From contig NZ_QGDQ01000017.1 of the NCBI RefSeq assembly GCF_003149145.1, positions 1 through 64,000 on the forward strand: a stretch of DNA of 64,000 nt. The letters are read 5' to 3'. Below are positions 1 to 64,000 of the stretch, one piece after another. Made by a program: the position numbers and the translations under genes. The notes under the pieces are model-generated. The model saw nothing but the letters and a program-made list of their open reading frames with translations, was not told the origin of the DNA and did not search any database. Origin of the DNA: Quadrisphaera granulorum. GTDB taxonomy: Bacteria > Actinomycetota > Actinomycetes > Actinomycetales > Quadrisphaeraceae. Every line of letters starts with the position of its first letter. Within the stretch, counting starts at the first letter, position 1.

Positions 1-110
1 TCCAGGCCGGCTTCTTCGGCGTGGATGGCGTAGTCGGCTAGCTGGGCGGGGTCGAACTGCTCGGCGGAGGCCTTGTAGCCCAGCTTCAGCTCACGGCTCG
101 GAGTGCTCAT
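1..110 (-). CDS. F420-type luciferase-like oxidoreductase, N-terminal fragment
   Basis: Only the first 36 or so codons lie in the window; the rest runs off the left edge. The visible start reads MSTPSRELKLGYKASAEQF, which matches the N-terminus of the F420-dependent glucose-6-phosphate-dehydrogenase-like group of the luciferase-like (LLM) superfamily and resembles the complete relative at 30461-31492 (LKVGYKLATESFDP). The ATG at 110 overlaps the stop of the upstream Lrp gene by four bases (ATGA), so it is the last visible member of a translationally coupled minus-strand chain. Family placement rests on about 36 residues; substrate unknown. Confidence 0.75.
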   Translation of the reverse strand, partial: MSTPSRELKLGYKASAEQFDPAQLADYAIHAEEAGL

Positions 111-742
111 GCGCCCGTCTCCGCTTCGCCTAGGTCCGTCGGTTCCTGGCGCTGGGCAGGGCCCAGCAGACGGTCGAGCAGGCTGGTACTCGTGACCTCG
201 CCCAGGGAGAGGAAGGTCTCGATGCGCTGCAGACCGTCGATCGGCCACAGGTCCTCCAGCAGCAGCTGCTGGAGGTGGGCGTGGTCGCGCAGGCGGAACC
301 TGGCGATGAGGTCGTAGGTGCCGGTCACGGCGATGAGTTCGTCGAGCTCGGGGATGTCGTGCAGGTCGGTGAGAATCTGGGTGAGGTCTGCGCCCGGCGC
401 GACGATCATGGGGATGTGCACCAGCACCGGGAAGCCGAGCGCTGCCCAGTCCACGGAGACGGTGTAGCCGCGGATGACTCCGGACCTCTCCAACCGCGCG
501 ATGCGCTCACCGACGGCTGGACCGGACATGTTGATCTCGCGGGCCAGCTGCCGCTGGGATGCCCGCGGGTCTGCAGCGAGCCTGCGCACCAGCTCGCGGT
601 CGATGTCGTCGAGGGGGACGGGAGGCCCCTGCCGCTCGATGAACCCGGCCAGACCTGCCATCGAGCCCCGGCGGCCCGGAGGGGCTGCGTCGTGGCGACG
701 CGAGCGACCACCCCGACGCGAGGGCGGTGGAGGCGTGCTCAT
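107..742 (-). CDS. Lrp/AsnC-family transcriptional regulator
   Basis: A 211-residue Lrp/AsnC protein. After a basic, proline-rich extension of about 40 residues comes the winged helix-turn-helix (LDDIDRELVRRL, then ASQRQLAREINMSGPAVGER, residues about 43-95), followed by the RAM effector-binding domain with the typical VTGTYDLIARFRLRD segment. Such regulators sense amino acids or related small molecules and commonly control neighbouring catabolic or transport genes. Start and stop overlap the flanking oxidoreductase genes by four bases on both sides, so it is co-translated with the enzymes. The likely target is its own operon and the divergent promoter at 2550-2617. The long N-terminal extension is unusual, but the ATGA overlap supports this start. 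Confidence 0.9.
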   Translation of the reverse strand: MSTPPPPSRRGGRSRRHDAAPPGRRGSMAGLAGFIERQGPPVPLDDIDRELVRRLAADPRASQRQLAREINMSGPAVGERIARLERSGVIRGYTVSVDWAALGFPVLVHIPMIVAPGADLTQILTDLHDIPELDELIAVTGTYDLIARFRLRDHAHLQQLLLEDLWPIDGLQRIETFLSLGEVTSTSLLDRLLGPAQRQEPTDLGEAETGA

Positions 743-1524
743 CGACGTGCTCCTCGCAGGATGGCAGGCAGTGCGGACTCAGCCATGATCCTCGGGAATG
801 CGGGCATCGAGACCTCTGGCTGGAGATGGCGAGCGATGTAGCCGGTGAAGAAGCCCCGCTCGAACGTCGGACGGCTTTGAGGCGTCGGCACTTTCAGTAG
901 CAGGTGCGTGGCACCGGCGTCCGCCCAGGAGCGTACGAGCTCGCGGTCCTGCTCTAGGTTGCCGGTCACTTCGGCGACACCCACCGCCACCTGCGCCCTG
1001 GCGTCGACCTCCTCGATCCTCTCGGCGAGCACGGGGGCGTCGCTGCCATCGACCGCGCGGCTCGTCCACACCGGCAGGTCGACCTGGGCTGGGCAAGGGG
1101 TCACCGCGAGCGTCTTGGGGGCAGCCGGCCCGAGGGCTTCGGCCATGATCCCGCTCGGCACTGTCCAACGGGCGCCGGTGTGGCGTACAGGGCGCCCTGA
1201 CCAGCACGCCCGTAGCAAACCGATGTCCTCCGCGGCGGCGGCGTCGTCGAGCTCACCAGGATCGACGAGGACGACCACCCGCCCCTTGGAGAGGTGGTCC
1301 AGCACGGCGACCTCCTCAGCGAGGGTGACGGGATGCTCGGTGCCCAGCAGGAGCCGGACCACGACGCGGCAGTCGCGAGTGCGGGAGGCCACCTCGGCGG
1401 CAGCGATGCACCCCGTATCAGCGGGATCAGGTCGCGCTGGCGGCTCGAGCAGCAGGGCGAAGAGACCGGCGTCAGCGGCCGCCTGCACGTCAGTAGGTTC
1501 GTGCAGGATCGCGCCGATTCTCAT
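739..1524 (-). CDS. Short luciferase-like protein (possible LLM partner subunit)
   Basis: A 261-residue protein with a recognisable but reduced luciferase-like barrel: MRIGAILHEPTDVQ at the start, the strand-3 region VVRLLLGTEHPVTLAEEVAVLDHLSKGRVVVLVD (helix following the conserved HP and the LSxGR segment), and GIGLLRACWSG-like residues. Family members normally have 300-360 residues, so it is short, and the usual LGVGxG phosphate-binding segment is replaced by VVLVDPGEL. It lies between a full-length LLM gene (1521-2549) and the Lrp gene with four-base overlaps on both sides. It may be the non-catalytic or second subunit of a heterodimeric luciferase-type monooxygenase, or a divergent enzyme. 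Function not established. Confidence 0.75.
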   Translation of the reverse strand: MRIGAILHEPTDVQAAADAGLFALLLEPPARPDPADTGCIAAAEVASRTRDCRVVVRLLLGTEHPVTLAEEVAVLDHLSKGRVVVLVDPGELDDAAAAEDIGLLRACWSGRPVRHTGARWTVPSGIMAEALGPAAPKTLAVTPCPAQVDLPVWTSRAVDGSDAPVLAERIEEVDARAQVAVGVAEVTGNLEQDRELVRSWADAGATHLLLKVPTPQSRPTFERGFFTGYIARHLQPEVSMPAFPRIMAESALPAILRGARR

Positions 1525-2549
1525 GGGGTCACCTCCGCGGCAGACGGCATCAGGGGCGACGACGAAGGGCTGTGTTCGAGGGGGGCCAGCTCCGGCATGA
1601 CCTCTGCGGCGAAGCGTTGCAGCATCCTGTGCACCGCGTCCCTCGGGGCGCCTTCGACGATGACGCGGAGCACGACGTCGTCGACGCCTGACTCGTGTAC
1701 CTCGCGCAGGCCGTCGAGGACTACTTCCGCGGGCCCCACGATCGAGGTGTCGACGGCCTGGGCGACGGCCTTGTCGAGGTTCGTGCGGAAGTCCATCGCC
1801 TCGGTGGAGCCCTGCTCCGCCACGCTCCAGCCCAGGCCCGCGTAGAGCACGTAGCTCGCCCGCTGCCAGTCCAATACCGCGAGGCGCTCCGACGGTGAGT
1901 CCGTCAGCCAGACGTTACGGAGTGCGGACACTCGTGGCCTGGCGCCTGATGGTGGAACGGGCCTTCCGGCATCCTCCCAGCCCTGGCGGTGGGCGGCAGC
2001 GAGGTCCGTGACCAGGCTCAGGGGGTTGGCTCCCGAGAGCAGCACGCCCTGACCTCGAGCAGCTGCACGTGCGACGCCCTTGGAGGTCGCGGAGCCGTTC
2101 CACACCGTCGCGCCGGCGGGCACCGCCCAGCGCTCCAACTCGACAAGCCCGTCGCGGTGGCGGGCGACGCGGTCCTGGCGCCGGATCCCCTTGCCGTCGA
2201 ACTCGACGTCGCGGTAGCCGAGGCCCACGCCTACGTCGAGGCGTCCGCCAGAGCGCGCCGCCACATCAGCGGCGAGCCGGGCGACCCGAGCCGGCTCTTG
2301 CAGGGGGAGGAGCATCATCCCGGTGCCGACGCGCAGTCGCGTGGTGACGGCGAGCGCGGCCGCCGCCACCGGCAGCAGCGCCGGGCAGTAGCCGTCGTAA
2401 AAGAAATGGTGCTCGGAGAGCCACAGCCCGTCGTAGCCCCACGCCTCCAGTGAGGGGGCGTCCTCCAGGAGCTCCCGGTAGGGCACGGAGGGGTGCCGGG
2501 GGGTGCTCGCCGTGGACTGCAGGCAGTAGAGCCCGACACCGAACCTCAT
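1521..2549 (-). CDS. LLM-class flavin-dependent oxidoreductase
   Basis: A 342-residue bacterial luciferase-superfamily monooxygenase. Diagnostic segments are the N-terminal MRFGVGLYCLQS, the helix-loop ALEAWGYDGLWLSEHHF, RLRVGTGMMLLPLQEPARVA (strand with the conserved non-prolyl turn) and GGRLDVGVGLGYRDVEFDG. Enzymes of this type oxidise substrates with reduced FMN or use F420. It is the first gene of the minus-strand chain (LLM, short LLM, Lrp, LLM), which starts at the divergent promoter region facing the SDR genes, and it shares an ATGA overlap with the next gene. The oxidation target cannot be read from the sequence. Confidence 0.88.
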   Translation of the reverse strand: MRFGVGLYCLQSTASTPRHPSVPYRELLEDAPSLEAWGYDGLWLSEHHFFYDGYCPALLPVAAAALAVTTRLRVGTGMMLLPLQEPARVARLAADVAARSGGRLDVGVGLGYRDVEFDGKGIRRQDRVARHRDGLVELERWAVPAGATVWNGSATSKGVARAAARGQGVLLSGANPLSLVTDLAAAHRQGWEDAGRPVPPSGARPRVSALRNVWLTDSPSERLAVLDWQRASYVLYAGLGWSVAEQGSTEAMDFRTNLDKAVAQAVDTSIVGPAEVVLDGLREVHESGVDDVVLRVIVEGAPRDAVHRMLQRFAAEVMPELAPLEHSPSSSPLMPSAAEVTP

Positions 2550-2617
2550 GAAGGCACCGTAGGATCTCCGTGTTTCATTTGTGAGTCATGTACAGCTGTT
2601 GACTTTACATTTGCGTA
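2550..2617. promoter_or_regulatory. Divergent promoter region, candidate Lrp operator
   Basis: This 68-bp spacer separates two divergent operons and is clearly AT-richer than its surroundings. It carries two direct copies of CATTTGYG (2576-2583 and 2608-2615), 32 bp or about three helical turns apart, and a TTGACT hexamer (2599-2604) that could be a -35 element for the plus strand. Spaced direct repeats suit an oligomeric regulator such as the Lrp protein encoded at 107-742. The hexamers and repeats are seen; regulator assignment is inference. Confidence 0.45.
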
Positions 2618-3427
2618 GTGCAGGCGGGGTTCTATGAGCACGTGCACGATTCAGAACAGTCTGGCGTGGCGATCGTCACCGGCGCCGCGAGTGGCCTTGG
2701 GCGTGCGGTGTGCCTGCGCCTCGCCGCTCGCGGTGACATGGTTGTCGCCGCCGATCGCGACGGCGTCGGACTTGCCGAGACTGTGCGGCTTGTTGAAATG
2801 CACGCAGGCTCGGCAGTGGCAGTCGAGCTTGACGTCACCGACGCTGCCGCCGTGCGTGCCGCCGTCACCGCGGCCGACACCTGCTCGGCGGCACGCCGGC
2901 TCACCACCGCCGTTGCCTGCGCCGGCGTGGCCCGCCGAACGGCCGCCCTTACCCTCGACGCTCGCGACGCTGACGCCGCGCTGGCCGACCTTGACCTGAC
3001 GCTGGCCGTCAACGTGCGCGGCACGTTCCTGCTGCTCCAGGCAGCCGCAGCCGTCATGGCTCCACGCGGTGAGGGCAGCATCGTCACCGTGGCGTCCACA
3101 TCTGCCTTCACCGCCTCCTCGACGCCGATGCTGGCTTACGACGCGTCCAAAGGTGCCGTGAAGATGCTCACCCAGGCCGCTGCGCGCGAGCTCGGACCTC
3201 ACGGGGTGCGGGTGAATGGGGTCGCTCCCGGCACGATGGACACCCCTTTGATGCGAGCGCTCGGCGCCGACGATGCAGCACTCTCGAGGATGGTTCAGTC
3301 GCGCATCCCCCTCGGTCGACTGGGCGGGGTCTCGGAGGTGGCGGAGGTGGTGGCGTGGCTCAGCTCGCCCCAGGCCTCCTACGTCACCGGACAGCTGGTC
3401 GTCGCCGACGGGGGGTGGTTGGCGTGA
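2618..3427 (+). CDS. SDR-family NAD(P)-dependent oxidoreductase
   Basis: A short-chain dehydrogenase of up to 269 residues. It has the TGAASGLG cofactor glycine motif, the NVRG segment, an active-site Ser in VASTSAFTASS, the catalytic YDASKGAV (Tyr-x-x-x-Lys) and PLGRLGG followed by YVTGQLVVADGG near the C-terminus. The GTG at 2618 has no good ribosome-binding site; an in-frame GTG at 2642 is an equally plausible start and would give a more usual N-terminus. The gene ends in a four-base GTGA overlap with a second SDR gene. It heads the plus-strand arm of the catabolic block and is probably controlled from the divergent spacer upstream. Substrate unknown. Confidence 0.88.
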   Translation: MQAGFYEHVHDSEQSGVAIVTGAASGLGRAVCLRLAARGDMVVAADRDGVGLAETVRLVEMHAGSAVAVELDVTDAAAVRAAVTAADTCSAARRLTTAVACAGVARRTAALTLDARDADAALADLDLTLAVNVRGTFLLLQAAAAVMAPRGEGSIVTVASTSAFTASSTPMLAYDASKGAVKMLTQAAARELGPHGVRVNGVAPGTMDTPLMRALGADDAALSRMVQSRIPLGRLGGVSEVAEVVAWLSSPQASYVTGQLVVADGGWLA

Positions 3428-4164
3428 GGGTGTCTCTGGTCACCGGCGCCGGAGCGGGCATCGGCGCCGCCGTCGCCCGCCGTCTGTCGGTGCGGGGCGA
3501 TCGCATCATGTGCGCTGATCGCGACGGCAGTGCGGCCGCCGCCGTTGCCGAGGAGCTCGGCGGTCCAGGACGTGCGATCGCCGTCGCCGTCGACGTCGCC
3601 ACCGAGGGGGCGGGCGAGGCCGCTGTCGGTGCGGCGCTGGCAGCCTTCGGCCGACTCGACGCGGTGGTCGCCTGCGCCGGTGTCGAGCGCACCGCGCCCG
3701 CGCACGAGATGCCCACCGGGACCGTGCGCGACGTCCTGGCCGTCAACGTGCTGGGTTCCTTCGATGTGGCCACTGCGGCGGCGCGGGCCATGCGCGCCCA
3801 GGAGGGTGGTGGCAGCGTCGTCCTCGTCGGTTCGGTCACCTCCTTCCGTGCGCTGCCGGGAGGAGCTGCCTATGCCACGTCCAAGGGCGCGGTCCTCATG
3901 CTCGCCAAAGCGCTCGCCGTGGACTGGGCCCCCGATGGCATCACGGTCAACGTCGTCGCTCCAGGTGTGACGGACACCGCGATGTCGGCGGCCTCGCTGG
4001 GCGATCCCGAGCGCAGGGAGGCGCTCCTCGCCAGGGTGCCCATGCGGCGTCCTGGGCGCCCTGAGGACATCGCTGCGGCGGTTGCCTTCCTGACCTCTCC
4101 AGAGGCCGGGTACATCACGGGCGCCTGTCTGCCAGTCGACGGCGGATGGTTGGCGGCGGGATGA
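3424..4164 (+). CDS. SDR-family NAD(P)-dependent oxidoreductase
   Basis: A 246-residue classical short-chain dehydrogenase: VTGAGAGIG at the N-terminus, catalytic region VLVGSVTSFRALPGGAAYATSKGAV (Ser, Tyr, Lys all present) and MRRPGRPEDIAAAVAFLTS followed by GYITGACLPVDGGW at the end. The GTG at 3424 is chosen because it overlaps the previous stop by four bases and starts two residues before the first beta strand; the longer upstream reading in this frame lies inside the preceding gene. It is roughly the same length and type as the preceding SDR, so the two may act on successive hydroxyl or keto groups or form a heteromer. Confidence 0.9.
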   Translation: MRVSLVTGAGAGIGAAVARRLSVRGDRIMCADRDGSAAAAVAEELGGPGRAIAVAVDVATEGAGEAAVGAALAAFGRLDAVVACAGVERTAPAHEMPTGTVRDVLAVNVLGSFDVATAAARAMRAQEGGGSVVLVGSVTSFRALPGGAAYATSKGAVLMLAKALAVDWAPDGITVNVVAPGVTDTAMSAASLGDPERREALLARVPMRRPGRPEDIAAAVAFLTSPEAGYITGACLPVDGGWLAAG

Positions 4165-5012
4165 GCCTGCGCATCGGTGCGAAGCTTCCGCACACCGGCA
4201 GCAGCGCCAACGGGGCAGCCGTCCGCTCCGCCGCCATAGCTCTGGAAGAGGCCGGTTTCGACTCGCTGTGGGTGAGTGACCATGTTGTCCTGCCGGAGCG
4301 GGTCGCCTCGACGTATCCATTCTCCAGCGATGGGGTGGCCCGCTGGTCGACCGACCTCGACTACCTGGAGGCGCTCCTCACCTTGACTGCTGCGGCGGCC
4401 GTGACCTCGCGCGTCGCACTGGGCACGGCTGTGCTCGTGCTTCCGCAGCGTCAGCCTGTGCTCCTTGCCAAGCAGGCGGCCACGCTGGATGCCCTGTCGG
4501 GAGGCAGGCTCGTGCTGGGTGTCGGTGCCGGCTGGCTGGCCGAGGAGTTCGCGGCGCTGGGCGCCTCCTTCGAGGACCGCGGCCCGCGGATGGCGGAGGT
4601 CATCGGGGTGTTGCGGTCTTGCTGGAGCGGCCGCCATGAAGGGCTTCTGGTTCTTCCTCGTCCCGTGGGTGGGGCTTGTGGGCTTCCCGTGCTGGTCGGT
4701 GGCCACTCGCCTGCCGCCCTGCGGCGCGCGGGTGTCATCGGCGACGGGTGGCTGGCGCAGCAGGCTGCGGCTGACCTGGATCCCGATGCCATCGCTCACG
4801 ACGCGGCGAGGATGCGCAGTGCCGCGCAGGCTGCGGGGCGCGACGCCAGCTCCCTGCGCGTCGTACTGCGCGTCGCCGACTCCCTGGGGCGACTGGAGCA
4901 GGTGGCGGCCCACCTGTCCGATCTGGTGGCGGCGGGCGTCGACGAGGTCGTGGTCGACGTCAACCCCGCGGGCGATCCCGCGGGCGACTACGGGCTGCTG
5001 CGCTCTGCCTGA
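4161..5012 (+). CDS. LLM-class F420/flavin-dependent oxidoreductase
   Basis: A 283-residue luciferase-like protein starting MSLRIGAKLPHTGSS. It has ALEEAGFDSLWVSDHVVLPE (typical of the F420-type LLM enzymes), RVALGTAVLVLPQRQPVLLAKQAATLDALSGGRLVLGVGAGW and LPVLVGGHSPAALRRA. The ATG at 4161 overlaps the SDR stop by four bases (ATGA), making it the third coupled gene of this operon. It is distinct from the minus-strand LLM genes, giving the block at least four LLM-type proteins. It ends 27 bp before the convergent aldolase gene. Cofactor F420 versus FMN cannot be settled by eye. Confidence 0.88.
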   Translation: MSLRIGAKLPHTGSSANGAAVRSAAIALEEAGFDSLWVSDHVVLPERVASTYPFSSDGVARWSTDLDYLEALLTLTAAAAVTSRVALGTAVLVLPQRQPVLLAKQAATLDALSGGRLVLGVGAGWLAEEFAALGASFEDRGPRMAEVIGVLRSCWSGRHEGLLVLPRPVGGACGLPVLVGGHSPAALRRAGVIGDGWLAQQAAADLDPDAIAHDAARMRSAAQAAGRDASSLRVVLRVADSLGRLEQVAAHLSDLVAAGVDEVVVDVNPAGDPAGDYGLLRSA

Positions 5013-5039
5013 CAAGGCCGACGTGCGCCCTGGGCAGCC

Positions 5040-5819
5040 TCAGTAGCCGTCGATAGCCCGGTCCGGCGCCGGAGCCCTGGTGAACGCGTCGAGTGCTGCC
5101 TCGGCTCCACCGGAGAGAAGGCCGGCATCCGTGGCCACCACCACGTCGGTGAAGCCGAGCTCGACCATCCGGCGAGCCCTGGCCGGCGTCCCCGCAAAGC
5201 CGCCGGCCCGGACGTCGGCCCTGCGGCAGGCGCGCACCACCGAGGGCAGAGGAGCGAGATCGTCCCCGTCGGTCAGCAGGTCGTCCACGCTGCGGTTCAG
5301 GGCCAGGCCGAGGTCGAAGGGCCCCAGGAAGACCATGTCCACGCCGGGTGCCGCCGCGATGTCGTCGACGCGCTCCAGCGCGGCGGCGGTCTCCACCATC
5401 ACCGCACAGCGCACGGCGTCGTCGGCATCAGCGGGCATCGGGGCGGTTCGGCCGACCAGTGGCAGCATCGGCCCGAAGCTTCGCCGGCCCCGCGGCGGGT
5501 AGCGGCAGGCCGCTGCCGCTGCTGCGGCCTGCTCGGGAGTGTCGATCATGGGCACGATCACGCCAGCTGCGCCAGCGTCCAGGGCGCGGCCAATCGTGGC
5601 GGGCCGGTCATCCGGCACTCGCACCCACACCGGAACATCGCCGGTCGAGGCCGCCGCTAAAGCCGGCAGCACGTCGCTCACCGACGCCGCGGTCCAGGCG
5701 CCGTGCTGGGCGTCCAGGGTGACCCAGTCGGGTCGGACCGACACCAGTAACCGTGCGGTGGCCGCCGAGGCCAGGCTGCTCCACAGGCCGATGTTCGGGG
5801 AGGAGGGATGCAAAGCCAT
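5040..5819 (-). CDS. HpcH/HpaI-type class II aldolase
   Basis: An approximately 259-residue member of the HpcH/HpaI family, metal-dependent aldolases that split or form 4-hydroxy-2-oxo acids using pyruvate. Family landmarks visible are NIGLWSSLAS at the start, WVTLDAQHGAW (the usual DxEHG turn appears as DAQHG), AGVIVPMIDTPEQAA, MVETAAALERVDDIAA with the metal-binding Glu, and MVFLGPFDLGLAL. The start at 5819 begins right before the first conserved strand; an upstream ATG at 5879 would add 20 residues and cannot be excluded. It is transcribed towards the oxidoreductase operon and away from the aminotransferase. In context it may cleave the 2-oxo acid made by the neighbouring aminotransferase. 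Confidence 0.85.
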   Translation of the reverse strand: MALHPSSPNIGLWSSLASAATARLLVSVRPDWVTLDAQHGAWTAASVSDVLPALAAASTGDVPVWVRVPDDRPATIGRALDAGAAGVIVPMIDTPEQAAAAAAACRYPPRGRRSFGPMLPLVGRTAPMPADADDAVRCAVMVETAAALERVDDIAAAPGVDMVFLGPFDLGLALNRSVDDLLTDGDDLAPLPSVVRACRRADVRAGGFAGTPARARRMVELGFTDVVVATDAGLLSGGAEAALDAFTRAPAPDRAIDGY

Positions 5820-5931
5820 GCTTCGAAGATACTGCTCAATCGAAAGGCCACTTAGCGCTTCAGGCTTGCGTGTAGCCATCTTGTAACGCGTAGAACCTTC
5901 CAGGAAACAAGGCTCTCCTAGCGTCACCGAC
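5820..5931. promoter_or_regulatory. Divergent promoter spacer, aldolase / aminotransferase
   Basis: The spacer between the divergent aldolase and aminotransferase genes is about 112 bp and less GC-rich than the flanking genes. It must hold promoters for both directions. No confident -35/-10 pair or palindrome was identified, and the aldolase start could eat into it by 60 bp if the upstream ATG is used. Confidence 0.3.
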
Positions 5932-7110
5932 ATGTCCGCACCAGCTCCGAGCGCGTCACCGCCCCGGATCGCCGCAGGCGCAGCCTCGGTGCCAGGGTCG
6001 GGGATCCGAGAGATCGTGATGCTCGCCTACGGACGCGAGGACGTGGTGCACCTCGAGATCGGGGAACCCGACTTCGCCACTCCACGTCATGTCGTGGCAG
6101 CTGGTGATCTGACGCTCGCCACGCACAACCGCTACACCCCGAGCGCGGGGATCCCCGCGCTGCGTACAGCCGTCGCGGGGCGCCTACATCAGCACTACGG
6201 GCTCAATGACGACCCCGACTCCGTCGTCATCAGCCAGGGGGCGGTCCAGGGGCTCGCCGCGGTGATGACGGTGCTGCTGGAGCCAGGCGACGAGGTCCTC
6301 GTCCCTGATCCCGCCTGGCCCAACTACGAGATGCAGGCTCTGCTGCTCGGCGCCCGCCCGGTGCGATACCCGCTGCGTCCCGAGCGCAGCTTCCGCCCGG
6401 ACCCGCTTGAGGTGGCCTCGCTGGTCACGGACCGGACCAGGGTGCTCGTCATCAACTCCCCCTCCAACCCCACGGGAGCGGTCCTGGAGCCTGGCCTGGT
6501 ACGTGCGCTGGTGGAGATCGCCGTCGAGCGCGACCTCGTGGTGATCGCTGACGAGGTCTACGACCAGATCATCTTCGATGGTGTGCACGCCAACGCGGCT
6601 GCGATGGCCCCGGAGTCGGTGGTCAGCGTCTTCAGCTTCTCCAAGACGTACGCGATGACCGGGTCCCGGGTCGGGTACCTCACTGGCCCGTCGTGGCTGG
6701 TCCCCACCGTCGCGCGGGTCCAGGAGCCACTCCTGTCGTCGATCTCCGCAGCCGCTCAGGCTTCGGCTCTCGCAGCGCTCGAAGGGCCGCAGGACGTCGT
6801 CGGACGCATGGTGAGCACCTATCGGGAGCGCCGCGATCTCGTCGTCGACCGTCTGCGCTCCGCGGGGCTGACCGTGGAGGCACCAGCCGGTGCCTTCTAT
6901 CTCATGCTCCCCCTGGTCGCGGGTGCAGACTCTCGCCTCGCTGCTCTCGACCTGGTTCACCGAGGGGTGGCGCTGGCCCCGGGAACCGCCTTCGGAGACA
7001 CGGCGCGGAGCCACCTGCGGCTCTCCCTCGCCTCCTCCGCCCAGCAGCTGTCCACAGGCCTGGACCGGTTCCTCGACTGGTACGAGGCCACCTCCGGAGG
7101 GAACCGGTGA
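5932..7110 (+). CDS. Pyridoxal-phosphate aminotransferase, class I/II
   Basis: A 392-residue fold-type I aminotransferase of the aspartate-aminotransferase superfamily, usual length. Landmarks: LEIGEPDFATP, RYTPSAGIPALR, DPAWPNYE, NSPSNPTGA (substrate/PLP Asn-Pro), ADEVYDQ with the PLP-binding Asp and Tyr, and SFSKTYAMTGSRVGYL where Lys238 forms the Schiff base. It transfers an amino group from an amino acid or amine to a 2-oxo acid. It overlaps the ABC ATPase gene by four bases (GTGA), so it is co-expressed with an amino-acid-type importer; the imported compound is its most likely substrate. Exact specificity is unknown. Confidence 0.92.
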   Translation: MSAPAPSASPPRIAAGAASVPGSGIREIVMLAYGREDVVHLEIGEPDFATPRHVVAAGDLTLATHNRYTPSAGIPALRTAVAGRLHQHYGLNDDPDSVVISQGAVQGLAAVMTVLLEPGDEVLVPDPAWPNYEMQALLLGARPVRYPLRPERSFRPDPLEVASLVTDRTRVLVINSPSNPTGAVLEPGLVRALVEIAVERDLVVIADEVYDQIIFDGVHANAAAMAPESVVSVFSFSKTYAMTGSRVGYLTGPSWLVPTVARVQEPLLSSISAAAQASALAALEGPQDVVGRMVSTYRERRDLVVDRLRSAGLTVEAPAGAFYLMLPLVAGADSRLAALDLVHRGVALAPGTAFGDTARSHLRLSLASSAQQLSTGLDRFLDWYEATSGGNR

Positions 7111-7928
7111 CCACCGTGACAGAGCCCGAGTCAGTTGCCGCACCATTTGCGGCCTCCGGGGTGGGGCGGCGAGTGCCCATCGTTTCCATCGAGGGTCTGC
7201 GCAAGTCGTTCGGCTCGGTCGAGGTGCTCTCGGGAATCGACCTGGATGTCCACCCCGGCGAGCACGTTGTTCTCCTGGGCCCGTCTGGGTCCGGCAAGTC
7301 GACGGTCCTGCGCAGCATCAACCTCCTCGAGCGCCCCAGCGCTGGGTCCCTGGTGGTGGACGGTCGCGAGCACGCGACGCCGCGATCCTCGGGGCTGTTC
7401 GCAGGAGCCCCCCGGGGCACCGCCTTGCAGCTGCGTCGCACCGTCGGCATGGTCTTCCAGCAGTTCAACCTCTTCGGGCACTTGAGCGCGCTGGACAACA
7501 TCGTGCTGCCGCTGCGTTCGGTGCGCAGGATGAGCCGCCGCGACGCGGAGGAGCGCGCGGCCGTCGAGCTGCGTCGCGTCGGCCTGATCGCACGGGCAGG
7601 TCACTACCCCAACCAGCTGTCGGGAGGGCAGCAGCAGCGGGTCGCCATCGCCCGTGCCCTCGCACTGGACCCGCAAGTGATGCTCTTCGACGAGCCGACG
7701 TCAGCCCTCGACCCAGAGCTGGTGGGGGAGGTGCTCCGCACGATGCGCCTCGTCGCCGAGACCGGCATGACCATGATCGTCGTTACTCATGAGATCGGCT
7801 TCGCCCGAGAGGTCGGTGACCTCAACGTCTTCCTCGAGCACGGGAAGGTCGTCGAGACCGGTGGCCGAGAGTTCTACGACGAGTGTCGTAGTCAGCGCGC
7901 TCGCGACTTCCTCCAGGCGGTGAGGTGA
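7107..7928 (+). CDS. Amino-acid-type ABC transporter ATP-binding protein
   Basis: A 273-residue ABC ATPase of the polar amino acid uptake group. Walker [11 protein letters not shown]-loop VFQQFNLF, signature [15 protein letters not shown], Walker [15 protein letters not shown] and switch [12 protein letters not shown] are all intact. The GTG at 7107 is supported by GGAGG at 7096-7100 and by the GTGA overlap with the aminotransferase. A longer in-frame reading upstream lies inside that gene and is not used. It powers the permease encoded next; both act at the cytoplasmic membrane. Confidence 0.95.
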
Positions 7929-8701
7929 TGGACGGCCCCACCCTCGACTGGTCTCTCGTCTGGGACAGCAGGCAGCTTCTCCTGGACGGCTTGGTGGTGG
8001 CCGTCCAGGTCTCCGCTACTGCACTGGCGCTGTCCGTGGCTCTCGGTCTGGTGCTCGCACTACTACGAACTTCCAGCACACCGCTGAGCTGGATCGCCGC
8101 CGGCTACATCAACATCTTTCGAGGCGTTCCCGCGCTGGTGAGCGTGATTTGGGTCTACTTCGGTGTTTCGCTCGCGTTCGGTTTGACCTTCACCGTGTTC
8201 CAGGCCGGTGTGATCGCCTTGACGCTGCTCTACAGCGCGTTCCTGGCCGAGATCTTCCGCTCGGCCCTCAGCGCGGTGCCACCGGGGCTCAAGGAGGCCG
8301 GCCAGGCTCTTGGCCTGCATCCGAGCCGGGTCTTCTTCTCCGTGACGCTGCCCCAGGCGGGCAAGATCGCACTGCCGAACATCGGCAGCATGTTCATCGG
8401 CATGGTCAAGGACACCTCTACCTTCACCGTGATCGGCCTGCTCGAAGTCGTGCGCGTCACGCAGAACCTCGTGAGCACCACGTTCCAGCCGTTCGTCCTC
8501 TACACCGCGGCTGCCGCGATCTACGTGCTCGCAGCCTTCGTCATCGACTTCGGCTTCCGGCTCGTCGAGAACCTCATGACCAGCCCACCGCAGGGACGGT
8601 TGGCACGGGCTCTGAGGGCCCGAAAGCGGGCCCGCGTCGAGCGGCTCATCGCTGCCCACTCCCGCGAGCCTGACGAGCCGCTCACTCCCGCCGCTGTCTG
8701 A
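7925..8701 (+). CDS. Amino-acid-type ABC transporter permease
   Basis: A 258-residue membrane permease of the His/Glu/Gln/Arg/opine family with about five hydrophobic segments. The cytoplasmic EAA loop is seen as EAGQALGLHPSRVFFSVTLPQA, which docks to the ATPase. GTG at 7925 is followed directly by ATG at 7928; either may be the start and both overlap the ATPase stop. Only one permease gene is present, so it probably works as a homodimer. The C-terminus is charged and cytoplasmic. Confidence 0.93.
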   Translation: MMDGPTLDWSLVWDSRQLLLDGLVVAVQVSATALALSVALGLVLALLRTSSTPLSWIAAGYINIFRGVPALVSVIWVYFGVSLAFGLTFTVFQAGVIALTLLYSAFLAEIFRSALSAVPPGLKEAGQALGLHPSRVFFSVTLPQAGKIALPNIGSMFIGMVKDTSTFTVIGLLEVVRVTQNLVSTTFQPFVLYTAAAAIYVLAAFVIDFGFRLVENLMTSPPQGRLARALRARKRARVERLIAAHSREPDEPLTPAAV

Positions 8702-8749
8702 CTCCTGCCGCCCCGCCCTCCCCCCACCCCTCTCCCGAAAGGCACTCCC

Positions 8750-9634
8750 GTGCGCACTCTGAGCTCCCGCATGCCCCGGCGGACTGCTGTCGTCGGCACA
8801 GCCCTTGCCCTTGTAGCAGCGCTCGCTGGTTGCGGCGGGTCCACGAACTCTGCATCGACGACTGATGACACCTCGAGCGCCTCGACCGCCACCGGCGATG
8901 ACCTGGGGCTGATGACCCCAGGCACCCTCGTCGTCGGCATGAACCTCCAGTTCCCGCCGGAGATGTATCTCGACAGCAACAACCAGCCCGCCGGCTACGA
9001 CGTCGACCTCCTCAACGACCTCGCGAAGCAGATGGGCGTCAAGCTGGAGATCAAGAACCTCGACTTCAACGGACTGATCCCCGGCCTGCAGAGCAAGCAG
9101 TTCGACATGGTGTCCGTCGGTCTCACAGCTACCGACGAGCGCAAGCAGGTCATCGACTTCTCCCGCGCCTACGTGCCCTACACCTCCGTCCTCGCGGTGA
9201 AGGACGGTGACACCTCGGTGACCAGCATCGATTCGGTCAACGCAGCGGGCACCGTCATCACCGCGCTGCAGGGCAGCTCGGGCGAGAAGCTGGCGCAGAC
9301 GACCTTCCCGAAGGCCACCGTCACCGGGTTCCCCGACCAGAACGCCGCACTGCTGCAGGTCGCCACCGGGCGCGCCCAGGGCTCGGTCGTCGAGGACTAC
9401 ATCCTCGCCCAGTACTCCAAGGCCAACCCGGGACAGATCATGAAGGCCGACCTGCCCGAGCCGCTCGACATCGGCTACGGCTCCTGGGGTGTGCAGAAGG
9501 GCAAGACCGCGCTGGTCACCGCACTCAACTCCTACCTCTGCGAGGCCCAGAGCAGCGGGAAGCTCGCTGAGCTGTACGAGAAGAACTTCGAGGTGCCCGC
9601 AGCTGACTTCCCGCAGATGCCTGCGGGCTGCTGA
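8750..9634 (+). CDS. Amino-acid ABC transporter substrate-binding lipoprotein
   Basis: A 294-residue family-3 periplasmic-type binding protein, anchored outside the membrane. It has a lipoprotein signal with lipobox LAGC (Cys28), a Ser/Thr-rich linker, then LVVGMNLQFPPEMYLDSNNQ and GYDVDLLNDLAKQMG, FNGLIPGLQSKQFDMVSVGLTATDERKQVIDFS, and GYGSWGVQKGK near the end. The GTG at 8750 is preceded by GAAAGG at 8737-8742. It is the last gene of the aminotransferase-ABC operon and is followed by a strong hairpin. Ligand unknown; the fold suits amino acids or amino-acid-like compounds. Confidence 0.93.
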   Translation: MRTLSSRMPRRTAVVGTALALVAALAGCGGSTNSASTTDDTSSASTATGDDLGLMTPGTLVVGMNLQFPPEMYLDSNNQPAGYDVDLLNDLAKQMGVKLEIKNLDFNGLIPGLQSKQFDMVSVGLTATDERKQVIDFSRAYVPYTSVLAVKDGDTSVTSIDSVNAAGTVITALQGSSGEKLAQTTFPKATVTGFPDQNAALLQVATGRAQGSVVEDYILAQYSKANPGQIMKADLPEPLDIGYGSWGVQKGKTALVTALNSYLCEAQSSGKLAELYEKNFEVPAADFPQMPAGC

Positions 9635-9651
9635 CCAACGTCAGCCCAACT

Positions 9652-9700
9652 CGGCAGCGCTCGTGCCGGCGGGACGGTCCCGCCGGCACGAGCGCTGCCG
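9652..9700 (+). terminator. Perfect 23-bp hairpin after the ABC operon
   Basis: Arms 9652-9674 and 9678-9700 are perfectly complementary over 23 bp with a 3-nt loop. There is no T-run, as is common in high-GC actinobacteria. It closes the aminotransferase-ABC operon and separates it from cofG. Confidence 0.85.
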
Positions 9701-9823
9701 CGACCCTTCAGGCGAGCGCGGCAGCTGCGGGCCGTGCGGTGTACCGGGGGGGCCAACCTTGACCCCGGCATCGCAGCAAGGCCCGCGCATGGCTGACCCA
9801 CGTCACCGACTTAGCCTCGTGCG

Positions 9824-11128
9824 GTGAGCACCGCCCTCCCTGGCCCGACTTCACCGCCGAGCGGCCACGCCGTCGAGGCCGCCCTGCGGGTCGCCGAGGC
9901 TGGCGGTCCGCTCGACCCGCGTGAGGCCGAGGCGCTGCTGGCAGCCCGTGGGCTCTGCGACGGCGACCCGCTCGACAGGTTGCTGCGCGTCGCCTCCGCG
10001 GTGCGCGACGCAGGCCTGGCCGCCGCTGGTCGCCCCGGCGTCGTGACGTACTCGCGCAAGGTGTTCGTGCCGATCACCACGCTGTGCCGCGACCGGTGCC
10101 ACTACTGCACCTTCGTCGACACGCCGCTCCAGCTGGCCCGCGCCGGCCGTACGCCTTTCATGACCGAGGACGAGGTGCTCGCGCTGACCCGCGACGGCGC
10201 CGCACTGGAGTGCAAGGAGGCGCTCTTCACCCTCGGCGACCGGCCCGAGGCTCGCTGGCCGGAGGCCCGGCAGTGGCTCGAGGCGCACGGGTTCGCCTCG
10301 ACGCTGGACTACGTGCGCCACCTCGCCGTCCTCGTGCGCGAGGAGACGGGGATGCTCCCGCACCTCAACCCGGGCGTGATGACCGCCGACGAGCTCGCCG
10401 ACCTGCGCCCGGTCGCCGCGTCGATGGGGATGATGCTCGAGACCACCAGCCGCGAACTCTTCGAGCGCCGCGGCGCGGTTCACTTTGGCAGTCCCGACAA
10501 GGACCCGGCGGTCCGGCTCCAGGTTCTCGAGGACGCCGGCGTCGCCGTCGTCCCCTTCACCACCGGGGTGCTGCTGGGCATCGGCGAGACGCCCGCCGAC
10601 CGCATCGAGTCACTGCTGGCCATCGCCGACGTCGCGCGGCGGCACGGCCACGTGCGCGAGGTGATCGTGCAGAACTTCCGCGCCAAGCCGCGCACCGCGA
10701 TGCGCGGTGAGCCCGACCTCGCGCTGCAGGAGTACGCGGCCGCGCTCGCCGTCGCCAGGCTCCTGCTGGGACCGGACCTCCGTGTGCAGGCGCCGCCCAA
10801 CCTGTCGGCCACCGACGACGACGGGGCGGAGCTGGCGCTGCTGCTGCGCGCCGGCGTCGACGACTGGGGCGGCGTCAGCCCGCTCACCCCCGACCACGTC
10901 AACCCCGAGCGGCCGTGGCCGCACTTGGCCGACCTCGCCCGCTGGTCGGCAAAGTCCGGGTTCGAGCTTCGCGAGCGCCTGGCGCTGCAGCCGGAGCACG
11001 CGCTCGACGCGCAGCGGTGGCTCGACCCGGCGGTCGCGCCTGCCGTTGCGGCGCTGGCCGGGCCGGACGGGCTCGCGGTTCAGGGACGCCGTCCGGTCGG
11101 TCTCGCGCCCCGCCGGCCCGCCGCCTGA
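9824..11128 (+). CDS. cofG: FO synthase CofG subunit (radical SAM)
   Basis: A 434-residue radical SAM enzyme equivalent to the N-terminal half of actinobacterial FbiC. With CofH it makes 7,8-didemethyl-8-hydroxy-5-deazariboflavin (FO), the chromophore of coenzyme F420. The cluster motif CRDRCHYC (CxxxCxxC) is intact after VTYSRKVFVPITTL, followed by EALFTLGDRPEARWPEA, LPHLNPGVMT, SMGMMLETTSRELF, SPDKDPAVRL, PFTTGVLLGIGET and LTPDHVNPERPWP. Unlike the usual single fused FbiC, this is a stand-alone gene, and the CofH-like half lies 1.6 kb away on the other strand. F420 use fits the LLM enzymes in the window. Confidence 0.94.
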   Translation: MSTALPGPTSPPSGHAVEAALRVAEAGGPLDPREAEALLAARGLCDGDPLDRLLRVASAVRDAGLAAAGRPGVVTYSRKVFVPITTLCRDRCHYCTFVDTPLQLARAGRTPFMTEDEVLALTRDGAALECKEALFTLGDRPEARWPEARQWLEAHGFASTLDYVRHLAVLVREETGMLPHLNPGVMTADELADLRPVAASMGMMLETTSRELFERRGAVHFGSPDKDPAVRLQVLEDAGVAVVPFTTGVLLGIGETPADRIESLLAIADVARRHGHVREVIVQNFRAKPRTAMRGEPDLALQEYAAALAVARLLLGPDLRVQAPPNLSATDDDGAELALLLRAGVDDWGGVSPLTPDHVNPERPWPHLADLARWSAKSGFELRERLALQPEHALDAQRWLDPAVAPAVAALAGPDGLAVQGRRPVGLAPRRPAA

Positions 11129-11153
11129 CGCAGGGCAGGGCGGGGCGGGGCAG

Positions 11154-11213
11154 GGTGGCGGAAGTCCATGATCACGGCGGTCTGGGTGCGGTGATCATGG
11201 GCAGTTGGCCACC
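11154..11213. terminator. CCATGATCAC-family hairpin between convergent genes
   Basis: Inverted copies of CCATGATCAC (11166-11175 and 11191-11200) are flanked by a second pairing block GGTGGC/GCCACC (11154-11159 and 11208-11213), with an unpaired segment of 6-7 nt in between. It sits between cofG and the convergent monooxygenase gene, so it probably stops transcription from both sides. One of the dispersed family described in the findings. Confidence 0.7.
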
Positions 11214-11226
11214 GTCACGGTGAGGG

Positions 11227-12717
11227 TCAGCTGGCGGCGCCGTAGGCAGCGGGGTCGAAGCGCGCGTTGCGGGCCCGGAACTCCGCTGCCGACGCGGGCC
11301 ACAGCAGCGCCAGCCGCCCGCTGCGCTCGTCGCGGTACCAGCTCGTGCAGCCGCCGTCGTCCCACACCGTGTCGGCGGCCAGGGCGTCGACCTCGCGCAG
11401 GTACGCCGCCTCTGCCGCCTCACCGACTTCCAGCGGCCGAGCACCCGGCCCGTGTCGCCGCAGGTGCTCCAGCGCCCCGAGCACGTGCTCGACCTGCGCC
11501 TCCAGCACGTCGATCGCCGAGGAGTGCCCCAGCACGGCGTGCGGGCCGCCGAGCAGGAAGAGGTTGGGGAAGCCCGGCACTGCCGTCGATGCGTACGCCG
11601 TCATCCCGCCGGCCCACCGTTGCGCCAGGGCCAGGCCGCTGCGGCCGTGCAGCCGTGCCGCGATCGGCGGCGTCGACGTCGTGAAGCCCGTGGCCAGCAC
11701 GAGGGCGTCGAGCTCGTGCCGCGCTCCGGACCCCGCCACCGCGGTGCTCCCCTCCACACGAGCCAGCGCGCTCGGCTCCAGCGCTACGTCGGAGCGCAGC
11801 AGCGTGGGGTAGTAGTCGTCGGAGAGCAGCACGCGCTTGCAGCCCACCTCGTACGCCGGGGTCAGCGCGCGGCGCAGCGGCCCGTCCGGCACCTGCGCGG
11901 CCAGGTGCTCCCGCGCCCTGGCCCGCAGCGCCTCCAGCGCCGGCCGATGACGACGGCGCGCGGCGATGCCCGCGTCGAGCTCGGCCAGCAGGCCGGCTCG
12001 CAGAGCGGCGACGGCAGCGGGGTCCCGCTCCAGCGCTGACCGCTCGCCGGGCGCCACTTCGGCATCACCTCGCGGCACGATCCACGGCGCCGTCCTCTGG
12101 AACACCACCACCTGCTCCGCCACCCCGGCGAGCGCCGGCACCACCTGCACCGCCGACGCCCCGGTGCCCACCACACCGACACGCAGCCCGCGCAGGTCGA
12201 GCCGCGCGTCCCAGCGTCCCGTGTGCACCACCGGCCCGGAGAAGCCGTCCAGCCCCGCGACCTCGGGCGTGTGCGGCGCGCCGAACCGGCCCACCGCCGT
12301 GACCAGCACCCGCGCGCGCACCCGCAGGACCCCGTCGGGCGTCGCGGCCGTCACGTGCCAGCGGCCACCTGCGTCGACACCGCCGTCGTCGTCGGATTCC
12401 CAGGAGGCGTCGAGCACGTCGGTGCGGAGCCGCACGTGCGGCGCCAGGCCCTCCTCGCGGGTGCTGGTGCGCAGGTATTCCTGCACCTGGGCGCCGCGCG
12501 CGTAGCGGTGCGTCCACGCCGGCTGCGGGCGGAAGCTGTAGGCGTACAGCGGCGCGGGCACATCGCACGCGACGCCCGGGTAGGTGTTGTCGCGCCAGGT
12601 GCCGCCGACGTCGTCGCCGCGTTCGAGCACCACGAACGACTCGCGCCCGCGCCGCTTCAGCTGGATGGCCGTCGCCAGGCCCGCGACCCCGGCGCCGATG
12701 ACGGCGACGTCGACCAC
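11227..12717 (-). CDS. FAD-dependent monooxygenase (Baeyer-Villiger type)
   Basis: A 496-residue class B flavoprotein monooxygenase. The FAD Rossmann motif GAGVAG is at residues 8-13, followed by ERGDDVGGTWRDNTYPG; the NADPH Rossmann motif VVGTGASAVQ is mid-protein. Between them FSGPVVHTGRWD fits the Baeyer-Villiger fingerprint FxGxxxHxxxW(P/D). Such enzymes insert oxygen next to ketones or oxidise N/S atoms. The GTG at 12717 is preferred: GGGAG stands six bases upstream. An ATG at 12747 is in frame but lies inside a dispersed palindromic repeat. It lies between and convergent with cofG, and downstream of the CofH-like gene on the same strand. Confidence 0.9.
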   Translation of the reverse strand: MVDVAVIGAGVAGLATAIQLKRRGRESFVVLERGDDVGGTWRDNTYPGVACDVPAPLYAYSFRPQPAWTHRYARGAQVQEYLRTSTREEGLAPHVRLRTDVLDASWESDDDGGVDAGGRWHVTAATPDGVLRVRARVLVTAVGRFGAPHTPEVAGLDGFSGPVVHTGRWDARLDLRGLRVGVVGTGASAVQVVPALAGVAEQVVVFQRTAPWIVPRGDAEVAPGERSALERDPAAVAALRAGLLAELDAGIAARRRHRPALEALRARAREHLAAQVPDGPLRRALTPAYEVGCKRVLLSDDYYPTLLRSDVALEPSALARVEGSTAVAGSGARHELDALVLATGFTTSTPPIAARLHGRSGLALAQRWAGGMTAYASTAVPGFPNLFLLGGPHAVLGHSSAIDVLEAQVEHVLGALEHLRRHGPGARPLEVGEAAEAAYLREVDALAADTVWDDGGCTSWYRDERSGRLALLWPASAAEFRARNARFDPAAYGAAS

Positions 12718-12730
12718 CAGCTGCTCCCGA

Positions 12731-12755
12731 GGTGGCCGACTTCCCATGATCACGG
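12731..12755. repeat. Single CCATGATCAC-family element
   Basis: One arm of the dispersed repeat, GGTGGCCGACTTCCCATGAT and following bases. No inverted partner is seen. It overlaps the TGA stop of the CofH-like gene (12750-12752) and lies just upstream of the monooxygenase ribosome-binding site. Confidence 0.6.
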
Positions 12756-13988
12756 AGGGGGGAGGGGGAGGCGCTGGTCGGGCGGGACGTCGGCGTAGGT
12801 GGTGGTCCGCTGACGGGGCGTGCGTCCCAGCTTCTCGGCGACGACGACGACGTCGGCCGCGGTCAGCTGCGTCCCCGCTTCCGCGCCCGCGTCGGGGGCG
12901 ACCGTGCCGTCGAGGAGCAGCCCGCCGAGGTCGTCGGCGCCGCCGGTCAGCAGCTGCTCGACCAGTGGGGACGTGCCCCCGCCGAGCTTGGTCCACGCGA
13001 CCTGCACGTGGTCGATGCTGCCGGTGACCCGGTCGCTGCCGCTGCCGAGGAGCAGCCGGGCGACGGCGTGCAGCGCGCGCGTCTCGCGCTCCGACGGGCC
13101 CGGCCGGCGGCGTGGCAGACCCGCGGGCAGCAGGTCGGGGAGGGGAGCGGTCAGCGCGGGCGTCCACGGCATGGCGATGAACTCGGTGAACCCGCCCGTG
13201 CGGCGCTGCACCTCCTGGAGGCGCCGCAGGTGCGCCACCTGCTGCGCGTGCGTCTCCAGGTGCCCGTAGACGAGGGTGGCCGTGGAGCGCAGGCCCACCT
13301 CGTGCGCGGTGGTGATGAGGTCGACCCACTGCTGCAACGTGAGGTCCGGGGCGCCCGGCGGTGCGAGGCGCGGGCGCAGCGCGTCGTCGAGGATCCGCGC
13401 GCCCGTGCCCGGCACCGAGCCCAGCCCGGCGTCGCGGGCAGCGGTCAGCCACTCCCGCGGCGTGCGGCCCGAGCGGGTCGCGGCGTCGAGCACCTCGGCG
13501 GGCCGGAACGCGTGCAGGTGCAGCTGCGGAGCCCGCTCGTGGAGGGCGCGCACGAGGTCGAGGTAGCCGTCGTCCTGGCCCTCGCCGGCCGCCGCCGACG
13601 GCGGCAGCGGGCCCTGCACGCACAGCTCCGTCGCGCCCAGGGCGACCGCTTCGTCGACGAGGGCGTCGCGCAGCTCCGCCTGGGGTGAACCCGGCGGGCC
13701 GGCCACCGCCGCCGTCGTGAGGTTGCGGTTGACGACGAACGTCAGGTCGCCGTCGGCGCCGCCCTTGTCAGGGGCGTCATGACCGCTGGCTGCCGCGAGG
13801 ACGTTCGCGCGACGCGCATCGGCGAGGCCGCACAGCGCGTCGAGGTACGGCTCGTCGATCGCCAGGAGCTGGGCCCAGTCGTCGTCGCTCAGGGAGGACG
13901 CGTCGACGATGGCGAAGGCGAGCAGCTCCTCGGGAGAGCGCACCGCCCGCCGGGCGCGCACTCGGCCGGTGGGGTGCCGAGGGCTCAC
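12750..13988 (-). CDS. CofH-like protein lacking the radical SAM cysteines
   Basis: A 412-residue protein that follows the C-terminal half of FbiC/CofH along its length: DLTFVVNRN, GATELCVQG, YLDLVRALHERAPQLHLHAF, REWLTAARDAGLGSVPGTGA, TTAHEVGLRSTATLVYGH, GGFTEFIAMPW, ADDLGG and RQRTTTYADVP. In CofH the segment after VNRN carries the CxxxCxxC iron-sulfur motif; here it reads LTTAAVAGPPGSPQAE, about 15 residues shorter and without any cysteine, and no other frame restores it. The protein therefore cannot bind the radical SAM cluster in the known way. GTG at 13988 overlaps the upstream M13 peptidase stop by four bases. Likely a decayed or repurposed CofH; another CofH/FbiC would be needed elsewhere for FO synthesis. 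Confidence 0.82.
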   Translation of the reverse strand: MSPRHPTGRVRARRAVRSPEELLAFAIVDASSLSDDDWAQLLAIDEPYLDALCGLADARRANVLAAASGHDAPDKGGADGDLTFVVNRNLTTAAVAGPPGSPQAELRDALVDEAVALGATELCVQGPLPPSAAAGEGQDDGYLDLVRALHERAPQLHLHAFRPAEVLDAATRSGRTPREWLTAARDAGLGSVPGTGARILDDALRPRLAPPGAPDLTLQQWVDLITTAHEVGLRSTATLVYGHLETHAQQVAHLRRLQEVQRRTGGFTEFIAMPWTPALTAPLPDLLPAGLPRRRPGPSERETRALHAVARLLLGSGSDRVTGSIDHVQVAWTKLGGGTSPLVEQLLTGGADDLGGLLLDGTVAPDAGAEAGTQLTAADVVVVAEKLGRTPRQRTTTYADVPPDQRLPLPPP

Positions 13989-16090
13989 CAGATGCGCACC
14001 CGCTGCTCGCGCGGCGTGAACAGCCCGTCTCCCTCGACCACCCCGAACGCCTCGTGGAAGGCGTCGAGGTTGGTGACGACGGCGTTGCAGCGCAGGTCAG
14101 CGGGGGAGTGCGGGTCGATGGCGAGGCGCCGGCGGACCTCGGCCTCGCGGGTCTTGGTGCGCCACACCTGCGCCCACCCGATGAGCACCCGCTGGATGGC
14201 AGTGAACCCGTCGAGCTCGGGCCCCTCCTCCAGCCCCGCGTTCTCCAGGGCGATCCGGTACGCCTTGAGCGCGATGGTCAGGCCGCCGAGGTCGCCGATG
14301 TTCTCGCCGACGGTAAGCTCGCCGTTGACCTTCGCGTCGGGGGCTTCGCGCGGTGAGAGCGCCGCGTACTGCGCGATGAGGGCGCCCGCGCGCCGCTCGA
14401 ACTCCTCGCGGTCGGACGGCTGCCACCAGTCGACGAGGTTGCCCGAGCCGTCGTACTTGGAGCCCTGGTCGTCGAAGCCGTGGCCGATCTCGTGGCCGAT
14501 CACCGCGCCGATGCCGCCGTAGTTGGCGGCGTCGTCGGCGTCGGCGTCGAAGAACGGCGGCTGGAGGATCGCCGCGGGGAAGACGATCTCGTTCATCACC
14601 GGGTGGTAGTACGCGTTGACCGTCTGCGGCGTCATGAGCCACTCCGACCTGTCGATCGGCTGCCCGATCTTGGCGAGCTCAAAGGCCGTCTCCCACTCAC
14701 CGGTGCGCCGCACGGTGCCGACGAGGTCCTCGCCGTCCACCGCCAGGGAGGAGTAGTCCTTCCAGCGGTCGGGATAGCCGATCTTCGGGGTGAACGCCGC
14801 CAGCTTGGCGAGCGCCTTCTCGCGGGTCTCCGGACCCATCCAGTCCAGCGTGGAGATGGAGCGGCGGTAGGCCTCCACGAGGTTGGCGACCAGCTCTACC
14901 ATGCGCTCCTTGGACCGCGGCGGGAAGTGCCGCTCCACGTAGAGCTGGCCGATGGCCTCCCCGAGCGTCCCCTCGACGAAGGAGACCCCGCGGCGCCACC
15001 GCTCGCGCAGCTGCGGGGTGCCCGACAGGGTGCGGCCGGAGAAGTCGAACTGCTCTTCCACCAGCGCCTCGGACAGGTACGGCGCGAGCCCGCGCACCAG
15101 GCGCACCGCCAGCCAGGCGCGCCACTGCTCCAGCGGCCGCGACGCGAACAGCGCCGCCGCCCCGGTGACGAAGGACGGCTGCCGCACCACCACCTCGGCC
15201 AGCGCGTCCGCACTGACGCCGTCCAGGCGGCTCGTTGGCTTGCCGCCGCCCTCGCCGTCGTCGTCGGACAGGTCCAGCAGTGCCGACCGCCACGCCTCCC
15301 AGTCGAACCCGGGGGCGCTGGCCACCAGCGCCTCCCACGTCATGAGCGTGTACGTCTTGTGGGCGTCGCGGCGGGAGACCCTGTCCCAGCTGACGCCCGC
15401 CAGCGCGGTCTCCAGGTCGAGCACGGTGGCCCCCAGCGGCTCCAGGCCCGCGAGGGCGCACAGCCTGTCGAGGTGCTCGAGGTACTTCCCCCGCACCTCG
15501 GCGTGCTCGTCGAGGCGGTAGTACGCCTCGTCCGGCAGACCCAACCCGGCCTGCTCGGCGTAGACGACGTAGCGGGAGGAATCCTTCGCGTCGGGCGAGA
15601 CGTAGGCGGCCACCAGCGCCGCGAGCCCCTCGCGCTGGTACGTGCCCAGCAGCGCGGCCAGCGCGGAGCGGTCCCGGACAGCGGCCACCTCCGCCAGCAG
15701 CGGCTCCAGCGGGGTGGCGCCCAGCGCCTCGACCCGCTCCACGTCCATGAACGCGCGGTAGGCCCGTCCCACCTGACCCAGCGCACCGCCCGAGGCCGGC
15801 CCGCTGACCTCGACGGGCGCGCTCGCGGCGGCCTCCTCGACGATGGCGCGCACCTGCTCCTCGGCGGCGTCGTAGAGGGCGCGGAAGGCGCCGTCGGACG
15901 ACCTGTCCGCCGGGATCTCGTGCGCGACGAGCCAGCCGCCGTTGATGTGGCCGAACAGGTCGTCCTGGGGACGGACGGAGGTGTCGACGTGGGCGAGGTC
16001 GAGGCCCGAGCGTGTCGCGGGCTCTGCTGCCTGAGCTGCTGCCTGAGGTGCTGCGGAGGCTGCCGGGGACGTCGTCGCAGAGGTGGCCAT
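13985..16090 (-). CDS. M13 family zinc metallopeptidase
   Basis: A 701-residue neprilysin-type peptidase. The zinc site HEIGH is at residues 533-537 ([18 protein letters not shown]), followed by the third ligand motif [10 protein letters not shown], and the C-terminus RVRIW is typical. An N-terminal Ala-rich stretch precedes [19 protein letters not shown]. No signal peptide or membrane segment is visible, as in many bacterial cytoplasmic M13 enzymes. The ATG at 16090 is chosen because the conserved domain starts soon after; the frame stays open further upstream but without homology. It is divergent from deoC and coupled by a GTGA overlap to the CofH-like gene. Confidence 0.92.
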
Positions 16091-16159
16091 GCCCCATCCT
16101 CCCCACTCCCACGACCGCGACGCAGGAGGCCCCGGCCAACGAGCAGGCAGGATGGCCAC

Positions 16160-16918
16160 ATGAGTACGGACAGCAGCACCACGGGCCCCACCGGCACCTC
16201 GAGCGCAGCGACGACGGCTTCTGCGTGGACGGCGGAGCGGGTCGCTCGCCTCGTCGACCACACCCTGCTCAAGCCGGAGGCCACCGCCGCTGACGTCACC
16301 GCGCTGCTCGCCGACGCGCGCCGCCTGGGCGTGTTGGCCGTATGCGTCTCGCCGTCGTTCCTGCCACTGGTCCAGACCGCCGGCGAAGGTTCGACGGACG
16401 GCCTCCTGGTGGCCACGGTCTGCGGCTTCCCCTCCGGCAAGCACACCAGCGCCGTCAAGGCCGCCGAGGCCGCGGCAGCGGTGGGGGCGGGCGCCGACGA
16501 GGTCGACATGGTCATCGACGTGGGCACCGCGCTGGCCGGTGACATCGACGCCGTCCGCTCGGACATCGCCGCCGTACGGGCCGCCGTCCCCGCGCCGCGG
16601 GTGCTCAAAGTGATCCTCGAGAGCGCGGCCCTCCCGGACGACGTCCTCGTCGCCGTGTGCCGGGCCTCCGAGGAGGCCGGCGCCGACTTCGTGAAGACCT
16701 CCACGGGCTTCCACCCCGCGGGCGGAGCGAGCGTGCACGCCATCGAGATCATGCACGCGGAAGTCGGCGGTCGCCTCGGCATCAAGGCCTCCGGCGGGAT
16801 CAGGACGGCGGAGGCCGCCGTCGCCCTGCTCGACGCGGGCGCCACGCGTCTGGGGCTGTCGGGTACTGCCGCCGTGCTTGCTGGTCTGCAGGGGCTGGAG
16901 GGCCTTTCCGGCTCCTGA
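16160..16918 (+). CDS. deoC: Deoxyribose-phosphate aldolase
   Basis: A 252-residue class I aldolase that splits 2-deoxyribose-5-phosphate into acetaldehyde and glyceraldehyde-3-phosphate. Catalytic residues are visible: Asp116 in DEVDMVID, Schiff-base Lys179 in DFVKTSTGF and Lys209 in [21 protein letters not shown] and [10 protein letters not shown] are further family marks. The ATG at 16160 follows a short divergent spacer (16091-16159) shared with the M13 gene. It completes a deoxynucleoside route with the phosphorylase and mutase downstream, although two cyclase genes lie between. It ends only 6 bp before the convergent cyclase gene. Confidence 0.95.
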
Positions 16919-16924
16919 CCGAGG

Positions 16925-18070
16925 TCAGAGCAGGGGCTCGCGGGTGTTCCCCTGCGCGCCGTCGTGGGCGTCGTCCTGGGCGCCGTCGTGGGGGGCGTTG
17001 CGGCGGCTGCGGCTGGCCCGCTTCATCTCGTACATCGCCGCGTCCGCGGCCGCGAGCAGCTCCTCGGTGCTCACCGGATGGTCGACGACGGCGACCCCGA
17101 CGCTCGCCCCCACGGAGACCGAGGAGCCGTCCGGCAGCAGCACCGGCAGCGGCACCTCGCCGCGTACCCGCTCCGCCACCGCGTGCGCTTCGTCGTCGGC
17201 GGCGATGCCCTCCAGCACGATGACGAACTCGTCGCCCCCGGTACGGCCCACGCAGTCCGCGGGGCGCACGGAGGCCAGCAAGCGTTCGGCGACGACGACG
17301 AGCAGCGCGTCTCCGGCGGCGTGGCCGTGGACGTCGTTGACGGGCTTGAAGCCGTCGAGATCGAGGAAGAGCAGCGCTGAACGTCGGTGCGGGGAGGCGT
17401 CGGTGGCGGCGCGCCCCAGCGGGGCCGCCAGCCCGCGGCGCGAGAGCAGCCCCGTGAGCGGGTCGAGGAGAGCCAGGCCCTCGAGCTCGGCGACGTGGAC
17501 CTGACGCTCGGCCTCCAGTGCCTCCGCCGCCCGGAGGGTCTGCCGGCTCAGCCGGGAGGCGATCCCGAGGGTCGGCAGGCAGAACAGCAGGGTGCCGGCC
17601 GCCACCACCGCGGTGGCTCCGGCGGGCAGCAGACCGTCGACGATGCCCAGCCACTGGGCTCCCATGCTCGCAGCGGAGACCCCCACGACGCTCGCCATGA
17701 CCGCGAGGGTGCGACGTCGTGTGGGGCGGATCACCACCGCGTGGATCGCCACCATCGTGCAGGCCGTCGGGACGAGCGCGGTCAACCCCAGCGGGGCGAG
17801 CAGCGCGGCCAGGAGCGCGAGGTAGGTGACGTTGAGGGCGACGCCGCCGGTGGAGGTCGTGAGCCGCTCGAGCCGGCCGCGGAGCCACGGGGTTCCGGAG
17901 GCTGCGAGCACGAGCGCGACGGTCACCGCGGCCCCCAGGCGCGTCTGGACCCCCAGCCGCTCGGTGAGCGCGCCGAAGCAGACTGCGAGGGCGGGGGCGG
18001 TGAGCGCCGACGCGAGGGTGCGGAGCACCGTCCTGAAGCGGGACGTGCGGAGGGCTCTCGGCAACGGCAC
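16925..18070 (-). CDS. Membrane-bound diguanylate cyclase (GGDEF)
   Basis: A 381-residue protein with about six hydrophobic segments (residues about 20-170), then a coiled linker and a GGDEF domain. The active-site GGDEF is at residues 278-282 and an RxxD inhibitory site (RPAD, 269-272) lies five residues before it, so it should make c-di-GMP and be product-inhibited. LLFLDLDGFKPVNDVHGHAAGD is intact. The GTG at 18070 has GGAGG five bases upstream and fixes the start. It is a tandem paralogue of the next gene. The C-terminal tail carries short DGAQ-type repeats. Confidence 0.9.
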   Translation of the reverse strand: MPLPRALRTSRFRTVLRTLASALTAPALAVCFGALTERLGVQTRLGAAVTVALVLAASGTPWLRGRLERLTTSTGGVALNVTYLALLAALLAPLGLTALVPTACTMVAIHAVVIRPTRRRTLAVMASVVGVSAASMGAQWLGIVDGLLPAGATAVVAAGTLLFCLPTLGIASRLSRQTLRAAEALEAERQVHVAELEGLALLDPLTGLLSRRGLAAPLGRAATDASPHRRSALLFLDLDGFKPVNDVHGHAAGDALLVVVAERLLASVRPADCVGRTGGDEFVIVLEGIAADDEAHAVAERVRGEVPLPVLLPDGSSVSVGASVGVAVVDHPVSTEELLAAADAAMYEMKRASRSRRNAPHDGAQDDAHDGAQGNTREPLL

Positions 18071-18189
18071 GCCTGCCTCCTTGCAGCGGAAACCGAGCAT
18101 GCCGCTCGGGAATCTCGATGATCGACAGTAATCGATCCGGGCTGTAGGGCTGTAGGGCTGCAGCGGACGTATGTCAGCCAGGCCGCCGA

Positions 18190-19260
18190 TCAGCCCGTGG
18201 GCAGCTGCACCGCCGCGTGCTGCGGGACCCCCGACGGCGCCCGCCCTCGCGCGAGCCGACTGGCGCGCTTCGCCACGTACATCGCCGCGTCGGCGGTGCA
18301 CACCAGCTGGTCGACGTCGCAGGGGGTGGTGGCTGTCGCCACCCCGGTGCTGACCCCCACGGTCACCTCGGTGCCGTCGGCGAGCAGCACCGCCCGCGCC
18401 ACCGCCTCGCGCACCCGCGCCGCGACCAGCTCCGCCTCGGATTCGTCGTGCAGCCGGAACAGGACGATGACGAACTCGTCGCCGCCGGTGCGCGCGATGG
18501 CGTCGTCGTCGCGCACGCACTGCTGGAGGCGGCGGGCCACCGCCTTGAGCAGCTCGTCGCCCGCGGCGTGACCGTGGACGTCGTTGACGGCCTTGAAGCC
18601 GTCGAGGTCGAGGTAGATGACTCCGGACGGGGTGTGTGGCGCGGCGGAGCCGGCGGCCCGTCGCAGCGGCTCCTCCAGACCCCGGCGGCCCAGCAGCCCG
18701 GTCAGGGCGTCCAAGCGGGCCGCCTTCTCGAGGGCGGCGTTGGCACGGACGGCGTCCCGGGCGACCCCCGCGGCGATCGGCGAGCTCACCACCAGCAGCG
18801 TCCCGGCGACAAGGGCCGCCGCCGGGACCGGCAGCACACCTCCCACCCACCCCAGGGCCTGGCACCCCAGCGCCGCGGCGCTGGCCACGACCTGGACCAC
18901 GTGCACCTGGACGATGCGCGCTCGGGTCGGCTGCAGGAGTACGGAGTGGATCCCCGAGGAGGCAACCGCCGCCGGCACCAGGGCGCTCATCCCCAGGGCG
19001 GCGAGCATCGCGCCGAGCACGACGACGGCGAGCAGCATGCCTGCCAGCCCACCCACGCCCTCGGAGCGGTTCTCGTTCCACCGGCGCACCGGCGGCAGCG
19101 CCAGGAAGCCCATCACCGCGCCGAGCCCGACGGCAATGCCCCAGGAGACCTCGGCGCCGAGCCGGTCAGCGGACAAGGCCATCGCAGCGGCCATCGCTGC
19201 GGTGACCACGATCGGCGCCGTCATCGAGAAGGCGTAGACGAGCCGCTGCGGCACGAGCAC
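18190..19260 (-). CDS. Membrane-bound diguanylate cyclase (GGDEF), tandem paralogue
   Basis: A 356-residue protein with the same layout as its neighbour: hydrophobic N-terminal half, then GGDEF at 259-263 with an RxxD site (RDDD, 250-253). YLDLDGFKAVNDVHGHAAGDELL is intact. The membrane domains of the two proteins also align (LGMSALVPAAVASSGIHSV versus LGLTALVPTACTMVAIHAV), showing tandem duplication. The start is GTG at 19260, five bases after AGGAGG; GTG at 19254 is a less likely alternative. It lies 119 bp from the second cyclase gene; that spacer shows nothing clear beyond short TAGGGCTG direct repeats. Confidence 0.9.
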   Translation of the reverse strand: MLVPQRLVYAFSMTAPIVVTAAMAAAMALSADRLGAEVSWGIAVGLGAVMGFLALPPVRRWNENRSEGVGGLAGMLLAVVVLGAMLAALGMSALVPAAVASSGIHSVLLQPTRARIVQVHVVQVVASAAALGCQALGWVGGVLPVPAAALVAGTLLVVSSPIAAGVARDAVRANAALEKAARLDALTGLLGRRGLEEPLRRAAGSAAPHTPSGVIYLDLDGFKAVNDVHGHAAGDELLKAVARRLQQCVRDDDAIARTGGDEFVIVLFRLHDESEAELVAARVREAVARAVLLADGTEVTVGVSTGVATATTPCDVDQLVCTADAAMYVAKRASRLARGRAPSGVPQHAAVQLPTG

Positions 19261-19301
19261 GGCCACCTCCTGACGAGCCCTCGATGAGCTCCGCGAGCGC
19301 T

Positions 19302-19325
19302 GAGGCCCCACGCGTTGGGGGCTTC
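19302..19325 (-). terminator. Weak hairpin between mutase and cyclase genes
   Basis: GAGGCCCC (19302-19309) can pair with GGGGCTTC (19318-19325) with one G-T wobble and an 8-nt loop, inside the 130-bp spacer upstream of the cyclase gene. It could be an attenuator or terminator of the mutase transcript. No T-run. Confidence 0.35.
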
Positions 19326-19390
19326 AGGTGGTGATCGACAGAAGTCGCCCGTCCTGGAGGTGACGTCCCCCGGACGGGGACGCGCCAGTC

Positions 19391-21220
19391 TCAGAGAGCC
19401 AGGAGCCCCCGGACCTCCTCAGCAAGGGCTGCTAGGCGTACTGCCGCGCGCTGACGGGCACCGTCGAGCGCGCCACGGCCCTCGACCGGCTCCACCACCT
19501 CGAGGTAGCACTTGAGCTTCGGCTCGGTACCGCTGGGGCGCACCACCACGCGACCGCCGCCGGCCAGCGTCCAGCGCAGGCCGTCGGTGGCGGGCACGCC
19601 CGTCGTGGCCACTGAGCCCACCGACAGGTCGTCCACCCGCTCGACGACGGCGCCGGCCAGCTCGGCGGGCGGCTCGGCACGCAGGCGCGCCATCGCGTCG
19701 GAGATCAGCGAGAGGTCCTCCACCCGCACCGAGACCTGGCCCGTCGCGTGGACGCCGTGGGCGACGGCGAGCTCGTCGAGCACGCTGAGCAGCGTGCTGC
19801 CCCGGGGGGCCAGGTCGGCCGCGAGCGCGGCAACCACCACCGCCGCGGAGACGCCGTCCTTGTCACGGACCAGGTCGGGTGCCACGCAGTACCCGATGGC
19901 CTCCTCGTAGCCGAACACCAGGCCCGGCGCCCGCGAGATCCACTTGAAGCCGGTGAGGGTCTCGGCGTGCCCGACGCCGTGCGCGGCGGCGATCCGGCCC
20001 AGGAGGCTGCTCGAGACCAGCGAGCACGCCAGCGTCGCACCCGGTGGCAGCACCCGGCGCGGACCCGCGAGCCCGCCGGAGGCCGCGTGCTCCCCGAGCA
20101 CCGCGCCCAGCTCGTCACCGGTGAGGGCTCGCCACCCGCCGTGACGGCTCGGATCGGGGACGGCGACGGCGCAGCGGTCGGCGTCCGGGTCGACGGCGAC
20201 GACGAGGTGCGCGTCCCGCCGGCGCGCGAGTGCGAGAGCCAGGTCGAGGACGCCCGGCTCCTCGGGGTTCGGGAAGGTCGTGGTCGGGAAGTCCGGGTCG
20301 GGGTCGGCCTGTTCGGGGACGATGGCGACGTCGGTGACGCCCGCCCGCCGCAGCGCCTCCATGACGACGGCGCCACCGACCCCGTGCACCGGCGTGAGCA
20401 CCACGCGGAGCTGCGAGCGCCGTCCGTCGGCCGGCGGCGGGCCGGGCAGCGCCGAGACCGCGCGCAGGTAGGCGTCGAGGAGGTCGCCGCCGAGCACCGA
20501 CCAGCCCCGCTCGGCACGGGGGACCTCGCGGGCCGGTGGCTGAGCGGCGATCTCCGCGGCGATCTGCGCGTCCGCGGGCGGCACGATCTGCGCGCCCCGC
20601 CCGGGTGCGTCAGCGCGCGTCTCCGCTCGGGAGCCGGTGGCGGGCGCGCATCGACCCCCGAGGTAGACCTTGTAGCCGTTGTCCTGCGGCGGGTTGTGGC
20701 TGGCGGTCACCATGACGCCCGCGTCAGCGTCGAGGTGGCGCACCGCGAACGCCAGGACGGGTGTCGGCAGGGGACGCGGCAGCAGCAGTGCTCGCACGCC
20801 CGCCGCCGTCATCACCGCGGCCGTGTCGCGCGCGAACTGGGCTGACCCGTGGCGGGCGTCGTACCCGATGACGCACAGCGGCGCGCCGGCCTCCGGGTCC
20901 GGCGGCGCCGCGTGGCGCCGCAGGTAGGAGGCCAGACCCGCCGCGGCGCGGACGACGACGGCGCGGTTCATGCGGTGGCTGCCCGGCCCGAGCGCCCCGC
21001 GCAGCCCTGCCGTGCCGAACTCGAGGTCGCCGTCGAGGGCGGAGATCACCTCGGCGGCAGCCTCCCGAGCTCCAGCGCTGTCGTTGGCGATGCCTTCGGC
21101 GCGGGCGAGCAGCGCCAGCAGGGCGGCGCGGTCGTCGTCGTCGACGTCTCCTTCGGCCCACGCGCGGGCGCGGGCGGCGGTGCGGGCGTCCAGCCGGACG
21201 CCGGAGGACGTGGCGCTCAC
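19391..21220 (-). CDS. Phosphosugar mutase (phosphoglucomutase/phosphomannomutase type)
   Basis: A 609-residue alpha-D-phosphohexomutase. The phosphoserine loop is TASHNPPQDNGYKVY, the metal loop DPDADRC, the sugar-binding loop YEEAIGY and the phosphate-binding C-terminal loop RPSGTEPKLKCYLE. Start GTG at 21220 overlaps the phosphorylase stop by four bases. Proteins of this subgroup next to a nucleoside phosphorylase can act on pentose-1-phosphates, which would feed DeoC; that activity is inferred from context. The order mutase, purine nucleoside phosphorylase, then a quinone reductase is widely conserved in actinobacteria. Confidence 0.92.
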   Translation of the reverse strand: MSATSSGVRLDARTAARARAWAEGDVDDDDRAALLALLARAEGIANDSAGAREAAAEVISALDGDLEFGTAGLRGALGPGSHRMNRAVVVRAAAGLASYLRRHAAPPDPEAGAPLCVIGYDARHGSAQFARDTAAVMTAAGVRALLLPRPLPTPVLAFAVRHLDADAGVMVTASHNPPQDNGYKVYLGGRCAPATGSRAETRADAPGRGAQIVPPADAQIAAEIAAQPPAREVPRAERGWSVLGGDLLDAYLRAVSALPGPPPADGRRSQLRVVLTPVHGVGGAVVMEALRRAGVTDVAIVPEQADPDPDFPTTTFPNPEEPGVLDLALALARRRDAHLVVAVDPDADRCAVAVPDPSRHGGWRALTGDELGAVLGEHAASGGLAGPRRVLPPGATLACSLVSSSLLGRIAAAHGVGHAETLTGFKWISRAPGLVFGYEEAIGYCVAPDLVRDKDGVSAAVVVAALAADLAPRGSTLLSVLDELAVAHGVHATGQVSVRVEDLSLISDAMARLRAEPPAELAGAVVERVDDLSVGSVATTGVPATDGLRWTLAGGGRVVVRPSGTEPKLKCYLEVVEPVEGRGALDGARQRAAVRLAALAEEVRGLLAL

Positions 21221-22110
21221 GCGCGGGGCTCGGCGAGTACCCGGCGTACCACGGAGGCCAGCAGTGCCCCGATGCGCGGACCCGCGGCCCTGCCCGCGTC
21301 GATGACCTCCTGCGCGTCCAGCGGCGTCGGGCTGACGCCTGCCGCCAGGTTGGTGACCAGCGAGATCCCCAGCACCTCCAGACCGACCTGGCGCGCCGCG
21401 ATGGCCTCCAGGGCCGTGGACATGCCGACCAGGTCGCCCCCGATGCGGCCCGCCATGCGCACCTCGGCGGGGGTCTCGTAGTGGGGGCCGGGGAACTGCA
21501 CGTACACGCCCTCGGTGAGCTCCGGCTGCACCTGGCGCGCGATGCCGCGCAGCCGCGAGGAGTACAGGTCCGTGAGGTCGATGAACGTGGCGCCCTCGAG
21601 CGGCGACGTCGCCGTGAGGTTGATGTGGTCGCTGATGAGCACTGGCGTGCCGGGGCCGCGGTCGACGTCGATGCCGCCGCAACCGTTGGTCAGGACGACG
21701 CTCGCGCAGCCCGCCGCGGCCGCCGTCCGCACGGCGTGGACGACGGGACGCACCCCACGCCCCTCGTACAGGTGCGTCCGCGAGAGGAACACGAGCACGT
21801 GGCGCTCGGCGCCGGAGTCGTCCGTGACGCTCACCGAGCGCACTGTGCCGACGTGCCCGAGGGCTGCCGCCGGCGCGAACCCCGGCAGGTCGGTGACCGC
21901 GATCTCGGCGGTCGTCGCCCCCAGCAGGTCTGCGGTGACCTGCCAGCCGGAGCCGAGCACCAGCGCCGCGTCGTGGCGGGCGATGCCGGTGCGCTCGGCG
22001 ATGGCCTGCGCGGCGTACGCGGCGATCTGGAAGGGATCGGTGCTGGGGTCGCCGAGGTCGTACGCCGGGTTGTTGGAGTGGTCCGGCGCGACGTTGTCGA
22101 AGGGGTCCAT
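21217..22110 (-). CDS. Purine-nucleoside phosphorylase
   Basis: A 297-residue trimeric-type (PNP/MTAP) phosphorylase that splits purine (deoxy)nucleosides to base and (deoxy)ribose-1-phosphate. Family segments seen: VLGSGWQ, FLSRTHLYEGRG (the usual GRxHxYEG), VVLTNGCGGI, GPHYETPAEVRM and GMSTALEAIAARQ, with LGISLVTNLAAG. Start ATG at 22110, with a GTG at 22113 as near alternative; further upstream the frame stays open but carries no homology. It is coupled to the mutase gene by a GTGA overlap. Confidence 0.93.
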   Translation of the reverse strand: MDPFDNVAPDHSNNPAYDLGDPSTDPFQIAAYAAQAIAERTGIARHDAALVLGSGWQVTADLLGATTAEIAVTDLPGFAPAAALGHVGTVRSVSVTDDSGAERHVLVFLSRTHLYEGRGVRPVVHAVRTAAAAGCASVVLTNGCGGIDVDRGPGTPVLISDHINLTATSPLEGATFIDLTDLYSSRLRGIARQVQPELTEGVYVQFPGPHYETPAEVRMAGRIGGDLVGMSTALEAIAARQVGLEVLGISLVTNLAAGVSPTPLDAQEVIDAGRAAGPRIGALLASVVRRVLAEPRA

Positions 22111-22167
22111 CACGCGGGGCACCGTACTGGGAGCCGCCTGCAGCGGCCTCCGGGGCGGGGCAGCCGA

Positions 22168-22206
22168 CCCGATCAACCAGCCCGATCAGCCAGCCCGATC
22201 AGCCGA
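22168..22206. repeat. 13-bp tandem repeat, three copies
   Basis: Three head-to-tail copies of CCCGATCARCCAG (the last imperfect) lie between the phosphorylase start and the gamma-glutamylcyclotransferase stop; the third copy supplies that stop codon (22199-22201). Confidence 0.75.
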
Positions 22207-22675
22207 CGGAGCGACAGGGGCGCGAGCGCAGCTCCGCGACGTAGTCGTCGGGGGCTCCCGCGGCTTCGGCAGCGTCGGCGAGCATGCCGAGGTAGAACGC
22301 GCTGGGCAGGCCGCCCTCGTAGTCGTCGAGGACGTACGTCCAGGCCAGCCGCTCGCCCTCGAGGGTGTCCACACGCACCTTGACCTTGGTGTAGAGGCCG
22401 ATGTCGACGCCCTCCCACTGGTCGAGCTGCTCGGCGTCGGCGTCGGTGAGGTCGTACAGGGCCACGAACACCTGGTGCTCGACGCCGCTGTCCGGATCCT
22501 CCGACGGGGGTACCTCCACGATGGTGGCCAGCGCGCCGTCCCAGCCGCGCTCCTCACCACCGAACGTCAGGCGCCAGCCGCGTAGCCAGCCCGTCTGCTC
22601 CAGGGGTGAGTGCGGCGCCCGCACGGACATCCGCTCGGGGTGAAGGTTGCTCGCGTACGCCGCGTACAGCGCCAT
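22199..22675 (-). CDS. Gamma-glutamylcyclotransferase-like protein
   Basis: A 158-residue GGCT-fold protein. The N-terminal MALYAAYASNLHPERM corresponds to the family YGSNL substrate loop, followed by GWRLTFGGEERGWDGALATIVE and VFVALYDLTDADAEQLDQWEGV, where the Glu of DxWEG is the catalytic acid. The start ATG at 22675 begins the first strand. These enzymes release 5-oxoproline from gamma-glutamyl peptides; here substrate is unproven. It neighbours the phosphorylase gene on the same strand. Confidence 0.85.
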   Translation of the reverse strand: MALYAAYASNLHPERMSVRAPHSPLEQTGWLRGWRLTFGGEERGWDGALATIVEVPPSEDPDSGVEHQVFVALYDLTDADAEQLDQWEGVDIGLYTKVKVRVDTLEGERLAWTYVLDDYEGGLPSAFYLGMLADAAEAAGAPDDYVAELRSRPCRSVG

Positions 22676-22747
22676 GACCGGTGAGGGTAGCGACCAGCTC
22701 CTCGCCCGCGCCGTCACCCGCGCCCCGACCCGCGCAAGACCACCTCC

Positions 22748-23467
22748 TCACATGCCTCCACACGCCTCCTCGGACGCGCGATCGAGCAGGAGCTCGCGGA
22801 TCACCGGCAGTAGCGGCTCGACGTCGTGCCGTACTCCAAGCGGAAGCCGGAGGACGGCCCCCGCAAACGCCGTGCACCACCAGGCTCGGCCGTCCAGCAG
22901 GGGGTCAGTCTCGTCCCTCGTCAGGTCCGGCCCGCAGCCGCGTCTGGCGATCTCCACCGCGAGCGTCGCCCCGTACGACCGCCGTCGCCCCGGGGAAATC
23001 CTCAGGTCCGGCGAAGCGACGGTGCGGGCCCACAGGTCCGGGTCCGCGACGCGCCTGACACCGTCGACCAGCACGCGTTCCACCTGGATCGGCATGATGA
23101 AGGGGTCGGCGGCGAACCCGCGGCGCGACCAGGGCTGGATCTGCCGGGGACCGTCCAGCGCCACGAGCAGCGGCTGCTCGGCCAGACCTCCCGGGTCATT
23201 GAAGTCTTGCCCCCACGGCACGGGCAGGCCTGCTGCTGCCACGGCGTGCAGACCGGTGACGCAGGTGCCGGGCGGGCACACCAGCAGGCCGGCTTGCGCC
23301 CGGAGCTTGGCGTTCCAGCCGAGGGCTACCGGCACCCGCACCCCGGTGAACGGCGCCCACAGGTCGTTACTGCGCAGACGTTTGCGTGACACGCCCAAGG
23401 CCACTGCCTCCGCAGGCCGGAAGGGGCGGCTCGCGAGGTCGGTGGGGAGCGGGGTCGGGGGGTGCAC
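22748..23467 (-). CDS. AbiEi-like antitoxin-type protein, start uncertain
   Basis: About 239 residues. The N-terminus FRPAEAVALGVSRKRLRSNDLWAPFTGVRVP is the helix-turn-helix opening typical of actinobacterial AbiEi-like/DUF559-associated proteins, and VTGLHAVAAAGLPVPWG plus RVLVDGVRRVADPDLWAR follow that family. A C-terminal nuclease domain is not seen. GTG at 23467 is my best start; the frame is open upstream to 23677 but there it runs through the 68-nt repeat hairpin. No clear ribosome-binding site. It sits with the 196-bp repeats between genes that are neighbours in relatives. Could be degenerate. Confidence 0.6.
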   Translation of the reverse strand: MHPPTPLPTDLASRPFRPAEAVALGVSRKRLRSNDLWAPFTGVRVPVALGWNAKLRAQAGLLVCPPGTCVTGLHAVAAAGLPVPWGQDFNDPGGLAEQPLLVALDGPRQIQPWSRRGFAADPFIMPIQVERVLVDGVRRVADPDLWARTVASPDLRISPGRRRSYGATLAVEIARRGCGPDLTRDETDPLLDGRAWWCTAFAGAVLRLPLGVRHDVEPLLPVIRELLLDRASEEACGGM

Positions 23468-23613
23468 CGGACCAGGCTGACGCGATCGCGTGGCCCTGCG
23501 CTGGAGCCAGGTCGCCGCCTGTGGACGATGGGCCGCAGTCCGCCGCCGGAAGCGGCATTGGTGAGGAAGCCGCGAGTGCTGAGCGGCCACCTCTGGGCGG
23601 ACGCCGTGCGCGG

Positions 23614-24073
23614 AGCTGTGAAGCGTTGGCCCCTTGGGAGTGATCGGGTGGTCACGCTGAAGGGGCCAACCGAACACAGCTCCGCGCAGGGCCCCGGTCC
23701 CCCGGGCCGGTCACTCAACGGCCCGTGTGGGGCGACCTCAGCGCGAGCGCTCGAAACCCGCGCGCGGCGGGCGGGGAGGGGCCGGCCGGGCGACTGGTTC
23801 GGTGCGGGCAGCTGTGAAGTGTTGGCCCCTTGGGAGTGATCGTGTGGTCACGCTGAAGGGGCCAACCGAACACAGCTCCGCGCAGGGCCCCGGTCCCCCG
23901 GGCCGGTCACTCAACGGCCCGTGTGGGGCGACCTCAGCGCGAGCGCTCGAAACCCGCGCGCGGCGGGCGGGGAGGGGCCGGCCGGGCGACTGGTTCGGTG
24001 CGGGCAGCTGTGAAGTGTTGGCCCCTTGGGAGTGATCGTGTGGTCACGCTGAAGGGGCCAACCGAACACAGCT
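23614..24073. repeat. 196-bp tandem repeat with 68-nt hairpins
   Basis: Three 68-nt hairpins (23614-23681, 23810-23877, 24006-24073) are spaced exactly 196 bp apart; the two 128-bp spacers are identical. Each hairpin has three stems (7 bp AGCTGTG/CACAGCT, 11 bp GTTGGCCCCTT/AAGGGGCCAAC, 4 bp GTGA/TCAC) separated by symmetric 4-nt internal loops. Hairpins 2 and 3 are identical; hairpin 1 differs at two bases. This is the only gene-free stretch over 300 bp (23468-24216). I see nothing else in its flanks 23468-23613 and 24074-24216. Confidence 0.92.
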
Positions 24074-24216
24074 CCTGGCACTGACCCCGGTGCCCCTCGA
24101 CGCCGCTCAACGGTGAATCGACGGCGAAGGAACTCGCCACTTCCCGCCCCGGAGGAACGTGCCCGCAGCGGCAGCGGAGTGGCCGGGCGCCAGGCCGATA
24201 TCGAGGGGCTGTCAGG

Positions 24217-25638
24217 ATGGGGGGCGTGCCTGGTCGAGCGCCGCGCGTCGTCGTCATCGGTGGAGGTCCCGGAGGGTACGAGGCGGCCCTGGTCGCCTCG
24301 CAGCTGGGAGCCGAGACCACCGTCGTGGAGCGCGCCGGGATGGGCGGCGCGACCGTCCTCACCGACGTGGTCCCCTCCAAGGCACTGATCTCCGTGGCCG
24401 AGGTCATGAACCTCGCCGCCGAGGCCGAGGAGCTCGGTCTGCGCTTCCCCGGGAGCGACGGCAACCCGGACACCAAGGAGCCCATCAGCGTCGACCTGGG
24501 CCGCGTCAACGCCCGGGTGCGCAAGCTCGCCGAGGCGCAGTCCGCCGACATCGGGCGCCGCCTCGCCTCCGAGGGCGTGCGCGTGCTGCGGGGCACCGGC
24601 CGGCTCGACGGCACCGAGCGGGTGGCCGTGGAGCTGGAGGACGGCGGCAGCGAGATCATCGACGCCGACATCACGCTCGTCTCCACCGGCTCCTCGCCGC
24701 GCGAGCTCGACGCCGCCAAGCCCGACGGCAAACGCATCCTCACGTGGAAGCAGCTGTACCAGCTCGACAGCATCCCCGAGCGGCTCGTCGTCGTCGGGTC
24801 CGGCGTGACCGGCGCGGAGTTCGCCAACGCGTACGACGCGCTCGGCTCCGACGTCGTCCTCGTCTCCAGCCGCGACCGCGTGCTGCCGGGGCAGGACGCC
24901 GACGCCGCCGAGGTCATCGAGGAGGTCTTCCGCCGCCGCGGCATGGAACTCATGGGGCGCTCGCGGGCGATGGCCGCGCGGTGCGAGGGCGACGGCGTCG
25001 TCGTCACCCTCGAGGACGGCCGGGAGGTGCGCGGCACGCACTGCCTCATGGCGGTCGGCTCCGTGCCCAACACGGCCGGCATCGGCCTGGAAGAAGCGGG
25101 CGTGCAGCTCTCGGAGAGCGGGCACATCGAGGTCGACAGGGTCTCGCGGACCTCCGCGCGCGGCGTCTACGCCGCGGGTGACTGCACCGGCGTGCTGCCG
25201 CTGGCGTCCGTGGCCGCGATGCAGGGCCGCACCGCCATGTGGCACGCCCTCGGCGACGCGGTGAGCCCGCTGAGGCTGCGGAAGGTGTCCGCAAACATCT
25301 TCACCGCGCCGGAGATCGCCACCGTCGGGTGGACCCAGCAGCAGGTCGAGTCCGGCGAGGTCGACGCCGAGGTGCTCATGCTGCCGCTGGCCGGCAATGC
25401 GCGCGCCAAGATGCTGGGCATCCGTGACGGCTTCGTGAAGCTGTTCGCCTCCACCGGATCCGGGCGTGTTCTCGGCGGAGTGGTGTGCGCACCGCGCGCG
25501 TCCGAGCTGATCTTCCCGGTGGCGCTCGCCGTGGAGCACGGGCTCACGGTCGACCAGGTGGCGCACGCGTTCACGGTGTACCCGTCGCTGTCGGGGTCCG
25601 TCGCCGAGGCCGCGCGCCGCCTGCACGTCACCTCCTGA
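24217..25638 (+). CDS. NAD(P)H-quinone reductase, LpdA-like flavoprotein disulfide reductase family
   Basis: A 473-residue FAD protein of the disulfide reductase family. GGGPGG near the N-terminus and VVGSGVTGAEFANAY bind FAD and NAD(P)H; VYAAGDCTGVLPLASVAAMQGR is the second FAD contact. The redox disulfide is absent: where lipoamide dehydrogenase has GGTCLNVGCIPSK this reads GGATVLTDVVPSK. The C-terminal HxxP active-site region reads FTVYPSLSGS, without the catalytic His-Glu pair. It is thus like mycobacterial LpdA, a quinone reductase. ATG 24217 or GTG 24226 (preceded by a G-run) may be the start. It follows the repeat island. Confidence 0.9.
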   Translation: MGGVPGRAPRVVVIGGGPGGYEAALVASQLGAETTVVERAGMGGATVLTDVVPSKALISVAEVMNLAAEAEELGLRFPGSDGNPDTKEPISVDLGRVNARVRKLAEAQSADIGRRLASEGVRVLRGTGRLDGTERVAVELEDGGSEIIDADITLVSTGSSPRELDAAKPDGKRILTWKQLYQLDSIPERLVVVGSGVTGAEFANAYDALGSDVVLVSSRDRVLPGQDADAAEVIEEVFRRRGMELMGRSRAMAARCEGDGVVVTLEDGREVRGTHCLMAVGSVPNTAGIGLEEAGVQLSESGHIEVDRVSRTSARGVYAAGDCTGVLPLASVAAMQGRTAMWHALGDAVSPLRLRKVSANIFTAPEIATVGWTQQQVESGEVDAEVLMLPLAGNARAKMLGIRDGFVKLFASTGSGRVLGGVVCAPRASELIFPVALAVEHGLTVDQVAHAFTVYPSLSGSVAEAARRLHVTS

Positions 25639-25648
25639 CGCCGCAGTC

Positions 25649-25676
25649 GGCGGCGGCCAGGTTGCCGGCCGCCGCC
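25649..25676. terminator. GC hairpin between convergent genes
   Basis: GGCGGCGGCC (25649-25658) and GGCCGCCGCC (25667-25676) form a perfect 10-bp stem with an 8-nt loop, 11 bp after the quinone reductase stop. Confidence 0.7.
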
Positions 25677-25681
25677 GGCCG

Positions 25682-25734
25682 CCCGCGCGCCAGGCGATTG
25701 CCCGCGCGTCAGGCGATTGCCCGCGCGTCAGGCG
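25682..25734. repeat. 19-bp tandem repeat at a gene end
   Basis: Two full copies (25682-25700, 25701-25719; one base differs) and a partial third copy (25720-25734) of CCCGCGCGTCAGGCGATTG. The third copy reaches into the carboxylase gene and contains its stop codon. Confidence 0.8.
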
Positions 25735-27617
25735 GCGGGCGGGCTTGCGATGGTGCAGATGACGGCGCCCGTGGTGAGCGTGGCGCCGACGTCGGCCTTG
25801 AGCCCGGTGATCACGCCGTCCTTATGGGCGGTCAGCGGCTGCTCCATCTTCATGGCCTCGAGGACGACGACGAGGTCCCCCGCGACCACGGCCTGGCCCT
25901 CTTCGACGGCCACCTTGACCAGCGTGCCCTGCATCGGCGCGACGAGGGCATCGCCGCCGGCGGCCTTCGCGGCGGCCGCGGCGTTGCGAGGCCGCTTCTG
26001 CTGCCGCCGCGCCGACTGCACGGCACCGCCGACCTGCGCTCCGGCCTCCATGACCCACCCGGGCAGCGTCACCTCGAGGCGCTTGCCGGCGACCTCCACC
26101 ACCACGGTGGACCGCTCGGCATCGTCGGGGTGCGGGGCGTCGAGGGCGGGTCCGGACCAGGGGGCGGTGGACCCGGTCCACGCGGTCTCGATCCAGCGGG
26201 TGTGTACCCGGAACCGCTCGAGCTGGCCGACGGCCTCGGAGGCTGACGGCGCGATGGCCGGGTCGACGGCGGTGAAGGCCGGGTCGTCGACGACGAGGCG
26301 GTGGAACGGCAGCACGGTCGGCATGCCTTCGATGGTCATCTCGGCCAGGGCCCGGCGGGCGCGCTGCAGCGCCTGCTCGCGTGTGGCTCCGGTGACGATG
26401 AGCTTGGCCAGGAGCGAGTCGAACGCACCGGAGATGACGTCGCCGGAGCGCACGCCGGCGTCCACGCGAACCCCGGGCCCGGACGGCGCGTCGAAGCGCG
26501 TGACCGTGCCGGGAGCGGGCAGGAAACCGCGGCCCGGGTCTTCACCGTTGATGCGGAACTCGATGCTGTGGCCGCGCGCGGGAGGGTCGGTGTAGCCGAG
26601 GGGCTCGCCGGTGGCGAGGCGGAACTGCTCGCGCACCAGATCGATGCCGGTGACCTCCTCGGTCACCGGGTGCTCCACCTGTAGGCGCGTGTTGACCTCG
26701 AGGAAGGAGACCGTGCCGTCCTTCGCGACGAGGAACTCGCACGTGCCTGCGCCGACGTACCCGGCTTCACGGAGGATCGCCTTCGACGCGTCGCGCAGCG
26801 ACCGCTCCTGCGCCTCGGTGAGGAACGGCGCCGGGGCCTCCTCGACGAGCTTCTGGTGGCGGCGCTGCAGCGAGCAGTCGCGGGTGGAGACGACGACGAC
26901 GTCGCCGTGCTCGTCCGCCAGGCACTGCGTCTCGACGTGGCGGGGCTCGTCGAGGTACCGCTCCACGAAGCACTCGCCGCGACCGAAGGCGGCGACGGCC
27001 TCGCGGACGGCGGACTCGTAGAGCTCGCCGACCTCTTCGCGCGTGCGGGCGACCTTGAGGCCGCGCCCGCCACCGCCGTAGGCGGCCTTGATGGCCACGG
27101 GCAGGCCGTGGGCGTCGACGAAGGAGAGCACCTCGTCGACGCCGTCGACAGGTCCCGGGGTGCCCGCGACGAGGGGGGCGCCGACGCGCTCGGCGATCTC
27201 CCGGGCGGAGACCTTGTCTCCGAGGGATTCGATGGCCGCTGGCGGCGGGCCGATCCAGATCAGGCCGGCGTCGACGACGGCCCGCGCGAAGCCGGAGTCT
27301 TCCGAGAGGAACCCGTACCCGGGGTGGACGGCGTCGGCACCGGAGCGCGCGGCGACCTCGAGCAGCAGGTCGGCGCGCAGGTACGACTCCGCCGACGTGG
27401 TGCCGCCCAGGGCGTGCGCCTCGTCGGCGAGCTCGACGTGCTGTGCGTGCCGGTCGGGCTCGGCGTACACCGCCACGGACGCGATGCCGGCGTCCTTGCA
27501 GGCGCGGATGACGCGCACCGCGATCTCACCGCGGTTGGCGATGAGCACCTTGGTGATCCGGCGTTCCTGGTCGCGACCTGATGTACGCCGACCGCCGCTG
27601 CGACGCTCGGTGACCAC
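25728..27617 (-). CDS. Acyl-CoA carboxylase alpha subunit (biotin carboxylase plus BCCP)
   Basis: About 629 residues. Biotin carboxylase: [30 protein letters not shown], the glycine-rich ATP loop [23 protein letters not shown] and [16 protein letters not shown]. The C-terminal biotin carrier domain has EAMKMEQPL, whose Lys is biotinylated. It carboxylates biotin and passes CO2 to a beta subunit such as the one at 41430-43076. The GTG at 27617 is preferred over ATG 27656 because GGAGG stands five bases upstream. BirA at 44145 is the likely biotin ligase. Actinobacterial AccA-type chains commonly serve several beta subunits. Confidence 0.93.
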
Positions 27618-27860
27618 GCGCGCCTCGCCTCCGCCCTGCTCCGCGGCGCCCCTCATGGGCGCCCGGCCGAGCAGCCTAACCGCCGGGTCACAGGGCGTAG
27701 CACCACCGGCCGCGCCCCACACCGTCTAGACCACGCTCGATTCGCCGGGTAGCGGCCGCTGGCGCACAGTGCAGGAGGGAGCTGAGCCGCGGGGGAGCCT
27801 GAACCGCCCGATCAGCCTCATCAGTACAGCGCGATGACCCGCACCACGAGGAGGTGGCCG

Positions 27861-29243
27861 GTGGGAACACTGTCGTTCCTGGACCGCGAGCGCACGGTGG
27901 CCCCGCCGGGCTACAGCCGGTGGCTCATCCCGCCCGCAGCGCTGGCGGTGCACCTGTCGATCGGGCAGGTGTACGCGTTCAGCGTCTTCAAGCAGCCGCT
28001 GCAGGACCACTTCGGCACGCAGGGCACGCCGATCGCCGTGATCTTCTCGATCGCCATCGTCATGCTCGGCCTGTCGGCGGCGTTCGGCGGCACGTGGGTG
28101 GAGCGCAACGGGCCCCGCAGAACCATGGTTGCGGCGGCTCTGTGCTTCAGCGGTGGCCTGTTCATCGGAGCTGCGGGCGTGGCCGCCGACCAGCTGTGGT
28201 TGGTGTACCTCGGCTACGGCGTCATCGGCGGCATCGGGTTGGGGCTGGGGTACATCTCGCCGGTCTCCACGCTCATCAAGTGGTTCCCCGACCGGCCGGG
28301 CCTGGCCACCGGCTTGGCGATCATGGGCTTCGGTGGTGGTGCCCTCATCGCGAGCCCGCTGTCCGACCGCCTCCTCAACACCTACGGCGTGGACCCGGCC
28401 AGTGCGATCGCCCCGGCCTTCCTCACCCTCGGCGCGCTCTACCTGGTGCTCATGCTGCTCGGGGCCTTCGTGGTGAAGGTGCCCGCCAAGGACTGGCGTC
28501 CCGACGGCTGGACGCCGTCAGAGCACTCCAGCGGGCTGCGGTCGGCCGGCGACGTCACCGCTCGCAACGCGATCCGCACGCCGCAGTTCTGGCTTCTGTG
28601 GGTGGTGCTGTTCACCAACGTCACCGCCGGCATCGGCATCCTCGAGACGGCCTCGCCGATGGTGCGGACGTTCTTCCCCGACATCTCGGTTGCCGCGGCC
28701 GCCGGGTACGTCGGTGTGCTGTCGCTGTGCAACATGGCCGGCCGCTTCGTGTGGAGCTCGACGTCCGACGTCATCGGCCGCAAGCGCATCTACATGCTCT
28801 ACCTGGGCGTCGGTGCGGTCCTGTACCTCGGCGCGGTGCTGCTGGGCACCACGTCCGTCGTCGTCTTCGTCTTGCTCACCGGGATCATCCTCAGCTTCTA
28901 CGGCGGCGGCTTCGCCACGATCCCCGCCTACCTCAAGGACCTCTTCGGGGGCCTGCAGGTCGGCGCCATCCACGGGCGGCTGCTCACTGCCTGGTCGGCC
29001 GCGGGCGGGGCCGGTCCCCTGATCGTCAACAGCCTCGTCGACGCCGCGGGCGGGGAGTCCGGCGGAGCGGGGGCCTACCGGCTGCCGCTGTCGGTGATGG
29101 TGGGCGTGCTGGTGGTCGGTTTCATCGCCAATGCGCTGGTGCGCCCGGTCGACCCGACGTTCCACGAGCCGAGCGATCGTGCGCGCTCCGACGACAGCGC
29201 CGCCGCGACGACGGTGCCACGCGAGAGGGTGAGGAGCCGGTGA
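27861..29243 (+). CDS. OFA-type MFS transporter
   Basis: A 460-residue major facilitator with about 12 membrane segments, of the oxalate/formate antiporter-like group (WLIPPAALAVHLSIGQVYAFSVF; GPRRTM; GIGLGLGYISPVSTLIKWFPDRPGLATGLAIMGFGGGA). Probably carries a carboxylate; substrate unknown. GTG at 27861 is chosen because GAGGAGG lies six bases upstream; an ATG at 27834 would add nine residues. The 243-bp spacer to the divergent carboxylase gene (27618-27860) holds promoters for both but I cannot name elements. It overlaps the small partner gene by four bases. Confidence 0.9.
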   Translation: MGTLSFLDRERTVAPPGYSRWLIPPAALAVHLSIGQVYAFSVFKQPLQDHFGTQGTPIAVIFSIAIVMLGLSAAFGGTWVERNGPRRTMVAAALCFSGGLFIGAAGVAADQLWLVYLGYGVIGGIGLGLGYISPVSTLIKWFPDRPGLATGLAIMGFGGGALIASPLSDRLLNTYGVDPASAIAPAFLTLGALYLVLMLLGAFVVKVPAKDWRPDGWTPSEHSSGLRSAGDVTARNAIRTPQFWLLWVVLFTNVTAGIGILETASPMVRTFFPDISVAAAAGYVGVLSLCNMAGRFVWSSTSDVIGRKRIYMLYLGVGAVLYLGAVLLGTTSVVVFVLLTGIILSFYGGGFATIPAYLKDLFGGLQVGAIHGRLLTAWSAAGGAGPLIVNSLVDAAGGESGGAGAYRLPLSVMVGVLVVGFIANALVRPVDPTFHEPSDRARSDDSAAATTVPRERVRSR

Positions 29244-29410
29244 GCAGCAGGGGAGCGTCTCAGGGGTCGAGCAGGACGACGACGGCCACCGCGGGCGGGC
29301 AGGGTTCGGCCAAGGCTGCCGCCGTCCTCCTGTGGGTGCTCGTGAGCGGTGGACTGCTCTACGGGGTGGTGCAGACCGTCGTGAAGGCCAGTCAGCTCCT
29401 CGGCGGCTGA
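29240..29410 (+). CDS. Small single-pass partner of the MFS transporter
   Basis: A 56-residue protein starting at GTG 29240, overlapping the transporter stop (GTGA), with GAGGAG just upstream. A Ser/Thr/Gly-rich N-terminus of about 25 residues precedes one hydrophobic helix (AAAVLLWVLVSGGLLYGVVQ) and a short tail. Small single-span partners next to OFA-type transporters are known in actinobacteria, so this is probably a stabilising subunit. The coupling and composition are seen; the role is inferred. Confidence 0.8.
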   Translation: MSSRGASQGSSRTTTATAGGQGSAKAAAVLLWVLVSGGLLYGVVQTVVKASQLLGG

Positions 29411-29415
29411 GTTTC

Positions 29416-29425
29416 GTGATCATGG
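29416..29425. repeat. Single CCATGATCAC-family element
   Basis: GTGATCATGG followed by GCGTGGTGCACGCGG, like the element at 49066. No inverted partner in this 83-bp spacer between the MFS partner and the SDR gene. Confidence 0.5.
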
Positions 29426-29493
29426 GCGTGGTGCACGCGGCCGCCGCCGGTGTGGATCAGCGTGGTGGGGCGACCGGCGGGTAGGGGACCGGA

Positions 29494-30387
29494 GTGACCG
29501 TCACCCCTGAGCTCATCGACCCGACCACCCGCTACCCCCAGCCCGAGTTCGACCAGGGCGCCCAGCCCGGCCCCGGCCAGGCCTGGGGCATGGATCCGAC
29601 CCCCGACCACGGCGAGGAGAGCTACCGCGGCAGCGGCAAGCTCACCGGCCGCCGCGCGCTGGTGACCGGCGGAGACAGTGGCATCGGCCGCGCCGCGGCC
29701 ATCGCCTTCGCCCGTGAGGGCGCCGACGTCGCCATCTCCTACCTGCCCGAGGAGCAGCAGGACGCCGACGCCGTGATCGCGCTGATCGAGAAGGAGGGCG
29801 TCAAGGCCCTCGCGCTGCCCGGCGACATCACCGACGAGGCCTTCGCCACGTCGCTGGTGACGAAGACGGTGGAGGCGTTCGGCGGCATCGACGTGCTGGT
29901 GAACAACGCCGGCAAGCAGCAGGCTCGCGAGTCGATCCTCGACATCTCCTCGGAGCAGTTCGACGAGACGTTCAAGACCAACGTCTACGCGATGTTCTGG
30001 ATCACCAAGGAGGCCGTGAAGCACCTGCCGGCCGGCTCCTCGATCATCAACACCACGTCCGTGCAGGCGTACCAGCCCTCACCGACCCTGGTCGACTACG
30101 CCAGCACCAAGGCCACCATCAACGCCTTCACCAAGGCGCTGGCGGCGCAGCTGGCCGAGAAGGGGATCCGCGTCAACGCGGTGGCCCCGGGACCGGTGTG
30201 GACGCCGCTGCAGCCGGCGGGCGGCCAGCCGGAGTCGGCGCTGCCGACGTTCGGAGGCCAGACGCCCCTGGGGCGGCCGGGCCAGCCCGCGGAGTACGGC
30301 GCCGCCTACGTCTACCTGGCGTCCAACGACTCCAGCTACACGACGGGCTCCACGCTCTCCATCACCGGCGGCATGCCCACCCCCTGA
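29494..30387 (+). CDS. SDR-family oxidoreductase (YghA/general stress protein 39 type)
   Basis: A 297-residue short-chain dehydrogenase with the roughly 45-residue N-terminal extension typical of the YghA/GSP39 subgroup (MTVTPELIDPTTRYPQPEF, then GSGKLTGR). Cofactor motif TGGDSGIGRA, NNAGKQQ, active-site Ser in INTTSVQAYQPS, YASTKA (Tyr-x-x-x-Lys) and TGSTLSITGGMPTP at the end. GTG start at 29494 after AGGGGA. Function in relatives is poorly defined aldehyde or stress-related reduction. Confidence 0.9.
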   Translation: MTVTPELIDPTTRYPQPEFDQGAQPGPGQAWGMDPTPDHGEESYRGSGKLTGRRALVTGGDSGIGRAAAIAFAREGADVAISYLPEEQQDADAVIALIEKEGVKALALPGDITDEAFATSLVTKTVEAFGGIDVLVNNAGKQQARESILDISSEQFDETFKTNVYAMFWITKEAVKHLPAGSSIINTTSVQAYQPSPTLVDYASTKATINAFTKALAAQLAEKGIRVNAVAPGPVWTPLQPAGGQPESALPTFGGQTPLGRPGQPAEYGAAYVYLASNDSSYTTGSTLSITGGMPTP

Positions 30388-30399
30388 CCGCCCCTCCGT

Positions 30400-30453
30400 C
30401 CGTGATCATGGGCGTCCGCCACCTTCTGAGGTGGCCAGCGCCCATGATCACGG
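30400..30453. terminator. CCATGATCAC-family bidirectional hairpin
   Basis: A 15-bp perfect outer stem CCGTGATCATGGGCG (30400-30414 / 30439-30453), a 3x3 internal loop, a 7-bp inner stem GCCACCT/AGGTGGC (30418-30424 / 30429-30435) and a 4-nt loop. It lies between convergent SDR and oxidoreductase genes. Confidence 0.85.
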
Positions 30454-30460
30454 TGGGTCG

Positions 30461-31492
30461 TCAGGACGACGACGGCGTGAGCGCCCGGAACGCGGGGATC
30501 AGCTCGGACGCCGCGAACTCCAGGAAGCCGTCCGGGTCCGGCCCGGCGTTCTGCGCGACGAGGTGGTCGTAGCCGGCGTCGACGAACTGCTGTCCGTTCG
30601 CCACGTGCTTGGCCAGGTCGGGGCCGCACGCGAACTGCCCGGCGACGTCGGCCTTGGTGACGAACGCCGAGGCAGCGTCGAAGTTGACCGGGTTGGGCAG
30701 CTCGGCCATGACCTTCCAGCCCGTCAGCGCCCAGCGGCTCTTCTCCAGGACGGCGTCAACGGCCTCGCCCTCGGTGTTCGCCCAGGCCAGCGGCACCTCC
30801 CCGTACACGGGGCCTGAGCCGCCGCGGCCCTTCCAGTCGCTGATGAAGGAGGCGTCGGGCTCGGTGCCGAACAGCCCGTCGCCGAGGTCGGCGGCGAGCT
30901 TCGCCGACGCCGGGCCCGAGCCGGCCACGGCGATGACCGGCAGCTGCTCGGGCAGGTCGAAGACGCGGGCGTCCTCCAGCTGCAGGTGCTTGCCGGAGTA
31001 GCTCCGGTACCCGCCCTGCCACAGCAGGCGGATGATCTCCAGGGCCTCGCGGAACCGCTCGTGGCGCTCGTGCACGCCGCGGAAGGCGGGCTCGCCGATG
31101 ACGTGCTCGTTGAGCCGCTCACCGGCGCCGACGCCCAGGGTGAAGCGCCCGTCGGAGAGGATCTGCAGCGTGGCCGCGGCCTGCGCGACGATCGCCGGGT
31201 GGTACCGGTACGACGGGCACGTCACGCCCGTGACCAGCCCGATCCGCTCCGTCTTCGCGGCGATCGAGCCCAGCATCGCGAACGTGAACCCCGAGTGCCC
31301 CTGGCTCTCCAGCCACGGGTGGTAGTGGTCGCTCATCTCGACGAAGTCGAAGCCCGCCCGCTCGGCGGCCACCGCCTGCCGGACGACCTCCTTCGGGTCG
31401 AACGACTCGGTCGCGAGCTTGTACCCGACCTTCAGCCCGGCGCTTAAAGGTGCTGAGGACGGGGACGACGACGTGGGCGTGCTCTCTGCCAT
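30461..31492 (-). CDS. F420-dependent glucose-6-phosphate-dehydrogenase-like oxidoreductase
   Basis: A 343-residue LLM enzyme of the FGD-like group. LKVGYKLATESFDPKEVVRQAVAAE and GFDFVEMSDHYHPWLESQGHSGFTF (F420-binding region of FGD-like enzymes), RIGLVTGVTCPSYRYHPAIVAQAAAT, GRFTLGVGAGERLNEHV and PVIAVAGSGPASAKLAADLGDGLFG are characteristic. It probably transfers hydride between F420 and an alcohol or sugar; the true substrate is unknown. It is a relative of the truncated gene at 1-110. Start ATG 31492, after an Ala/Ser-rich leader. Confidence 0.9.
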   Translation of the reverse strand: MAESTPTSSSPSSAPLSAGLKVGYKLATESFDPKEVVRQAVAAERAGFDFVEMSDHYHPWLESQGHSGFTFAMLGSIAAKTERIGLVTGVTCPSYRYHPAIVAQAAATLQILSDGRFTLGVGAGERLNEHVIGEPAFRGVHERHERFREALEIIRLLWQGGYRSYSGKHLQLEDARVFDLPEQLPVIAVAGSGPASAKLAADLGDGLFGTEPDASFISDWKGRGGSGPVYGEVPLAWANTEGEAVDAVLEKSRWALTGWKVMAELPNPVNFDAASAFVTKADVAGQFACGPDLAKHVANGQQFVDAGYDHLVAQNAGPDPDGFLEFAASELIPAFRALTPSSS

Positions 31493-31518
31493 GCCTGCCC
31501 CGTACCCACCCGCCCTCC

Positions 31519-31584
31519 CCGCAACCGAGCGTCTGGTTGCGGTCCGAGCGGGGTCCGGAACCGCAACCGGGCGCTCGGCTGCGG
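31519..31584. repeat. Nested palindrome pair (BIME-like)
   Basis: Arms 31519-31542 and 31561-31584 are inverted copies (20 of 24 pairs). Each arm is itself a palindrome (CCGCAACC at one end, GGTTGCGG or TGCGG at the other), so either two small hairpins or one large one can form. It lies between Maf and the downstream oxidoreductase gene, both minus strand, and may terminate Maf transcription. Confidence 0.7.
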
Positions 31585-31594
31585 TGTCGGGGCG

Positions 31595-32275
31595 TCAGGC
31601 GCGGGGTGCCCAGAGGTCGGTCCAGCGGACGTCGATCTCCGCCAGCAGCTCGCGCAGCAGGGGCAGCCCGATGCCGACGACGGTGTGCGGGTCTCCCTCC
31701 ACGCCACGGACGAACGCGCCGCCGAGGCCGTCGAGGGTGAACGCGCCCGCCACCGCCAGCGGCTCGCCGGTGGCCACGTACGCCTCCAGCTCGGCGTCGG
31801 TGACGTCAGCGAAGTGCACGGTGGTCGAGGCGACGGCGCCGAGCGTGGCGCCCGTGAGCGGGCCGTCGTCGTCCTCGCGGGCGTCGACCAGCCAGTGGCC
31901 GGTGTGGAGCACGCCGGAGCGTCCACGCATCGATTTCCACCGCTCGAGCGCCTGCGCGGCGTCGGCGGGCTTGCCGAACGCCTCGCCGTCGAGCTCCAGC
32001 ACGGAGTCGCACCCGACGACGAGCACGCCGCCGTCCGGGGCGTCGTCGACCTCGTCCCAGCGGGCGGCGACGTCCTCGGCCTTGGCCTTGGCCAGCACGA
32101 GCGCGACGTCCTGCGCGTCGGTGACGCCGTAGTGCTCCACGACGGCCGGTTCGTCCACGCCGGAGACGAGCACCAGCGGCTCGACGCCGGCGGAGCGCAG
32201 CGTGGCGGCGCGGGCGGGGGAGGCGGAGGCGAGCAGCAGACGCACGGAGGCAGCGGCGGGCACAGCAGCGGTCAC
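31595..32275 (-). CDS. Maf-family nucleotide pyrophosphatase
   Basis: About 226 residues. The signature LLASASPARAATLRSAG at the N-terminus, KAKAEDVAA, VVGCDSVLELDGEAFGKP, HTGHWLV, AVAGAFTLDGLGGAFVRGVEGDPHTVVGIGLPLL are the Maf hallmarks. Such proteins hydrolyse modified or canonical nucleoside triphosphates. GTG 32275 is the most likely start; GTG 32263 is possible. In actinobacteria maf often sits next to carboxylase subunit genes, which here lie a few kilobases away on both sides. Confidence 0.9.
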   Translation of the reverse strand: MTAAVPAAASVRLLLASASPARAATLRSAGVEPLVLVSGVDEPAVVEHYGVTDAQDVALVLAKAKAEDVAARWDEVDDAPDGGVLVVGCDSVLELDGEAFGKPADAAQALERWKSMRGRSGVLHTGHWLVDAREDDDGPLTGATLGAVASTTVHFADVTDAELEAYVATGEPLAVAGAFTLDGLGGAFVRGVEGDPHTVVGIGLPLLRELLAEIDVRWTDLWAPRA

Positions 32276-32318
32276 GGGCGGCGACGCTAGCCGACGGGCC
32301 GGGCAGGGCACCGCACGA

Positions 32319-32401
32319 GCTGTCCCGCCCAGCATGCAGAAGTCCGCCCGGAGCCCTCGTGAGGCGGGTCTGGAGGAGTTCCGCATGCCCGGTGGGACAG
32401 C
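32319..32401. repeat. Imperfect inverted repeat downstream of DUF885 gene
   Basis: GCTGTCCC (32319-32326) pairs with GGGACAGC (32394-32401), and GCATGC (32332-32337) with GCATGC (32383-32388); the interior contains GCAGAAGTCCGCCCGGAG, shared with the next element. Confidence 0.55.
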
Positions 32402-32424
32402 CTGACCCGGAGATGTGACGACCG

Positions 32425-32481
32425 ACGTGCAGAAGTCCGTCCGGACCCCGCCGGAGCGGGCTCGGGCGGACTTCTGCACGT
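32425..32481. repeat. Inverted repeat with 15-bp perfect stem
   Basis: ACGTGCAGAAGTCCG (32425-32439) and its complement (32467-32481) form a 15-bp stem, with a further CCCGC/GCGGG stem (32447-32451 / 32456-32460) inside. It repeats the GCAGAAGTCCG module of the element before it. Between DUF885 (upstream) and Maf (downstream) on the minus strand; terminator role likely. Confidence 0.75.
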
Positions 32482-32499
32482 TCGGCGTCACGCGCCGGG

Positions 32500-32523
32500 G
32501 GTGGCGGAAGTCCATGATCACGG
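32500..32523. repeat. Single CCATGATCAC-family element
   Basis: GGTGGCGGAAGTCCATGATC followed by ACGG, the same sequence as the left arm at 11154-11175, 12 bp beyond the DUF885 stop. No inverted partner next to it. Confidence 0.6.
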
Positions 32524-32534
32524 CGGGGGTGGGG

Positions 32535-34274
32535 TCAGGCGGACAGGGCCTGGCGGAGCACGTCGAGCGGCACCGAGCCGACGTCGAGCGCGCGGCGGTG
32601 CCACGCCGCCAGGTCGAACGGCTCCCCGGCAGCGGCCGCGCGCTGCTGTGCCTCCGTGCGCAGCTGCAGCCACACCCGCTCGCCGAGCTTGTACGCAGGA
32701 GCCTGCCCGGGCCAGCCCAGGTAGCGCAGGTGCTCGAAGCGCAGGAACTCCTCCGCCTGGAAGGTGTGGGCGCGCAGGAACGTCCAGACCTTGTCGGCGT
32801 CCCACCGTCCGCCGCCCAGCTCCGCCGGAGCCTCGAGCCCCAGGTGCAGGCCGATGTCGACGACGACGCGCGTGGCGCGGAACAGCGACCCGTCGAGCAT
32901 GCCGAGGTGGTCGGCCGGGTCGTCGAGCCAGCCCAGGTCGGACATGAGGCGCTCTGCGTAGAGCGCCCAGCCCTCGGCGTGGCCGGAGGTGAAGCACATC
33001 GTGCGGCGCCACCGGTTGAGGATCGCCGAGCGGTACAACGTCTGCCCGATCTGCAGGTGGTGGCCCGGCACGCCCTCGTGGAAGACGGTGGTGCGTTCGC
33101 GCCAGGTACTGAACCGCTCCACGCCCGGCGGCACCGACCACCACATGCGGCCCGGGCGGGAGAAGTCCTCCGACGGCGGCGTGTAGTAGATGACACCCGA
33201 CGAGCTGGGCGCGATGCGGCACTCCAGGCGCCGCACCGGTTCGGGGATGTCGAAGTGGCTCCCGGCGAGCGCCTCCACAGCGCTGTCGGAGAGCTGCTGC
33301 ATCCAGGCCCGGAGGGCGTCCTTGCCGACCACCTGGCGCGACGGGTCGGCTTCCAGCAGGGCGATGGCCTCGCGGGTGCTCGCTCCGGGGGAGATGCGCC
33401 GCGCGGTGGCGCTCATCTCCGCTTCCAGCCGCGCGACCTCCTCCAGGCCCCATACGTACGCCTCGTCGAGGTCGAGCGTGGCCCCCACGTGGTGGCGGCT
33501 GAGCAGCGCGTACTCCTCGCGGCCCGCGGCGTCGTTTTCGCGTGCCACGGGGAGTACCTGCTCGCGCAGATGACGGGCCAGCTCGGCGTAGGCGTCGCGG
33601 GCCGCAGCGACGCCGGTGGCGAGGTCGGCGGCGAGCGCCGCTGACGGCTCCCCGCCGTCGGGCCGGGCGCGGGACGCCAGCATCGCGAACGGACCGTCGT
33701 CCGTGACGAAGCCGTCGATCTGCCCCAGGCACGCCTCGACCTGCCGCCGCGCCGGCGGCCGACCCGCGGCGATCGCCGCGTCGAGCGACGCGCGGTACTG
33801 CGCCAGCACGTCGCCGGTGCGGCCGAGGCGCGAGGCGATGGCGGCCCACTGGTCGGCCGTGTCGGTGGGCATGAGGTCGAAGACCTCCTGCGTGCCCTGG
33901 ATCGGGGAGGCGAGAACGTTGAGTTCCCCGACGTCGAGGCCGGCGTCGTGGATCGCAACCTGCAGGCCGAGCCGGTCGCGCAGCGCGGCCACCGTGGTCT
34001 CGTCGGTGGCGTCGAGCTGGGTCGCGGGATCGGCCACGAGCGATTCGAGAGCAGCCAGCGTCTGCCGGGTGTGCTCCGCACGGGCGCTGATGCCCTCGGG
34101 GGAGATGTCGGTGGGCTCGTCCGTCGCTCCCGGCAGGCCGAGCTGGATCCGCAGGTCAGGGTCGAGCGTGACGCACTCTTCGAGGTACCTGTCCGCGAAG
34201 GCGTCGACAGTCGACGGCGAGCGGCGGGGCTCGTCCGGATGGGAGGTGGTGTGCGCGGTGATACTCGAGGTCAC
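32535..34274 (-). CDS. DUF885 family putative metallopeptidase
   Basis: A 579-residue DUF885 protein of usual length. The probable metal site is VFHEGVPGHHLQ (HExxxxHH-like) together with SGHAEGWALYAERLM downstream; LDPDLRIQLGLPG at the N-terminus and GLEEVARLEAEM in the middle also fit. No signal peptide or membrane segment is apparent, so it probably acts in the cytoplasm. Activity of the family is largely uncharacterised. GTG 34274 starts it; it is divergent from the lipoprotein gene with a 65-bp spacer. Confidence 0.88.
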   Translation of the reverse strand: MTSSITAHTTSHPDEPRRSPSTVDAFADRYLEECVTLDPDLRIQLGLPGATDEPTDISPEGISARAEHTRQTLAALESLVADPATQLDATDETTVAALRDRLGLQVAIHDAGLDVGELNVLASPIQGTQEVFDLMPTDTADQWAAIASRLGRTGDVLAQYRASLDAAIAAGRPPARRQVEACLGQIDGFVTDDGPFAMLASRARPDGGEPSAALAADLATGVAAARDAYAELARHLREQVLPVARENDAAGREEYALLSRHHVGATLDLDEAYVWGLEEVARLEAEMSATARRISPGASTREAIALLEADPSRQVVGKDALRAWMQQLSDSAVEALAGSHFDIPEPVRRLECRIAPSSSGVIYYTPPSEDFSRPGRMWWSVPPGVERFSTWRERTTVFHEGVPGHHLQIGQTLYRSAILNRWRRTMCFTSGHAEGWALYAERLMSDLGWLDDPADHLGMLDGSLFRATRVVVDIGLHLGLEAPAELGGGRWDADKVWTFLRAHTFQAEEFLRFEHLRYLGWPGQAPAYKLGERVWLQLRTEAQQRAAAAGEPFDLAAWHRRALDVGSVPLDVLRQALSA

Positions 34275-34339
34275 CGTCCCACGCTAGGCGCCGGGGCGCC
34301 CGCGCGGCGGGGTTGCCTGCGCAGGTGTACACCGGAACG

Positions 34340-35215
34340 GTGGACCTTCCCCGCGCGTCCCGTCCCCTGGCGACCCTCGCCGTCGGCTGCCTGCTGCTCA
34401 CCGGGTGCGGCGGTGCGGCGCAGCCCGAGGCGCCGCCGTCGACCAGCACACCTTCCTCGACGACGACGACGTCGGGCGCGGCGAGCACTTCGCCGGCTGC
34501 GCCGTCGCCGTCGTCGTCCTCCTCCGGCACGTCAGGGGCGGGCTGCGCCCCGACGGGGCAGGAGGTGCCGGCCGGCGCGGCGGTGAAACAGACCGCTGAC
34601 CTCGACCACGACGGCCGCCCCGACGAGCTGTGGCTCGCCGACTCGACCCCCAGCTCGTCCGGCGGAGCCCTGGAGCGGCGGCTGGGGGTGCGGACGGCGT
34701 CCGGTGGGGTCTTCTCGGTGACCTACACGACCGGATCGCCGATCCCGACGACGGCGATCGGGCAGTCGCTCGATCCCTCGACGAGCATCGTGCTGCTCAG
34801 TGACGGCAGGCAGGTGCCGCTGTACGCCGTCCTGACGGGGAGCGGGGTCGGGGCGTGCCGGCTGGTGCCGTCGCTGAACGCGCAGGGCCAGCAGTACACC
34901 TTCGACCTGGGGTTCACCGGGTACGGCAGCGGCGTGGCGTGCGTGCCGGTCTCGCAGGGCAGCTCCGACCCCGACGCAGAGCTCGCGCTCTACGGACTGC
35001 TCGTGACGGGCGGCCAGGCCGAGGGCGACCTACCGGGCATCACCCGCACCCGCATCGAGCTGACAGACGGCGGCCGGCAGGCGCGCAACGGCCCCACCGA
35101 CGCCCCCGCGGAGCTGCAGGGCATCAACCCCGAGGGGGCCCAGGTCGCCGCGGCGCGGCAGGTGCGCTGCGGCGACCAGGGTCCCGACACCGCCGTCACC
35201 GAGCCCACCCCGTGA
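34340..35215 (+). CDS. Predicted lipoprotein of unknown function
   Basis: About 291 residues. A short positively charged start, hydrophobic segment LATLAVGCLLL and lipobox LTGC (Cys23) predict lipid anchoring on the outer face of the membrane. A Ser/Thr/Pro linker follows, then a globular part with DLDHDGRPDELWLAD, a calcium-binding-like DxDxDG segment. GTG 34340 is chosen because it places a proper signal peptide at the N-terminus; GTG 34325 and TTG 34313 are in frame. No family recognised. Confidence 0.8.
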   Translation: MDLPRASRPLATLAVGCLLLTGCGGAAQPEAPPSTSTPSSTTTTSGAASTSPAAPSPSSSSSGTSGAGCAPTGQEVPAGAAVKQTADLDHDGRPDELWLADSTPSSSGGALERRLGVRTASGGVFSVTYTTGSPIPTTAIGQSLDPSTSIVLLSDGRQVPLYAVLTGSGVGACRLVPSLNAQGQQYTFDLGFTGYGSGVACVPVSQGSSDPDAELALYGLLVTGGQAEGDLPGITRTRIELTDGGRQARNGPTDAPAELQGINPEGAQVAAARQVRCGDQGPDTAVTEPTP

Positions 35216-35224
35216 AGGGCTCGA

Positions 35225-36415
35225 TCAGGCAGGAGGGGCGGCGTCGAGGTCCATGTACCGCCGCATGAACCTGTCGAACTGCGGGACGGTGAAGCGCGCG
35301 AATCCGTACCGCGGCGTGTAAAGGAGCCCCTTGCTGACGAGACGAGCTCGAAGCGGTGCCACCTGCTCTGACGTCCTGCCGAGGACTTCGGCCACGTCCG
35401 CGGCCTTCTGCGGACTTGGGCCGAGCTCGGCCATTGCACGCATATAGCGGAGTTCCTCGGGCGTTGAGCGCTGCACCCTGGTCTTGAAGAAGCTCTCGTC
35501 AAGATCCGCCTCGACGAAGGTCTGCGCCTCCGTAGCATCAGCGTGGGTGATGGAGCGGCCTTGGGCGAGGTCCCACACAGCGCGGCCGTACTCCTGGATG
35601 AAGTAGGGGTAGCCCTCGGTGTAAGCGACAATGTGCTCGACTGCCCGGTCTTCGTACGCCACGCCTTCAGCGTGAGCTGGCTGAACCAGCGCGTCCACAG
35701 CCGCTTCGACCGGGAGCTCACCGATCGTCGGGAACCGGAACAACCGTTCGGCGTAGGACTTGGCGTCTCCGGCCAGGCCTGGTAGCTGAGGCAGCCCCGC
35801 CCCAGCGAACGTGATGGGGAGCTGCCGCTGAACGGTGCGGTGGACGGCGCCGATCAGCGCCTCCAGTTCGGGCTTGCCGAGAAACTGGACCTCGTCGAAG
35901 AGGAACACCACGCCTCGGTCTTGTGCTTTCGCCGCCCGTCCCACTGCCTCGAAGAGGTCAGCCAGATCCTCGTTAAGGTCGCCGGTGTCGGCTGTCCCCG
36001 GCTCTGCGGCGATGTCGAGACCGCCGGTCAGGGAGCCATCCGGTTGAACGGTGAGGGAGAACGATTTCACCACTGCCGCCGCGGCCGCGACGCGATCCGA
36101 CCACCGAGCCCGCGGAGAGGTCTTGAGGAGAGCCCGCCGCGCGAGGTTCGCCATCTGGGGTCCGAACCGGGTCGTCTTGGACACCTCGGTCTCCACGGCG
36201 ACCCAGTTCTCGTCGTCGGCGATGCGCTGGAACTCGCCGAGAAGCACCGTCTTGCCGACACCACGCAGGCCTGTGATGACGAGGGACTTCTCGGTGTACC
36301 CGCGCTGCAGGCGCCGTAGGAGAGTGCGGAAGTCATCCACCTCAGACGCTCGGCCCGCGAGGTGGCGCGGTGGAGCGCCTGCGTTGGGGGTGTAGGGGTT
36401 GCGGGCGCGGTCCAC
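35225..36415 (-). CDS. AAA/STAND-type ATPase with C-terminal winged helix
   Basis: A 396-residue ATPase resembling the archaeal-type ATPase_2/Orc1-like group. Walker A GLRGVGKT is at residues 49-56 and Walker B FLFDE at 171-175; a sensor-like TFAGAGLPQLPG follows. The C-terminal third (TPEELRYMRAMAELGPSPQKAADVAEVLGRTSEQV and KGLLYTPRYGFARFTVPQF) looks like a winged-helix DNA-binding domain. GTG 36415 begins nine bases beyond a 57-nt palindrome and has no ribosome-binding site, suggesting a leaderless or very short leader transcript; TTG 36421 is less likely. An accessory gene of unknown role, possibly autoregulated through the palindrome. Confidence 0.8.
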   Translation of the reverse strand: MDRARNPYTPNAGAPPRHLAGRASEVDDFRTLLRRLQRGYTEKSLVITGLRGVGKTVLLGEFQRIADDENWVAVETEVSKTTRFGPQMANLARRALLKTSPRARWSDRVAAAAAVVKSFSLTVQPDGSLTGGLDIAAEPGTADTGDLNEDLADLFEAVGRAAKAQDRGVVFLFDEVQFLGKPELEALIGAVHRTVQRQLPITFAGAGLPQLPGLAGDAKSYAERLFRFPTIGELPVEAAVDALVQPAHAEGVAYEDRAVEHIVAYTEGYPYFIQEYGRAVWDLAQGRSITHADATEAQTFVEADLDESFFKTRVQRSTPEELRYMRAMAELGPSPQKAADVAEVLGRTSEQVAPLRARLVSKGLLYTPRYGFARFTVPQFDRFMRRYMDLDAAPPA

Positions 36416-36423
36416 GGTCAAAT

Positions 36424-36480
36424 CTTGACAGGCTTAGCCAAGTTTATCAATTTCGGATAATCTTGGCTAAGCCTGTCAAG
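36424..36480. repeat. 57-nt near-perfect palindrome upstream of the ATPase gene
   Basis: Arms 36424-36442 and 36462-36480 match over 19 bp; after one T-T mismatch a second stem TTATC/GATAA (36444-36448 / 36456-36460) continues to a 7-nt loop. Each arm contains its own small palindrome GGCTTAGCC. The stretch is strikingly AT-rich for this genome. It fills nearly the whole gap between the pspA stop (36484) and the ATPase start (36415), so it could be operator, terminator or protein-binding site. Confidence 0.9.
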
Positions 36481-36483
36481 GTG

Positions 36484-37206
36484 TCAGTCGGTGGAGGTGC
36501 CGCCTTTGAGGGCGGCCAGGCGTAGCTCGACCTCGGTGACGTCGCCGTCGGCCTCCAGCGCCTCGAACTGCGCGTCCAGGCTGGAGGCGGCGAGCTCTTC
36601 CTGGCCGCGCACGCGCGCCTCCTCGCGGCGCACCTTCTCCTCGAAGCGGGAGACCTCGCTGGTGGGGTCGAGCAGGTCGACGGCCTTGACGGCGTCGTGC
36701 ACCTGTGACTGCGCGGCGGCCATGCGGGAGCGAGCGACCAGCTCGTCGCGCTTGGACTTCAGCTCCTCGAGCTTGCGGCGCATGCCCTCCAGCCCGGTCT
36801 TGAGCTTCTCGACCACCTCGGTCCGCGAGGCGATCTGCGGCTCGAAGCCCTTGGCGTGGTTCTCGGCGTCGATCTGGCGCTGCAGGGCGACTCGCGCCAG
36901 CTGGTCGAACCTGTCAGCCTCGGTGGCGTTGCCCTCGGCGCGCAGGGAGTCGGCCTTGCGGCTGGCAGCGGCCGCCTTGCCGCCCCACTCCTTGGCGGTG
37001 GCCACGGCCTCGGCGTGGTCGTCTTCCATGAGGCGCAGGTCACCGATGGTCTGCGCGACGGACTGCTCGGCCTCCCGGATGGCGGCCGTGTAGTCACGGA
37101 CCATCTGGTCGAGCATCTTCTGCGGATCTTCGGCCTGGTCGAGCAGGGCGTTGATGTTCGCCCGGACCAGCTGGCCGACCCGTCCTAGCAGCGACTGCTG
37201 CGCCAT
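36484..37206 (-). CDS. pspA: PspA/IM30 family protein
   Basis: A 240-residue coiled-coil protein of the phage-shock family that binds stressed membranes. [39 protein letters not shown] is the classic amphipathic start, followed by long heptad-rich helices and the conserved [40 protein letters not shown] 37206 has GGGAG five bases upstream; the frame is open further but without homology. In actinobacteria it often pairs with TPM-domain proteins; one is at 38974, separated here by the chemoreceptor genes. Confidence 0.93.
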
Positions 37207-37392
37207 GTGATCTCCCACCTCGACCCAGGCCGACCGCGTCTGCGGTGGGCCGCGCAAACCAGCATGGCCGACCGGCTCCGGGCGTCACCAGGCAGGTGTG
37301 GTCGAGGGCTGGCGGCCTCCCTCCGCGAGCGTCCCAGCCGTCGAGGCGCTTCACCCCTTCAGTCGATCTTGTCTCCCTCCGAAGAGACAGGT
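37207..37392. promoter_or_regulatory. Divergent spacer, pspA / PAS sensor
   Basis: A 186-bp divergent spacer. Just before the PAS gene ATG an inverted repeat TGTCTC/GAGACA (spaced by 8 nt, about 37369-37388) could fold over the translation start region. No confident promoter hexamers recognised. Confidence 0.35.
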
Positions 37393-37929
37393 ATGCCACG
37401 TCCTTCAGGGGTGGAGCGGACGCTGGGACCCGACGAGCTCATCGTGAGCAAGACGGACCTCCAGGGGCGCATCACCTACGCCAACGAGTCGTTCCTGCGC
37501 ATCGGCGCCTTCACGGAGGCCCAGGTCATCGGGCAGCCCCACAACCTCATCCGTCACCCCGAGATGCCCCGCGCGGTCTTCAAGCTGCTGTGGGACACCG
37601 TGCAGGCGAAGCAGGAGCTCTTCGCGTACGTCGTGAACCTCGCGGCCGACGGCGCCCACTACTGGGTGCTCGCGCACGTCACGCCGTCCTTCGACGCGTC
37701 CGGCGCCGTCGTCGGCTACCACTCCAACCGCCGCAGCCCGCACCCGCAGGCACTCGCAGCGATCAAGCCGGTGTACGCCCAGGTGCTCGCCGAAGAGGCC
37801 AAGCACTCCACCGGCAAGGCAGCCACCGCTGCCGGCGCCGCGCTCATGGCGCAGCTCGTGGCGCGGTCCCACGGCTCCTACGACGAGTTCGTCTGGTCCC
37901 TCGAGCCGCAGCTGGCGGGTGCCCGGTGA
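37393..37929 (+). CDS. Aer-like PAS sensor protein (soluble)
   Basis: A 178-residue protein that is essentially one PAS domain of the Aer aerotaxis type: [45 protein letters not shown] and [28 protein letters not shown]. The IRHPDMP-like and YWV segments are characteristic of FAD-binding Aer PAS domains, so it may sense redox state or oxygen. No membrane helix or signalling domain is fused; instead the next gene, overlapping by four bases, encodes the methyl-accepting signalling domain. ATG 37393 is the start. Confidence 0.88.
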
Positions 37930-38894
37930 GCGGCTTCCGTCGGCGCGGGGCCGCTGTCGCCACCCCGGCCAGTGAGCTGGAGGTGTACCGCGCGCTGCTC
38001 GCGGAGGTGCGCCGCACCTGCAAGGCCGTCGCCTCGGGCGACCTGGAGGCTCGCGTCCGCTCGGTGGAGGGGCTCGAGGCCGCCGCTGACGCTGAGGACC
38101 TGACCGCGCTCCGCAACGAGGTCAACGCCGCCTTCGACGTGGCCGACGCCTTCGTCCGTGAGTCCAGCGCTTCGCTGACCGCCGCCGCCGAGGGGCGCTT
38201 CCACCGCCGCTTCCTGTTGCGCGGCATGCCGGGCTCCTTCCGCACGGCGGCCATCACCATCAACTCCGGTGGTGACGCCGTCCGCCGCGCCGCCGAGAAC
38301 GTCGAGCACGCCGGCATTGCCCGGCTTGCGCTCGCCGACGAGTTCGAGGCCTCCGCGGTCTCGACCACCCGCGAGGTGGGCGAGGCCACGCAGGTGCTCA
38401 GCCGGGCCGCTGCCCAGGCGACGACGTCGGCGCAGCACGCAGCCGACGAGGCCGACGCGGCCCGCCGCACCATGGAGGCGCTCTCGGCGTCGTCGGACAA
38501 GATCCGCGAGGTGGTGGCGGTCATCGACTCCATCGCATCTCAGACCCGTCTGCTGGCGCTCAACGCGACCATCGAAGCCGCCCGCGCCGGGGAGGCCGGC
38601 AAGGGCTTCTCCGTGGTCGCCTCGGAGGTCAAGGATCTCGCCGACCAGACCGGCCGCGCCACCGAGCAGGTCACGCAGCAGGTCGAGGCGGTGCAGCAGG
38701 CCAGCGGCTCGGCCGTGGCCGTCATCACCCGGGTGGTCGAGACGATCGCGCAGATGAGCGGTGTCATCGCCGAGATGGCGACGTCGGTGGACGGCGGCGA
38801 CAGCGCCGCTCTCGGCCACGTGCGCGGCCTGGCCGACACCGCCCGCCTGCTCGAGTCTCAGGTGGTGGAGCTGCTGGGCGGCATGCGCCGCTGA
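37926..38894 (+). CDS. Soluble methyl-accepting chemotaxis-type signalling protein
   Basis: A 322-residue receptor-like protein without membrane segments. The hairpin-tip motif [40 protein letters not shown], which contacts CheA and CheW, is intact. The N-terminal 110 residues form helices with a HAMP-like look. GTG 37926 overlaps the PAS gene stop (GTGA). The two genes together correspond to one Aer-like receptor cut into sensor and signalling parts, probably associating in the cytoplasm. No che genes are in the window. Confidence 0.9.
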
Positions 38895-38911
38895 CCCCTC
38901 CCGGTCCGGAC

Positions 38912-38962
38912 CAGGTGGCCGGCTGTCCATGATCACGACGATCATGGACAGCCGGCCACCTG
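38912..38962. terminator. Perfect 23-bp CCATGATC-family hairpin
   Basis: Arms 38912-38934 and 38940-38962 are perfectly complementary with a 5-nt loop. It contains the family core CCATGATC and GGTGGCC flank and lies between two convergent genes. Confidence 0.88.
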
Positions 38963-38973
38963 CGTCTGCGGGG

Positions 38974-41094
38974 TCAGAAGTTGCCGCCGCCGCCAAAGCT
39001 GCCGCTGTCGCTGCCCCCGCCGAACGAGCCGCCGCCGCCAAAGCCTCCGCCGTCGCTTCCGCCACCCCAGCTGCCGCTTCCTCCGAAGCCGCCGCTGCGC
39101 CCGTCGCCCCCGCCGGAGAGGATCCCCCCGAGGATCCCGCCGATGACGGCGCCCTCGAACGAGCCGCCACTGCCGTACCGCGTGCCGTACCGGTTGCTGG
39201 ACGGGGCGCCACCGCCCCAGCCCGACCAGGAGCCCAGGTCGTCGTCGGCCTCCCGCTGCGCCCGCTCGGCCATCGAGTCCGCCTGCTGGGCCGCAGCCAG
39301 CGCCCGCACCGGGTCGGTCCCGGCGAGCTGCTCGGCGGTAGCCAGCTGCTCCTCGGCGCCGGCCAGCAGCGCCCGGGCGGACCCACCGACAGCGCCGCGC
39401 CGGGTGCGGAGCAGTGCGCGCGCCGCCGTGACCTCGGCCCGCGCGGCAGGCAGCGCCTGCTCCAGCTGCGCCCGGGCCCGCGCGGTGCGCTGCCCCTCCT
39501 CGCGGGCGCCGGCCAGCGCCGCGTCGAGGGCGGCGTCGGCCTCGTGCACGCGCCGCAGCGCGGTCTGCGGATCGCGGGAGCCGTCCGTGCGTGCCGCCGT
39601 CGTCGCCTGTTCCCCACGACCCACCGCGCCGGCCAGGTCGCTGGACGACGCGCCGCCGCCCGCCGCGAGGACAGCGCGCGCCTCGGCCAGGTCGGCGTCC
39701 AGCTCCGCCAGCGCACGCGGCAGCGCGTCGACGGACTGCTGCAGGTCGCGGGCGAGGGCGTCCACGGCGTCGAGCAGCTCGGCGGTCTGCCGGAGCGCGT
39801 CGCGCACGGCCTGCACCGCCACGGCCGCCTCACCGTCGGCGCCGGAGGCCTGGCGGTCGCGGGCGGTGGCCAGACGCTGCGCCGCCAGGTCGAGCAGGCG
39901 GGTTGCCTGCTCGTCGTCGTCGGCGACGCTGCTCACCGCGGCCGCCGCGTAGCGCGCCTCCAGGTCTTGCAGCTGGCGGGTCGCGTCGGGGAGCCGCGCG
40001 GCCAGCCGCGCCCGATCAGCCTCGAGGGCGGGTAGTAACTCGGGCAGGCGGCGCTGCAGGTCGCGCAGCGCCTCGAAGGCCTCGGCCTGCTCGTCGAGGG
40101 CGGCGTCGGCGGCCTCCGCGTGCTGCAGCTGCTGCTCCAGGAGGGCGCGGCGGGTGTCGTCGTCGAGGGGTCTGCTGTGGCCGGTCGCGTCGGTGCTCCC
40201 CGCGGGGTCGGCGAGGCGGCGCTGGATGGCGAAGGCCTGCGCCAGCTCCGCGCGGGCCCGCTCGACGGCGGCGACGAACGGGGCGGTCGCCTCGTCGCCG
40301 AACTCGGCGCGGGCGAAGCCCAGCTCGGCAGCGGAGCCGTCGAGGGCGTCGTCGGCGGCGACCACGGCGGCGGAGGCCTGCCGCTCGAGCTCCGGCAGGG
40401 GGATCGGCGGGGGCTGCGGTGCGCCGCCGGGACCGCCTGCGAAGCCTGCGCGCCGGCGCTTGCGCGCGGCGCTGGAGATCAGGCCCAGCACCAGCAGGCC
40501 GACACCCAGCACGAGGACGACGCCGACGATGACGAGCCCCGTGGGGAAGCCCGAGCCGCTCGAGCCGCCGTCGCCGGACGTTCCGGAGCCGTCGCTGCCG
40601 CCCGAGGTGTTGCTGCCCCCCGAGCTATCGGCAGCGCGGCCGAGCCCGTTGACCGCCGCGGTGACCGCGCCGTTCCAGTCGTTGTCGGCCAGCCGCGGCT
40701 TGACGTCGTTGTTCATGACAGCGTCGACCTGGGACTCGCTCAGCCGCCCGCCGGTGAACCCTTCGTACCCGAACGACCGCTCCTGCACCGCCACCGCGAG
40801 CAGCACGTCGCTGCCGCTCAGCCCGCTCGCCTGCGCGGTCCGCCGGGCCCAGTCGGGGCCGCTCTCACCGTCGAAGCTGTCGACGAAGACGACATACAGG
40901 TCGATGCCCGCGGCGTCGCGCAACGTCTCCAGCTGCTGCTGGGTGGCGGCCTCGTCGAGCACACCGGCGGAGTCGGTGATGGCGCTGTCCAGGCGCTGCG
41001 GCGGCACGGCGAGCGCCGGCCCGCCCGTCCAGAGCACGGCGAGCAGAGCGAGGACGACGGCGGTCAGACCGCGCGCGCGGGCAGTGCGGAGCAC
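38974..41094 (-). CDS. TPM-domain membrane protein with long coiled-coil tail
   Basis: About 706 residues. A signal peptide ending PALA is followed by a TPM (YgcG/Psb32-like) domain (DSAGVLDEAATQQQLETLRDAAGIDLYVVFVDSFDG ... VLLAVAVQERSFGYEGF), a Ser/Gly linker and a membrane helix (GLVIVGVVLVLGVGLLVLGL). The cytoplasmic part is a very long Ala/Arg/Glu coiled coil, and the C-terminus is a Gly/Ser/Phe-rich tail ending SFGGGGNF. GTG 41094 has GGAGG eight bases upstream. TPM proteins are linked to membrane stress and photosystem repair; here it probably works with PspA. Confidence 0.88.
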   Translation of the reverse strand: MLRTARARGLTAVVLALLAVLWTGGPALAVPPQRLDSAITDSAGVLDEAATQQQLETLRDAAGIDLYVVFVDSFDGESGPDWARRTAQASGLSGSDVLLAVAVQERSFGYEGFTGGRLSESQVDAVMNNDVKPRLADNDWNGAVTAAVNGLGRAADSSGGSNTSGGSDGSGTSGDGGSSGSGFPTGLVIVGVVLVLGVGLLVLGLISSAARKRRRAGFAGGPGGAPQPPPIPLPELERQASAAVVAADDALDGSAAELGFARAEFGDEATAPFVAAVERARAELAQAFAIQRRLADPAGSTDATGHSRPLDDDTRRALLEQQLQHAEAADAALDEQAEAFEALRDLQRRLPELLPALEADRARLAARLPDATRQLQDLEARYAAAAVSSVADDDEQATRLLDLAAQRLATARDRQASGADGEAAVAVQAVRDALRQTAELLDAVDALARDLQQSVDALPRALAELDADLAEARAVLAAGGGASSSDLAGAVGRGEQATTAARTDGSRDPQTALRRVHEADAALDAALAGAREEGQRTARARAQLEQALPAARAEVTAARALLRTRRGAVGGSARALLAGAEEQLATAEQLAGTDPVRALAAAQQADSMAERAQREADDDLGSWSGWGGGAPSSNRYGTRYGSGGSFEGAVIGGILGGILSGGGDGRSGGFGGSGSWGGGSDGGGFGGGGSFGGGSDSGSFGGGGNF

Positions 41095-41126
41095 CCGCCG
41101 ATCCTCCCGTGGCGCGCGCTGCGCCG

Positions 41127-41168
41127 TCCACGGGGCTCCGTCCACGGGGCTCCGTCCACGGGGCTCCG
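41127..41168. repeat. 14-bp tandem repeat, three copies
   Basis: Three perfect head-to-tail copies of TCCACGGGGCTCCG in the 84-bp gap between the TPM gene start and the epsilon subunit stop; a degenerate fourth follows. Confidence 0.85.
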
Positions 41169-41178
41169 TTGGCGGGGC

Positions 41179-41433
41179 TCAGCGACGCCAGGCGGCGGCG
41201 CGCCACGCGCCGGGACCGGGGGCTGGGGGCACGCGCAGCAGCGTGGCCTTGTCGGACCACAGGTCCGGGCCGGGGTCGGGCTCGCCGCTGGAGCCCCGCA
41301 CGGAGGCCGCCGCCGCGAGCGCCGCGACGAGCGCGACGACTTCCTCTTCGGTCGGGCCTCCCGCGACGACCCTGACGACGTCGTCCTCCGACGGCCCGGC
41401 CGCCCCCGAGGACCCCGCCCCCGAGACGCTCAC
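41179..41433 (-). CDS. Acyl-CoA carboxylase epsilon subunit
   Basis: A small 84-residue protein starting at GTG 41433 and overlapping the beta subunit stop by four bases. The segment [24 protein letters not shown] followed by a C-terminal [25 protein letters not shown] is the pattern of actinobacterial AccE/PccE-type subunits, which bridge alpha and beta chains and raise activity. Identification rests on this pattern and on the gene order. Confidence 0.85.
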
Positions 41434-43076
41434 AGCGGGATGTTCCCGTGCTTCTTGGCGGGCAGCTGCTCGCGCTTGGTGCGCAGCGCCCGCAGTGCCC
41501 GCACCACGTGCGCGCGGGTGGTCGACGGCTCGATGACGTCGTCGACGTAGCCCCGCTCGGCCGCGATGTAGGGGTTGGCGAGGCGCTCCTCGTACTCCTG
41601 CACCAGCCCGGCGCGCACGGCGGCGACGTCGTGCCCCTGCTCCGCGGCCGCCGACAGCGTGCGCCGGTGGACGATCTCGACGGCGCCCTGCGCGCCCATC
41701 ACGGCGATCTGCGCCGTCGGCCAGGCGAGGTTGACGTCGGCGCCGAGGTGCTTGGAGCCCATGACGATGTACGCGCCGCCGAACGCCTTGCGCGTGATCA
41801 CCGTGATCTTCGGGACGGTGGCCTCGGCGTAGGCGTACAGCAGCTTGGCGCCGCGGCGGATGATGCCGTTCCACTCCTGCTCGGTGCCCGGCAGGAAGCC
41901 GGGGGTGTCCACCAGCGTGATCACCGGGATGCCGAACGCGTCGCACAGCCGCACGAACCGCGCGGCCTTCTCGGAGGCGTCGATGTCGAGGGTTCCCGCC
42001 AGCCGCGCGGGCTGGTTGGCGACGACGCCGACCGAGTGCCCCTCCACACGCCCGAACCCGACCACCACGTTGGGGGCGAACAGGTCCTGCACCTCGAGCA
42101 GCTCGCCGTCGTCGAGGATGTGCGCGATCACCTCGTGCACGTCGTAGGGGACGTTGGCGGAGTCGGGCACGAGCGCGTCGAGCTCGAGGTCGGCGTCGGT
42201 GACGACCAGCGGGTCGGTGTCGTCCAGGGGTGCGAGCACCGGCGCCTCGGACAGGTTGTTGCTGGGCAGGTGCGCCAGCCAGTCCTTGACCCAGGTGATG
42301 GCGTCGTCCTCCGACGGCGCCATGTGGTGCGCCACCCCGGAGACGGCGTTGTGCGTGTGCGCGCCGCCGAGCTCCTCCATGGCGACGTCCTCACCGGTCA
42401 CCGTCCGGATGACGTCGGGGCCGGTGACGAACATGTGCGAGGTCGCCTCGACCATGACGACGGCGTCGGTGATCGCGGGGGAGTAGACGGCGCCTCCGGC
42501 GCACGGCCCCATGATCAGGGAGACCTGGGGGACGACGCCGGAGCCGCGCACGTTGCGCAGGAAGATGTCGCCGTACCCGGCGAGGGAGGAGACGCCCTCC
42601 TGGATGCGGGCGCCCCCGGAGTCGTTGATGCCGATGACGGGGCAGCCCACGCGCAGCGCGTGGTCCATCACCTTGACGATCTTCGAGGCGTGCACCTCCC
42701 CGAGGGACCCGCCGGAGACGGTGAAGTCCTGGGAGTAGACGACGACGGGGCGCCCGTCCACCGTGCCGTGACCAACGACGACGCCGTCCGTCGGCGGCCG
42801 CTCGGTGCGCCCGGCGCTCGGATCCCCCCAGAGTGCGCGCGAGTGCGCGCCCACCTCCACGAAGCTGTCCTCGTCGAGCAGCGCCTCCAGGCGCTCGCGG
42901 GCGGTGCGCTTGCCCTTGGCGTGCTGGCGCTCGACGGCGCGCGCGGACCCGGGCGACAGCGTCGCCTCGCGGCGGGCGCGGGCGTCGGCCAGCTTGCCCG
43001 CGGTGGTCCGCAGGTCGGGTCGAGCGGAGGTGGTGAGGCCGCCGTCGGTCCCGCCGGTCCCGTCAATCACAGTCAC
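41430..43076 (-). CDS. Acyl-CoA carboxylase beta subunit (carboxyltransferase)
   Basis: A 548-residue carboxyltransferase of the propionyl/acetyl-CoA type. [42 protein letters not shown] (first oxyanion hole), [16 protein letters not shown], and [38 protein letters not shown] with [13 protein letters not shown] (second site) are all present. It transfers CO2 from carboxybiotin on the alpha subunit (25728-27617) to an acyl-CoA. GTG 43076 is the start; GTG 43070 is possible. It forms an operon with the epsilon subunit. Confidence 0.95.
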
Positions 43077-43109
43077 CCCGCGAGGGTAGCCACGTCGCGC
43101 CGTCGTCCC

Positions 43110-44054
43110 TCAGCCGTCGTAGCGAAGAGGAGGCAGCGCAGCCACCTCGACAGGGAGGACGAACACGGCACCCGAGCCCGGGTGGGCGGCGAGGTCGACA
43201 CCCTGCGTCGATGTGGTCACGTAGAGCACCGATCCACCGCGCGTCCCTGCCTCACCTTCACCCGTGCCGCCGAGGGTGCAGGCCGTGACGGCCGGGACGC
43301 CGATGTCCACGCGCTCGCTCAAGGCCCCGCTCGCGTCGAACCTCAGGACGACGCCAGCGCCGTAGACGGCCACCCACACGCCGCCCTCGGCGTCGACGAC
43401 CAGCCCGTCCGGCACGCCGGTCGCCCCGTCAGCGCCGTCAGCGGCGTCTCCCAGCGCATCGGACAACCGCACCCACGGCTCCCGGTCGAGCACCTCGCCC
43501 GTCTCCGGCGCCACGTGCAGCAGCGCGATCTCGCCCGACGGCGAGTCGACGTGGTAAGCCCGCTGCCCGTCCGGGCTCCACCCCAGGCCGTTGGGGATGG
43601 TCAGGCCCCCCAGGGCGACGCGGGCGCTGCCGTCACCATCGAGCCGCCACAGCGCCCCGACCGGCTGCCCGCCCTTCGCGCTGCCGCCGTACGCCATCGA
43701 GCCGCAGAAGAACCGGCCCTGCGGGTCGCAGCCGCCCTCGTTGAACCGCAGGTCGGGGTCGTCCCACAGCGGCGGGAGCATCTGCGGCTCCTCGCGTCCC
43801 GCCAGCAGCTCCTCGATGCTCGACACGACGGCGAACTGCCGCCGCGCCGCCAGCACCCAGCCGCCCTCGCGGCGGGGCCGCACGCAGGCCAGGACGTCGT
43901 CGATGTGGCGCGTGCGCACGTCACCCTGGGGGCTGACCGCGAGGAGGTCCCCCTGCTCGAGGTCGACGGCGAGCAGGCGGCCGCCGTCGTCGTCCCAGAC
44001 CGGGCCCTCCCCGTGCTCGGCGATGGGCTCGGTCAGCTGCTCGGCGGTGGGCAC
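43110..44054 (-). CDS. SMP-30/gluconolactonase-like beta-propeller protein
   Basis: A 314-residue six-bladed propeller hydrolase. EGPVWDDDGGRLLAVD near the N-terminus has the metal-binding Glu, RFNEGGCDPQGRFFCGSM the Asn of the active site, and IPNGLGWSPDGQRAYHVDSPSGEI and VPDGLVVDAEGGVWVAVYG carry further ligands (Asn, Asp). Such proteins hydrolyse sugar lactones. Start GTG 44054; it faces away from birA across a 90-bp spacer. Confidence 0.9.
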   Translation of the reverse strand: MPTAEQLTEPIAEHGEGPVWDDDGGRLLAVDLEQGDLLAVSPQGDVRTRHIDDVLACVRPRREGGWVLAARRQFAVVSSIEELLAGREEPQMLPPLWDDPDLRFNEGGCDPQGRFFCGSMAYGGSAKGGQPVGALWRLDGDGSARVALGGLTIPNGLGWSPDGQRAYHVDSPSGEIALLHVAPETGEVLDREPWVRLSDALGDAADGADGATGVPDGLVVDAEGGVWVAVYGAGVVLRFDASGALSERVDIGVPAVTACTLGGTGEGEAGTRGGSVLYVTTSTQGVDLAAHPGSGAVFVLPVEVAALPPLRYDG

Positions 44055-44144
44055 GCCCCGACGCTAGACGGTGGATGCCGCGCGACGAGCCCGGCGGCGC
44101 GGCCCGCCCTCTCCCTGGCTCTGGTGCGCGCGAGGATGGCGCGG

Positions 44145-45080
44145 GTGAGCACCCCGCAGGGACGCTGGAGCGACCTCGACCGACCTCCCCTCGCCGCCCC
44201 GTCCTTGCGCGCCGCGTTGCTGGCGCCCGCGGGTCCGCTGGCGCGGCTGGAGGTGCTCGAGGAGGTCGGCTCGACCAATGCCGAGCTGGTCGCGCGAGCC
44301 GCCGCCGACCCCGCCGGGTGGCCCGCCCCGGCGGTCATCACCGCCGACTCCCAGACCCGCGGGCGGGGCCGCCTCGGCCGCGGATGGGACGCGCCGCCGC
44401 GTTCAGGGGTCGCCGTCTCGCTGCTGCTACGGCCTCGGATCTCGCCGGAGGCGTGGGGCTGGCTGCCGCTCGCGGCGGGCGTGGCCGTCACGGGCATGGT
44501 CCGTGACCTCGCCGGCCTGCCGGCCACGGTGAAGTGGCCCAACGACGTGCTCGTCGAGGGCCGCAAGCTCTGCGGGATCCTCGTCGAGGTGGTGCCCGGC
44601 AGCTCAGCCGGCGGCCAGGCAGGTCCGGCGGGTGTCGTCGTCGGGGTGGGTGTCAACACCACGTCGACCCGCGAAGAGCTCGACGCCGGCGATCTCACCG
44701 GTGCGACGTCGCTGCGCCTGGAGGGCGCGGCCACCACCGACCGCGACGTGCTGGTCCGCGCGCTCGTGCGGGCGCTGCTCGCCGAGGTCGAGCGGTTCGA
44801 GGCCGCCGACGGCGACGCCGCGGGCAGCGGGCTCGCCGCCCGAGCTGCCGAGGCCTGCTCGACGCTCGGGCGCCGCGTCACCGTGCACCTGCCCGGTGGC
44901 GAGCAGCTGCACGGCATCGCGGAGGGGCTCGACGGCCACGGCCGCCTCCTCGTGCGCCCCGACACCGCGTCCGAGGGGAACGGCGACGACGACGGCGGCG
45001 ACGGCGACGGCGACGGCGACCGTGACAGCGGAGCCTCGGCGGTCGCGGTCAGCGCCGGCGACGTCGTCCACGTCCGCTGA
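44145..45080 (+). CDS. birA: Biotin-[acetyl-CoA-carboxylase] ligase
   Basis: A 311-residue monofunctional biotin protein ligase. EEVGSTNAEL, DSQTRGRGRLGRGW (GRGRxGR biotin/ATP loop), SGVAVSLLLRP, VKWPNDVLVEGRKLCGILVE and VVGVGVN are the catalytic-core motifs; no N-terminal DNA-binding domain. It attaches biotin to the BCCP domain of the carboxylase alpha chain. GTG 44145 has GAGGA eight bases upstream and is preferred to ATG 44136. Near the C-terminus an acidic Asp/Gly run (DDDGGDGDGDGD) interrupts the small C-terminal domain, encoded by a GACGGC triplet-pair repeat. Confidence 0.93.
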   Translation: MSTPQGRWSDLDRPPLAAPSLRAALLAPAGPLARLEVLEEVGSTNAELVARAAADPAGWPAPAVITADSQTRGRGRLGRGWDAPPRSGVAVSLLLRPRISPEAWGWLPLAAGVAVTGMVRDLAGLPATVKWPNDVLVEGRKLCGILVEVVPGSSAGGQAGPAGVVVGVGVNTTSTREELDAGDLTGATSLRLEGAATTDRDVLVRALVRALLAEVERFEAADGDAAGSGLAARAAEACSTLGRRVTVHLPGGEQLHGIAEGLDGHGRLLVRPDTASEGNGDDDGGDGDGDGDRDSGASAVAVSAGDVVHVR

Positions 45081-45120
45081 CCGGCTGTCTGACTGGCGCT
45101 TGCCCAGCGTCGGCGCACCG

Positions 45121-45141
45121 GGTCATGACCGGGTCAATACC
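45121..45141. promoter_or_regulatory. Candidate operator before the response regulator gene
   Basis: A perfect 10-bp palindrome GGTCATGACC (45121-45130) followed directly by GGGTCAATACC, giving repeated GGGTCA half-sites 10-11 bp apart, ten bases before the start codon. Autoregulation by the response regulator is plausible. Confidence 0.4.
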
Positions 45142-45150
45142 CTGGCCGGC

Positions 45151-45903
45151 GTGAAGACCGCCCCCGCTGCGAACCCCGGTGCGAAGCGCGTGCTGCTCGT
45201 CGAGGACGACTCGGCCATCTCCGAGCCGCTGGCTCGGGCACTGGTGCGCGAGGGGTACGACGTCGACGTCCAGCACGACGGCGCCGGCGCCATCGGCGCA
45301 GCCGGCCGCAGCCTCGACCTGGTGGTGCTCGACCTGGGCCTGCCCGACATGGACGGGCTCGACGTCGCGCGGCGTCTGCGCGCCGACGGTCTCGCCGTGC
45401 CGATCCTCGTGCTCACCGCTCGCGCGGACGAGGTCGACCTCGTGGTGGGGCTCGACGCGGGCGCCGACGACTACGTGGCCAAGCCGTTCCGCCTGGCCGA
45501 GCTGCTCGCCCGTGTCCGGGCGCTGCTGCGCCGCGGTGACGCCGCCGGCGTGCAGCTCACCGCGCGCGGGGTGCGGCTGGACCCCTCCTCGCGCAGGGCG
45601 TGGCGCACCACGAAGCCGGGCGACGTCGACGACGCCGGCAACCCCCTCGAGCCGGGCAAGGAGGTGCAGCTCGTGCTCGCCGCGAAGGAGTACGAGCTGC
45701 TCCGCGTGCTCATGCGCGAGGCGGGCACCGTCGTCCCCAGGAACGCGATCATGGAGGAGGTGTGGGGCTCGGAATGGTTCGGCTCCACCAAGACCCTCGA
45801 CATGCACGTGTCCTGGCTGCGGCGCAAGCTCGGCGACGACGTCGCCGACCCGCAGTTCATCACCACCGTGCGGGGCGTCGGGTTCCGCTTCGAACGCGAC
45901 TGA
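45151..45903 (+). CDS. OmpR-family response regulator
   Basis: A 250-residue regulator. Receiver: VLLVEDDSAISEPLARAL (acidic pocket), VVLDLGLPDMDGLDVARRL with the phosphorylated Asp, LTARADEVDLVVGLDAGADDYVAKPF with the conserved Lys. Winged-helix output domain ends KTLDMHVSWLRRKLGDD and TTVRGVGFRFE. The first strands of the output domain carry an unusual insertion (TKPGDVDDAGNPLEPGKEVQ). It precedes its partner kinase by 14 bp. Confidence 0.94.
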   Translation: MKTAPAANPGAKRVLLVEDDSAISEPLARALVREGYDVDVQHDGAGAIGAAGRSLDLVVLDLGLPDMDGLDVARRLRADGLAVPILVLTARADEVDLVVGLDAGADDYVAKPFRLAELLARVRALLRRGDAAGVQLTARGVRLDPSSRRAWRTTKPGDVDDAGNPLEPGKEVQLVLAAKEYELLRVLMREAGTVVPRNAIMEEVWGSEWFGSTKTLDMHVSWLRRKLGDDVADPQFITTVRGVGFRFERD

Positions 45904-45917
45904 GACGCGGCTGATCC

Positions 45918-47177
45918 GTGCACCGCAGGGTGCAGGCGGCCACGATGGCCGCCGTCGTCCTCGCCGTCCTCCTGCTGGGCCTGCCGCTCGCGGTGGCCGG
46001 GCTGGTGCTGCAGACCGAGCAGGCGCGCAGCAGCGTGCAGATCCGGGCCGACACCGTCTTCGCCGCCGTGAGTGCCCGGCTGGCCTCCGGCGGCGACGTC
46101 GACGAGCGGCTGCTGGAGCAGCAGACCCAGCGTGACGGTCCCTGGCCGGCCAGCGTCGTCGTGCACCTGGCCGACGGCACGACCGTGACGGCGGGGCCCG
46201 ATGGGGCCCGCTCCCCGGTGGTCGGCAGGGCAGGACCGGCCGACGGCATCGCGGTGACGGTCACCGCTTCCCGCGGCAGCCTGTGGGCTGCCGACGCGCA
46301 GCTGGTGGTGCTCGTCGGCGGTCTGGCGGCGGGCGCCGTCGCCGCGGGATCCGCCGTCGGGCTCGTGCAGGGACGCCGCCTCGTGCGTCCCCTCGAAGAC
46401 CTCGCCGAGCGCGCCGAACGGCTCGGCTCCGGGCAGGTGCCCACCTCACCACCGCCCAGCGGCGTGGAGGAGGTCGACTCCGTGGCCCAGGCCCTCGTGC
46501 GCAGCGCCCAGCAGCTGCAGGCGCGCCTGGCAGTGGAGCGGCAGTTCGCGTCGGACGCCAGCCACCAGCTGCGCACCCCGCTGACCGCGCTGTCGATGCG
46601 CCTGGAGGAAGTGCTCGCCACCACCGACCAGCCCGCCGTCGCCGCCGAGGCGCAGGTCGCGCTAGAGCAGGTGGAGCGGCTCGCCGGCGTCGTCGACGAC
46701 CTTCTCGCCCGCGCCCGACGCCAGGCCGAGGCCCCCCGCGAACCCCTCGTCATCGCCGCCGTGCTCGAGCAGCAGCGCGACGAGTGGCGACCGGCCTACG
46801 AGCGCGCCCGCCGCGACCTCCTGGTCGAGCTGCCCTCGCCGCGAGCGCGGGTGCTCGCCGGGGCCGGGCCGCTCGCGCAGGCGCTCGCGGTGCTGCTGGA
46901 GAACAGCCTCGCCCACGGCGGCGGCACGACGCGCGTGCGCGTACGGGTCAGCAGTGACTTCGGCGGTGACTGGGTCGTGGTCGAGGTCAGCGACGAGGGG
47001 CCGGGCGTGCCGGAGGGCGTCAGCGGGCGCATCTTCGAGCGGTCGGTCAGCGGCGCAGGGAGCACCGGGCTGGGGTTGCCGCTGGCGCGAGACCTCGTGG
47101 CGGCCGAGGGTGGCCGGCTGGAGCTGCTCAGCCAGCGCCCGGCGACCTTCGCCATCTTCCTCCGCGAAGCCCCTTGA
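45918..47177 (+). CDS. Sensor histidine kinase
   Basis: A 419-residue membrane kinase. Two hydrophobic segments (about 8-32 and 124-150) enclose a short extracellular domain; a HAMP-like linker (RRLVRPLEDLAERAERLGSG) follows. The H-box FASDASHQLRTPLTALSMRLEE contains the phosphorylated His; N-box LLENSLAHG and G-boxes VSDEGPGVPE and GSTGLGLPLARDLV bind ATP. GTG 45918. Pairs with the response regulator in front. Signal unknown. Confidence 0.93.
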   Translation: MHRRVQAATMAAVVLAVLLLGLPLAVAGLVLQTEQARSSVQIRADTVFAAVSARLASGGDVDERLLEQQTQRDGPWPASVVVHLADGTTVTAGPDGARSPVVGRAGPADGIAVTVTASRGSLWAADAQLVVLVGGLAAGAVAAGSAVGLVQGRRLVRPLEDLAERAERLGSGQVPTSPPPSGVEEVDSVAQALVRSAQQLQARLAVERQFASDASHQLRTPLTALSMRLEEVLATTDQPAVAAEAQVALEQVERLAGVVDDLLARARRQAEAPREPLVIAAVLEQQRDEWRPAYERARRDLLVELPSPRARVLAGAGPLAQALAVLLENSLAHGGGTTRVRVRVSSDFGGDWVVVEVSDEGPGVPEGVSGRIFERSVSGAGSTGLGLPLARDLVAAEGGRLELLSQRPATFAIFLREAP

Positions 47178-47181
47178 CCGC

Positions 47182-47248
47182 CGTGATCATCGGGCTTCCC
47201 AATCACTTTCCCGCGGTGATCATGGACTTCCGGAGCACTTTCGCGGAG
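47182..47248. repeat. Direct duplication of a GTGATCAT / CACTTTC module
   Basis: Two direct copies, 33 bp apart, of GTGATCAT (47183-47190 and 47216-47223) followed by CTTCC and CACTTTC (47204-47210 and 47236-47242). They lie between the convergent kinase and GtrA genes, and the second copy is translated as the GtrA C-terminus. Confidence 0.7.
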
Positions 47249-47703
47249 CGCGGGCGACGGAACACCCACAGCCGGTAGGCCACGTACCGGAACGCCGTAC
47301 CCAGCGCGATGCCCACGAGGTTGGCGACGTTGTCGGGCAGCGGCCCGCGCAGCCCCAGCACGTAGTGGCTCGTGGCGAGCACCGCCAGGCCGATGAGCAG
47401 CGCGACAGCGTTCATCGCCACGAACAGGCCCAGCTCCCGCAGCGCGGCGGGACGGTTGCGGTGACGGAACGTCCACCACCGGTTGCCGGCCCACGCGACC
47501 ACCGTGGCCACCGACGCCGAGACCACCTTGGCGGTCAGGGGCTGGTCGGCCAGGATGCCGCTGCCGCCGAAGCGCAGCAGGTTGAACAGGCCGACGTCGA
47601 CGACGAATGCGATGCCGCCGACCACCCCGAAGGCGCCGAGCTCGCGGCTGTGCTTGTGCCACAGCCGGGCACCGAGGCCGCGCGAGCGCGCCAGCAAGTC
47701 CAC
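47203..47703 (-). CDS. GtrA-family membrane protein
   Basis: About 166 residues with four membrane helices (FGVVGGIAFVVDVGLFNLL, VSASVATVVAWAGNRWWTF, LGLFVAMNAVALLIGLAVL, VANLVGIALGTAFRYVAYRLWVF), the GtrA fold that helps move polyprenyl-linked sugars. The start is unclear: GTG 47703 has GGAGG too close, and TTG 47697 has it at seven bases. The C-terminal residues SMITAGK are encoded by a dispersed intergenic repeat, so the natural end may originally have been earlier. Often next to purK in actinobacteria. Confidence 0.88.
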   Translation of the reverse strand: MDLLARSRGLGARLWHKHSRELGAFGVVGGIAFVVDVGLFNLLRFGGSGILADQPLTAKVVSASVATVVAWAGNRWWTFRHRNRPAALRELGLFVAMNAVALLIGLAVLATSHYVLGLRGPLPDNVANLVGIALGTAFRYVAYRLWVFRRPRSAKVLRKSMITAGK

Positions 47704-47781
47704 GCCTCCACGGTAGGCGCCACCGCAGGGTGCCCGCGCCGAGAGGCGGACGCCGGGCGCCACCCTCTAGCCTCTGGGGCC

Positions 47782-49038
47782 GTGACCGCCACGCCCGTTG
47801 AGTCGCCCGTTGACCAGGCCCTGGACGCCAGCGACGCCCGCCAGGCCCGTGACGCCCGAGCAGGCACCGCCGGCGCGACGGAGACCACGTTTCCCGTCGT
47901 CGCCGTCGTCGGCGCCGGCCAGCTCGCCCGGATGACGGTGCCGCCCGCGGTGGGCCTCGGGGCGCGGCTGCGGGTGCTCGCCACCGATCCGGAGGAGTCG
48001 GCGGCGCAGGTGGTGCCCGACGTGCAGCTCGGCAGCCCGGACGACCTCGCCACCCTACGGCGCCTCGCCGAGGGCGCCGCCGCCCTCACCCTCGACCACG
48101 AGCAGGTGCCCACCGAGCACCTGCGCGCGCTGGAGGCCGAGGGGGTCGCGGTGCGTCCCGGCCCCGACGCCCTCGAGCACGCCCAGGACAAGCTGCTGCT
48201 GCGCCGCCGCCTCGACGCGATGGGCGTGCCCGGTCCGGCGTGGGCCGAGATCCGCTCCACTGACGACCTGCGCGCCTTCGGCGAGCGCGCCGGCTGGCCG
48301 CTGGTGCTCAAGACCCCGCGCGGCGGGTACGACGGCAAGGGCGTGCTCGTCGTGGGGTCGGTCGACGACGCCGCCGCCTGGCTCGAGCGCGCCGCCGGCG
48401 AGCCGCTGCTCGCCGAGGAGGCCGTGAAGTTCACCCGCGAGCTGGCCGTCATGGTGGCGCGCTCGCCCTCCGGGCAGGCCGCCGCGTGGCCCGTGGTGGA
48501 GACCGTGCAGGTCGGTGGGGTGTGCCGGGAGGTCATTGCGCCCGCCCCTGACCTTGACGACGACCTCGCCGCGGAGGCGACGGCGCTGGCGCTGCGCCTG
48601 GCCGGGGAGCTCGGCGTCACCGGCGTGATGGCGGTGGAGGGCTTCGAGGTGCCCACCGGCGGTGGCAGCTCGCGGTTTCTCGTCAACGAGCTGGCGATGC
48701 GCCCGCACAACAGCGGCCACTGGAGCATCGAGGGCTCCGTGACGTCGCAGTTCGAGCAGCACCTGCGGGCCGTGCTCGACCTGCCGCTCGGCTCCACGGC
48801 GCCGCGCGCCCGCTGGACGGTCATGGTCAACGCCCTCGGCGGCGACTACCCCGACCTCTTCCACTCCCACCTGCACGTCATGGCGCGCGACCCTGCGGTG
48901 AAGGTGCACCTGTACGGGAAGTCCGTGCGACCCGGCCGCAAAATCGGGCATGTGACGGCCTGGGGCGACGACCTCGCCGACGTCCGCGCCCGCGCCGCCC
49001 ACGCTGCGGACTACATCACCGGCACCGTCGACGGCTGA
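47782..49038 (+). CDS. purK: 5-(carboxyamino)imidazole ribonucleotide synthase
   Basis: A 418-residue ATP-grasp enzyme that carboxylates AIR using ATP and bicarbonate in purine synthesis. VAVVGAGQLARM, LTLDHEQVP, QDKLLLRRRLDAMGVP, PLVLKTPRGGYDGKGV (ATP-grasp loop) and NELAMRPHNSGHWSIEGSVTSQFEQHLRAVL with the metal ligands are all seen; LYGKSVRPGRKIGHVT ends the domain. The GTG at 47782 gives a leader of about 30 residues before the first strand. PurE, which uses its product, is 6 kb downstream rather than adjacent. Confidence 0.95.
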   Translation: MTATPVESPVDQALDASDARQARDARAGTAGATETTFPVVAVVGAGQLARMTVPPAVGLGARLRVLATDPEESAAQVVPDVQLGSPDDLATLRRLAEGAAALTLDHEQVPTEHLRALEAEGVAVRPGPDALEHAQDKLLLRRRLDAMGVPGPAWAEIRSTDDLRAFGERAGWPLVLKTPRGGYDGKGVLVVGSVDDAAAWLERAAGEPLLAEEAVKFTRELAVMVARSPSGQAAAWPVVETVQVGGVCREVIAPAPDLDDDLAAEATALALRLAGELGVTGVMAVEGFEVPTGGGSSRFLVNELAMRPHNSGHWSIEGSVTSQFEQHLRAVLDLPLGSTAPRARWTVMVNALGGDYPDLFHSHLHVMARDPAVKVHLYGKSVRPGRKIGHVTAWGDDLADVRARAAHAADYITGTVDG

Positions 49039-49039
49039 C

Positions 49040-49088
49040 GCGTGTGCACAACGCCCATGATCACCGTGATCATGGGCGATATGCACGC
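49040..49088. terminator. CCATGATCAC-family hairpin after purK
   Basis: CGCCCATGATCA and its complement (49052-49063 / 49067-49078) form a 12-bp stem with a 3-nt loop, and GCGTG/CACGC (49040-49044 / 49084-49088) adds an outer stem. It begins two bases after the purK stop. Confidence 0.82.
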
Positions 49089-49148
49089 GCCAGTGCTGGG
49101 CTGCAGGTGACCGCGGACAGTCGAGCCGAGTGGTGACAGGGTGCTTGC

Positions 49149-50603
49149 GTGGAGATGACGCCACCCGGCCGGCCTGCAGCATCGGCGCCTGACCTGCGGA
49201 TCGAGGGGTGCACCGCGCTGGTCCACGGCGTCGGCGGTGATGAGGGGCCGGATGGCATCGGATTCGTCGAGGGCGTCGACATCGACGTCGTCGACGGGGT
49301 CATCTCGCGTGTCGGACCCGCCGCCGAGCGCCACGAGCGCCTGACCGGCCAGCCCAGCGACACGCTGGCGCCGCGCGAGATGCTCGACGGGCGCGGGTTG
49401 CTCGCCGTCCCCGGGCTGGTCAACTGCCACACGCACGCGGCCATGGTGCTGTTCCGGGGATCGGCGGAAGACGTCGACGTCCACACGTGGTTCAACGAGC
49501 GCATCTGGCCGATGGAGTCGAACCTCACCGAGCGCGACGTGGAGCTGGGTGCCCTGCTCGCCTGCGCGGAGATGCTCCTCGGGGGGACGACGACGTTCGC
49601 CGATCACTACTTCCACATGGATGCTGTCGCTCGCGCCGTCGAGGTCAGCGGCATCCGCGCGGACCTCGGCTGGGCCTGCTTCTCTTCCGACGGCGCTGCG
49701 GGCCGCGAGCGCGGGCTCGACTTCGCCCTCCGTCAGCGCGACGCCGCGGGCGGCCGGATCACCACCAGCCTGGCGCCGCACGCGCCGTACACGGTGACGG
49801 AGCCGGACCTCGCCGCCATTGCCCAGATGGCCCGCGAGCACGGCCTTCCGGTGCACCTGCACGCCGCCGAGACGCTGGAGCAGACGCACGCGAGCCTCGA
49901 ACGGATCGGCGCCACCCCGGTGCAGGTGCTGGAACGCACCGGGCTGCTCGACGTCGAGGTGCTCATCGCGCACGGCACCGGCATCGTCGAGGCTGACCTG
50001 CCGCTCTTGGGGCGGGCCGCTGAACGGGGCCTGGCTGGGGTGGCCTCGAGCCCGCGCTTCTACCTCAAGGCTGCCCACTCCACGACGCCGATCCGCGCTC
50101 TGGCCAGCGCTGGCGTACCCGTGGGGCTGGCCACCGACGGTGCCGCGAGCAACGGCGACCTCGACCTGTGGGCCAGTCTGGAGGTCACCTCCCTGGTGCA
50201 GAAGTCGCTCGGCGGCGAGGCTGATCCGACCTGGATGACGAGCCGCCAGGTGCTGCACCACGCGACCACCCAGAGCGCGCAGGCGCTGCACCTGGCGGCC
50301 GCCTCGGCCGACGGGGCGCGCAGCGATGTGGCCGTGGGGCGGTTGGCCACCGGATACCGCGCGGACGTCGCGCTGCTGGACCTGTCGGCTCCGCACCTGC
50401 AGCCCGTGCACGACCTCGCCGCGACCCTCGTCCACGCCGCCCGCCCCGGCGACGTCCGGCACGTGATCGTGGACGGGCGAGTGGTGGTGCGAGACCGGCG
50501 CCTGATCAGCATCGACGTTCCCGCCGTGCTGGCTGAGCTGCGGCCCCGGCTCGCGGAGCTGACGCGGCGTGACGGCGGACGCATCCAGACCTACGAGCCC
50601 TGA
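49149..50603 (+). CDS. Amidohydrolase, MTA/SAH-deaminase-like
   Basis: A 484-residue metal-dependent deaminase/hydrolase. VPGLVNCHTHAAMVLFRG (HxH), PVHLHAAETLEQ (His and Glu), LIAHGTGI and VGLATDGAASNGDLDL (Asp) build the metal site, and the overall layout fits the 5'-methylthioadenosine/S-adenosylhomocysteine deaminase and related ATZ/TRZ group. The C-terminal VDGRVVVRDRRLISID is typical. Substrate cannot be fixed. GTG 49149; it lies in the gap between purK and purE. Confidence 0.88.
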   Translation: MEMTPPGRPAASAPDLRIEGCTALVHGVGGDEGPDGIGFVEGVDIDVVDGVISRVGPAAERHERLTGQPSDTLAPREMLDGRGLLAVPGLVNCHTHAAMVLFRGSAEDVDVHTWFNERIWPMESNLTERDVELGALLACAEMLLGGTTTFADHYFHMDAVARAVEVSGIRADLGWACFSSDGAAGRERGLDFALRQRDAAGGRITTSLAPHAPYTVTEPDLAAIAQMAREHGLPVHLHAAETLEQTHASLERIGATPVQVLERTGLLDVEVLIAHGTGIVEADLPLLGRAAERGLAGVASSPRFYLKAAHSTTPIRALASAGVPVGLATDGAASNGDLDLWASLEVTSLVQKSLGGEADPTWMTSRQVLHHATTQSAQALHLAAASADGARSDVAVGRLATGYRADVALLDLSAPHLQPVHDLAATLVHAARPGDVRHVIVDGRVVVRDRRLISIDVPAVLAELRPRLAELTRRDGGRIQTYEP

Positions 50604-50674
50604 CCTGCGTCCCGGCGGCAGCAACCAGCAAGCGCGGTCTCCGTCGTCGTCCCCCTCGCCCCCACACACCCCAA

Positions 50675-50737
50675 CGCACTTTCCGCGGCAAGTGCGCCAT
50701 GGACGGGGGCCACAGCGCACTTGCCGCGGAAAGTGCG
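50675..50737. terminator. Perfect nested palindrome between convergent genes
   Basis: Arms 50675-50697 and 50715-50737 are perfect inverted copies over 23 bp with a 17-nt loop. Each arm is itself a palindrome (CGCACTT...AAGTGCG around CCGCGG), so two alternative foldings exist. The 150-bp spacer otherwise looks featureless. Confidence 0.85.
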
Positions 50738-50753
50738 GGAAAGGGAGAGCGGG

Positions 50754-51344
50754 TCAGGCGACGCGGGCCAGGCCCTTCGAGCTGCGGGCGATGCTCACGT
50801 GCACCCGACCGCGGACGTCGGAGCGCGACAGCACGGTGGCCAGGTCACGGCTGACCTCGACCACGGCAGCGTCCAGCTCGACCAGGTCGACCTCGGGGTC
50901 GGCCACGACGTTCATCTCGGCGATGAGCTGCCCGCGCTCGGAGACCATCCGCCCGCTCGCCGAGCGCACACCAGGCACCTCGGCGATCACCTGGGCGGCT
51001 ACCGCGACGGCGGCGTCCCCGTCCAGCGCGAGCGCACCGGCGGCGGAGGAGCCGGGCAGCCGCAGCGCGTCCGCCCCGCGGTGGGGGATGTGCGCGAGCA
51101 GCCACCACAGCCCCAGCAGCCCGAGGACGACGGCGCCCGCGGCGGTCGCGTACGCCCACCAGGGCTGGCCCGCGGCGTCCGTGACCGGGCCGGTGGAGAT
51201 CTGCTGCGGCACGCTCGATGCCGGGAGGCCGACGTCGTCGAGCAGGTTCAGTGCCCAGGCGCCGGTCGCGGCGCCCCCGACGACGAGGACCAGCCCCAGC
51301 ACGAAGACGACCAGGCGGTCGAATCCGGCGACCGTGCGGCTCAT
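50754..51344 (-). CDS. AmaP-like membrane anchor of the Asp23 system
   Basis: A 196-residue protein with two membrane helices (about 10-32 and 64-84) and a cytoplasmic C-terminal domain (VAAQVIAEVPGVRSASGRMVSERGQLIAEMNVVADPEVDL) similar in pattern to Asp23 domains. This resembles AmaP, which anchors Asp23 at the membrane. The ATG overlaps the DUF6286 gene stop by four bases (ATGA). Last gene of the minus-strand envelope-stress operon. Confidence 0.78.
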   Translation of the reverse strand: MSRTVAGFDRLVVFVLGLVLVVGGAATGAWALNLLDDVGLPASSVPQQISTGPVTDAAGQPWWAYATAAGAVVLGLLGLWWLLAHIPHRGADALRLPGSSAAGALALDGDAAVAVAAQVIAEVPGVRSASGRMVSERGQLIAEMNVVADPEVDLVELDAAVVEVSRDLATVLSRSDVRGRVHVSIARSSKGLARVA

Positions 51345-51949
51345 CGGGTTCCCTCCTTGGCTGTGGTCTTGGTGGTGGTGCTGACGCGGGGTGCGCTGAC
51401 GAGCGCGGACAGGGCCCGCGCGACGTCGCCCTGCACGGCGTCGGCCGTGGCGGAGTCACCGGTGGTGACGACCTCGACGCTGACCTTGCGGCGGGTGGCG
51501 GTGACGGAGGCGTCGAGCACCCCGTCGACCTGGCGGGCGGCGCCGGCGGCCAGCCGGGCGACGTCGCGGGTGGTGAGGTGCGCGCCGAGGTCACCGCGCA
51601 GCACGAGAGCCTTGCGCGTGCGACGCGAGAAGGCGGTGAGCAGCAGCACCAGACCGAGCAGGACGGCGACGACGGCGGGCACGGCCAGCGCCGTCGAGGG
51701 CGCCAGCCCGTTCAGGCCGGAGATCGCCGATCCCAGCCAGGTGTTCTGGCCGCCGCCGAGGCGGGTCCAGGCGTCCTGACCGAGGACGACGGCGACGCCG
51801 ATCAGCAGCACGGCGAGCAGCGGGCCGAGCCAGCCGATCCGGCCGGCGCCCGTGGGCAGCGGTGCGGGGCGCAGCGGCCCCTCCGCCCGGCTTGCCACCT
51901 GGGTGGGGCTGGGCTGCGACGTGGTGGGTGTGGTCGTCGTGGTGGTCAC
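51341..51949 (-). CDS. DUF6286-type membrane protein
   Basis: A 202-residue protein with a Thr/Pro-rich N-terminus, two membrane helices (about 40-60 and 85-107) and a C-terminal domain (LTTRDVARLAAGAARQVDGVLDASVTATRRKVSVEVVTTG) that matches DUF6286, always found in actinobacterial Asp23 clusters. GTG 51949 overlaps the preceding Asp23 gene (GTGA). Probable membrane component of the envelope-stress complex. Confidence 0.8.
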   Translation of the reverse strand: MTTTTTTPTTSQPSPTQVASRAEGPLRPAPLPTGAGRIGWLGPLLAVLLIGVAVVLGQDAWTRLGGGQNTWLGSAISGLNGLAPSTALAVPAVVAVLLGLVLLLTAFSRRTRKALVLRGDLGAHLTTRDVARLAAGAARQVDGVLDASVTATRRKVSVEVVTTGDSATADAVQGDVARALSALVSAPRVSTTTKTTAKEGTR

Positions 51950-52440
51950 TGGACCCTCCTCAGGCCCGCAGTGCGCTGGGCGCGCACGACGCTGGAGACG
52001 GTGACGGTGACGGCGTCAGTGGTGACGGCGGCGTACTCGGCCAGGCGCGCCGCCACGTGCTCGCGCACCGCTGCGGCCACCTGGGCCGCCGAGTGCGGCC
52101 AGATGAGCGCGATCTCGACGGTGATGCGGGCCCGCTGGCCGGCCACCTGGGCTGCTGCGCGCGGCAGGGTGCGCCCGACGGCGCCCTGGAGCTGCTCGCC
52201 GATCTGCGATCCGAGGCCCGCGGCCTTCGACGCGGCGCGGCCCTGGGTGGGGGTCGCCACGCCGGGCACCTCCATGGCGGCGGCGCGGGCGATGGCGACG
52301 ACCACACGCTCGGCCACCTGCAGGTGACCACGCTGGCCGGCCTCGGCGAGCTGGGTCGCCGCGGTGTCGGTGACCGGCCCGGCCGTCGGTTCGGATGGCG
52401 TCGTGGCTGGTCGGTCGGGTGTCTGGGTGAGGGTGCTCAT
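51946..52440 (-). CDS. Asp23/Gls24 family envelope stress protein
   Basis: A 164-residue Asp23-type protein: VAERVVVAIARAAAMEVPGV, then RARITVEIALIWPHSAAQVAAAVREHVAARL and AVTVTVSSVVR. It has a disordered N-terminus. ATG 52440 has GGAGG four bases upstream. Asp23 proteins form a membrane-associated layer in response to alkaline or envelope stress. Confidence 0.87.
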   Translation of the reverse strand: MSTLTQTPDRPATTPSEPTAGPVTDTAATQLAEAGQRGHLQVAERVVVAIARAAAMEVPGVATPTQGRAASKAAGLGSQIGEQLQGAVGRTLPRAAAQVAGQRARITVEIALIWPHSAAQVAAAVREHVAARLAEYAAVTTDAVTVTVSSVVRAQRTAGLRRVQ

Positions 52441-52478
52441 GGTTCCTCCGCTCGCCTGGTTCCTCCGCTCAACGAGGG

Positions 52479-52670
52479 TCAGCCGCGTCCGCGGCGCCCG
52501 AGGGCGGACAGGACGTCGACGCGGCCCTCGACTTGGGCGCCGATGAGCCAGCCGATCGCGCCGAGCACGACGGCGAACACGAAGCCGGCGAAGCCTCCGT
52601 AGACACCGGCGATGGCGAGCAGGATTCCGGCCAGGGCGGCGGCCCAGGAAGCGGGGATGGTGCTGTTCAC
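52479..52670 (-). CDS. DUF2273-type small membrane protein
   Basis: A 63-residue protein with two hydrophobic helices (AALAGILLAIAGVYGGF, FVFAVVLGAIGWLIGA) and a basic tail RVDVLSALGRRGRG. It fits DUF2273 small membrane proteins that accompany Asp23. GTG 52670 follows GGAAA. Upstream, 52671-52791 is a 121-bp spacer with no clear signal. Confidence 0.82.
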   Translation of the reverse strand: MNSTIPASWAAALAGILLAIAGVYGGFAGFVFAVVLGAIGWLIGAQVEGRVDVLSALGRRGRG

Positions 52671-52791
52671 GGGTTTCCTCCGAGTCGGTCTGGGGTGACC
52701 GCGGCGGTGCGGTCAGGGTGGAGAACGGGCGGATCTGAGCGGTGCTGTCAGCGGTCCGTGCCGCGCTCCGCGCCGAGACCCGCCTCGCGGC

Positions 52792-53148
52792 TCACGGGCG
52801 GGGCGCGGGAGCCGCGAGGTCCTCGACGTGGACGTGGACCGGCTGCGGGGCAACGGCGGGACCGAGGGCCTCCACCGCGCGGTGCACGGCCTCGGCCGTG
52901 GCGCGGATATCGGCGGTGGTCTCGAGCACGAGGTGGACCGAGGTGCCGCCCTCGCGCAGGGCCACCCCCGCCACCCGGCGACCGGGCAGGAAGGTGGCGA
53001 CTCCCCCCAGGGGACCGCTGTGGAGGGCGGCCACCCCGGGGACGGCCAGCACCGCGCCGGCGACGACGTCGACGGGTTCCAGGACGCGCCCCTCGAGGAC
53101 GCTCCCTTGAGCGACGCCGTGGTCCTCCGCAGGGCTGGTCGGGCTCAT
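52792..53148 (-). CDS. Small Asp23-like protein
   Basis: A 118-residue protein. VVAGAVLAVPGVAALHSGPLGGVATFLPGRRVAGVALREGGTSVHLVLETTADI follows the Asp23 strand-helix pattern (vpGV ... v.V.v.v). It lies seven bases downstream of a full Asp23 gene, so co-transcription is certain. It was probably derived by duplication within the cluster. ATG 53148; no strong ribosome-binding site. Confidence 0.72.
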   Translation of the reverse strand: MSPTSPAEDHGVAQGSVLEGRVLEPVDVVAGAVLAVPGVAALHSGPLGGVATFLPGRRVAGVALREGGTSVHLVLETTADIRATAEAVHRAVEALGPAVAPQPVHVHVEDLAAPAPRP

Positions 53149-53155
53149 CAGCAGC

Positions 53156-53632
53156 TCACTGGACGCGGGCGGGCTTGGTGGGGACGTCGGTCTCGTCGTC
53201 GTCCTCGGAGGGGATGTGGACGTCGTTGACGTCGATGTTGACCTCGGTGACCTCCAGGCCGGTCATGCGCTCCACGGAGCTGATGACGTTGCGGCGGACG
53301 CCGGCGGCGAGGTCGGCGATGGCGACGCCGTATTCGGCGATGAGGTCGATGTCGATGGCGGCCTGCTTTTCGCCGACCTCGACGGAGACGCCCTGGGAGT
53401 GGTTGGTGGTGGCGCCGGGGATGCGCTCGCGCAGGGCGCCGATGGCGCGGGCAGTGCCGCCGCCGAGGGCGAAGACGCCGTTGACCTCGCGGGTGGCGAT
53501 GCCGGCGATCTTGGAGACGACGGTGTCGGCGATGGTGGTGGAGCCCTGGGTGCTGGCCAGGGAGCCCGTCAGCGCGCCCGACTTGGCGGAGGTCGCGACG
53601 GCGGTGCTGGGGTTCACGGTGGTCTGGGACAT
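53156..53632 (-). CDS. Asp23/Gls24 family envelope stress protein
   Basis: A 158-residue canonical Asp23 protein: TIADTVVSKIAGIATREVNGVFALGGG, then GVSVEVGEKQAAIDIDLIAEYGVAIADLAAGVRRNVISSVERMTGLEVTEVNIDVNDVHIP. The tail is acidic. ATG 53632 is preceded by GAGGAGG. First gene of the minus-strand cluster and divergent from the sigma factor gene; their common control is likely. Confidence 0.92.
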   Translation of the reverse strand: MSQTTVNPSTAVATSAKSGALTGSLASTQGSTTIADTVVSKIAGIATREVNGVFALGGGTARAIGALRERIPGATTNHSQGVSVEVGEKQAAIDIDLIAEYGVAIADLAAGVRRNVISSVERMTGLEVTEVNIDVNDVHIPSEDDDETDVPTKPARVQ

Positions 53633-53770
53633 GGGTCCGTCCTCCTCGCTGCGGCCTGGTGGGCCGCTCCTCGATGTGATCTGTCGGATCTGTGCGCCGG
53701 CTCCGGGGGAGTGCCCGAAGTGCGCGACACAGGGTGAGAGTCAGGTGGTGCCGGATCGTCACGCTCGACT

Positions 53771-54544
53771 TTGTGTGACCTGAGTCACAGATCGCGGCGA
53801 CCTCCGGATGAGCGTGCCCCAGTCGTTCGCATCGCGCACGACGAGTTCCGGTTGCCGCCTCCCGGGGGCGGTGATCTCCTGCCGGAGACGGTCCGCGCGG
53901 CGGACCACGGCCCCGAGGAGCTCGCGATTACCGCCGACGACGACGACCGCCCACCTGCGGGCAGCGAGGCGCACGGGGGGCACGGATCGTCATCTGTCGA
54001 CGACGACGTCCTCGCCCGCCGCGCCCGCGTCGGCGACCGCGAGGCCTTCGCCCAGCTCGTCGACCGCCACGGCCCCGCCCTGCACCGCTACGCGTCGCGA
54101 ATGCTCGACGACCCCAGCGAGACCGCCGACTGCCTGCAGGACGCCTTCGCCGACGCCTGGCGTGGCCTGCCCGGGTGGGAGGGGCGCGCCCAGGTGCGGA
54201 CGTGGCTGTTCACGCTCGTCACCCACGCCGTCCGCCGCCACCAGAGCCGGCACCTGCGCAAGACGCCGAAACCCGTGGACGACGAGCAGCTACGCACGCG
54301 CGTGGGCGCCAGCACGAGCAGCGACCCGGCGCGCATCGTGGAGATGGAGGACTTCGTGCGCGCACTGGACGCCGCACTCGGCACACTGCCCGAGGGGCAG
54401 CGGTCGGCCTGGCTGCTGCGCGAGGTCGAGGGCCTCTCGTACGCGGAGATCGCGGAGATCAGCGCCGCAACCCCAGACGTCGTGCGCGGGCGCCTGTCGC
54501 GGGCCCGCGCGTCCCTCGAAGTGGCAATGGAGGACTGGCGATGA
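53771..54544 (+). CDS. ECF-type RNA polymerase sigma factor
   Basis: Region 2 (DREAFAQLVDRHGPALHRYASRMLDDPSETADCLQDAFADAWRGLPGWEGRAQVRTWLFTLVTHAVRRH) and region 4 (LGTLPEGQRSAWLLREVEGLSYAEIAEISAATPDVVRGRLSRARASL) are clear. The start is unresolved: no ATG or GTG is in frame before region 2. TTG 53771 would lie in a CRP-like palindrome; ATT 53927 has GAGGAG six bases upstream. A long acidic leader results from TTG 53771. The stop overlaps the next gene (ATGA). It probably drives the Asp23 genes. Confidence 0.88.
   Translation: MCDLSHRSRRPPDERAPVVRIAHDEFRLPPPGGGDLLPETVRAADHGPEELAITADDDDRPPAGSEAHGGHGSSSVDDDVLARRARVGDREAFAQLVDRHGPALHRYASRMLDDPSETADCLQDAFADAWRGLPGWEGRAQVRTWLFTLVTHAVRRHQSRHLRKTPKPVDDEQLRTRVGASTSSDPARIVEMEDFVRALDAALGTLPEGQRSAWLLREVEGLSYAEIAEISAATPDVVRGRLSRARASLEVAMEDWR
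53774..53789. promoter_or_regulatory. CRP/GlxR-type operator
   Basis: TGTGACCTGAGTCACA is a perfect TGTGA-N6-TCACA palindrome, the consensus for CRP/GlxR-type regulators in actinobacteria. It lies in the divergent spacer between the Asp23 operon (start 53632) and the sigma factor gene. Confidence 0.6.
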
Positions 54545-55125
54545 CGGGCGAGGAGCGGCCTACCGAGCCCGTGGCCGGAGCGGACGGTGCTCCAGCGGCT
54601 CAGCCAGCTCCGGCGGCTGAGCCAGCTCCGGCTGCTCAGCCAGGTCCGGCGGCTGCCGGGCTGGGTGCTGAGCGCCTGGCCGCCGCGACAGCGGCCATGC
54701 GGCAGCACACCGACCGCGGCTGGGAGCAGGTCCGCGGCGACGTCATCGCCGCGGCGATGAGGGCTTTCCGCCCCTCCGCGCCGGTGCGCGGCGAGCACGG
54801 CCACGGGTCGTTCACCGTGGCGTCGGAGGTGGTGGTGGCCGCGGTGCGCCGCGCGCTGGACCCGCTTCCCGATGCCTCGGCCGACGCCGTCCGCCTCTCC
54901 ACCGACGACGACGACCGGCTCGAGCGCATCGTCGTCGCCGTCGTCGCCGCCTACGGATCGCCGCTGCTCGCCGTGGCCGACGAAGTGCGCGCCCGCACCG
55001 CGGCCGTCCTGGAGCGGCTGCTGGGGCCGGAGGCGCTTCGTGCCCCTGACGGGTCCGGCGTCGAATCCGTGGTGGAGGTCGACGTGCACATCGGCGGGGT
55101 GGAGGTCGACCCGCGCCGCCTGTGA
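54541..55125 (+). CDS. Sigma-linked hypothetical protein with Asp23-like C-terminus
   Basis: A 194-residue protein. ATG 54541 overlaps the sigma factor stop (ATGA). The N-terminal 40 residues are Pro/Ala repeats (PAPAAEPAPAAQPGPAA). The central part includes SFTVASEVVVAAVRRALDPLP and the C-terminus VVEVDVHIGGVEV, which recalls Asp23 strands. The position immediately after an ECF sigma gene is where an anti-sigma factor is expected, but no ZAS zinc motif is present. Function unknown. Confidence 0.75.
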   Translation: MTGEERPTEPVAGADGAPAAQPAPAAEPAPAAQPGPAAAGLGAERLAAATAAMRQHTDRGWEQVRGDVIAAAMRAFRPSAPVRGEHGHGSFTVASEVVVAAVRRALDPLPDASADAVRLSTDDDDRLERIVVAVVAAYGSPLLAVADEVRARTAAVLERLLGPEALRAPDGSGVESVVEVDVHIGGVEVDPRRL

Positions 55126-55173
55126 TCCCCGCCTCGTTCACCCGGTGGGCGGGGTGCTGGCAGGGTGTCGCGC

Positions 55174-55707
55174 GTGAGCACGCCTGGGAGCACCGCTGAG
55201 CAGCCGCTGGTCGGCGTCGTCATGGGATCCGACTCCGACTGGCCGGTGATGAGCGCCGCCGCGGAGGCACTCGCCGAGTTCGGCGTGCCCCACGAGGTCG
55301 ACGTCGTCTCCGCCCACCGCATGCCCGCCGAGATGATCGCCTACGGACAGGAGGCCGCCGGACGCGGACTGCGCGTGATCATTGCCGGAGCGGGCGGTGC
55401 CGCGCACCTGCCGGGCATGCTCGCTTCCGTCACGCCGCTGCCGGTCATCGGCGTGCCGGTGCCGCTGAAGCACCTCGACGGCATGGACTCGCTGCTGTCC
55501 ATCGTGCAGATGCCCGCGGGCGTGCCCGTGGCCACCGTGAGCATCGGCGGCGCGCGCAACGCGGGGCTCCTCGCCGTCAGGGTGCTCGCGGCGGGGGAGG
55601 GGGCGCTCGCTGAGCGGCTCCGCGCTGCCATGACGGCGTTCCAGGGAGAGCTGCGCGACGTCGCCCACGCCAAGGGCGCCCGCCTGCGGGAGCAGCGCAC
55701 CTCCTGA
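55174..55707 (+). CDS. purE: N5-carboxyaminoimidazole ribonucleotide mutase
   Basis: About 177 residues. [38 protein letters not shown] with the SDSDW and SAHRxP loops, then [27 protein letters not shown] and [24 protein letters not shown]. It converts N5-CAIR from PurK to CAIR. GTG 55174 has AGGG eight bases upstream; GTG 55165 is an alternative. Confidence 0.95.
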
Positions 55708-55711
55708 CCGC

Positions 55712-55740
55712 GTCACAGCGTCACAGCGTCACAGCGTGAC
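55712..55740. repeat. 8-bp tandem repeat after purE
   Basis: Three copies of GTCACAGC (55712-55735) then GTGAC; the first GTCAC can pair with the last GTGAC. It lies five bases after the purE stop and may be a weak terminator. The remaining spacer to 55889 shows nothing recognisable. Confidence 0.6.
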
Positions 55741-55888
55741 CGTGGACCGGCCGACGGACGGGCGTTCCGTGCAGGGGCCTCCCAGTCGAGATCGAGGTGA
55801 TCTCCAGCTGGTGTACCGACGCTGCGACCATGTCCTCGAGCGGCCTGGCGCCCATTTCCCGCACCCAGCCCCGCTCCGGCGCTGACCG

Positions 55889-58096
55889 ATGACCCTGTCG
55901 TATTCGCCGTCGACGCCGCCGCCGGCCGAGTTGCCCGCCCCCGTGCCTGACCGCACGTCCCGCAGAGAGTTCTGGCGGGGGCGCGAGCAGGACCCGGCGT
56001 GGGCCCGGCCGGCCCTCGTCGTCCTCCTCGTGGGCACCGCGGTGCTGTACCTCTGGAACCTCAGCGCCTCAGGCTGGGGCAACGCGTTCTACGCGGCGGC
56101 AGCGCAGGCCGGGTCGGTGAGCTGGGAGGCGTTCCTCTTCGGCTCCTCGGACGCCGGGAACTCCATCACTGTCGACAAGCCCCCGGCCTCGATCTGGCTC
56201 ATGGCGCTCTCGGTGCGCCTGTTCGGGCTGTCGAGCTGGTCCGTGCTCGTCCCGCAGGCGCTCATGGGCGTCGGCACCGTGTGGCTGCTCCACCACAGCG
56301 TTCGACGTGTGCTGGGCGCACCTGCCGCGCTCCTGGCGGGCCTCGCCCTGGCGGTGACGCCGGTGGCTGCTCTGATGTTCCGGTTCAACAACCCCGACGC
56401 CCTGCTCGTGCTGCTCATGACCGGTGGGGCCGTCGCGGTGCTGCGGGCCATGGAGGCGTCGCGGACGTCGACGCAGACGCGCTGGCTGCTGCTGGCAGGG
56501 GTGCTGGTGGGCCTGGGCTTCCTCACCAAGCAGTTGCAGGTGCTCCTCGTGGTGCCGGCGTTCGGCCTGACCTACCTGCTCTTCGGGCGACCCGCGCTGG
56601 GCCGGCGCGTGGCGCAGCTGGTGGCCGCTGGGGTCGCCGTCGTCGTCTCCGCGGGGTGGTGGGTGGCCCTGGTTCAGCTGTGGCCGGCGGGGTCACGGCC
56701 CTACATCGGTGGCTCGCAGGACAACGACTTCCTCGAGCTGACCTTCGGCTACAACGGTCTGGGACGGCTGACGGGCCGCGAGGTCGGCGCCGTAGGCACC
56801 ACCGTGGGCCCCGGCGGTGTCGGCCACTGGGGCGAGACCGGACTGCTCCGCCTCGTCGGTTCGCAGTTCGGCGGTCAGATCGCGTGGCTGGTGCCGGCGG
56901 CCTTCGTGCTGGGTGCCACGGCCCTGTGGCTGCTGCGCCGGGCCGAGCGCACCTCGGTGCTGCGGGCGGCACTGGTGCTGTGGGTGACCTGGCTGCTGAC
57001 CACCGCTGTGGTGTTCAGCTTCATGTCGGGGATCTTCCACCCGTACTACACGGTCGCGCTGGCCCCCGCGATTGCCGCGATGGTGGCCATCGGAGCCCTG
57101 GTCACCTGGCAGGCCCGTGACAGATGGCTGGGGACGACGGCGCTTGCCGTCGCCACTGCGAGCACCGCCGTGTGGGCGTTCGTGCTGCTGGAGCGCAGCA
57201 GTGACTACTACCCGGCGCTGAAGTGGCTGGTGCTGCTCGTCGGGCTGGGGGCCGCAGTGGGCTTCGTCGTCCTCAAGGCGTTCCCGGCGCTGCCGACCCT
57301 CGGGCGGACGGGGCTGTTGTCGGTGGTGGGCGCTGCGATCGTCGCCTCGCTGGCGGCGCCGACGGCGTACGCCGTGGACACCGCGGGGACTGCGCACACC
57401 GGTTCCCTGCCCAGCGCCGGTCCGGCGGCCGCGTCGGGGAGGGCCATGTTCGGGTGGGGTCCGGGGGGCTGGCCTGGCGGGCAAGGCGGCCCCGGCGGGC
57501 AGGGCTGGCCTGGCGGGCAAGGCGGGCAAGGCGGGCAAGGCGGGCAAGGCGGCGGCTGGCAAGGCGGCCCCGGCGGGCAGAGCTGGCCTGGCGGGCAAGG
57601 CGGGGGCTGGCAAGGCGGCCCCGGCGGGCAGGGCTGGCCTGGCTGGCAGGGCGGGGGCTGGCCCGGCGGGGGACGTCCGGGGGCAGCGGGCGGCCTGCTC
57701 GATGCGACGACGCCGAGCGCCGGGCTCACGTCTCTCCTGCTGGACGACGCCGACCGGTACCGCTGGGTTGCCGCCACCATCGGCTCGCAGAATGCGGCCG
57801 GCTACCAGCTCGCCACGCAGCGCCCGGTGATGCCCGTCGGTGGGTTCAACGGCACCGACCCGTCGCCGACGCTGGCCCAGTTCCAGCGGTACGTGAAGGA
57901 CGGTGCCATCCACTACTTCATCGAGAGCGACACCGAGGAAGCAGCAGACGGCGAGGAGCCGGCCTCCGCGCAGATCCGTGCCTGGGTGGAGGAGAACTAC
58001 ACCCCACAGGAGGAGGGCGGGGTCACCATCTACGACCTCACCGCGCTTCCGGTGCAGGCTTCGGCGTCGAACACGTGGGACGGCACGACCGCCTGA
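55889..58096 (+). CDS. GT39-type membrane glycosyltransferase (ArnT-like)
   Basis: A 735-residue polytopic protein of the PMT/ArnT superfamily with about 11-13 membrane helices. The first outer loop contains NAFYAAAAQAGSVSWEAFLFGSSDAGNSITVDKPPASIW, typical of bacterial GT39-like enzymes; FRFNNPDALLVLL is another mark. After the last helix (about residue 500) a Gly/Gln/Trp-rich linker precedes an extracellular C-terminal domain (LLLDDADRYRWVAATIGSQNAAGYQLAT...). It probably moves a sugar from a polyprenyl phosphate carrier. ATG 55889. Confidence 0.9.
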   Translation: MTLSYSPSTPPPAELPAPVPDRTSRREFWRGREQDPAWARPALVVLLVGTAVLYLWNLSASGWGNAFYAAAAQAGSVSWEAFLFGSSDAGNSITVDKPPASIWLMALSVRLFGLSSWSVLVPQALMGVGTVWLLHHSVRRVLGAPAALLAGLALAVTPVAALMFRFNNPDALLVLLMTGGAVAVLRAMEASRTSTQTRWLLLAGVLVGLGFLTKQLQVLLVVPAFGLTYLLFGRPALGRRVAQLVAAGVAVVVSAGWWVALVQLWPAGSRPYIGGSQDNDFLELTFGYNGLGRLTGREVGAVGTTVGPGGVGHWGETGLLRLVGSQFGGQIAWLVPAAFVLGATALWLLRRAERTSVLRAALVLWVTWLLTTAVVFSFMSGIFHPYYTVALAPAIAAMVAIGALVTWQARDRWLGTTALAVATASTAVWAFVLLERSSDYYPALKWLVLLVGLGAAVGFVVLKAFPALPTLGRTGLLSVVGAAIVASLAAPTAYAVDTAGTAHTGSLPSAGPAAASGRAMFGWGPGGWPGGQGGPGGQGWPGGQGGQGGQGGQGGGWQGGPGGQSWPGGQGGGWQGGPGGQGWPGWQGGGWPGGGRPGAAGGLLDATTPSAGLTSLLLDDADRYRWVAATIGSQNAAGYQLATQRPVMPVGGFNGTDPSPTLAQFQRYVKDGAIHYFIESDTEEAADGEEPASAQIRAWVEENYTPQEEGGVTIYDLTALPVQASASNTWDGTTA
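57471..57672 (+). repeat. Gly/Gln/Trp-coding repeat tract inside the GT39 gene
   Basis: Repeats of GGCGGGCAAGGCGG and variants encode blocks such as WPGGQGG and GGWQGGPGGQ. Units range from 9 to about 60 bp (a near 60-bp duplication GGWQGGPGGQxWPGGQG), making length variation by slippage likely. Confidence 0.85.
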
Positions 58097-58129
58097 CCTC
58101 CCCCGCCCCCTCGTCCTACCGAGGCTCAC

Positions 58130-59383
58130 TCAGGAGGTGGCGCTGGTCGCCGATCCGGTGGCCTCGGCGGCGGCGATCGCCTTGATGGACTCGGTGTCGT
58201 CGTCCTTGATGGCCTGGAACACCTGGTTCGCCTTCTCCTCGTCCCAGTCGACGACGAGTCCGGCCTTGGTCCGGCGGTTGTCGCTCGCGATCGGCACGTT
58301 CAGCGACACCGCCTGACCGCCGGCCACGGCGCGCACACCCATGACGAAGCCGAAGAGGTCCGCAGGGCCGAAGCCGTCGTTCACTGACAGCGCCGCGCCG
58401 CCCGCGGAGGCCAGCGGGAACGCGCGCGTCGGGTTGAGCAGCACCGCGGGGGAAGCTGCCTCGTGCGCCACCGCCCCGATGATCGCGCGCTGGCGCTGGG
58501 CGCGGCCCAGGTCGCCGTTGACGTCGAGGTCGCGGCTGCGGGCGTAGCCGAGCGCCGTCGCCCCGCTCATCGTCTGGCAGCCGGCGGGGATGTCGAGCCC
58601 GGCCTTCGGGTCCTTCATGGCCTTCTCGGGGCACATCTCGACGCCGCCGACGGCGTCGACGAGGTTCGCGAACCCGCCCAGCCCCGTCTCCACGTACCCG
58701 TCGATGTGGATGCCGGTGGCGCCCTCCACGGTCTCCACCAGCAGCGACGGCCCGCCAAACGCGTACGCCGCGTTGATCTTGTTGGAGCCGTGGTCGGGGA
58801 TCTTCACGTAGCTGTCGCGCGGGATGCTCAGCAGCACCGTCGGCCCGCCGCCGGAGGGGCGGTGCAGCAGCATGATCGTGTCGGTGCGCTTGCCCTCGAC
58901 GTCGGTGCCGGTGGACAGCTCCACCATCTGGTCGCGCGTGAGGCCCTCGCGGCTGTCGGAGCCGACCAGCAGGATCGTTTGGCCGGGCGTCGCCGCCACG
59001 GACGAGTCCGGCATCGCCCCGATCCGCTGCACCGACGTGTACGCCACGCCGCCCAGCGCCAGCGGGTACCCGACCAGAGCTAGGAGCAGGACGACGACGG
59101 TGCGCCCGGGCCTGCGCCGCCGGCCCGCCGGGCGCGCCGATGGCGGGGGAGCCGCAGGCTGGGGCGGCTGACCGCCGCGGCCGCTGCCGCCACGTCCGCC
59201 GCCGCCGCGTCCGCCGTCGCCACCCGAGCCGCCACCGTCTTCCCGGTAGGCGCGCTCCCCGCGGTGGGGGCCCTTCCCCGACCGCTCCTGACCTGCGGGT
59301 TCACGCTGGCTCGGGGCGCCACGGCGCAGCGACGGCGACGACCTGTAGGTCGTCGCGGGGCCCCAGCGCGGTTCCTCAGCCAC
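58130..59383 (-). CDS. LCP (LytR-CpsA-Psr) family cell-wall ligase
   Basis: A 417-residue type II membrane protein. A disordered Gly/Arg/Pro cytoplasmic tail (about 95 residues) precedes one helix (VVVLLLALVGYPLALGGV). The LCP domain has ILLVGSDSREG, GKRTDTIMLLHRP, VLLSIPRDSYVKIP, NKINAAYAFGGP, GLGGFANLVDAVGGVEMC and ALGYARSRDLDVNGDLGRAQRQRAIIGA, with the Arg and Asp residues that bind polyprenyl pyrophosphate. It attaches glycopolymers to peptidoglycan. GTG 59383. Confidence 0.94.
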   Translation of the reverse strand: MAEEPRWGPATTYRSSPSLRRGAPSQREPAGQERSGKGPHRGERAYREDGGGSGGDGGRGGGGRGGSGRGGQPPQPAAPPPSARPAGRRRRPGRTVVVLLLALVGYPLALGGVAYTSVQRIGAMPDSSVAATPGQTILLVGSDSREGLTRDQMVELSTGTDVEGKRTDTIMLLHRPSGGGPTVLLSIPRDSYVKIPDHGSNKINAAYAFGGPSLLVETVEGATGIHIDGYVETGLGGFANLVDAVGGVEMCPEKAMKDPKAGLDIPAGCQTMSGATALGYARSRDLDVNGDLGRAQRQRAIIGAVAHEAASPAVLLNPTRAFPLASAGGAALSVNDGFGPADLFGFVMGVRAVAGGQAVSLNVPIASDNRRTKAGLVVDWDEEKANQVFQAIKDDDTESIKAIAAAEATGSATSATS

Positions 59384-59470
59384 GTCGCGAGCGTAGGACG
59401 GCGGAGCCCGCGAAGGGCTGAGAATCGCCTGAAGCCTGGTCGCGCCGCAGGTCAGCGGCCCGTACGCACC

Positions 59471-59884
59471 TCAACGGCCGAGCCGAGGCGCCTCGATGAG
59501 CGGGCACGTATCCATGACGACGTCGAGCCCCGCAGCCGCCGCCCTGGCTGCAGCGTCGTCGTCGACCACGCCGAGCTGCAGCCACACCGCTCCCGCACCC
59601 ACGGCGATGGCCTCGTCGACGATGGCGCCGGCGCGGCTGCTGTTGACGAAGACGTCGACGACGTCGATGCGACCGGGCACCTCCGCGAGCGTGCGGTAGC
59701 CGCGGGCGCCGTGCACCTCTTCGGCGCGGGGATGCACCGGCACGATCGGGTGGCCCATGAGCTGCAGCCCCGCCGCCACGCGGTACGCCGCGCGAGCGGT
59801 GTTCTGTGACAGCCCGACCACCGCCCAGCGCCCGGGCGCCGTGAGGAGCCGCGCGATGACCTCGGGATCGTTGCGGTGGGTCAC
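59471..59884 (-). CDS. CoA-binding-domain protein (YccU-like)
   Basis: A 137-residue Rossmann protein. WAVVGLSQNTARAAYRVAAGLQLMGHPIVPVHPRAEEVHG is the CoA-binding motif and IDVVDVFVNSSRAGAIVDEAIAVGAGAVWLQLGVVDDDAAARAAAAGLDVVMDTCPLIE the rest of the fold. Role of these small proteins is undefined. Start GTG 59884. It follows the DUF2304 gene by 13 bp. Confidence 0.9.
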   Translation of the reverse strand: MTHRNDPEVIARLLTAPGRWAVVGLSQNTARAAYRVAAGLQLMGHPIVPVHPRAEEVHGARGYRTLAEVPGRIDVVDVFVNSSRAGAIVDEAIAVGAGAVWLQLGVVDDDAAARAAAAGLDVVMDTCPLIEAPRLGR

Positions 59885-59897
59885 CCTGTGACGGTAG

Positions 59898-60440
59898 TCA
59901 GCTGGCGGGGACGGAGCGCGGCGCCGGCACCGTGCGACGCACGGGGGCGCCCGTGGCGGGCTGCGTCATCGGGCCGACCGGCGGCACCACCGGCGCCAGC
60001 GGCGCGGACGCGGCGGCGCTCGTCGTCGTCGTCGATCGAGAGGAAAGGGCGGCCCGTGCGGCGGCGGCCTGCGCCTCGGCCAGCTGGGCGGCCAGGGTGG
60101 CTTCGGCGGCGGCGCGTGCGGCGGCCTCGTCGAGGGCCAGGCGGCGGCTCAGCACGGTGACCTGGCGCTGCAGGTCACGCGTGCGCAGGTAGGAGCTGAC
60201 CATGAACCCGAGGAACGCGACGATCGTCGCGTAGAGCAGCAGGTCGGTGCCGCGCCCGACGCCGAGCACGCCCGCAGCCGACTGCCAGGTCTGGGGGAAG
60301 AGCAGCGAGGCGATCGCCAGCGCCACGAAGCCCAGCACGCCGACCCGGCGTATCGCCTGGTGGCGCGCTGTCGAGTGCCCGCGCACGAAGAGGAGCGCCA
60401 CGACACCGATCCCGACCATCAGCAGGGCCTTGATGAGCAC
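59898..60440 (-). CDS. DUF2304 membrane protein
   Basis: About 180 residues with three hydrophobic helices (LIKALLMVGIGVVALLFV, GVLGFVALAIASLLF, LLLYATIVAFLGFMVSSYL), then a coiled-coil segment (LRTRDLQRQVTVLSRRLALDEAAA) and a disordered tail. DUF2304 proteins regularly partner GT2 polyprenyl-phosphate glycosyltransferases, as here. GTG 60440 is preferred to the upstream start because GGAG lies just before it. Confidence 0.88.
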   Translation of the reverse strand: MLIKALLMVGIGVVALLFVRGHSTARHQAIRRVGVLGFVALAIASLLFPQTWQSAAGVLGVGRGTDLLLYATIVAFLGFMVSSYLRTRDLQRQVTVLSRRLALDEAAARAAAEATLAAQLAEAQAAAARAALSSRSTTTTSAAASAPLAPVVPPVGPMTQPATGAPVRRTVPAPRSVPAS

Positions 60441-60556
60441 GCTCTCCACCTCGCCATCGTGCAACGCCGTCAGTACCCAGCGTGGCCGTTCCGCATACTC
60501 AGAGCAACGACGACACCCGGAAGGGTGCTGACAGTGCCTTCGGGTTCACGGGGACG

Positions 60557-61228
60557 TCACTTGAAGATGAGCTCGGTGACGATGTTCACCGAGTTCAGCA
60601 CCGACTGCCCCTTCTTCACCGAGTAGTCGGTGTAGAGGATCTCCACGGGGTGCTCCACCCAGCGCCAGCCGCCGGAGCCGATCTGCTCGACGATCTCGCT
60701 GGCGTGCGCCATCCGGTTCTGCGTGATGTCCAGCGACGACGCCACCGCGCGCGTCATCGCCCGCAGCCCGTTGTGCGCGTCGGTCATCTTCACGCCCGTG
60801 GTGGCGTTGGAGTAGACGACGCCGGCGCGCAGCACCGCCCGCTTGAGTGCCCCGACGCGGGTGCGCTGATCGAGGAAGCGGCTGCCGATGACGACGTCGG
60901 CCTCACCGGAGCGCAGCCGCTCGACCATGGCCAGCGCGTCGGCCACCTGGTGCTGGCCGTCGGCGTCGAACGTCACCACGTACCGGGTGCCGGGATCGGC
61001 GAGAGCCCAGTCGATGCCCGTCTGCAGCGCGGCGCCCTGCCCGAGGTTCACCGGGTGGCGCACCACGCGTGCACCGGCGCGCTCGGCGACCTCGCCGCTG
61101 CCGTCGCGGCTGGCGTCGTCCACGCAGACGACGTGCGCGAAGCTTCGCCGCAGCCCCGAGATGACGTCACCGACCACGGCCGCCTCGTTGTAGAGCGGCA
61201 CGACCACCCAGGCGTCCTCTACCAGCAC
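60557..61228 (-). CDS. GT2 glycosyltransferase (polyprenyl-phosphate type)
   Basis: A 223-residue family-2 glycosyltransferase similar to dolichol-phosphate mannose synthase. WVVVPLYNEAAVVGDVI, VVCVDDASRDGSGE, VNLGQGAALQTGIDWAL, YVVTFDADGQHQVADALAMVE (DxD) and DVVIGSRFLDQRTR are canonical. Loads a sugar onto a lipid carrier, which GT39-type or other enzymes then use. GTG 61228. Probably transcribed with the DUF2304 gene after a 116-bp spacer. Confidence 0.92.
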   Translation of the reverse strand: MLVEDAWVVVPLYNEAAVVGDVISGLRRSFAHVVCVDDASRDGSGEVAERAGARVVRHPVNLGQGAALQTGIDWALADPGTRYVVTFDADGQHQVADALAMVERLRSGEADVVIGSRFLDQRTRVGALKRAVLRAGVVYSNATTGVKMTDAHNGLRAMTRAVASSLDITQNRMAHASEIVEQIGSGGWRWVEHPVEILYTDYSVKKGQSVLNSVNIVTELIFK

Positions 61229-61319
61229 GACGACGACGGTACGTGCGCCCGGCCCTGCGCCGCTGGCGTTCGCGGCGTCTCACCGGCTCGGGGCCTGCGC
61301 ATCGTGGGAGGGTGGCCGG

Positions 61320-62627
61320 GTGACAGGGAGGGGGACGACGACGGCGACGAGCGTGCGCCGCGGGTCCAACCTGCCGCGCGTCGGTGACTACAACCAGGTC
61401 GTGGTGCTCGAGGCGATCCGCCGGCACACCTCCGGTCTGAGCCGGGTGGAGATCGCCGTCCTCACCGGCCTGTCGGCGCAGGCGGTCTCCAACATCTGCC
61501 GTCGTCTGCTGGAGCAGGGCCTCGTGGAGGAGGCCGGCAAGCAGGGCGGCGGCCCGGGCAAGCCGCGCACGCTGCTGCGCCTGGCGCCGCAGGGCCGGTA
61601 CGCGGTGGGGGTTCACCTCGACCCGGCGGTCGCGACCGTCGTCGTCCTCGACCTCCTCGGGCACGTGGTGGCGCGGCGCGACCACCCGCTGCGTCCGGGC
61701 GCCGGTCCGGGGCAGGTGCTGGCCGACATCGCCGGCGACGTCGACGCCGTCATCGCCGAGTCCGGCGTCGACCGTGAGCGCATCGTGGGGCTGGGCGTGG
61801 CCGCGCCGGGACCTGTCGACAGCGCCTCCGGGGCCGTGGTGAACCCGCCGAACCTGCCGGGGTGGAGCCGTGTGAACGTGCGCGACCTGCTGGCTGAAGC
61901 AACGGGACTGCCCGTGGTGCTCGACAAGGACGTCGTCGCGGCGGCCGTGGGCGAAGTGTGGGCCGGCGGCGTCGGTGGTACCGGCAGCGCGGTGTTCTTC
62001 TACCTCGGCACCGGTGTCGGTGCGGGTCTGGTGCTGCGCGGGGAGGTGTACCGCGGGGCGTCGGGCAACTCCGGCGAGGTCGGGCACCTGGTCACCGGGC
62101 GCGGCGGCGCGGAGTGCCCGTGCGGGCTGGCGGGGTGCCTGGGGGAGTCGAGCGGGCCGCTGCACCTCGTGCGCGAAGCCGAGCGGCTCGGCGTGGGCCG
62201 GTGGGACCTCGATGCCGGTGATCCCTCCGACGAGTCGGCCGCTGAGCCGGCCACCGCGGCAGAGCACCGCGCGTCGGTGGCCTCGGCGTTCGTCGAGGTG
62301 TGCTCGCTGGCTGACGCAGGGCACCCAGCGGCGTCAGAGCTCCTGGAGGATCTCGCCTGCCGGATGGCCAAGGCCGCCATCGACGTGGTGGACATGCTCG
62401 ACGTCGAGCGCGTCGTGTTCGGTGGGCCGCTGTGGTCACCGCTGCGGCGCACGTTCCTACGCGTGGTCCCGCCGCTGGTGGCCGCAGGCGCTGTGGCGCG
62501 GGCGATCCACCCGGTGGAAGTACGGGGCACGCTCGTCGGAGACGACGTCGCCGCGGTGGGCGCGGGATGCCTCGTGCTGGAGGACTCGTTCAGCCCCCGA
62601 TCGGCGACCCTGCTGCTGGAGCACTGA
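61320..62627 (+). CDS. ROK-family transcriptional regulator
   Basis: A 435-residue protein. N-terminal HTH (VLEAIRRHTSGLSRVEIAVLTGLSAQAVSNICRRLLEQGLV), then the ROK sugar-kinase-like domain with VGVHLDPAVATVVVLDLLG, GLGVAAPGPVD, YLGTGVGAGLVL and the zinc-binding GHLVTGRGGAECPCGLAGCLG. Such proteins repress sugar-utilisation operons. Whether it retains kinase activity is not known. GTG 61320; divergent from the GT2 gene with a 91-bp spacer. Confidence 0.93.
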   Translation: MTGRGTTTATSVRRGSNLPRVGDYNQVVVLEAIRRHTSGLSRVEIAVLTGLSAQAVSNICRRLLEQGLVEEAGKQGGGPGKPRTLLRLAPQGRYAVGVHLDPAVATVVVLDLLGHVVARRDHPLRPGAGPGQVLADIAGDVDAVIAESGVDRERIVGLGVAAPGPVDSASGAVVNPPNLPGWSRVNVRDLLAEATGLPVVLDKDVVAAAVGEVWAGGVGGTGSAVFFYLGTGVGAGLVLRGEVYRGASGNSGEVGHLVTGRGGAECPCGLAGCLGESSGPLHLVREAERLGVGRWDLDAGDPSDESAAEPATAAEHRASVASAFVEVCSLADAGHPAASELLEDLACRMAKAAIDVVDMLDVERVVFGGPLWSPLRRTFLRVVPPLVAAGAVARAIHPVEVRGTLVGDDVAAVGAGCLVLEDSFSPRSATLLLEH

Positions 62628-62653
62628 GCCCCGGTCGGCCCCGGTTCCACCGG

Positions 62654-62721
62654 CGTGCAGATCTTGGCGATCGATCGGGACTTCCCGCCTCAAGGCCCGA
62701 CCGATTGCCAAGATCTGCACG
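62654..62721. terminator. CAGATCTTGGCGATC-type inverted repeat, right end of ROK gene
   Basis: Arms 62654-62679 and 62696-62721 match in 24 of 26 pairs with a 16-nt loop. It lies between convergent genes and shares its core with the element at 63790-63849. Confidence 0.85.
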
Positions 62722-62743
62722 ACCCTCGGAGCCCAGGGGGCGC

Positions 62744-63760
62744 TCAGAGGGCCCGGCGCAGCCGCCAGGGGATCCGCATCGGGTCGAACGTGTCATCCCA
62801 GGTGAACCGCTCGATGTCGGCGCCGTCGGCCAGCAGGTCGCTGGCCTTGTCCCGGTCTCGGTAGGCGGCGCCGGGACTTCCATGCGGACCTCGGCCGTCA
62901 GCCTCGATGTAGAGGGGGCCTCGTTCGGGGCGCCGCCGGCGGTGGCGGTCGATGGTCATGTCGGGGCGGGCGTAGACCCGGCCCGAGGAGTCACGGAGGC
63001 GCTGCTGAAGTGCGTTCGGCGCCAGGTGGCCGTCGATCATCCGCGATCGGACGCGGCTCTCCAGCGGCGTCTCGGCGTCAGGGTTTGCCAGCTCCCACAG
63101 GTCATCGACCTGACGCCACCCGTTGCTGCCCCTGGCCCGCTCCCGAGCCGTCGCCAGGTCGGACCGCCGCACCCGGCGTCGCAGCGCCCCGTCGAGAACG
63201 GCCAGCCCGCTCGGCCGGTCCAGAGTGGGCAGCAGGTCCGCGAGTGTCCGCACCATCGATGTTGTGCGTAGACCCCATGGCGACACGACGTCGTGGGTGG
63301 TGAGTGGGCGTACGAGCACACGCAGTCCTGGGCGGGCCCGCAGCTCCTTGCCGGGCGGGACGATCACAGTGACGCCGTCGCAGCGCGGCACGCCGACCAG
63401 GCCCCACTCCACCGCAGCACTGTCGAAGCCGAGCGCCGCATGGGGCAGGACGAGCGCGGCGGCTTGGTTCCAGGCGCGCATGAGGTCCTGGGAGGCGTCG
63501 GGGCCCGTCTGCACCGCAACCATGCGTGTGCCCTGCAGGGGCGTGCGCCAACCGTCGCGGCGTCCGATGTCGTGGATGCGCGTCCGGTTCAGCCCCGCAG
63601 CCAGGAGTTGGCCGGTGGTGAGCACGCCTCGCTGAGAGAGGGCGAGCCCCGCCAGGTGCTGGGGGAGCGAGGGGTCCAGGAGCAGTTCCATGCGCCGCAG
63701 GCTGGTTGCCGCGGCCGCCGGCGCGTCGTCGTCGTCCTGATAGCTGTGGACGAACGCCAT
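62744..63760 (-). CDS. AbiEi-N / DUF559-type endonuclease-like protein
   Basis: A 338-residue protein. The N-terminal half is an AbiEi-like helix-turn-helix and linker (LALSQRGVLTTGQLLAAGLNRTRIHDIGRRDGWRTPLQGTRMV). The C-terminal part has the VSR-like (DUF559) nuclease pattern: Glu234 in TPLESRVRS, Asp267 in YARPDMTID and the strand motif Glu286-Ala-Asp288-Gly-Arg in LYIEADGRG, then DRDKASDLLADG. The residues needed for metal binding are all present. ATG 63691 is an alternative start. Bracketed by two related palindromes. Relative of the gene at 22748. Biological role unknown. Confidence 0.8.
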   Translation of the reverse strand: MAFVHSYQDDDDAPAAAATSLRRMELLLDPSLPQHLAGLALSQRGVLTTGQLLAAGLNRTRIHDIGRRDGWRTPLQGTRMVAVQTGPDASQDLMRAWNQAAALVLPHAALGFDSAAVEWGLVGVPRCDGVTVIVPPGKELRARPGLRVLVRPLTTHDVVSPWGLRTTSMVRTLADLLPTLDRPSGLAVLDGALRRRVRRSDLATARERARGSNGWRQVDDLWELANPDAETPLESRVRSRMIDGHLAPNALQQRLRDSSGRVYARPDMTIDRHRRRRPERGPLYIEADGRGPHGSPGAAYRDRDKASDLLADGADIERFTWDDTFDPMRIPWRLRRAL

Positions 63761-63789
63761 CGGGGGGGACCCTGTGGGCGGACGACACG

Positions 63790-63849
63790 CAGATCTTGGC
63801 GATCCGTCGGCTCAAAGCGCCGTGAAGTCCGACTGATCGCCAAGATCTG
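63790..63849. repeat. CAGATCTTGGCGATC-type inverted repeat, left end
   Basis: CAGATCTTGGCGATC (63790-63804) and its complement (63835-63849) are perfect over 15 bp, with further pairing of GTCGG/CCGAC inside. It lies upstream of the nuclease-like gene; the downstream element carries the same 15 bases with one mismatch in the second arm. Confidence 0.85.
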
Positions 63850-63940
63850 TCACGTCTGCTGGGCCGCTCCGGCGCGCGAGGCGCAGCGGTGCGCGTCTGC
63901 CGGAAAGGGAACCTCCGCCGGGCGCGGAGGGCACTCTCGA

Positions 63941-64000
63941 GTGAGGGCGAGCGCGGTGTCTTCGGTCGAGGTGAAGCCCGGTGAACAGGTGCTGGTGCGC
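63941..64000 (+). CDS. Possible start of a gene running off the right edge
   Basis: GTG 63941 opens 20 codons (VRASAVSSVEVKPGEQVLVR) with the expected GC-rich third positions and a GCGGAGGG stretch about ten bases upstream. GTG 63956 is another possible start. Too short to identify. Confidence 0.35.
   Translation, partial: MRASAVSSVEVKPGEQVLVR

Follow-up and report, generated by a model that had tools for sequence, protein, structure and literature searches.

Results

Three hairpins between divergently transcribed genes

The window, which throughout denotes the whole 64,000-nucleotide stretch of Quadrisphaera granulorum DNA analysed here, contains an array of three 72-nt hairpins with a period of 196 bp and two identical 124-bp spacers. 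The array sits in the divergent gap between the gene for an AbiEi-like protein on the minus strand and the gene for a quinone dehydrogenase on the plus strand (Table 1). The original prediction of a 196-bp tandem unit with identical spacers is borne out, 124 bp between 72-nt hairpins being the same as 128 bp between 68-nt ones. Likewise, hairpins 2 and 3 are identical, and the two bases at which hairpin 1 was said to differ are found within the 68 nt; a third difference appears within the longer form, so that hairpin 1 deviates at 3 of 72 positions. In what follows, G000 is the window's own genome and G001 to G005 are the other five Quadrisphaera genomes compared. The genes around the array had been described as usual close neighbours, and in G004 and G005 the AIG2-like gene does directly adjoin the dehydrogenase gene, at a junction with neither the AbiEi-like gene nor a hairpin core.

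Table 1. Coordinates of the hairpin array and its neighbouring genes in the window
Feature	Position	Strand	Remarks
AIG2-like (gamma-glutamylcyclotransferase-type) gene	22199..22717	-	
Gene for a probable AbiEi-like protein	22748..23467	-	239 aa; transcription directed away from the array
Hairpin copy 1 ('A')	23612..23683	.	core 23628-23667; both flanks type A
Spacer 1	23684..23807	.	124 bp, identical to spacer 2
Hairpin copy 2 (hybrid)	23808..23879	.	core 23824-23863; left flank and core as copy 3, right flank as copy 1
Spacer 2	23880..24003	.	124 bp
Hairpin copy 3 ('B')	24004..24075	.	core 24020-24059; 141 bp before the quinone dehydrogenase gene begins
NAD(P)H-quinone dehydrogenase gene	24217..25638	+	NF005883, 736.6 bits against a cut-off of 479

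Folded as RNA on the plus strand, hairpins 1, 2 and 3 reach -57, -51 and -50.8 kcal/mol (z -9.2, -7.2 and -7.0), and for each of them none of 200 shuffles matches the fold. Folding with DNA parameters is also strong in the two copies folded (copy 1, z -8.1; copy 3, z -5.5). Extension of the outer stem of hairpins 2 and 3 to 9 bp brings in one mismatch. A chance hairpin is ruled out by the shuffles together with the lack of any match to a reversed pattern (see below). The two Rfam matches in 4 kb around the array (E 0.22 and 0.63) fall well short of the gathering scores and lie away from the hairpins, and a search of positions 23400-24300, for the sigma-70 type only, finds no promoter-like site of that type and no T-tailed terminator-like site. 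The earlier suggestion of a small-RNA array is not upheld: there is no Rfam match on a hairpin, no sigma-70-type promoter or T-tailed terminator, most other copies are single, and the variable columns described below do not covary.

Dispersed copies of the hairpin in Quadrisphaera

The core pattern GGCCCCTT-N4-GTGA-N8-TCAC-N4-AAGGGGCC occurs with at most three mismatches at 30 places in G000, the window's three included, and the reversed pattern used as control occurs at none. BLAST with the 196-bp unit yields 74 matches at E <= 10 in the same genome, in both orientations, and the significant ones beyond the array fall mainly on the hairpin, not on the spacer. With at most two mismatches allowed, the core is present in 4 of 13 genomes of the bacterial family, all of them Quadrisphaera (24 in G000, 8 in G003, 14 in G004 and 3 in G005). 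For alignment, two copies with five mismatches were dropped from a set of 67; the remaining 65 and those of G001 and G002 came again to 67, and 56 of these entered alignment A1. Left out were the identical third window copy, four extended G000 copies, L007, L068 and the second member of four G004 pairs. The covariance model R1, built from the 56 copies, at least one of which came from each of the six genus genomes, matches 6 of 6 Quadrisphaera genomes at E <= 0.01; counted as hits on both strands and not as distinct sites, there are 75 in G000, 33 in G003, 46 in G004, 10 in G005 and 5 each in G001 and G002. At the same cut-off another genome of the bacterial family, G012, gives 4 weak strand-hits, of which the best reaches 5e-4. 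When the search is extended to the order, with the cut-off lowered to E <= 1e-5 and the filters tightened, matches come from 7 of 198 genomes, namely the six Quadrisphaera and G042 (1 of 192 outside the genus), whose one match lies at a contig end and differs in its stem letters apart from the inner GTGAC/GTCAC. The sole match of G002 at E <= 1e-5 is its training copy; G001 has one further site beyond the training set among the matches listed. A scan of named genomes with the exact pattern, from which records near the window were possibly left out, finds 10 stretches, eight from Quadrisphaera sp. INWT6 and two of Actinomycetales MAG origin. The exact core pattern is absent from the viral contigs searched, and the 196-bp unit has no BLAST match among plasmids and phages; we find no sign of carriage by phage or plasmid.

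The case of an array with no other copy in the genome or in relatives, raised in the original prediction, is contradicted by 27 other places in the own genome and by copies in five relatives. With these copies against it, a one-off local duplication of an ordinary hairpin is next to impossible as the explanation, even if the tandem triplication is itself local. A search of the open-access literature found no published description of this repeat family, and we therefore file it as new, a new family of a known kind, the bacterial interspersed palindromic repeats. Integron attC-like sites were dropped as a reading because the copies are dispersed and their arm ends differ between species.

Position relative to genes

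Cores lie outside called genes in 66 of 67 cases, as judged with a simple gene caller written for this analysis, and in three of the 66 intergenic copies an arm overlaps a gene end by 3-32 nt. Classification of the gaps at 57 loci, with 2 skipped and eight later sites not counted, gives 23 convergent, 6 divergent and 28 tandem gaps. The ratio of convergent to divergent gaps (23:6) has a binomial p of 0.002, and p = 0.0002 when compared with the remaining gaps of 80 nt or more in the window and at the same loci (8 convergent, 21 divergent). Within tandem gaps, 22 of 28 copies are closer to the 3' end of the upstream gene. The eight sites found later comprise 2 divergent, 6 tandem and no convergent gaps, four of them overlapping a called gene end by 11-50 nt; once they are added, the ratio becomes 23:8 and the bias is weaker (p 0.011). 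The window copies, in their divergent gap, are untypical of the family. The bias towards 3' ends reflects either removal by selection of insertions near promoters or an action of the hairpins at gene ends. Several copies lie beside genes for proteins that we take to be of the CWB2 cell-wall-binding-repeat family, an association that we regard as incidental.

A nearly invariant core within variable arms

The core letters are nearly invariant across copies, and the outer arms form subfamilies that mostly track the species: GGAGCTGTG..CACAGCTCC in G000, CTCGGAGGATC..GATCCTCCGAG in G003 and GCTCCGCAGATG..CATCTGCGGAGC in G004. The subfamilies are not strict, as one G003 copy has G001-type arms and some G000 copies are G003-like. 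By eye, a second half-site can be made out on each arm of five G000 copies. The stems had been predicted to be separated by symmetric 4-nt internal loops, taken as a sign of a conserved structure. The hairpins stand; the loops are not conserved, for the same columns are often fully paired elsewhere. Across 61 distinct copies of G000, G003 and G004 (the three of G005 were left out), the three variable ('bubble') columns pair in 82 of 183 cells, 0.45 against 0.44 when shuffled; the supposed loops are columns that vary independently on their two sides. Along the whole stem and in all species, two-sided changes that keep a pair fill 282 cells against 139 in a shuffled control that ignores relatedness, and the arm subfamilies contribute to this excess. 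Within species, pairing of the outer arms compared with shuffled arms is beyond chance in G000 (z 7.6), not clearly so in G003 (z 1.7) and below shuffled in G004 (z -2.6).

Nine aligned G000 copies have longer outer arms in common; several of them carry terminal inverted repeats (TIRs) and end in TAGATGGTTGATTCCCAGGG or its inverse, some beside CTAG. Six of the seven genome-wide matches to a TAGATGGTTGATTCCCAGGG-type end lie at hairpin copies. At up to three mismatches the TIR end has no match in the other five genus genomes and is thus present in 1 of 6, and the window copies are without it. CTAG, a candidate target-site duplication, adjoins several TIR ends but flanks an element on both sides in a single case, L166 (G000:C25:13803). 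This element of about 440 bp has similar TIRs but no hairpin, whose place is taken by GC-rich repeats.

Repeat-free junctions and local pairs

Gaps were measured at 4 of 16 selected junctions. At three of them the G000 gap is the longer one, with 474 bp against 174-215 bp in 5 of 5 relatives (L011), 277 bp against 107-154 bp in 5 of 5 relatives (L013) and 363 bp against 73 bp in G001 (L086), and the shorter junctions hold no hairpin of the family. The fourth, L004, is a convergent junction at which G000 has the repeat and G001, far from being empty there, carries a strong hairpin of another kind (L138; G001:C6:299800-300300; -67 kcal/mol), which may represent another palindromic repeat family of G001. 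Some sites are shared between species: at the L009 locus G000, G003, G004 and G005 all carry a hairpin, and at the dehydrogenase locus G000, G001, G002 and G003 do, G004 and G005 having none there. For hairpins kept at the same place in several species, a long-held function could be an alternative account.

Two hairpins are found at 5 of 15 G004 loci, all in direct orientation and 143-204 bp apart. The identity within a pair is 0.83-0.92, the 95th percentile of all G004 pairs being 0.83. Ten comparisons of 40-nt flanks of these pairs put eight below the 95th percentile of unrelated loci (0.47-0.49); the two above it (0.50 and 0.53) are the left flanks of L030 and L044. Given that the pairs are direct and their flanks mostly unrelated, what is copied to a nearby site seems to be the hairpin by itself or with a short stretch of flank. 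The members of a G000 pair 134 bp apart (L021) are unlike each other (identity 0.58), so not every pair is a recent copy. The guess of a mobile repeat gains from the dispersed copies, from their absence at the same junction in relatives and from this local copying.

Longer arrangements are also seen. Two G000 hairpins (L060; G000:C35:292-363 and 2760-2831) lie 2468 bp apart, are 96% identical and have right flanks that are 82% identical, a longer local duplication near the contig start. Another two, in G003 (L071/L043; G003:C2:73218 and 74969), flank a 1.5-kb gene whose product is presumably of the cell-wall-binding-repeat type. The same junction in G004 (L084; G004:C4:99676) lacks the 1.5-kb gene and has one hairpin, which resembles the left arm of the first and the right arm of the second G003 hairpin, as if the gene had been lost via recombination between the hairpins.

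The AbiEi-like neighbour

The 239-aa protein has no match in Pfam or NCBIfam, a profile search of PDB sequences gives no AbiEi, and Foldseek gives no match at E <= 0.001. Its AlphaFold model has a mean pLDDT of 88, and in a VIA-align comparison with 817 chains the AbiEi antitoxin 6y8q ranks first (Z 10.1, 179 aligned, rmsd 5.3) and Rv2827c ranks third (1zel; Z 7.4, 188 aligned, rmsd 4.4). Thus the label that the protein had received agrees with a structural second look, which ranks AbiEi first, although the Pfam/NCBIfam, profile and Foldseek searches are silent. Because of these first and third ranks we call the protein AbiEi-like as a probable and not a proven assignment, made on a predicted fold. 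A C-terminal DUF559 domain is present in 3 of 3 paralogues tested in the genus and missing from the clade of the 239-aa protein. Further proteins with an AbiEi-like N-domain (L167-L176) occur at one to three per Quadrisphaera genome, several of them with C-terminal DUF559.

Close relatives of the 239-aa gene stand at the dehydrogenase locus of G001 and G003, with a hairpin upstream. In G004 (L178; G004:C4:8018-8932) an AbiEi-like gene with two hairpins upstream lies between the genes for an M4-peptidase and emfourin, which are usual neighbours; a joint insertion of the gene and its hairpins is possible. An AbiEi-like gene with a hairpin about 75-145 bp upstream is found at two loci, in G000, G001, G003 and G004; in G002 and G005 there are hairpins but no close relative of the gene. 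Apparent further AbiEi-like neighbours at L006 and L008 were rejected, as their stop-to-stop frames apparently include translated hairpin and G000 has only two such genes. An AbiEii/DUF1814 toxin gene is absent among the three neighbours tested (AIG2-like, PNP_UDP_1 and quinone dehydrogenase), and a related-locus search with the AbiEi-like protein as query returned nothing.

Discussion

We propose, with a probability of roughly 0.8, that the hairpins belong to an interspersed palindromic repeat of about 72 bp that is specific to the genus, non-autonomous and similar to mobile DNA. The observed basis consists of tens of intergenic copies, three absences in relatives, local direct pairs, and a core shared between subfamilies of arms. 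Copies would arise by transposition-like or replication-coupled copying via a putative trans-acting enzyme and would be tolerated mainly near gene 3' ends, and hairpins that are transcribed may affect termination or mRNA decay. Against mobility stands the lack of a transposase partner of the Y1 class, the class surveyed: Y1_Tnp (PF01797, IS200/RAYT-type) is found at E <= 0.001 in none of the 6 genus genomes, as compared with 5 of 14 in the control set.

The array of the window by itself looks like ordinary recombination on repeats. Copy 2 is a hybrid, matching copy 3 exactly from the left flank through the core and copy 1 exactly in the right flank. A single hairpin of the same architecture lies about 63-124 bp from the dehydrogenase gene in G001, G002 and G003, and since these genomes carry it upstream of that gene, B is probably the older copy. 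The array probably arose in two steps. The older hairpin B upstream of the dehydrogenase gene would have gained a local copy A 196 bp away, an A-B pair like those of G004, and a single unequal crossover between A and B would then have produced A-spacer-(B/A)-spacer-B.

Could the hairpins act instead as transcribed RNA, as bidirectional terminators or 3'-end stabilisers selected at gene ends? Their very stable folds, their enrichment in convergent gaps and near 3' ends, the excess of two-sided pair-keeping changes over a control that ignores relatedness and subfamilies, and the other strong hairpin that fills the convergent L004 junction of G001 all point in this direction. Yet avoidance of promoters accounts for the 3'-end bias equally, the window copies sit in a divergent gap and their region has no T-tract terminator signature, a terminator does not require a nearly invariant core sequence, the outer arms of G004 pair below shuffled, and the hairpin is absent from the same junction in relatives. 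We consider it unlikely that an RNA function accounts for the family. Likewise, the hairpin might be the centre of a longer MITE of about 200-375 bp, with TIRs TAGATGGTTGATTCCC... and an IS5-like transposase, of which the short copies are decayed forms. The target-site preference of IS5 enters into this reading, and the nine aligned G000 copies with common outer arms, several ending in TAGATGGTTGATTCCCAGGG or its inverse and some by CTAG, argue for it, as does the location of nearly all matches to the end sequence at hairpin copies. However, the end sequence is confined to one of the six genomes in which hairpins occur, the window copies lack it, conservation in G004 stops near the edge of the palindrome, and there is no autonomous copy among the 7 TIR matches, which makes a full transposon of this kind quite unlikely.

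The AbiEi-like gene invites two further readings. According to the available text of PMC7319586, the AbiEi of S. agalactiae and Rv2827c of M. tuberculosis bind inverted repeats of 23 bp that lie upstream of the genes encoding them, and an operator or partner role of the palindromes is therefore possible as far as that text goes. As an operator array, half-sites GCCCCTTnnGnGTGA flanking an 8-bp centre would be bound by the AbiEi-like protein, which would repress its own gene, and the dispersed copies would be other sites. The conserved letters do correspond to two half-sites, the bubble columns do not covary, the predicted fold of the protein fits AbiEi antitoxins best, and the gene has a hairpin upstream in four genomes. 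Most copies, however, sit closer to the 3' end of a gene than to a promoter, hairpins occur in G002 and G005, where no close relative of the gene is found, the outer arms of G000 hold base pairing beyond chance that a simple operator does not need, and no toxin gene is found among the three neighbours tested. An operator as the explanation of the hairpins is, in our view, very unlikely. There is a slender chance that gene and palindromes form a partnership in the manner of RAYT and REPINs. A DNA-binding protein, domesticated and stemming from a family whose paralogues carry the nuclease-like DUF559 domain, would then recognise the palindromes, be controlled by the copies upstream of its gene, and have driven or shaped both their spread and their divergence.

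Returning to the interspersed palindromic repeat, which we prefer, we liken the family to REPs, REPINs and MITE/ERIC-type repeats as these are described in the accessible parts of PMC3116915, PMC3733652 and PMC10969869. Mycobacteria and Corynebacterium are among the taxa in a survey that covered 40 bacterial genomes for stem-loop repeat families, according to the portion available of PMC2267715. Like REPs and REPINs, the Quadrisphaera repeat is a short extragenic palindrome with many intergenic copies and group-specific sequence families, and a gene lies beside some copies, as in the RAYT-REPIN layout. A REP is defined, in the text available from PMC3733652, as a unit of 20-40 bp with a GTAG (or CGTC) tag at one end. 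Unlike this, the Quadrisphaera unit measures about 72 bp, and the border consensus of G000, G003 and G004 has no conserved GTAG/CTAC or CGTC/GACG. We reject a classical REP/RAYT element because the search for the Y1 type found no IS200/RAYT transposase in any of the six genomes. The repeat resembles MITEs (ERIC, Correia-type) in being non-autonomous, palindromic and intergenic, with a preference for 3' ends, tens of copies, presence or absence between relatives and, in a G000 subset, terminal inverted repeats. It differs from them in that the part conserved across the genus is the central palindrome and not the ends, that it is GC-rich, that signs of a target-site duplication come from TIR-bearing elements and not from the short form, and that no parent insertion sequence is found among the TIR matches. 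The 72-bp form is itself one palindrome, and the features of a MITE appear only in the G000 subset. Paired inverted repeats upstream of an AbiEi-like gene recall the operators of AbiEi, a type IV antitoxin, whereas the Quadrisphaera palindromes are longer, dispersed in the genome, mostly near gene 3' ends and without a toxin gene among the tested neighbours.

The findings add a compact, apparently genus-restricted family of palindromic repeats in high-GC actinobacteria. Given that no RAYT is found in these genomes, the family offers a way of studying the spread of such repeats without their customary enzyme. Direct pairs 143-204 bp apart and repeat-free junctions in close relatives are concrete material on this spread. 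An AbiEi-like gene with the palindrome upstream, found at two loci, is a testable lead and, if the partnership were true, would represent a repeat-partner system unrelated to Y1 transposases.
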